A stretch of 20,919 bases of DNA from a virus: positions 8,650 through 29,568 of the IMG/VR virus record IMGVR_UViG_3300030406_002943. One strand, written 5' to 3'. A program made the position numbers and the translations under genes. Position 1 is the first letter of the stretch. Every line of letters starts with the position of its first letter. The notes beneath the pieces were generated by a model. That model was not told where the DNA came from. It did not search any database and saw only the letters and a list, made by a program, of their open reading frames with translations. Shown one piece after another: positions 1 through 20,919 of this stretch.

Positions 1-288
1 GGCGGGTTCAAAGACGCTGACCAATTCTTCAACAGCCCGCAACAGATTCAGATGGCGCAACAGCAAATGGCCCAACAGCCACAGCAGGATGCCAACGCAG
101 CAGAGATGGCCAAGCTCCAGCAAGAGATGGCCCTGAAGCGGGAGCGCATGATGATGGAATTACAGCTAGAGCGTGAGAAGATGGAAGCGGAGCTAGAACT
201 GCGCCGTCAGGAACTTGCTGCTGAAGCTGAACTAAGGGCCATTAAGGCCGCAACCGATGCTGAGATCAGCACTAACTTGCCGAGGTAG
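1..288 (+). CDS. Portal protein, C-terminal end (partial, cut by window start)
   Basis: The reading frame is open from base 1 and ends at a TAG at 286-288, so this is the tail of a longer gene. An internal ATG at 52 is in the same frame and is not the real start. The visible 95 residues begin with an FKDADQFF motif, followed by a Gln/Met-rich stretch. A long charged helix rich in Glu, Lys, Arg and Met then follows, clearly a coiled coil. This kind of C-terminus, together with the position just ahead of scaffold and major capsid genes, matches portal proteins of podovirus-type marine phages. The portal is the dodecameric DNA gateway at one capsid vertex. The assignment rests on context and the C-terminal pattern; the core domain lies outside the window. 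Confidence 0.6.
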   Translation, partial: GGFKDADQFFNSPQQIQMAQQQMAQQPQQDANAAEMAKLQQEMALKRERMMMELQLEREKMEAELELRRQELAAEAELRAIKAATDAEISTNLPR

Positions 289-290
289 CC

Positions 291-1499
291 ATGCCAGTTT
301 CTTTTTCTTCAGGTGACGATTATTCAGCAGGTGATGGCGTTTCAATTAGCTCCGCCACCGTACAGGGCACAGATACCTATTCAGGAGCTAATGACGCTCT
401 AGCGGCCCTTGCGGCAAGTGCTAATGACCCTTATGAAGCAGAGCTTCTGCAACAAGCCGCTACTGGCGGGTCAGGCGGATTGTTAGGAGCTGGCTTCAAT
501 CTTGGTGACGGCGGTGATTCCGGCCAACCGTCTTTAGCAGACTTGCAGAGACAAACTGCGGTCAATACATTTATAAGACAGCAGACAGGGCTTGGCTCCA
601 ACCTTTTCGGGTTGCCGCAGTACCCTCAGGGCATGAACTTTAGTTATCCTTCTGACGGTAGGTTTGACAGACAATTTTTTGCAAATATGTTCCCTTCAAA
701 CCAGTTTGCGAATATGTTTCCGAGCATTGGCCCCATGCCGCCTACAACAACATTTTCTCAGAATATGTTAGTGCCGTCCGGCATCTCTGGTTTTGGCAAT
801 GTCCCCGCCGCGCCAGTTGAATACACTAAAGCAGACGGTACAAAGGGTTATCAAATAAACGGGGTGGAGGTTTCAAAAGAGCAGGCGGAAGCCGCCTCAC
901 AAATGCGCCAAGATATGTTCGACCTCACAGCGGACCCCAGACCGTCTTTTGGCAGTGATATGTTCGGTAAAGTAAAAAGTTTCTTCACTGGCGAGGAGCC
1001 AGACCGAGAGGCTGGGTTCAAAGAGTATGGCACTCTGCTAAACATGGGCGGAGAGATAGACCGCGCAACAGGCGATATTACAACCAAGGTTGGCAAAGGC
1101 GAGTTGAAGTATAACAACCGCTTTGGCATTACAACTTACTCCGGCCCTAAGGATGACAGTTACAGAGGCCCGTTTGAGAACCTGATTAGACCAGCTTACA
1201 GCAGTGATGACGGCCCACAACAAGAAGAGCAGGTTGCTATCAAACCTATTACAGAAGAAGAGGAAGAAGAGCGGTCAATGATCCGCGATGGCCTTATTAT
1301 GCCAGAGGGCGGGTACTTCCCGACAACTGGTAGGTTCTTGCGACTTGGTTTGTTGGACCAGCCTATAGACACATACGGTGGGTTACTTGCGGGTCAGGAC
1401 CCAGCGGCATTTGAGGCAATGAACATGGCGTTCAGACGGCCTACAAATGTGGAGTATTTTCAGGACCCATATGACATGACGGGGTATACGTTAATCTAA
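291..1499 (+). CDS. Hypothetical protein between portal and scaffold, 402 aa
   Basis: I do not recognise a family. The ATG lies 2 bases after the portal stop, with GAGG five bases upstream as ribosome-binding site. The first 90 residues are rich in Gly, Ala and Ser and look disordered. Around residues 125-145 the segment FANMFPS occurs twice within about 15 residues, a short internal duplication. An acidic EEEEEE patch lies near residue 325. No membrane segment, signal peptide or catalytic motif is visible. The TAA stop overlaps the next gene's ATG (TAATG), implying translational coupling. From its location it is probably a head-assembly or minor virion protein; that is inference only. Confidence 0.75.
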   Translation: MPVSFSSGDDYSAGDGVSISSATVQGTDTYSGANDALAALAASANDPYEAELLQQAATGGSGGLLGAGFNLGDGGDSGQPSLADLQRQTAVNTFIRQQTGLGSNLFGLPQYPQGMNFSYPSDGRFDRQFFANMFPSNQFANMFPSIGPMPPTTTFSQNMLVPSGISGFGNVPAAPVEYTKADGTKGYQINGVEVSKEQAEAASQMRQDMFDLTADPRPSFGSDMFGKVKSFFTGEEPDREAGFKEYGTLLNMGGEIDRATGDITTKVGKGELKYNNRFGITTYSGPKDDSYRGPFENLIRPAYSSDDGPQQEEQVAIKPITEEEEEERSMIRDGLIMPEGGYFPTTGRFLRLGLLDQPIDTYGGLLAGQDPAAFEAMNMAFRRPTNVEYFQDPYDMTGYTLI

Positions 1500-1786
1500 T
1501 GAACGAAGGTAAGGCGAGGGAGCAGATAAGCAGGGGTGACAGAGCCGCTAGTTTATTGAGAGATGAGTTATTAAATGAAGCATTTGACAAACTTGAAACA
1601 GATTTTATACAGGCGTGGAAAAACAGTTCTGTGGAAGATTCACAAAACCGTGAACGGCTGTATATGTTATGTCAGAACTTGGCGGCAGTAAAAGACTATC
1701 TTGAACAGGTAGTTACCTCCGGCAAGTTGGCAAAGGCGCAACTCGATGAGTTGCAAAACCGTGTAAAATTTGAGAAAAGGAAATAG
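1499..1786 (+). CDS. Small helical protein of the head module, 95 aa
   Basis: The start ATG overlaps the previous stop by one base (TAATG). The product is predicted almost wholly alpha-helical and charged, with no membrane segment. It contains a DFIQAWKNS segment near residue 38 and an RERLYMLCQNLAAVKDYLEQV helix in the middle. Short helical proteins of this general type are common beside portal or scaffold genes of podovirus-like phages and are usually left as hypothetical. A role as assembly chaperone or small connector is possible but not shown by the sequence. Confidence 0.75.
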   Translation: MNEGKAREQISRGDRAASLLRDELLNEAFDKLETDFIQAWKNSSVEDSQNRERLYMLCQNLAAVKDYLEQVVTSGKLAKAQLDELQNRVKFEKRK

Positions 1787-1788
1787 TA

Positions 1789-2796
1789 ATGGACAATAAC
1801 TCGCAAGAGACTGGCCAGTTATCTATGAACGAAGCCATTGATTCCCTGTTAGCAACTCCACCCGTTAAGGATACGGAAAGCGAAGGGCGGCAAGGGGAAG
1901 AAGCCACGGAAGTGGAAGAAGCCCCGACACTTGAAGCAGAGGCCGAGACTGAGACTGAAGAGGTCGAATATGTCGAGGATGATGAAGAGGGTGAGTATGA
2001 AGTTGAAGAGGATGACGAAGAGGCAGAGCCCGACCAACCTCAGACATACACTGTCCGCGTTGACGGTGAAGAGTATGAGGTCACGGAAGAGGAACTGCTG
2101 AACGGGTACTCCCGACAGCAAGCATACACAAAGCGTAGTCAAGAACTCGCAGAGCAACGCAAGGCTTTTGAATCAGAAGCCGCGCAAGTGAAGCAGATGA
2201 GGGACACCTACGCACAACAACTTGAACAGTTGTCCGCGCAGTTACAGCAGGCAAACCAACAGGAACCTGACTGGGCTGAACTGGCAAAGCAATACTCTGC
2301 TGAGGACCTGATCGTTTACAAGGCGCAATTAGACCAACAAAAGGAATATGCCCGCCAAGTAGAAGCCGAAAGGCAAGCGGTAGCCCAACAGCAGATGCAG
2401 GAGCAACAGCAGGCCATGAAACAAAGGCTTGCTGAACAAAAGAAGGAGATGCTGAACCGCATCCCGCAGTGGCAAAATGACGAAGTTCGCAACAATGAGC
2501 GGATGCAGGTTATTGAGTACGCACAGCGGCGGATTGGCTTCTCAGAAGAAGAGATTGCAAATGCGTCAGACGCACGGGCAATCGAACTGCTTTATAAGGC
2601 GTGGCAGTGGGATAATCTTCAGCAGAAGAAACCCGCCGCGAAGAAAAAAGCGGCCAAGGCTCCCAAGATGGCTAAGTCAGGGCAACCAAAGACAAAGGCT
2701 CAAGTTGTCAGTCGTCAACGACAAAAGGCGATGGACCGCCTCAATAGAGAAAGGTCTGTAGATGCCGCTGTCGATCTTTTAATGGGAAAAAGCTAA
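1789..2796 (+). CDS. Capsid assembly scaffolding protein
   Basis: A 335-residue protein directly upstream of the major capsid gene, where scaffolds normally lie. AAGGA precedes the ATG. Residues about 35-82 are extremely acidic (long Glu/Asp runs). Next comes a YTVRVDGEEYEV motif at about 87-98, followed by a TEEELLNGYSRQQAYTKR segment that recurs in phage scaffolds of this kind. Residues about 115-245 form a Gln/Glu/Lys-rich coiled coil, and residues about 280-308 are a Lys/Ala-rich basic tail. An acidic N-terminus, central coil and basic C-terminal segment fit a protein that polymerises inside the procapsid and binds the capsid protein through its C-terminus. No protease motif is visible, so a separate maturation protease is not suggested here. 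Confidence 0.85.
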   Translation: MDNNSQETGQLSMNEAIDSLLATPPVKDTESEGRQGEEATEVEEAPTLEAEAETETEEVEYVEDDEEGEYEVEEDDEEAEPDQPQTYTVRVDGEEYEVTEEELLNGYSRQQAYTKRSQELAEQRKAFESEAAQVKQMRDTYAQQLEQLSAQLQQANQQEPDWAELAKQYSAEDLIVYKAQLDQQKEYARQVEAERQAVAQQQMQEQQQAMKQRLAEQKKEMLNRIPQWQNDEVRNNERMQVIEYAQRRIGFSEEEIANASDARAIELLYKAWQWDNLQQKKPAAKKKAAKAPKMAKSGQPKTKAQVVSRQRQKAMDRLNRERSVDAAVDLLMGKS

Positions 2797-2811
2797 GAAG
2801 GGAATAAAATC

Positions 2812-3762
2812 ATGGCAACCCATACCACCGCAACTGCTGTCGGTGAGCGCGAGCAACTGGCAGACGTAATTTATCGGATTGACCCCGATGAAACTCCAAT
2901 CTTCAGCGCACTGAAGAAGGAAACCTCAAACGGCATTTTCACTGAATGGCAAGTTCAGGAATTAGCCGCCGCCGCAACAAACAACCACGTTGCTGAAGGT
3001 GCAGATGCTACATTTGCAACTCCAACAGCTACTGTTCGGTTTGGTAACTACCACCAGATCAGCGTCAAAGACGTTGCAGTTTCTGGCACACTGGAAGCCG
3101 TAGATAAGGCCGGACGAGATCGTGAACTGAGCTATCAGCGAGTTTTAAAGTCGTTGGAGCTACGCAGAGACATCGAAAAGTCAATCGGTGACACAGATGT
3201 AGCACGTTCAGCTTCATCACCTCGCAAGTCAGCTTCACTGTCATGCTGGATAACCAACGGCTCTGTAGGTGCCTCAGCAGGCGCATTTGGAACAGGTGAC
3301 GGCACAGACACGATCACTGCTGGCACTGCTCGTGCATTGACACTGGCTCTGATTGAAGACGGGATGCAGGACGCATGGACAGACGGCGGCAATCCAAAGC
3401 TGTTGGTCGCATCTGCAACAAACCGTGCGAACTTCTCAGACCTGTCTGCTTCAGGCAATTTGGTCAGCAACGATGTCAACATGACAGCAGCTAAGGCAAC
3501 AACATACGTTGGCTCAACTTCTGTGTTCTTGACAGACTTTGGCACCTTGGACGTGGCACCGTCACGCTTCCTAAGCAATGACCGCATCTTCCTGATTGAT
3601 CCAGACTTTGCATCACTTTGCACACTGAACGGACGTAATTTCGCAGAAAACGAAATTGCCCGCACAGGTGACGCAGAGAAAATGCAACTGGTCACAGAGT
3701 GGTCACTGAAAGTGATGGCTCCAAAAGCCCATAGTGGCATTTTTGACCTGAACGGTTCTTAA
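2812..3762 (+). CDS. Major capsid protein, SU10 type (HK97 fold)
   Basis: The 316-residue product resembles the SU10-like major capsid family (formerly DUF5309). The N-terminus has GEREQLADVIYRIDPDETP, followed by EWQVQELAAAA, VAEGADA and a GNYHQISVKDVAVSGT block. An AVDKAGRDRELSYQ segment leads into the long 'spine' helix, and the C-terminal part contains the VTEWSLKV segment. Together these are the family's usual order of blocks. It forms the icosahedral shell. GAAGGGA lies upstream of the ATG. The gene follows the scaffold after 15 bases and is followed by a strong hairpin, an arrangement that often lets the capsid gene be transcribed more than its neighbours. The length is close to what I expect for the family. 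Confidence 0.92.
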   Translation: MATHTTATAVGEREQLADVIYRIDPDETPIFSALKKETSNGIFTEWQVQELAAAATNNHVAEGADATFATPTATVRFGNYHQISVKDVAVSGTLEAVDKAGRDRELSYQRVLKSLELRRDIEKSIGDTDVARSASSPRKSASLSCWITNGSVGASAGAFGTGDGTDTITAGTARALTLALIEDGMQDAWTDGGNPKLLVASATNRANFSDLSASGNLVSNDVNMTAAKATTYVGSTSVFLTDFGTLDVAPSRFLSNDRIFLIDPDFASLCTLNGRNFAENEIARTGDAEKMQLVTEWSLKVMAPKAHSGIFDLNGS

Positions 3763-3772
3763 TAATCACAGG

Positions 3773-3800
3773 TGGGGCGGGCAACCGCCCCATCTCTTCT
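3773..3800 (+). terminator. Hairpin after the major capsid gene (terminator or attenuator)
   Basis: An 8-bp perfect stem (3773-3780 with 3785-3792, nearly all G-C) closes a GCAA tetraloop of the stable GNRA type. A pyrimidine-rich TCTCTTCT follows instead of a clean U-tract. It sits between the capsid stop and the next gene's AGGGGAA ribosome-binding site. The structure would give partial termination, or protect the 3' end of capsid mRNA. The weak U-tract argues against full termination. Confidence 0.65.
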
Positions 3801-3811
3801 AGGGGAAACAC

Positions 3812-4132
3812 ATGAAAAGAAACCTTATCTCAGACCCGACCACTGGCAAGGAAATCAATCTGCACCAAGAAAGTGACGGGTCATCTTATATTGAGCAGAC
3901 CCAAAGGTTCGACAATCTGCTGAAAATCAACAAGCATATGGCGGATGACTGGAAGTATGGTCAGATGCGCGGGACACAGAAGCACATGGCTCATGTGGCG
4001 GAAATACCGAATATATTGTATGCTGAACTCGTACAGAAGTTTGGCAAGCCTGCTGACAACCCAAAGGCGTGGAAGCAGTGGCTGAATGATTCTGAAAACA
4101 GAGCGTTTAGAACAGGCGGCGGTAAATTATGA
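3812..4132 (+). CDS. Conserved small structural-module protein, 106 aa
   Basis: The ATG is preceded by AGGGGAAA. The basic, soluble product has no membrane segment. A MAHVAEIPN motif sits near residues 58-66, and the C-terminus ends in a NDSENRAFRTGGGK pattern. Small proteins with an 'HVA-IP' centre and a 'LND-N-AFRT' end are frequent in podovirus head-tail regions and are annotated only as hypothetical. Its TGA overlaps the next ATG (ATGA), so it is probably translated in step with the adaptor gene. A connector or assembly role is inferred from position. Confidence 0.75.
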   Translation: MKRNLISDPTTGKEINLHQESDGSSYIEQTQRFDNLLKINKHMADDWKYGQMRGTQKHMAHVAEIPNILYAELVQKFGKPADNPKAWKQWLNDSENRAFRTGGGKL

Positions 4133-4770
4133 GCATAGGTACTTATCAGGAGTTGAAGGACGCGATAGCCAACTTTCTGGCCCGTGATGACCTGACAGCG
4201 CAAATACCCAACTTTATCCAGCTTGCAGAAGCACGGATGAGCAGGGAACTGGAGACACGCGAACAGGAAAAGCGGGCTACTGCGACCCTTACAGCAAATG
4301 ATGAGTATGTTGCTCTCCCGACTGACCTGCGCGAAGTGCGCGAGGTAAAGCTGAATACATCACCGACAAAGGTGCTGTCATACTTTAGTCCGTCAGGTCT
4401 GGACACGCAGTATTCCTCAAACGGCCAAGGCAGGCCGGAGGGCTACAGCATTATCGGCAAGGAGCTTAAACTGCGCCCAATACCAGACAGCACTTACGAG
4501 GCTGAGATTGTTTACATAGGCACATTGGATTCTCTTAGCGATACCAGCACCCCGACATTGTTTCTTAGGAGCCCTGATCTGTATTTGTACGGCGCACTAA
4601 CAGAGGCATACGCCTATTTATTGGATGAGGGCAGAGCGGCACAGTATGACGCGAAGTTTTCACGCGGTTTGGAGGAAGTAAAGGTTGATGAACAGCGGGC
4701 TCATTACGGGACAGGCTCGCTGCACATTACAAGTATTTATTCACGACAAAATGCAGTAGCGGAGACTTAA
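4129..4770 (+). CDS. Head-tail adaptor protein, SU10 type
   Basis: The 213-residue protein begins TYQELKDAIANFLARDDL, then IPNFIQLAEARMSRELETREQE, an ALPTDLREVREV block, and a C-terminal EAYAYLLDEGRAAQYDAKF helix. These are the hallmarks of the SU10-type adaptor family, the functional counterpart of T7 gp11 and P22 gp4. Such proteins bind as a ring beneath the portal, extend the DNA channel and provide the platform for the tail. The family is usually about 200 residues, so the gene looks complete. It starts within an ATGA overlap with the preceding gene. Confidence 0.85.
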   Translation: MSIGTYQELKDAIANFLARDDLTAQIPNFIQLAEARMSRELETREQEKRATATLTANDEYVALPTDLREVREVKLNTSPTKVLSYFSPSGLDTQYSSNGQGRPEGYSIIGKELKLRPIPDSTYEAEIVYIGTLDSLSDTSTPTLFLRSPDLYLYGALTEAYAYLLDEGRAAQYDAKFSRGLEEVKVDEQRAHYGTGSLHITSIYSRQNAVAET

Positions 4771-4773
4771 ACT

Positions 4774-5160
4774 ATGTCAGCAATGTCAGATTATTTAGAG
4801 AATGAGATTCTCGACCATATACTGGGGACGGGCTCTTATACCATGCCAAGTGCGGTGTATGTGGGTCTGTCAACAGGTTCATTCAATGATGATAACAGCG
4901 GAACGGAACTAACTGGTAATGGTTACACTCGAAAAGCTATCACTTTCGGGGCGGCTTCTTCAGGCACGGCAAGTAATAATGCCGCTGTTGAGTTTCCTGC
5001 CGCAACTGGGTCATGGGGCACCGTAAGTCATTTTGGAATCTTTGACGCTTCATCCAGCGGAAACTTATTAATACATGGTGCTCTGACAGCCTCAAAGGTA
5101 ATTGCTTCTGGTGATATACTGAAGATTGCAGTTGGCGATATGGACATTACCGCCGCATAG
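4774..5160 (+). CDS. Gp80-type phage tail fibre/virion protein
   Basis: The 128-residue protein opens with SDYLENEILDHILG, continues with a PSAVYVGLST strand and a GNGYTRKAITFGAASSG segment, and has GSWGTVSHFGIFDA about two-thirds along. This is the characteristic pattern of the Gp80 tail-fibre-associated family found in many siphoviruses and podoviruses. The fold is expected to be all beta. Family members are virion components; their exact location on the particle is generally not known. It follows the adaptor by 3 bases with no obvious strong ribosome-binding site, suggesting coupling. Confidence 0.8.
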   Translation: MSAMSDYLENEILDHILGTGSYTMPSAVYVGLSTGSFNDDNSGTELTGNGYTRKAITFGAASSGTASNNAAVEFPAATGSWGTVSHFGIFDASSSGNLLIHGALTASKVIASGDILKIAVGDMDITAA

Positions 5161-5167
5161 GTGAGAT

Positions 5168-5878
5168 ATGTCTACAACAGCACCCCTCGACAGGATAACT
5201 GGCACCCTAGATAGCTACACCGTCACGCTTGATACGCTTGGCGACAAAGTATCATGGACCGCTGTCGCGCTGGATCATATGGACGGCTGGGGTGTTCTGG
5301 ACAGTTGGAACTACGGCACGTTAGACACCCTCGCCCTTGAGGTTAAGATTGCCGAGGGGACTGCGGCGACAACCGTTACAGCAACAGGCACGGCAGAACG
5401 GGTAAAGGGCGTATCAGCGGCTGTTACAGCGTCCGTGACAGCCTCAACAGGCACAACCCGTATAAGGACAGCGGCGGCAACAGCAACTGTTCTCAACACG
5501 GTTGCAGCGGCGTTCCTGAGGGTGCGTCCGTTTGAGGCTCTGGTTAGTGCTGTTGGCACTGCAACAATGGTTGGCACACGAGTTCGCCCTGCATCAGCCT
5601 CAGCCAGCATAGCTATCACAGGGACAACTGGAACAAACTTTGTTACACTAGCGGCGGGCACTGCTGACATTGCAGCTACTGTAGCGGGCAATATCACAGT
5701 GACCTTTGATGGTGCGTCAACTGCTGAAATAGTTATTACTAGCAGTTTATCATCGAAGCTGTTGGGCGAAGATTGGATAGATGCAATAATAGGGTCAGAG
5801 ACTTGGACAGATGTAATCGCGGGCTCTGAGGTGTGGACACAGGTGCAAACTGGCACAGAAACGTGGGCGAGACAATGA
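5168..5878 (+). CDS. Ala/Thr-rich repeat virion protein, 236 aa
   Basis: Composition is strikingly biased to Ala, Thr, Val and Gly, and the protein is repetitive. Residues about 55-190 contain degenerate units of roughly 20 residues, each with an R(V/I)R- or RV-like turn followed by alternating small residues, as expected for stacked beta-strands. The last 35 residues carry three short copies of a G(S/T)E(T/V)W motif. The N-terminus has LDRITGTLDSYTVTLDTL, a motif that reappears in the next gene. Similar Ala/Thr repeat proteins occur in marine phage tail regions without assigned function. A fibrous or decorating tail role is inference. Confidence 0.75.
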   Translation: MSTTAPLDRITGTLDSYTVTLDTLGDKVSWTAVALDHMDGWGVLDSWNYGTLDTLALEVKIAEGTAATTVTATGTAERVKGVSAAVTASVTASTGTTRIRTAAATATVLNTVAAAFLRVRPFEALVSAVGTATMVGTRVRPASASASIAITGTTGTNFVTLAAGTADIAATVAGNITVTFDGASTAEIVITSSLSSKLLGEDWIDAIIGSETWTDVIAGSEVWTQVQTGTETWARQ

Positions 5879-7335
5879 TACCTTTTGGCGAATGGCTACC
5901 AGACCAGCCGGACCATATGAACGCTGGCGTAGTTACAGCAACAAACGTAATACCCTCCGCGTCCGGCTATAAGCCGTTTCCGCAGTTGATTAGCTACAGC
6001 AATGCGGCTACCGCTACTATTCGCGGTATATATGCGGCTAAGGACAATGACGGCAACGTGGCTCTGTTTGCTGGAGACAGCGGCAAGCTGTACAAATTCA
6101 CGCCGTCATCAAACAACCTCACAGACGTAAGTAAGGCAGGTTCGCCAGCCTATGACTTGACTGGCAACGAGAGATGGCGGTTTGTTCAGTTTGGCCAATA
6201 TGTTTTAGTGGCAGGCGGCATAGGCGAAGAAATACAAAAGTGGGACTTGTCTACAGACACGGCTTTCAGCAACCTTGCGGGTTCGCCTCCAAACGCTGAG
6301 TTTATCGCTGTTGTCAGAGACTTTATCTGGACGGCTAACATCGAGGACAGCGGCGGGCGGGTGCCCTTTAGAACAAGATGGTCAGCGTTTAATGCTATTG
6401 ATAGCTGGACTGTAGGAACGGATCAGGCTGACTTTCAGGATCTTCCTGACAGTGGCGCAATCACTGGCCTTGTGGGCGGCGAATATGCGACCATTCTTTG
6501 TGAGAGGGCCATATTCCGTGCAACATATACAGGCCCACCATTAATCTGGCAGTTCGACAGGGTTGAATCACAAATAGGCTGTAAACTGGCGGGGTCTGTG
6601 TGCAATTATGGATCATTAACTTTCTTCTTGTCTGACAATGGATTCCACGCATTTGACGGTCAAAAAGCCACACCTATCGGCAACGAAAAGGTGGATAAGT
6701 TTTTTGAAAAAGACTTCAATGATAACTTCAAAGATAATGTTTCCGCTGCTGTTGACCCGCTGAACCAGATAGCTGTCTGGTCATACCCGTCCGTTGCAAG
6801 CACAAGCGGCGACTGTGACAGACTGTTGATCTTCAACTATGCACTAAACAGGTGGTCACTGGTAGACGTAACAACCAACTTTATAGCCCCGTTTTTTAGC
6901 GGCGGTTATACAATGGACAATCTCGATAACTTGTCAGCTACGCTAGACGGCCTGACAACTGTGCTTGATAGTCAGTTGTTTCGTGGTGGTGAATACTTCT
7001 TTGGCGGTGCTATAGGCAACAAACTGGCGACCTTTACAGGAGACCCATTAGCCGCGACCATTGAGACGGGCGAGGTCGGCATAGCCAAGGGCAAGCACGG
7101 CATAGTGACCCGCGTTTACCCATACTTTGAAGATGGCTCTGTGACGATGGAAGTCGGCACCAGAAACACCCCTACATCAGCGGTGACGTTTACAAGCCCC
7201 GTAGCAATGAACGCTGACGGTTTCTGCCCGTTCCGCGCACAGGGCAGATACCATCGCACCCGCATGAACCTGACAGGTAACTGGTCAAACGCACAGGGGC
7301 TTGATGTAGATGCCAGAGAGATAGGCAGGCGGTAA
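5875..7335 (+). CDS. Large tail protein (tail tube/nozzle-like), 486 aa
   Basis: I place the start at 5875, where ATGA overlaps the previous stop. The frame stays open back to an ATG at 5833, but the product beginning MIPFGEWLPDQPDH fits the family better. That N-terminus, the following NVIPSASGYKPFPQL block and the repeated beta-strand plus Trp pattern match large tail proteins of uncultured marine podoviruses. Those lie where T7 carries its nozzle (gp12). Residues about 350-370 contain LDNLSATLDGLTTVLDS, similar to the N-terminus of the preceding protein. No membrane segment is visible. A beta-propeller-like nozzle is plausible from strand periodicity and position, not shown. Confidence 0.72.
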   Translation: MIPFGEWLPDQPDHMNAGVVTATNVIPSASGYKPFPQLISYSNAATATIRGIYAAKDNDGNVALFAGDSGKLYKFTPSSNNLTDVSKAGSPAYDLTGNERWRFVQFGQYVLVAGGIGEEIQKWDLSTDTAFSNLAGSPPNAEFIAVVRDFIWTANIEDSGGRVPFRTRWSAFNAIDSWTVGTDQADFQDLPDSGAITGLVGGEYATILCERAIFRATYTGPPLIWQFDRVESQIGCKLAGSVCNYGSLTFFLSDNGFHAFDGQKATPIGNEKVDKFFEKDFNDNFKDNVSAAVDPLNQIAVWSYPSVASTSGDCDRLLIFNYALNRWSLVDVTTNFIAPFFSGGYTMDNLDNLSATLDGLTTVLDSQLFRGGEYFFGGAIGNKLATFTGDPLAATIETGEVGIAKGKHGIVTRVYPYFEDGSVTMEVGTRNTPTSAVTFTSPVAMNADGFCPFRAQGRYHRTRMNLTGNWSNAQGLDVDAREIGRR

Positions 7336-7646
7336 TGGGCAAAACGGCAAACTTTCGCATATTAAACCCTGTTACAGCTACCACGCGAATGGTTGCTGAG
7401 GTGCTAAACGGCGCGATGAACGGCAAGATGAACTGCCACGGTGAAGTGACTTTACCATCTGGCGGCGCAGACGTGACCGTTACAGACCCACGGGCAAGCA
7501 AAGAAAGTGTCATTTTATTAGAGCCCCACACAAGTAATTATTACCACCACAATCCTTATATTAAGACTAAAAATGACGGGTCTTTTGTTATAGGGCAAGC
7601 AAACAACGGGCACAGTACGGATATAAGTTATGTCATCATTGGCTGA
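7335..7646 (+). CDS. Small virion-module protein, 103 aa
   Basis: The ATG overlaps the previous TAA by one base (TAATG). The product appears to be a small all-beta protein, with an N-terminal ANFRILNPVTATTRM segment and a C-terminal GSFVIGQANNGHSTDISYVIIG strand pair. No signal peptide or membrane segment is visible. The fold looks like a small beta-sandwich, as in minor tail proteins, but I do not recognise a named family. The 3' end overlaps the next gene by 17 bases. Confidence 0.7.
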   Translation: MGKTANFRILNPVTATTRMVAEVLNGAMNGKMNCHGEVTLPSGGADVTVTDPRASKESVILLEPHTSNYYHHNPYIKTKNDGSFVIGQANNGHSTDISYVIIG

Positions 7647-7992
7647 CGAATTTGAGCGTTGCGCGGATTACATTGAATCGGCACTTGTGTATGCTGGCCA
7701 TAGCCACACGCTACAGGACGTTTGGCAGGCTATAACCAATAAACAAGCGGCATTTTTTCCTTACGAAAAATCTGCTATAGTTGTGGAGATAGTTGACTAC
7801 CCCCAGAGGGCAACTTGTCGCATATGGTTAGCTGGTGGCGATATGGACGAACTTCTGGAGGCTGAGAAAGAACTCCGTGTGTGGGCCAGAGAACGTGGTT
7901 GTGAGAGCATGGAGATTATTGGTCGGAAGGGCTGGGAGCGAGTGCTCACAGAATATAAACCATCAGCAGTTATATTAACGAAGGAACTTTGA
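7630..7992 (+). CDS. T7 gp13-like / GNAT-fold virion-module protein
   Basis: The 120-residue product has a HTLQDVWQAI helix near 26-35 and an AAFFPYEKSAIVVEIVDYP strand block at about 40-58. A central RIWLAGGDMDELLEAEKELRVWA follows at about 64-86, then GCESMEIIGRKGWERVL at 90-106 and a terminal KEL. This is the pattern of the GNAT-like phage family that includes T7 gp13, a small protein needed for virion assembly. The typical acetyl-CoA binding motif (Q/R-x-x-G-x-G/A) is not evident, so catalysis is doubtful. It overlaps the preceding gene and directly precedes the putative ejection protein genes, as gp13 does in T7. Confidence 0.72.
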   Translation: MSSLADEFERCADYIESALVYAGHSHTLQDVWQAITNKQAAFFPYEKSAIVVEIVDYPQRATCRIWLAGGDMDELLEAEKELRVWARERGCESMEIIGRKGWERVLTEYKPSAVILTKEL

Positions 7993-7993
7993 G

Positions 7994-8755
7994 ATGAGTA
8001 AAGGCGGCGGCAGACAAAGAACGATTACGCAAACGACTGCGCCTAGTGCGTTTGCACAGCCATTTTTACAATATGGCATGGAGGAGGCTAAGAACCTTTA
8101 TCAGTCCGCCTCTCCTCAGTATTTCCCTGAATCAACGGTAGTGGGCTTTAGCCCTGAAACAGAAATGGCTTTAGCGGGGTATCGTCAACAAGCCGCCGCA
8201 GGCTCTCCGCTTGTCCCTGCTGTTCAGGATGTGGTTATGCAGAACCTGATGGGCACTAACCCGTTACAGCAGGCGGCGTTTAATCCAGTTGTTGAGCGGA
8301 TGCAAGCTGAAACCGCAAAAGCAGGCCGATACGGGTCTGGATATGGTCAGGGAGCGATAGCGGCAGCGTTGGCACCTATGGCTTACCAAGCGCAACAGTC
8401 GGCGATTGCACAGGCACCAGCAGCCAGAGAGTTTGGTTTCGCTGACCTTAAAACTTTAGCGCAGGTAGGCGCGGCTCGTGAGGCTCAGGAGCAGGCTCAA
8501 CTTAGTGCAGATATTGAGCGGTTCCAGTTTGAGCAGATGCGCCCAGCACAGAAGCTGGCAGATTATATGACAATGGTGCAGGGCGGCTCAGGTGCTTTGG
8601 GTAGTCAGCAGATCACTCCGCAGTTCCGCAACCCTGCTCTGGGCTTCTTGTCCGGCGGGTTAGCTGGTGCACAGGGCGCACAGATGCTTGGCCTTTCTGG
8701 TGGTGCTGGTTTAGGTCTTGCGGCAGGCGGCGCATTGTTAGGAGGTCTGGGATAA
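7994..8755 (+). CDS. Putative internal virion (ejection) protein 1, 253 aa
   Basis: AAGGA lies ahead of the ATG. The N-terminus is SKGGGRQRTITQTTAP. The middle (residues about 60-190) is helical and rich in Ala and Gln, with AGRYGSGYGQGAIAAALAPM near 112-131. The last 40 residues are a Gly/Ala/Leu-rich hydrophobic stretch with repeated LGGG-like turns, like a membrane-penetrating segment. This combination and the position between the gp13-like gene and two more Gly/Ala-rich large proteins match internal core proteins of podoviruses. Such proteins leave the capsid first and extend the DNA channel across the cell envelope. Function is inferred from position and composition. Confidence 0.65.
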   Translation: MSKGGGRQRTITQTTAPSAFAQPFLQYGMEEAKNLYQSASPQYFPESTVVGFSPETEMALAGYRQQAAAGSPLVPAVQDVVMQNLMGTNPLQQAAFNPVVERMQAETAKAGRYGSGYGQGAIAAALAPMAYQAQQSAIAQAPAAREFGFADLKTLAQVGAAREAQEQAQLSADIERFQFEQMRPAQKLADYMTMVQGGSGALGSQQITPQFRNPALGFLSGGLAGAQGAQMLGLSGGAGLGLAAGGALLGGLG

Positions 8756-9816
8756 TGGCAATACCAACACGGTTCAATATTGGTATGACCCCAGCAGGCA
8801 GGTTCTTGCAGGCGTTACAGCCACAGCCACAAGTCGGGCCACGACCAATGGCAACAACCACAGCCCCCATTGGCATGAGGGGCACCCCTCCGATGCGAGT
8901 GCGCCCACAACCGCCACAGCCAATGATGCCATTACGAGCCAACATGATGCGGGCGGCTATGCGGGCTCCTACAGCCCCAGCACCACAGACACCCCGCACT
9001 GGTCTGATGGGCATGATGCCCGCAGTTGGCACTCCTGCCTTTGCGGGGCTAGGACAGGCGGCGGCAACAGGTCTGCAACTGTCAGGCTACCGTGACCGTC
9101 CTATCACCACTGGTGAGGGACTGGGCGCAATGATGAGTGCGGGGCTTAAAGCGTACACAGCAGAAAAGAAATCGCAAGCCGCCGCAGAGTTGGCCAAGCA
9201 ACAGCGCGAGACTGACATCATGCTGAAAATGATGGAGATTGAAGCGGCAAGAGGTAAAACAGAGCGCGGGATTTCTGAGACTGAATTTAAGCAAGAAAAA
9301 GATTTGCGCGGGGAATTTACAAAGCAATCTAAAGATTTTACCGAGGCCAAACTAGGCTTTGAGAAAGTGCAAAACGCGGCAATGACTAAAACGCCAAGCG
9401 GCGCAACAGATATTGCTTTGGTATTTGGATATATGAAAGTGCTTGACCCGAACTCAGTTGTCCGTGAGGGTGAGTTTGCCACAGCCGCAAATGCTGGCGG
9501 TGTAGGCGAAACAATTAGGAATTTTTACAATAAACTTTTAGAGGGTACGTTGTTGACCCCGAAGGTTCGCAGACAATTTATTTCATCAGCGCGGACACAG
9601 TTCCAGCCTTACCTGAAACAACAAGGTGACAGAGAAAGAGAGTTTATCGAATTGTCAGGAGCGTACAATCTAGACCCAAATAAAGTTGTTAGAAGCAAAC
9701 TGCCAAAAGAGGGTAGTCTTGCTAGGCCTTACAGCGTTAGTACGGTAGAAGAGGCAGAGGCCCTTCCAAAGGGGTCATATGTTATGATTTCTGGCAGATT
9801 GGCGAGGGTTAAATAA
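8755..9816 (+). CDS. Putative internal virion (ejection) protein 2, 353 aa
   Basis: AGGAGG lies about 10 bases before the ATG, which overlaps the previous TAA (TAATG). Residues 1-90 are Pro/Met/Arg/Gln-rich and probably disordered. Residues about 125-205 form a Lys/Glu/Gln-rich coiled coil. The C-terminal third contains VFGYMKVLDPNSVVREGEFA at about 222-241, a segment common in marine podovirus internal proteins. The final 30 residues contain ALPKGSYVMISGRLARVK, a short strand pair typical of the end of such proteins. No enzymatic motif (for example a transglycosylase) is visible. The TAA again overlaps the next ATG. Confidence 0.65.
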   Translation: MAIPTRFNIGMTPAGRFLQALQPQPQVGPRPMATTTAPIGMRGTPPMRVRPQPPQPMMPLRANMMRAAMRAPTAPAPQTPRTGLMGMMPAVGTPAFAGLGQAAATGLQLSGYRDRPITTGEGLGAMMSAGLKAYTAEKKSQAAAELAKQQRETDIMLKMMEIEAARGKTERGISETEFKQEKDLRGEFTKQSKDFTEAKLGFEKVQNAAMTKTPSGATDIALVFGYMKVLDPNSVVREGEFATAANAGGVGETIRNFYNKLLEGTLLTPKVRRQFISSARTQFQPYLKQQGDREREFIELSGAYNLDPNKVVRSKLPKEGSLARPYSVSTVEEAEALPKGSYVMISGRLARVK

Positions 9817-11408
9817 TGGCCATTGAGTTTTTAGACGCACCCGAAATTATTGAGGATACTGGGCCTAAAGCCCCAGAAATGTCCAAAACTGATTTGGCTA
9901 TTAACCTTGCCAGAGCAATAGGGCAGGGTTTAACCTTTGGTTTTGCTGACGAGGCAGAGGGGTTTGCCCGATCTGTGTTGGGCAACGAAAGTTACGAAGA
10001 AGCAAGGGATTCTGCCCGTGCAGGACTTGAACAGTTCCGTAAAGAAATGCCGATTACAGCATATGGGGCAGAAATAGCCGCGTCCATTCCGTCAGCCGTT
10101 GTTGGTGGGGCTGGTTTAACTGCCGCTCGTTTGTCAGGCAAAATTCCGCAGGCTCTTGCTATGGGCGGCTTGTACGGTGCAGGCACTGCAAAAGAGGTAA
10201 GTGACGTGCCAAAGTCAGCGGCACTTAGCGCAGGCGTTGCGGGTGGGTTACAAAAGGTTGCGCCTGCCGTTACGGAAAGCGCAAAAGAACTTATTAAACG
10301 CGGTGTCCCTGTAACAATCGGGCAAGCGTTTGGCCCAACCACAAAGAGGCTGGAAGAAGCCGCTACGTCCATTCCGTTTGCAGGTGACGTTATTAAGGGT
10401 GCACAGCGGAGAGCTATGGAGCGTTTTGGAGCGGCGGCATACAACGAAGCACTAGAGCCTATAGGCAAAAAAATACCGAAAAACTTGGTTGGCCGTGAAG
10501 CGTTTGAGGCCGCAGAAACAGAGATATCAAAGGCTTATGATGACGTAATCAAAAGCATTGACCTGCCCGCTGGTCAAACTTTTGTGCAGGACCTTAGCGG
10601 AGTTGTTGCAAAATATGCTGACGATTTACCTAAAAAAGAGGCTGACCAATTACAGAAGATCATTACACGCGAAGTTACGAACCGCATATCTGATGGCCGA
10701 TTGAGCAAGCAGGCGTTTAAGGATGCTCAGTCATCAATACGCGGTGACGCTTACACATTCAGCACCAGCACAGACGCTTACCAAAGACAGCTTGGTGAGG
10801 CCCTCAATGACGTGGCGGGTGAACTGTTTGAGGTGTTAGCAAAAGAGGCACCTGACCTAGCAACGCAACTAAAGAAAGTTGACACGGCTTACAGCCGATT
10901 TGTGCCTTTACAGAAAGCCGCCGCAAAGGGCGAGGAGGCTGTGTTTACACCTGCACAGCTACGCCAACAGATTAGAGCGGGCGGGCGCAGAACTCCTCAA
11001 GCGGTCGCTAGGGGCAACTTACCTATGCAAAGACTAGCAGAGACAGGGCAGGAAGTCCTTGGGCCTCGCCTGCCGGAATCAGGCACAGCCACTCGCGGTC
11101 TTGTAGGTATAGGCGCATTGGGCGGCGGTGGTGCCGCTTTTGGCATTCCATTGGAGGCTATGGCGGCGGGCGCACTATCCAGTAGCTTATACACTCGCCC
11201 CGCACAAGCGTTTCTACGGGCGGCATTGCCGCAGGCAGGCAGAGTGGCAAGAACACCTGCTGCCGCAGGGTTACTGGCTGAAAGATTACCTTCACCTATA
11301 AGCGGTGCACAAGCTGGTGAAATGCCCATAGAGGATGTGGTGTCGATTGGTGGCCGTAATTATGCTATAACAAATCAGGGCGCGACATACACCCTGCTAG
11401 GAGACTAA
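9816..11408 (+). CDS. Putative internal virion (ejection) protein 3, 530 aa
   Basis: Residues about 34-58 carry GQGLTFGFADEAEGFARSVLG, a motif that recurs in large internal proteins of marine podoviruses. An amphipathic Gly/Ala-rich region (about 85-140) follows. Then comes a long helical section (about 190-360) with several Lys/Glu/Asp-rich helices and a TAYSRFVPLQKAAA segment near 352. A second hydrophobic Gly/Ala region lies near 425-455. The C-terminus is a short beta unit (SIGGRNYAITNQGATYTLL). Two membrane-active-looking segments flanking a helical body fit a DNA-ejection channel component, though no homologue can be confirmed here. The start overlaps the preceding stop (TAATG). Confidence 0.65.
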   Translation: MAIEFLDAPEIIEDTGPKAPEMSKTDLAINLARAIGQGLTFGFADEAEGFARSVLGNESYEEARDSARAGLEQFRKEMPITAYGAEIAASIPSAVVGGAGLTAARLSGKIPQALAMGGLYGAGTAKEVSDVPKSAALSAGVAGGLQKVAPAVTESAKELIKRGVPVTIGQAFGPTTKRLEEAATSIPFAGDVIKGAQRRAMERFGAAAYNEALEPIGKKIPKNLVGREAFEAAETEISKAYDDVIKSIDLPAGQTFVQDLSGVVAKYADDLPKKEADQLQKIITREVTNRISDGRLSKQAFKDAQSSIRGDAYTFSTSTDAYQRQLGEALNDVAGELFEVLAKEAPDLATQLKKVDTAYSRFVPLQKAAAKGEEAVFTPAQLRQQIRAGGRRTPQAVARGNLPMQRLAETGQEVLGPRLPESGTATRGLVGIGALGGGGAAFGIPLEAMAAGALSSSLYTRPAQAFLRAALPQAGRVARTPAAAGLLAERLPSPISGAQAGEMPIEDVVSIGGRNYAITNQGATYTLLGD

Positions 11409-11409
11409 A

Positions 11410-12048
11410 ATGGCAAAGACTAAAATATCAGAATACAGCGCAACCGCTAGTTCAAACACGGACATTGATTCGATTGATCTGGGCGAGGGCACAATGGTGC
11501 CAAGCGATGTTAACAACTCGCTCAGGGAAATGATGGCGCACCTTGCGGACATGAACGCAGGAACATCAGCCATACAGGACACCTTTACCCTGTCAGACCC
11601 TACAGACGACACTAAGAAGATGCGGTTCGATGCTGTGGGTATTACGGCTGGCAACACTCGTGTATTTACCGCCCCTGACAGCGACCTGACTATTGCTGGG
11701 ATTGATATTGCTCAGGAGTTTACAGCCGCGCAAAACTTTAACGCAACAACTCTGACAGACGCGGCAACCATTGCATGGGACACTTCAGCTAATCAGGTGA
11801 CATCTGTGACGCTAGGTGACAACCGCACAATGGGGGCTCCAACTAACCTGAAAGACGGCGCAGTGTATGTGCTGATCGTAATACAGGACGGAACTGGCTC
11901 ACGCACTCTCAGCTTTAACAGCGTGTTTAAATTTACAGGAGGCACTGCCCCAACACTGACCACTACAGCGTCAGCCCGTGACATTCTGGTGTTTGTCAGC
12001 AATGGCACCAACTTGTATGAAATTGGCAGAAGCCTGAACCCATCCTAA
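11410..12048 (+). CDS. Tail fibre N-terminal/virion attachment-type protein, 212 aa
   Basis: GGAG precedes the ATG by a good distance. The N-terminus, KTKISEYSATASSNTDIDSIDLGEG followed by PSDVNNSLREMMAHL, is a module widely seen at the start of fibre and other virion proteins in cyanophages and marine podoviruses, where it probably mediates attachment to the tail. The remaining 130 residues are all-beta, with a TFTLSDPTDDTKKMRFD segment and a late DGAVYVLIVIQDGTGSRTL strand block. No receptor-binding domain is recognisable. It probably serves as a fibre base or short fibre ahead of the large LamG fibre gene. Confidence 0.75.
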   Translation: MAKTKISEYSATASSNTDIDSIDLGEGTMVPSDVNNSLREMMAHLADMNAGTSAIQDTFTLSDPTDDTKKMRFDAVGITAGNTRVFTAPDSDLTIAGIDIAQEFTAAQNFNATTLTDAATIAWDTSANQVTSVTLGDNRTMGAPTNLKDGAVYVLIVIQDGTGSRTLSFNSVFKFTGGTAPTLTTTASARDILVFVSNGTNLYEIGRSLNPS

Positions 12049-12057
12049 GAGGATAAC

Positions 12058-15000
12058 ATGAGCGGTATATTCCCAATAACTGGCAACAGTGCGCCTACTG
12101 GCCTTTATGACCACACCATAGACCAATCCCTGCGGTTTGAGGATGGGGATAGTGCATATTTAACCCGCACATTTGGGTCTGCTGGTAATCAAAGGACTTG
12201 GACTTGGAGTGCTTGGATTAAACGTGGTAATTTAGGTGGCTCTGTTATTCGTCTGTTCAATGCTAACGATGCAGGTTCACCATTCCGTCAAACATCTTTG
12301 CGATTTGATTCTGACCAATTAAGATTTTTTAACGATGCCCCAAGTGGTGTAACGACAGATGTTAAATCATCGGCTGTATTTCGTGACCCTTCTGCTTGGT
12401 ATAATATTGTATTAGCAATTGACACTACTTCAGGAACTGCATCAAACAGGGTCAAAATGTATGTTAATGGAAGCCAAATAACAGACCTTGCTACATCAAC
12501 ATATCCCACTCAAAATTTAGATATGTATGTCAATGCGGCAAGGTCGCATCAAATTGGTGCTAGTGTAAGCCCATCACAGCACTTTGATGGCTACATGGCA
12601 GAGGTTAATTTTATTGATGGTTCACAGTTAGACCCTACCTCATTTGGTGAAACAAAAGCAGGCATCTGGATACCTAAAGAATATACAGGCTCATATGGTA
12701 CAAACGGGTTTCATTTAACTTTTGCAGAAGCTGGAGACTTAGGTGCTGATAGTGCTTACACAACACACGATATTTTTGGTGATTCATCCGCTGTAGCTAC
12801 CTATTTATTCGATGGAAGCATTGTTGACGCTGGCGGTAATTATGACGGCACAACGACAAGCGTTACATTTACAGACGGCATTGTTGGAACTCAAGCTGGA
12901 GTTTTCGATGGTTCTAGTTCTAAGTGGGTGGCTGGTACGCATTTGCTTGGCGCACACGCAACAGCATCAGATATTTCGGTTTCTGGGTGGTTTCAGGTTT
13001 CATCAACTTTTCAATATCTAATTACTGATGGATTCGCTGGAACTGGTGGTGGTTACTTTGCTGTTTACCCAGAAACAAATGGTTATCTTCAGGTCGCTAC
13101 TGGTCATGCATCAAATGGGAACAATATTACAGTTACGGGCTCAGAAGTAGTAACGGACGGTGAGTGGCATCATTTTGTATTTACGAAATCTGTTAGCAGC
13201 GGAACAGCCACAGGTAAATTATGGGTAGATGGAAACTATGCGGGTTCAGACACAACAACAGACTCAACTGCGTACAGCAATGAGACTGCGTTTGGTCATT
13301 TTGCATATGCGAATACTTTTTATGCCTGCACATTAGACCAAATCAGAATATTTAACCGTGCGCTTACAGATGCAGAAGTCCAAGAATTAGCTGGCGGATA
13401 TGGCCTTGATGCGTCAGGTGTAGGCAATCACTTCAATCCTGCAAACTTGCAGTCTACGGATGTAGTGCTAGATAGCCCTACGAATAACTGGTGTACGATT
13501 AATTCAGTAGGCTCACTAGGAACTCAATCAGAAGGAAATTTAAAAACTGTTACAACAAGCTCTGGGTATGGGTCTGTTGTTGGTTCAATGGGCCAAACAT
13601 CAGGAAAGTGGTACTGGGAGGTCATTCCTGTTAGTAATGTTAGCGGCGCACCTCTTATTGGTGTGGTTGATGAAACATACGATGCAATGAGCAGCGCCAG
13701 CGCAGTTGGATATCTTTTATCTGGGGGAAAAGATAGTATTGCTTATTATAACAATGGGAGTAGCTATATAAATGGCACACCAAATTCATCTTATGGTGCA
13801 AGTTATACTGGCGATGACATTATTGGCGTTGCTCTTAACTTGGACGGTAATGAAATTACTTTTTATAAAAATGGAGTTTCACAAGGGGCTATTTCGCATA
13901 CGTTTTCTGGTGGTAATATTCTTCCAGCGGTGTCTGATGGAACTAACTCTGCATCGCAGACTTTTGCATTTAACTTTGGGCAAGACAGTTCATTCGCTGG
14001 CACAAAGACAGCGCAGGGTAATACAGACGCTAATGGCAAGGGTGACTTTTATTACACTCCTCCGTCTGGTTTCTTAGCCCTTTGTTCAGCCAACCTACCC
14101 GATCTTGACATAGACCCTGCACAGGCCGAAGAGCCAGCGGATTATTTCAACACGATTCTGTACACTGGTAACGGGGTATCAGCGACTGACACACAAGCAA
14201 TTTCGGGCGTAGGTTTTTCTCCCGATTTCACGTGGATCAAGAACAGAACTAGTGGAGCATTTCACATTTTAAATGACAGGGTTCGGGGTGCTGGCAAAAA
14301 TGTATTTATCAATAGCACTTTTGTGGAAAATAGTGGTGGGGCTAGCACTGGGGACTTGTTTACATCGTTTGATAGTGACGGGTTCACGGTAAATTATCAA
14401 TTTGCTGGTAGCACAAATTCTGGCACAAACCAAAACACAGATGCTTATGTAGCATGGAATTGGCTGGCTGGCGGTTCTGCTGTTAATAATACCACTGGCA
14501 CAATTCAATCGTCTGTGTCTGCGAATACAAAGGCAGGGTTTAGTATCGTTAATTGGACGGGCGATGGGTCAACATCAAATGGTGTTGGTCATGGGTTAGG
14601 CGCAAAGCCTGATTTAGCAATTTATAAAAGACGAACAGTCAGTACAAGTGACTGGTATGCTATTTTTGATGTTTTAGACGGAAGTTTTGACAGATTAAAA
14701 CCTAATGACACTAGTGTATTGGCCAATGCTACTGGTTACGGCACTATGTTGGACACAGATACAATTTCAAACTTTTCTTGGCCCAGTGGTGCAAGTATGC
14801 TTGCATACTGCTTCAGAAGCATTGATGGCTACAGCAAGGTTGGTATATACACGGGCAATGGGTCTACAGATGGCACGTTTGTTTACACAGGGTTTAGGCC
14901 AGCTTGGGTTATGTTGAAAAACACAGATGGGACATATGACTGGGTTATTTTTGACGCAAAGAGAAGCACATTTAATTTAATAGATGATTTCTTTGTGACA

Positions 15001-15165
15001 AACGATTCTGCAAATGAATACACAGCCAGCACTACTGTTAGTTTGGACTTTACTTCCAACGGGTTCAAAATCAGACAAAATTGGGCTGGCATGAACAACT
15101 CAGGTAATAAAATATTTTACATCGCTTTCGCAGAACAACCTTTTAAATATTCCAACGCTCGATAG
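12058..15165 (+). CDS. Large LamG/LamG/SPRY tail fibre or adhesin, 1035 aa
   Basis: AGAGGATAAC precedes the ATG. Domains in order: a LamG/concanavalin A-like beta-sandwich at about 25-215, with WTWSAWIKRGN and a DGYMAEVNFIDGSQLDPT closing motif. A second, distinct LamG follows at about 245-445, with SDISVSGWFQV, DGEWHHFVFTK and a FNRALTDAEVQELAGG closing motif. A SPRY-like domain lies at about 487-640 (SGKWYWEV, then VALNLDGNEITFYKNG). Three related beta-repeats (marine-phage DUF7483-like) begin near 694, 826 and 925, each with a (Y/W)TG(N/D)G start and a (F/A)xP(A/D) segment. LamG and SPRY modules bind glycans or proteins, so host adhesion is likely. The DNA is visibly more AT-rich than its neighbours. 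Confidence 0.88.
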   Translation: MSGIFPITGNSAPTGLYDHTIDQSLRFEDGDSAYLTRTFGSAGNQRTWTWSAWIKRGNLGGSVIRLFNANDAGSPFRQTSLRFDSDQLRFFNDAPSGVTTDVKSSAVFRDPSAWYNIVLAIDTTSGTASNRVKMYVNGSQITDLATSTYPTQNLDMYVNAARSHQIGASVSPSQHFDGYMAEVNFIDGSQLDPTSFGETKAGIWIPKEYTGSYGTNGFHLTFAEAGDLGADSAYTTHDIFGDSSAVATYLFDGSIVDAGGNYDGTTTSVTFTDGIVGTQAGVFDGSSSKWVAGTHLLGAHATASDISVSGWFQVSSTFQYLITDGFAGTGGGYFAVYPETNGYLQVATGHASNGNNITVTGSEVVTDGEWHHFVFTKSVSSGTATGKLWVDGNYAGSDTTTDSTAYSNETAFGHFAYANTFYACTLDQIRIFNRALTDAEVQELAGGYGLDASGVGNHFNPANLQSTDVVLDSPTNNWCTINSVGSLGTQSEGNLKTVTTSSGYGSVVGSMGQTSGKWYWEVIPVSNVSGAPLIGVVDETYDAMSSASAVGYLLSGGKDSIAYYNNGSSYINGTPNSSYGASYTGDDIIGVALNLDGNEITFYKNGVSQGAISHTFSGGNILPAVSDGTNSASQTFAFNFGQDSSFAGTKTAQGNTDANGKGDFYYTPPSGFLALCSANLPDLDIDPAQAEEPADYFNTILYTGNGVSATDTQAISGVGFSPDFTWIKNRTSGAFHILNDRVRGAGKNVFINSTFVENSGGASTGDLFTSFDSDGFTVNYQFAGSTNSGTNQNTDAYVAWNWLAGGSAVNNTTGTIQSSVSANTKAGFSIVNWTGDGSTSNGVGHGLGAKPDLAIYKRRTVSTSDWYAIFDVLDGSFDRLKPNDTSVLANATGYGTMLDTDTISNFSWPSGASMLAYCFRSIDGYSKVGIYTGNGSTDGTFVYTGFRPAWVMLKNTDGTYDWVIFDAKRSTFNLIDDFFVTNDSANEYTASTTVSLDFTSNGFKIRQNWAGMNNSGNKIFYIAFAEQPFKYSNAR

Positions 15166-15174
15166 GAGATAACC

Positions 15175-15723
15175 ATGCCTTGGAAATACAATAACAGAAC
15201 CATTCGCGCTGGTAGGGCGTGGACAACTGATGACGGGACACAGCACCCAGCCAACTGGATGATCTGGTCTGACGAGCAGAAAACTGCGGCAGGGCTAACC
15301 TTTGAAGCTGACCCCGCCCCTTACGATAACCGCTTTTACTGGGACGCTAACACGCCGAAAAACATTGCGGACGTTAATCAGGTTGACGGTAACGGCGACC
15401 CTGTGTTGGGCAGTGATGGCAATCAGCTAGTAACGCTGGGCCTTAAAAGCCAGTGGAAAGCTATTATCAAGAAGCAGGCCGCTGGCAAGCTGGCTCCTAC
15501 AGACTGGTATGTTGTCCGCAAGGCTGAGGACAGCACAACAACAATTCCGTCAGATGTGTCAACATATCGGGCGGCGGTGCGTACCAAGTCCGGCACGATT
15601 GAAGCGGCTATAGACGGTGCTGCGGACCATGCCGCATTTATGGCTCTTTTTGATGCCACATTTGATGACCTTGGCAACCAGACTGCACCTGCTCCTATTA
15701 ACGATTGGCCTGACGAGTTATAG
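15175..15723 (+). CDS. Fibre-associated protein, 182 aa
   Basis: AGGAG precedes the ATG. The N-terminal 60 residues contain PWKYNNRTIRAGRAWTTDDGTQHPANW, a pattern of small beta proteins that follow fibre genes in marine phages. The C-terminal half has KLAPTDWYVVRKAED near residue 103, then VSTYRAAVRTKSGTIEAAID. The latter resembles the helical C-terminal segment of tail-fibre assembly-like proteins ('PTDW ... R ... yRa-lr'). It could act as a fibre chaperone or remain attached to the fibre; the sequence does not decide. The stop lies 2 bases from the next ATG. Confidence 0.7.
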   Translation: MPWKYNNRTIRAGRAWTTDDGTQHPANWMIWSDEQKTAAGLTFEADPAPYDNRFYWDANTPKNIADVNQVDGNGDPVLGSDGNQLVTLGLKSQWKAIIKKQAAGKLAPTDWYVVRKAEDSTTTIPSDVSTYRAAVRTKSGTIEAAIDGAADHAAFMALFDATFDDLGNQTAPAPINDWPDEL

Positions 15724-15725
15724 GC

Positions 15726-15953
15726 ATGGATGTGGACGGCATGATGTTCTGGAACATTGTGTTAACGCTTGTAGTGGCTCCGGCTCTATGGGCTTTTAGG
15801 CAATTATATGGAGAAGTCAAACGACTTCAGATCCTGCTCAACCAGACCCGCGAATCGTATGCGCGGCGTGATGATGTGCGTGAGGATATGGGGCTCTTAT
15901 TAGCTCACCTCAACCGCATAGAGGACAAGATAGACAAAGTTCTGACAAAGTAG
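15726..15953 (+). CDS. Small membrane-anchored coiled-coil protein, 75 aa
   Basis: A single N-terminal hydrophobic segment lies at about residues 7-24 (FWNIVLTLVVAPALWAF). A charged helix follows, with a DDVREDMGLLLAHLNRIEDKIDKVL heptad pattern. There is no signal peptidase site, lipobox or catalytic motif. The topology (N-terminal anchor, C-terminal coil) resembles inner-membrane spanins or holin accessory proteins, but proteins of this shape are mostly hypothetical in marine podoviruses. Sited at the end of the virion block, it may be a late membrane protein linked to lysis. Confidence 0.7.
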   Translation: MDVDGMMFWNIVLTLVVAPALWAFRQLYGEVKRLQILLNQTRESYARRDDVREDMGLLLAHLNRIEDKIDKVLTK

Positions 15954-15962
15954 AGGGGCGCA

Positions 15963-16406
15963 ATGATTGATCCGGCAACTATAGCCCTCGCCACCTCTGC
16001 TTTCTCCCTCATCAAAAAGGGTTTTGCGGCGGGCCGTGAAATCGAATCAATGAGCAAGGACCTATCCCGCTGGGTGGGTGCCTGCCATGAGATTGAACGG
16101 TCCCACAATAAAGCTAAAACCCGCCGCTGGGGCAAGACCGTGCAGGAAGAGGCACTGGACACATGGGCCGCTATTCGCAAGGTAAAGAAACAGCGCGAAG
16201 AACTCCGGCTGTTTATGCTGTCTGTTGACCCCAGTGCGTGGAACCAGCTACTGCGGCTGGAGGGTCAAATCAGGAAACAGCGCATTGCAGAAGAAAAAAA
16301 GCGGCAGGAAGAGCGCGAAGAAATAATGATGTGGTCTATGGCCTTGGTCATATTCTCGGCAGTGGTCGGTTTCTTCTGGCTGGTGCTCCGCAAGGTACTC
16401 CAATAA
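15963..16406 (+). CDS. C-terminally membrane-anchored helical protein, 147 aa
   Basis: GAGGGG precedes the ATG. The N-terminus, IDPATIALATSAFSLIKKGFAAGREIESM, is shared with a common but unassigned family at the end of marine podovirus structural blocks. A long, strongly charged helical region rich in Lys, Arg and Glu spans about 35-120, followed by a hydrophobic helix at about 124-143 (MWSMALVIFSAVVGFFWLVL) and a basic end. This gives a cytoplasmic coiled coil with a C-terminal membrane anchor. No enzyme motif is visible. The stop codon is the first gene end before a regulatory region, and a tandem DNA repeat begins over it. Confidence 0.72.
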   Translation: MIDPATIALATSAFSLIKKGFAAGREIESMSKDLSRWVGACHEIERSHNKAKTRRWGKTVQEEALDTWAAIRKVKKQREELRLFMLSVDPSAWNQLLRLEGQIRKQRIAEEKKRQEEREEIMMWSMALVIFSAVVGFFWLVLRKVLQ

Positions 16407-16423
16407 AAGTTAAATAAAAGTTA
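16402..16423 (+). repeat. Tandem 11-bp direct repeat upstream of the promoter
   Basis: AATAAAAGTTA occurs at 16402-16412 and again at 16413-16423 with no spacer and no mismatch. The first copy covers the stop codon of the preceding gene. The 11-bp period is close to one helical turn, so a protein could bind both copies on the same DNA face, 11-33 bases upstream of the -35 element. An UP-element-like or activator site is possible; this is inference. Confidence 0.7.
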
Positions 16424-16433
16424 AGTCTAGGGG

Positions 16434-16462
16434 TTTACATTACTATTAACTTAGCCTATAGT
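16434..16462 (+). promoter_or_regulatory. Sigma70-like promoter of the small-gene cassette
   Basis: The -35 element TTTACA (16434-16439) and the -10 element TATAGT (16457-16462) each match the bacterial consensus at five of six bases, and the spacer is exactly 17 bases. It lies about 40 bases ahead of the first small gene, in the longest intergenic gap. It should be read by host RNA polymerase, unlike the compact virion genes, which show no comparable site. Transcription would start near 16469. Confidence 0.75.
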
Positions 16463-16465
16463 AAT
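16439..16465. promoter_or_regulatory. Operator-like inverted repeat overlapping the promoter
   Basis: ATTACTAT (16439-16446) and ATAGTAAT (16458-16465) form a perfect 8-bp inverted repeat separated by 11 bases. The left arm starts on the last base of the -35 element and the right arm covers five of the six -10 bases, so a bound protein would block RNA polymerase. Half-site centres are 19 bases apart, about two helical turns, as for many dimeric helix-turn-helix repressors. A hairpin role is unlikely because most of it lies upstream of the predicted transcription start. Confidence 0.5.
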
Positions 16466-16501
16466 ATGGTGGGGAGGTTCCCACAGTCAGAGGAGAGAAA
16501 A

Positions 16502-16711
16502 ATGGCAAAAATTACTTTGAAAAAAATTGTTGAAGCAAAACAGCACAAGGGTGCTGTATGGACGGTGAAGGGTGCTGAACACATCCGCATCCATGAGATT
16601 GGGAACACATGGTTGGCTGACGAATACCGCAACGGGGAATATGTCCGCAACATTATGAAGCACTCTTATCGTTCTTCTCTTATCGAAAACTTATCAAAGG
16701 CAGGGGCTTAA
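16502..16711 (+). CDS. Small cassette protein 1, 69 aa, unknown
   Basis: The start at 16502 is chosen because AGGAG lies eight bases upstream; an in-frame ATG at 16466 lies over the promoter and has no ribosome-binding site. The product is basic and soluble, starting MAKITLKKIVEAKQHKG, with a strand-rich middle (GAVWTVKGAEHIRI, then IGNTWLADEYRNGEYV) and a C-terminal helix. It looks like a small alpha/beta or SH3-like beta protein. No family is recognised. As first gene behind a strong promoter it is probably made early and in quantity. A host-takeover or counter-defence role is a guess from location and size. Confidence 0.75.
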   Translation: MAKITLKKIVEAKQHKGAVWTVKGAEHIRIHEIGNTWLADEYRNGEYVRNIMKHSYRSSLIENLSKAGA

Positions 16712-16718
16712 CAGCCCC
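16703..16718 (+). other. Stem-loop over the stop codon of small cassette gene 1
   Basis: GGGGCT (16703-16708) pairs perfectly with AGCCCC (16713-16718) around a four-base TAAC loop that contains part of the stop codon. No U-tract follows, so it is not a good terminator. It could stabilise the mRNA or modulate reading into the next gene. Confidence 0.4.
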
Positions 16719-16746
16719 GCCCCAACCTTAGTCAAAGGAGGATAAG

Positions 16747-16989
16747 ATGACTTATTTTTACGAACTCAGGGCTTTTAACCACAAAGGCGAATGTTTCGAT
16801 GTGCGCGAGTATGATTGCGAAAAAACTGCCACTTTAAAATTTAGGCGTCTGTCAACCAACACAGAAAACGCTTACAAGGCGTTAAAAAAGGCTGGAGTTA
16901 AAACGACAATCGTTGCCCACCAGATACAACTGGTAAAGCGTGACTATAACTACCTTGGCCTTGAAGAACTGGCCAACTGGACAGCGTAA
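16747..16989 (+). CDS. Small cassette protein 2, 80 aa, unknown
   Basis: AAAGGAGG, a near-perfect Shine-Dalgarno, lies about five bases before the ATG. The product begins TYFYELRAFNHKGECFDVREYDC, two strands with two cysteines, then a helix containing NTENAYKALKKAGV and another strand IVAHQIQLVKRDYNY. The overall beta-beta-alpha-beta pattern suggests a compact alpha/beta domain. The net charge is slightly basic. No transmembrane segment, zinc motif or catalytic signature is seen, and I recognise no family. It lies in the same transcript as cassette genes 1 and 3. Confidence 0.75.
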   Translation: MTYFYELRAFNHKGECFDVREYDCEKTATLKFRRLSTNTENAYKALKKAGVKTTIVAHQIQLVKRDYNYLGLEELANWTA

Positions 16990-16999
16990 GGAGGCTAGT

Positions 17000-17173
17000 A
17001 TGTGGTTTACATCTTATCGGCATGAAGTGGAGCGGCAACCCGAAGGTTGGGTTGTCAGCATCTGGCAGGGTGCCAAGCTGATTCAGCAGTTGCCTTTTGA
17101 GAGTTGCAACGCGGCCCTATCTTTTGTAGAAAAGAGAGAAGGCTGTCAGTCTTCCTCCTTTGACAAACGATAG
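17000..17173 (+). CDS. Small cassette protein 3, 57 aa, unknown
   Basis: The start at 17000 is chosen because AAGGAGG lies five bases upstream. The frame extends back to 16940, but that would overlap the preceding gene without a ribosome-binding site. The product has WFTSYRHEVERQPEGWVVSIWQ, a beta-strand pair rich in Trp, followed by KLIQQLPFESCNAALSFVEKR, a helix. The layout resembles very small strand-helix proteins that bind other proteins or nucleic acid. Nothing is recognisable by family. It is the last cassette gene, ending 20 bases before the terminator hairpin. Confidence 0.7.
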   Translation: MWFTSYRHEVERQPEGWVVSIWQGAKLIQQLPFESCNAALSFVEKREGCQSSSFDKR

Positions 17174-17192
17174 TCTTGTTTCCTCCCTGACT

Positions 17193-17225
17193 GGCCCTCA
17201 CTTCGGTGGGGGCCTTTCTTTATTT
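17193..17225 (+). terminator. Intrinsic terminator at the convergence point
   Basis: A 9-bp stem (17193-17201 with 17206-17214, one G-U pair) closes a TTCG loop flanked by C and G, the exceptionally stable cUUCGg tetraloop. TTTCTTTATTT follows directly. It terminates the plus-strand cassette and any virion-block read-through. On the minus strand no U-tract follows the hairpin, so it is weaker for the opposing operon, whose last stop codon lies at 17220-17222. Confidence 0.88.
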
Positions 17226-17594
17226 GGTGTCGGTCTTCTTTGACTTGTCGTATGACCTCATGCCAGATATGCCGAGCATACCGAACATCAGGGGCATCAT
17301 TACAGACATATCTGCCTGCGGGATAGTCACGCCGAATCCAGAGGCAATCGGGCTGACCATGTAATTTATGCCTAGCGATAGGCCACAAATCCAGCCAATA
17401 AGGGGCCTCCAGCTTGCCTGAAACCAGTTCCCCTTGGCATCTGCCTTGAGAACCTCTATTTGCGCCAGAGCGAGCTCCTGAGCGTGTTTCTCGGCCATTG
17501 TGCTTAACTTAAATGCCAACTCCTGTTTTGTGTCAGCGTCAGGAATAAATTTGTCCAATATGCCGGACACTGCGGGTATGAGTGCTTGGATCAT
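17220..17594 (-). CDS. Holin, gene-transfer-agent type (GTA_holin_3TM-like)
   Basis: The 124-residue product begins IQALIPAVSGILDKFIPDAD. An amphipathic helix (about 22-50) follows, then a SWRP motif at 61-64 and hydrophobic segments at about 64-86 and 94-112, with a charged, Lys-rich tail. The WRP motif before the first membrane helix is typical of the holin family described from gene transfer agents of alphaproteobacteria. Holins form membrane lesions at a set time, releasing the cytoplasmic endolysin. GGAG lies eight bases before the ATG, which overlaps the preceding stop (ATGA). It is the last gene of the minus-strand operon, while the lysozyme lies four genes upstream. Confidence 0.82.
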   Translation of the reverse strand: MIQALIPAVSGILDKFIPDADTKQELAFKLSTMAEKHAQELALAQIEVLKADAKGNWFQASWRPLIGWICGLSLGINYMVSPIASGFGVTIPQADMSVMMPLMFGMLGISGMRSYDKSKKTDTK

Positions 17595-17800
17595 TCTACA
17601 AACTCCAATATTTCGCCGTTTTCCATTTTAACCGTAAACTCTTTGCAGGACCACTTTTGGTCAAAGTTGTTTGTGTGGCCCACGTTTCGTTTAATCTTGC
17701 GCCGGACAGACAGGCACTCAGACAGAGACTGGTACGGGGTGTACTCAATTTTTTTGTCTGAAATCATCAGCAACAAAACGAATGTTTCAATGATCGCCAT
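17591..17800 (-). CDS. Small N-terminally hydrophobic protein, 69 aa
   Basis: A short hydrophobic stretch (residues about 2-13, AIIETFVLLLMI) is followed by a charged part with YTPYQSLSECLSVRRKIKRN and a C-terminal WSCKEFTVKMENGEI strand. Two cysteines (about 30 and 53) could form a disulphide if exported. The pattern 'YTPYQSL-ECL' followed by 'WSCKEF' is seen in small unassigned proteins of marine phages. No lipobox is present, so it is not a classic outer-membrane spanin. It overlaps the genes on both sides (14 and 4 bases) and sits directly before the holin gene, so a lysis role is possible. Confidence 0.7.
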   Translation of the reverse strand: MAIIETFVLLLMISDKKIEYTPYQSLSECLSVRRKIKRNVGHTNNFDQKWSCKEFTVKMENGEILEFVE

Positions 17801-18182
17801 TTCGCAGTTTCTCTATGTTCTGTTCAAGATTACTGATTCGCTTTTCATAAAATTCTAGCGTCAGTTTTTGTTGTTGATCATACGGGGCTTTGCCTGATTC
17901 GATATCTGTCTGTAGTTTCTCTAGTTCACTGGCAATGTGCTCAATCAACATAAACTGCTCACTGTCGGCAGGAAGGCTACCCATCTCACCACGGGGCCAC
18001 TTGATTCGGAACTCAGTGTTCTGCTCCAAGTCAGCCTTCATCATTGTGATGGTTGTCTGAATACTGTGAAGCTGTGAAGTCAGTGTGAAATATGCCCACG
18101 TTGCCACGCTGACTGCCACCAACATAGAAATAATGTTTCTGAGAGGCAGTGACAGTTCAGTATTTTCACTGACCCTTGGCAT
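17787..18182 (-). CDS. Membrane-anchored coiled-coil protein, spanin-like topology, 131 aa
   Basis: One hydrophobic helix at about residues 15-37 (RNIISMLVAVSVATWAYFTL) is followed by a long soluble part. It contains a QLHSIQTTITMMKADLEQN coil, an FRIKWPRGEMGSLPADSEQF linker and a second coil to the C-terminus. This N-in, C-out layout is that of an inner-membrane spanin, which would join an outer-membrane partner to disrupt the envelope of a Gram-negative host. No overlapping lipoprotein partner is found, so the spanin label remains tentative. The start overlaps the previous stop by one base (TAATG). Confidence 0.72.
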   Translation of the reverse strand: MPRVSENTELSLPLRNIISMLVAVSVATWAYFTLTSQLHSIQTTITMMKADLEQNTEFRIKWPRGEMGSLPADSEQFMLIEHIASELEKLQTDIESGKAPYDQQQKLTLEFYEKRISNLEQNIEKLRNGDH

Positions 18183-18382
18183 TACCCACTTTTTCCAAGC
18201 CAGACTGCAAAGGCACCTGTAAGGGCCCCAACAACTACCGACACAAAGCCACTGGCCTCTACGGTCCTGCTGGCCGCATCCAAGTCATACATATACCAGT
18301 CCACGGTTCTATAACTCATCACAATTATAGCTAAGAAAGCCAATCGCGGGATTATCTTCCATTCGTCTAATACAGTTGCCAT
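18182..18382 (-). CDS. Two-helix small membrane protein, 66 aa
   Basis: Two hydrophobic helices (about 12-26 and 44-62) are separated by a short acidic loop, with TVDWYMYDLD between them and a GALTGAFAVWLG end. The size and two-helix layout fit class II holins or antiholins, but this 'IPRL ... GAFAVWLG' family is usually unassigned in marine phages. GAGGACAGG precedes the ATG. The gene overlaps the lysozyme 3' end by 16 bases. It may be a second holin or a holin regulator; the GTA-type holin nearby is the better-supported holin. Confidence 0.72.
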   Translation of the reverse strand: MATVLDEWKIIPRLAFLAIIVMSYRTVDWYMYDLDAASRTVEASGFVSVVVGALTGAFAVWLGKSG

Positions 18383-18819
18383 TTTCCTGTCCTCATTTGT
18401 TCTGCCAGTTCTTTTGCCCGCCCTTTAACCTGCTTGGCCCAGCGCGAATCAAGCATCTCTGCGGCGGCTGTTGCGTAGTTCTGGGCTTTGAGTGCCTCGT
18501 GCATTGCCACAAATTTATTAAACCGTGGCTGGCCCAGATTAAACAGCATATTTACGATAACAGCTTTTCGCACGTCATCAAGACTGTCATACCAACTATA
18601 AGACTTTGCCGCGTCCATAAACGCAACAAGGTCATTCATCAGCAACAGTTCAGCTTCTGATTCGCTTATACCGCCCTTTATCTCTGGGTCAATCAGTCTG
18701 CCGTAGCCTATGGTCAGGTAGCCCAGATGGTCTTCATAGGGCTCATGCTTGCCATTGCTCATGACATTGCCCTCGTGACGCTTTATTTGCTTAATTAGCT
18801 TGTCTGTGTTGTCATCCAT
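18367..18819 (-). CDS. Endolysin: lysozyme, glycoside hydrolase family 24 (T4 lysozyme type)
   Basis: This is a soluble muramidase that cuts peptidoglycan between N-acetylmuramic acid and N-acetylglucosamine. Catalytic residues fit the T4 pattern: Glu16 in KRHEG, then Asp30 and Thr36 in EDHLGYLTIGYG. The Asp-Thr spacing of six is exactly as in T4 lysozyme, although the Glu-Asp distance is five residues longer. A VNMLFNLGQPRFNKF segment and a C-terminal SRWAKQVKGRA motif complete the family pattern. Length (150 aa) is normal. There is no signal peptide, so access to the wall needs a holin. I take ATG at 18819 as start; a GTG at 18822 is an alternative. Confidence 0.92.
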   Translation of the reverse strand: MDDNTDKLIKQIKRHEGNVMSNGKHEPYEDHLGYLTIGYGRLIDPEIKGGISESEAELLLMNDLVAFMDAAKSYSWYDSLDDVRKAVIVNMLFNLGQPRFNKFVAMHEALKAQNYATAAAEMLDSRWAKQVKGRAKELAEQMRTGKWQLY

Positions 18820-19034
18820 CACACGGCCTCATCAAACTCGCCCTGCATCAATTTAGACGCTGTTACGCCCAGATTATACATGGCCTCTGTCAGTTCATTA
18901 TCGCTGGCCTTACCCCGCTGTGACATAAACACTTCTATAGCCTCACCTGACCTTGGGCAGAAACTAACTGTTACGGCCATTCCGGCCCCCACATTTGTAG
19001 TGATGCACGGTCTGCGATTAGGAACTTGTCTCAT
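18819..19034 (-). CDS. TSCPD-like (ribonucleotide reductase C-terminal-type) small protein, 71 aa
   Basis: The product starts with RQVPNRRPCITTNV, followed by GMAVTVSF and GEAIEVFMSQRGKASDNEL, and ends with MYNLGVTASKLMQGE. The order 'NRR ... VTV-F ... (A/G)-EVF(M/I)S ... GK-S ... (V/L)-(A/S)' resembles stand-alone TSCPD proteins of alphaproteobacterial phages. The TSCPD domain is otherwise found at the C-terminus of class II ribonucleotide reductases. The Thr-Ser-Cys-Pro-Asp signature itself is not preserved, and no reductase catalytic domain is present. GGAG lies seven bases before the ATG. Its role, perhaps in nucleotide supply for replication, is unproven. Confidence 0.55.
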   Translation of the reverse strand: MRQVPNRRPCITTNVGAGMAVTVSFCPRSGEAIEVFMSQRGKASDNELTEAMYNLGVTASKLMQGEFDEAV

Positions 19035-19476
19035 TGATTATCTCCACTGCTTTTGCCCAGCTATCTGATTCGAGGTCTGGGTCATTAAAAAATGATATAG
19101 GTTTTGTGTACTTCTTTGCCCGCACAGAAGTCACTGGCTGATACCAGACGGCCCTCTGCTCAGAAGCTACGCAGGCTAGAATATCATAGTCCTTAAGCGT
19201 GGGCATCCGTTTATTGCCACCAATCCCTGTTTGAAAGTGCACTCTGTGTTTGTGACCTTTCCCCTGCCGTGAGGCTTGGCAGGCTTTGACCTGTATGCGG
19301 AGGGTCTGTGCTGATTCGGGGTGCCACGCTATCAAATCCACTGCATCCTGTTGCGCTAAAGAAACACGCCAACCCCTTTGGAGGATTGACGCGGCGGCAA
19401 TATATTCACCAGCAAGGCCGGAAGCTGTCTGACTAATTATTCCGTCAGCGATAAAATTCCTGCTCAGTGTCATCAT
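19018..19476 (-). CDS. PD-(D/E)XK nuclease-like protein, 152 aa
   Basis: The N-terminal half follows the small PD-(D/E)XK nuclease layout: Glu24 in the first helix (LAGEYIAAASILQRGW), Asp47 in AVDLIAW, then Gln62-Val63-Lys64 in RIQVKA. This pattern occurs in Holliday junction resolvase-type and group I intron-homing-like endonucleases, with Gln or Glu before the catalytic Lys. The remainder is basic (RQGKGHKHRVHF) and ends in a helix, as for a DNA-binding surface. It might resolve branched replication intermediates or cut DNA during recombination. The start is ATG at 19476 or 19473; no clear ribosome-binding site is visible and the gene overlaps its upstream neighbour. Confidence 0.7.
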   Translation of the reverse strand: MMTLSRNFIADGIISQTASGLAGEYIAAASILQRGWRVSLAQQDAVDLIAWHPESAQTLRIQVKACQASRQGKGHKHRVHFQTGIGGNKRMPTLKDYDILACVASEQRAVWYQPVTSVRAKKYTKPISFFNDPDLESDSWAKAVEIINETSS

Positions 19477-19636
19477 GTTTGTGTGCGGCTTTTTCTAATA
19501 AAAATATAGCAAGTTGAATCTGCTCTTTAGCCGTCATCTTCTTTTTATGCGAAAACCCGACATTCGGAACTGTTACAAGTATACCGTCATCGTATGGTTC
19601 TAGCAAAATAATTGGCTCTGGTTCGTCTCGGATCAT
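19445..19636 (-). CDS. Small hypothetical protein, 63 aa
   Basis: The acidic N-terminus (IRDEPEPIILLEPYDDGI) leads into a short strand region and an AKEQIQLAIFLLEKAAHKHD helix. No membrane segment or catalytic motif is visible. The ATG follows GAGGAAAATGTTG, giving an AGGA ribosome-binding site. It overlaps the genes on both sides by 50 and 32 bases, which supports translation as part of the operon but leaves its function open. Confidence 0.6.
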   Translation of the reverse strand: MIRDEPEPIILLEPYDDGILVTVPNVGFSHKKKMTAKEQIQLAIFLLEKAAHKHDDTEQEFYR

Positions 19637-19757
19637 TCAACATTTTCCTCATCAAAACAGCGTGTTGACTGTGGGGGTAAGACAGGTGGGAGATAATCAC
19701 CCAGCCTGCCTTTTCATATTTTTTTATGTCATCGTGCGTGACATACCGCAGGGTCAT
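19587..19757 (-). CDS. Small conserved phage-type protein, 56 aa
   Basis: I choose ATG at 19757, which overlaps the DnaA-like stop as ATGA; a GTG at 19769 in the same frame, with GGGAAG upstream, is an alternative. The product has LRYVTHDDIKKYEKAGWV near the N-terminus, then a SHLSYPHSQHAVLMRK segment. A 'YVTHDDI-KYE--GW' opening followed by an H-x-x-x-VLM motif recurs in tiny unassigned proteins of marine phages. It may be a small fold with His-rich metal binding, but nothing in the sequence proves this. Confidence 0.65.
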   Translation of the reverse strand: MTLRYVTHDDIKKYEKAGWVIISHLSYPHSQHAVLMRKMLNDPRRTRANYFARTIR

Positions 19758-20104
19758 GCGCTCAGACACCGCTCAACTTCCCTAAGGTGACGGTTGACTT
19801 TCGAGCGGCCCCTGCCCCGCTTGTCGAGTTTTTTGACCGCATAGTAAACGGTAGTGTGGTCGCGCCCAAATGCCCTGCCCACTTCTGGATAGCTACAACC
19901 CAGCAGTCTGACGGACAGGTACATTGCAATGTGCCGCTCGTCTGAGTTATAACGCCGTTTGGACAACAGTTCTGCCACTGACACTCCTGTGACCTCGCTG
20001 GTGATTCGGATGACCTTTTCAATGCGCTGGTCATAGTGCATCAAACGGGACGGTTTCACCTCGCCTCCGAAGATTTTCAAAATAATTTTCTCTAAGACAC
20101 TCAT
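19754..20104 (-). CDS. Stand-alone DnaA domain IV (DNA-binding) protein, 116 aa
   Basis: Residues about 25-115 match the C-terminal DNA-binding domain of the bacterial initiator DnaA. The match includes a KRRYNSDERHIAMYLSVRLL segment at 49-68, SYPEVGRAFG at 71-80 and the signature RDHTTVYYAVKKL at 81-93. That signature corresponds to the RDHTTV motif which contacts DnaA boxes. The AAA+ ATPase (domain III) is wholly missing. The start at 20104 has AAAGGAGG upstream with a longer than usual 12-base spacing. The gene lies in an operon with SSB, so a role in phage origin recognition, or interference with host initiation, is likely. The 5' end overlaps the zinc-finger gene by 74 bases. Confidence 0.88.
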   Translation of the reverse strand: MSVLEKIILKIFGGEVKPSRLMHYDQRIEKVIRITSEVTGVSVAELLSKRRYNSDERHIAMYLSVRLLGCSYPEVGRAFGRDHTTVYYAVKKLDKRGRGRSKVNRHLREVERCLSA

Positions 20105-20249
20105 CTGAACAAAAAACCTCCTTTAGTCCATTCGTGACGCCTGCAATCCGCCAGTTAAAAGGTTTCTTGCAAAAGGAGCAGGTGTCATACCTGTCAGCAG
20201 GCACAGCCTGATCCTTTTGCTTCTTTTTCTTGCGGTCATACCAAGCCAT
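20031..20249 (-). CDS. Small zinc-finger protein, 72 aa
   Basis: A basic N-terminus (KKKKQK) precedes a treble-clef-like zinc site: Cys24-x2-Cys27 (CSFCKKPF) and Cys47-x3-Cys51 (FCSDEC), 19 residues apart. The C-terminus contains NYFENLRRRGE. It follows the SSB stop by two bases with no separate Shine-Dalgarno, so it is probably translated by reinitiation. Its 3' end overlaps the DnaA-like gene by 74 bases in another frame. A zinc-binding, nucleic acid-binding role with the replication proteins is inferred. Confidence 0.72.
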   Translation of the reverse strand: MAWYDRKKKKQKDQAVPADRYDTCSFCKKPFNWRIAGVTNGLKEVFCSDECLRENYFENLRRRGETVPFDAL

Positions 20250-20251
20250 AA

Positions 20252-20605
20252 TTAAAACGGGATGTTGTCATCCATATCGTCTGACTTATTCCCGCCTTCT
20301 TCTTTCGGGTTCTGAAAATCAATCTCATTTACCCGCAGTTCCAGAGACAGCTTTTCAGCCCCCTCCTTGTCAGTGTAGGCCCGCTGTGACAACTGACCAA
20401 CAACAGTGGCAGATGTACCCTTCTTCAGATACTGAGCCAATGTTTCAGCCCGCTTGCCCCAGACAGCACAGTTGACCCAGAGCGTTGACTTTTTATCGCC
20501 ATAACCCACATCACTGGCCAATGAAAAATTGAGAACAGTATTGTCTCCCAATTCTTTCTTTTCTGAGTCTCTCCCCAGACGGCCCACAAAAGTACAGACG
20601 TTCAT
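20252..20605 (-). CDS. ssb: Single-stranded DNA-binding protein
   Basis: The 117-residue product has the bacterial SSB OB-fold: VCTFVGRLGRD at 3-13, LNFSLASDVGYG at 25-36, LWVNCAVWGKRAETLAQYLKKG at 42-63 and ATVVGQL at 66-72. It ends in a Gly/acidic linker and DDNIPF, the conserved acidic tip to which replication and recombination proteins dock. AAAGGAG lies eight bases before the ATG, which overlaps the upstream stop (ATGA). It coats single-stranded DNA during phage replication. It is shorter than host SSBs, as is usual in phages. Confidence 0.92.
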   Translation of the reverse strand: MNVCTFVGRLGRDSEKKELGDNTVLNFSLASDVGYGDKKSTLWVNCAVWGKRAETLAQYLKKGTSATVVGQLSQRAYTDKEGAEKLSLELRVNEIDFQNPKEEGGNKSDDMDDNIPF

Positions 20606-20919
20606 TTCAATAGCTCCTTTTTCTTTTCACTGAACAAGTCTCTGTTCTCGCTAGACAACCCCAATTCGACCCTCTTGTACAATGTCTTGAGGGCCTCTAT
20701 GTCGGGGCACATAGCTATCTCATCAGCGAGTGATAGCTGTTTTAAATTACCAGAGGGAACCGCACCAGTTACGGTTTTGTCATCGTGAGAACTATATATT
20801 GTTGATGCAGTCCCCTCATTTGCCTTTACCCCAGAGTTGTCTGGTCCGGCAAAGCTCTGCGGCAAATCCTCGCCGCTGTATAAGTGTATGCCCAGCCCCG
20901 TAGCCATGCTGATGGCCTT
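20602..20919 (-). CDS. Possible single-strand annealing recombinase, C-terminal part (partial, cut by window end)
   Basis: The frame is open to the window edge, so the ATG at 20907 is not a proven start. The first visible residues are KAISMATGLGIHLYSGEDLP, like the 'A...G(I/L)G..LY' end of Rad52- or ERF-type annealing proteins. A variable linker follows, then a helical C-terminus (CPDIEALKTLYKRVE ... KKELLK) of the kind that ends many phage recombinases. It is coupled to SSB by an ATGA overlap, and annealing proteins are commonly encoded next to SSB. The family call is tentative because the core lies outside the window. Confidence 0.42.
   Translation of the reverse strand, partial: KAISMATGLGIHLYSGEDLPQSFAGPDNSGVKANEGTASTIYSSHDDKTVTGAVPSGNLKQLSLADEIAMCPDIEALKTLYKRVELGLSSENRDLFSEKKKELLK

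Follow-up and report, generated by a model that had tools for sequence, protein, structure and literature searches.

Integrons carry small genes head to tail as cassettes, each of which ends in a palindromic attC site. In bacterial operons, GC-rich palindromes of the REP type stand at gene ends in intergenic positions and are thought to protect the upstream messenger. How single genes are cleanly exchanged in mosaic phage genomes is a long-standing question. In the lambdoid model, short conserved boundary sequences stand at the module junctions of mosaic phages; most mosaic junctions show no conserved boundary sequence (PMC3029335). The 13-bp start element of cluster K mycobacteriophages (SAS/ESAS, GGGATAGGAGCCC), with its 17-bp inverted repeats upstream, stays with a given gene family (PMC3203893), and archaeal viruses place conserved regulatory sequences before variable early anti-defence genes (PMC11065993).

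In this study, we performed a computational analysis on a unit of small genes in a phage genome from IMG/VR. The window, that is, the whole stretch of 20,919 nucleotides that was analysed, covers positions 8650-29568 of a 29,568-base record, which is probably incomplete at its end. The nearest named phage is C72C1 (OQ984150, 34.9 kb), a genome deposited as complete, with a terminase that is 91% identical; the remaining named phages are far off, and among those with a named host Sinorhizobium phage phiM5 comes nearest (47%). The metagenome contigs and phage relatives point to a marine group. Our analyses suggested that the unit is quite likely a hypervariable accessory-gene expression site of C72C1-like marine phages, the cargo of which is swapped through shared flanks and linkers.

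Results

Composition of the Slot

The unit follows the virion block and is bounded by a convergent holin gene; its features are as follows (window coordinates).

15963-16406, plus strand: conserved 147-aa gene, last of the virion block and left flank of the slot (29 IMG/VR loci and C72C1)
16434-16462, plus strand: promoter TTTACA-17-TATAGT, with a conserved CTTAGC directly 5' of the -10 box (10 of 12 consensus bases)
16469-16484, plus strand: 5' UTR hairpin GUGGGG-AGGU-UCCCAC, located a few nt away from where the transcript is inferred to start (covarying arms in relatives)
16491-16495, plus strand: Shine-Dalgarno AGGAG of gene 1
16502-16711, plus strand: cargo gene 1 (P1, P0002), 69 aa (five homologues besides itself)
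16699-16721, plus strand: linker hairpin GGC-a-GGGGCU-UAAC-AGCCCC-GCC between genes 1 and 2, with the stop UAA of gene 1 (16709-16711) in its loop
16734-16741, plus strand: Shine-Dalgarno AAAGGAGG of gene 2
16747-16989, plus strand: cargo gene 2 (P2, P0003), 80 aa (12 homologues besides itself)
16988-16994, plus strand: Shine-Dalgarno AAGGAGG of gene 3
17000-17173, plus strand: gene 3 (P3, P0001), 57 aa, conserved core gene and right flank of the slot (25 homologues)
17193-17222, plus strand: intrinsic terminator, 9-bp stem (17193-17214), CUUCGG/UUCG loop and T tract (z = -4.2)
17220-17594, minus strand: convergent holin gene GTA_holin_3TM, right boundary of the slot (Pfam PF11351, E = 5e-17; PHROG holin, E = 1e-29)

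The original prediction had read this region as one self-contained cassette of three small genes, in a slot that might hold variable small genes in related phages. All three genes were recovered at 69, 80 and 57 aa, and synteny bore out an independently driven accessory unit, as the slot holds 0 to 4 differing genes in about 20 relatives. The single three-gene cassette did not survive the comparison, because gene 3, with its 25 homologues, is a core gene that is present without cargo in C72C1 and L015-L018. These comparisons indicate that the unit is composed of two cargo genes and a fixed right flank, gene 3. In C72C1 and L015-L018, neither cargo nor the slot promoter was found, yet P3 is present. 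L005 likewise has P3 with an empty slot, and P3 adjoins the terminator and the convergent holin gene even where it stands alone in the slot (C72C1, L015, L016 and L018). The 147-aa gene on the left falls in a PHROG with no assigned function.

Among about 20 distinct relatives, the 147-aa gene and P3 lie between 26 nt and about 2 kb apart, and the slot genes mostly stand behind the same promoter and covarying 5' hairpin. Comparison of the window with L010 showed 85% DNA identity up to 16507 and 95% from 16990, with no match between; the left match stops 6 nt into gene 1, and the right match resumes at the Shine-Dalgarno of gene 3 (16990). Since L010 aligns only outside 16507-16990, gene content has been replaced over the interval that runs from the start codon of gene 1 to the Shine-Dalgarno of gene 3. 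The holin of L010 is identical to that of the window, and its insert contains a GIY-YIG-like gene, read by eye. The slots of L012 and L109 have two small genes each, that of L007 a multi-gene set including a P2 homologue, and slot genes of L013 and L114 encode a GIY-YIG domain (Pfam E = 3e-10 and 6e-12). Larger slot genes in L034, L105, L108, L111 and L113 display HNH-like motifs by eye, and the two representatives of this group that were scanned gave no Pfam match.

Homologues of P1 and P2 mostly sit elsewhere in other members of the group, often beside linkers. Every one of the five P1 homologues ends in a linker of the stop-hairpin kind, and these homologues surfaced only by way of the linker, a protein scan of viral contigs with P1 having returned nothing. 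Many of the 12 P2 homologues are likewise located at linker junctions.

The three proteins had been described as belonging to no recognised family, and this was upheld by Pfam, PHROGs, NCBIfam and PADLOC, none of which gave a family at a meaningful score for the small proteins of the unit. Homology to structural proteins, one of the two outcomes that the original prediction had set against itself, was not found for these genes, and PDB sequence profiles yielded weak, chance-like matches only. AlphaFold2 predicted a beta-beta-alpha-beta-beta model for P2 (pLDDT 95.7, pTM 0.83) and, at moderate confidence, a five-stranded beta sheet with a C-terminal helix for P1 (pLDDT 80.6). Fold searches with P2 against PDB and BFVD and with P1 against PDB detected no match reaching E 0.001; in BFVD, P2 is similar to numerous small, uncharacterised phage proteins (best E 1.6e-3, TM 0.62), which suggest no function for it. 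None of the three proteins matched a helix-turn-helix family, and the models of P1 and P2 are not helix-turn-helix. P3 as an autoregulator of the slot promoter was unsupported, and L015-L018 possess P3 without this promoter.

Expression Signals

The near-consensus promoter proposed earlier was confirmed and is kept in about 14 relatives. Dinucleotide shuffling of the 95-nt intergenic stretch produced an equally good promoter 0.9% of the time, and the whole window contains 23 promoter-like sites where 20.9 are expected by chance; because this count is at chance level, the case for the promoter rests on its conservation. The leader hairpin is similar in this respect: its stability taken alone is not significant in the window sequence (z = -1.3), and the evidence for it is therefore the covariation of its arms, which change together among relatives (GTGGG/CCCAC, GTAGG/CCTAC, ACAGG/CCTGT and ATGGGG/CCCCGT). 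The conserved leader precedes the first cargo gene, mostly ending in CACAGTCAGAGGAG, and is missing from the slots of L033, L104 and L108. This hairpin, the stop-codon hairpin and the separate status of gene 3 had all been overlooked in the original prediction.

Strong Shine-Dalgarno sequences and weaker ribosome sites upstream had also been claimed, and both hold: genes 1, 2 and 3 match the anti-Shine-Dalgarno complement over 5, 7 and 8 nt, against an average of about 3.5 nt for the 20 forward genes before the unit. The cUUCGg terminator was confirmed as well, 0 of 200 shuffles being equally stable. A search of the window against Rfam returned no family.

Stop-Codon Linker Hairpin

The hairpin between genes 1 and 2 has a predicted stability of -16.2 kcal/mol (z = -3.45), which 0 of 200 shuffles reached. 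Its consensus, GGCGGCGGCYTAACRGCCCCGCC, is positioned by the stop codon with which the preceding gene ends. Exact-match scans, which favour conserved linkers by design, located the 18-mer GGCTTAACAGCCCCGCCC in at least 119 IMG/VR stretches and each of two linker versions in at least 119. In bacterial and archaeal genomes this 18-mer was found at 4 places in 257 Gb, about chance level, and a 46-nt linker query against phage records gave no full-length match. The matches lie mostly at the 3' ends of small genes, in frame, with a ribosome site and then a start codon behind them; among the matches listed, an in-frame gene of at least 40 codons precedes the linker in 82 of 94 and a downstream gene is present in 88 of 94.

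Stop hairpins were also counted in a set of 176 tandem small-gene ends from loci fetched for holin or slot genes, independently of the linker. With the stop required to lie in a 3-5 nt loop and a stability of -14 kcal/mol or better, they were present at 20 of the 176 ends vs 14 of 10,827 control stop triplets; this count supersedes a weak contrast given earlier by looser criteria. In the same set, 89% of tandem small-gene junctions have no strong stop hairpin, and the P2/P3 junction of the window has none either.

If the stem matters, a C-G pair should be acceptable in place of the closing U-A, whereas a C-A mismatch should not. A scan for GGCCTAACRGCCCCGCCC returned at least 120 stretches. 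The non-redundant counts, with earlier loci included and among the matches listed, were C..G 116, C..A 1, T..A 101 and T..G 3 (the last without a dedicated scan), so that paired C..G outnumbers mispaired C..A by about 116:1, these being counts of inherited linkers and not of independent events. Homologous genes chosen by protein similarity have stems that differ and yet remain closed, including those with TGA or TAG stops, as seen in the P2 family (GGCAGGGGCGTAAGCCCCCGCC, GGCGGCGCAGTGAGCGCCGTCC, GGGTGGCGGCCTAACGGCCCCACC and GGCGGCTTAACAGCCGCC).

Two other explanations of the element were set aside. A C-terminal AAA degradation tag as the driver of conservation is less likely, as the P2 homologue of L006 ends in Q followed by TGA and its hairpin is closed. 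An intrinsic terminator was rejected for want of a U tract, the next letters being, for example, CCCAACC or AGAAGGGAG.

Gene Exchange at the Linker

Among the matches listed, 195 junctions join 86 upstream families to 103 downstream families in 173 combinations; multiple partners occur in 41 of the upstream and 36 of the downstream families. For 52 pairs that share a downstream gene but have different upstream genes, identity is 0.98 on the shared side of the linker and 0.29 on the other, and for 59 pairs with a common upstream gene and different downstream genes the values are 0.88 and about 0.3. A short sequence shared between unrelated genes, as boundary exchange would leave behind, was thus found in 173 family pairs, with a fall of identity on either side. 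Pairs with the same downstream gene agree in linker version in 137 of 158 cases, and pairs with the same upstream gene in 121 of 165 (48% expected); 103 of 126 linker loci have proteins in common with this phage group, all of these counts being among the matches listed.

A Second Array

A second array lies outside the window, beside the terminase gene (1720-2766 of the record, L002/G000:C1, minus strand). It consists of the motif CTTAGCTTATAGTTATAT, a 202-aa gene whose end, GGGGGCGTAAGCCCCC, holds the stop codon in its loop, and then genes of 59 and 61 aa; the 61-aa protein resembles, by eye, that of a linker-borne gene in L150 (MKIKIETT). At the equivalent position of C72C1 (record 17289-17873), two genes carry stop hairpins. 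The motif CTTAGCNTATAGTWATAT is shared by the slot promoter and the region 5' of the second array, and since promoter motif and stop hairpin recur at both places, the genome has two array sites of one design.

Discussion

Comparison With Described Systems

The pattern fits cassette exchange at conserved boundaries rather than an integron. As in the lambdoid boundaries, a short shared sequence joins unrelated genes, which was explained there by homologous recombination (PMC3029335); unlike them, the linker is a compensated hairpin containing a stop codon, and it recurs at hundreds of junctions and in dozens of families, tied to small accessory genes. The SAS/ESAS elements are likewise repeated short elements and inverted repeats before a subset of non-structural genes near the ribosome site (PMC3203893), whereas the linker is fixed at the stop codon of the gene before it and keeps changing partners; an assignment to SAS/ESAS was rejected, as the consensus is stop-anchored and is not the 13-bp element at gene starts. 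In archaeal viruses, too, one conserved strong promoter region precedes variable small genes (PMC11065993), but the slot has a bacterial sigma70-type promoter, one per array rather than one per gene.

Like integron cassettes, the arrays contain small genes placed head to tail that end in a palindromic element. In contrast to attC, which has two inversely repeated core-site pairs, the linker read from the sequence is a single 23-bp hairpin with an AAC motif in the loop and no core-site pair, and attC was therefore rejected. A GCTTAAC resembling RYYYAAC is present at the linker loop, and versions with the loops GTAA and AGTGA lack it entirely. IntI was not recognised in the available part of the genome, and Pfam scans of some array genes returned serine Resolvase only. 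REP palindromes share with the linker the GC-rich palindrome at gene ends within operons, but are intergenic, whereas the linker palindrome takes in the last codons and the stop.

Proposed Explanation and Alternatives

Sequence comparison shows gene exchange and conservation of the hairpin; beyond it, we infer which enzyme may act, what the hairpin may do in the RNA and what the cargo may be for. The expression site consists of a fixed left part (sigma70-type promoter, conserved 5' hairpin and first ribosome site) and a fixed right part (core gene P3, terminator and convergent holin), between which the genes are replaced from relative to relative. The small genes are arranged head to tail, each with its own Shine-Dalgarno and often with a GC-rich hairpin end that has the stop in the loop, and different genes meet at this stop hairpin in many combinations. 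Exchange may proceed through homologous recombination or single-strand annealing at the flanks and linkers that the genomes have in common; the annotation of C72C1 includes a Sak-like annealing protein. Any gene with a linker end could then be joined to any other without damage, and the hairpin, retained in the messenger, may insulate or stabilise each cistron. Least certain of all, the cargo might comprise non-essential accessory genes directed at host functions or competing phages, in the company of selfish homing endonucleases. Against this explanation, stop hairpins form a minority among tandem small-gene junctions, and other recombination routes could shuffle gene order while the hairpin is kept for RNA reasons alone.

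First, genes 1 and 2 could specifically serve anti-defence or host takeover, as the original prediction proposed, and be expressed from the sigma70-type promoter as soon as infection begins. Such a role is plausible, and we regard it as a serious possibility while leaning slightly away from it. Their own host-type promoter, strong ribosome sites and small size agree with it, as do the quick turnover of slot content, the sharing of these families among the phages of the group and the arrangement of early anti-defence genes in archaeal viruses (PMC11065993). However, no family, PADLOC or significant fold match supports it, and homing endonucleases also occupy the slot, so that an accessory position does not imply anti-defence.

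Second, the stop hairpin may be purely an RNA element, serving 3' end protection, processing or cistron insulation, with recombination as a by-product of mosaicism. This is a tenable if somewhat doubtful reading. It accounts for the constant coding-strand orientation with the stop in the loop, the compensated stem, the lack of a U tract and hence of an intrinsic terminator, and the variation of stems among homologous genes, which suggests that shape is kept besides sequence. Yet the exact sequence is strongly kept too (at least 119 stretches per version), and the breakpoints of similarity are located at the linker.

Third, the arrays could form a dedicated cassette system, a phage analogue of the integron, in which the stop palindromes would be recombination joints for an annealing protein or a serine recombinase and small counter-host genes would be reshuffled behind fixed promoters; we consider this unlikely. 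The narrower proposal that a dedicated site-specific recombinase acts on the linkers, such as the small serine recombinase that ends several arrays, is slightly less likely still. We detected 19 distinct genes of this kind, mostly of 208-215 aa and with the Pfam Resolvase domain (e.g., L151:1534-2172 and L187:4572-5201). Twelve of the 19 start within 60 nt after a linker, none is followed by a linker within 3 kb downstream on the same strand, and the most promiscuous downstream gene, with 12 upstream families among the matches listed, is a serine recombinase; the promiscuity of this gene together with the absence of a linker after it makes the serine recombinase a candidate enzyme. The recombinase motif YYRVST, present in 33 fetched loci, was nevertheless not found in C72C1 or in the available part of this genome, both of which have swapped slots and stop hairpins.

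Finally, apparent shuffling through chimeric metagenome assembly at a repeated linker is very improbable: although the contigs are mostly metagenome-assembled and have the conserved linker in common, a linker of about 23 bp offers little sequence for seeding false joins, several gene pairs recur across samples, the upstream genes mostly run in frame into their own stop, the slot exchange of L010 is bounded by long unique flanks, and C72C1, deposited as complete, has stop hairpins at its second array.

The accessory-gene expression site with exchange at the linker offers a concrete junction sequence for mosaic phage evolution, and with one compensated, sequence-defined linker at hundreds of junctions, the question of single-gene exchange becomes directly testable. 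In addition, the linker and the slot promoter can be used as bait for the accessory gene pool of the group, which includes many small proteins without known function that may act against the host.

Additional Observations

A TTAA-N7-TTAA sequence just 5' of the slot promoter (16410-16424) has the form of an alphaproteobacterial CtrA site; it was set aside as the sole copy in the genome, with a frequency of 1.9% by shuffling, and is missing from most relatives. A short run of N or masked bases lies just 5' of the window (L002, about 8638-8649), near the 3' end of the portal gene, and gives X residues there. The 152-aa protein at 19018-19476 (minus strand) has a weak PD-(D/E)XK endonuclease match under the Pfam cut-off and is possibly a resolvase, and the 116-aa protein at 19754-20104 (minus strand) is barely more than the DnaA DNA-binding domain IV (Bac_DnaA_C, E = 2e-18), without the ATPase part. 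The 1035-aa protein at 12058-15165, with Laminin_G_3, SPRY and DUF7483 domains, is probably a tail or receptor-binding protein.
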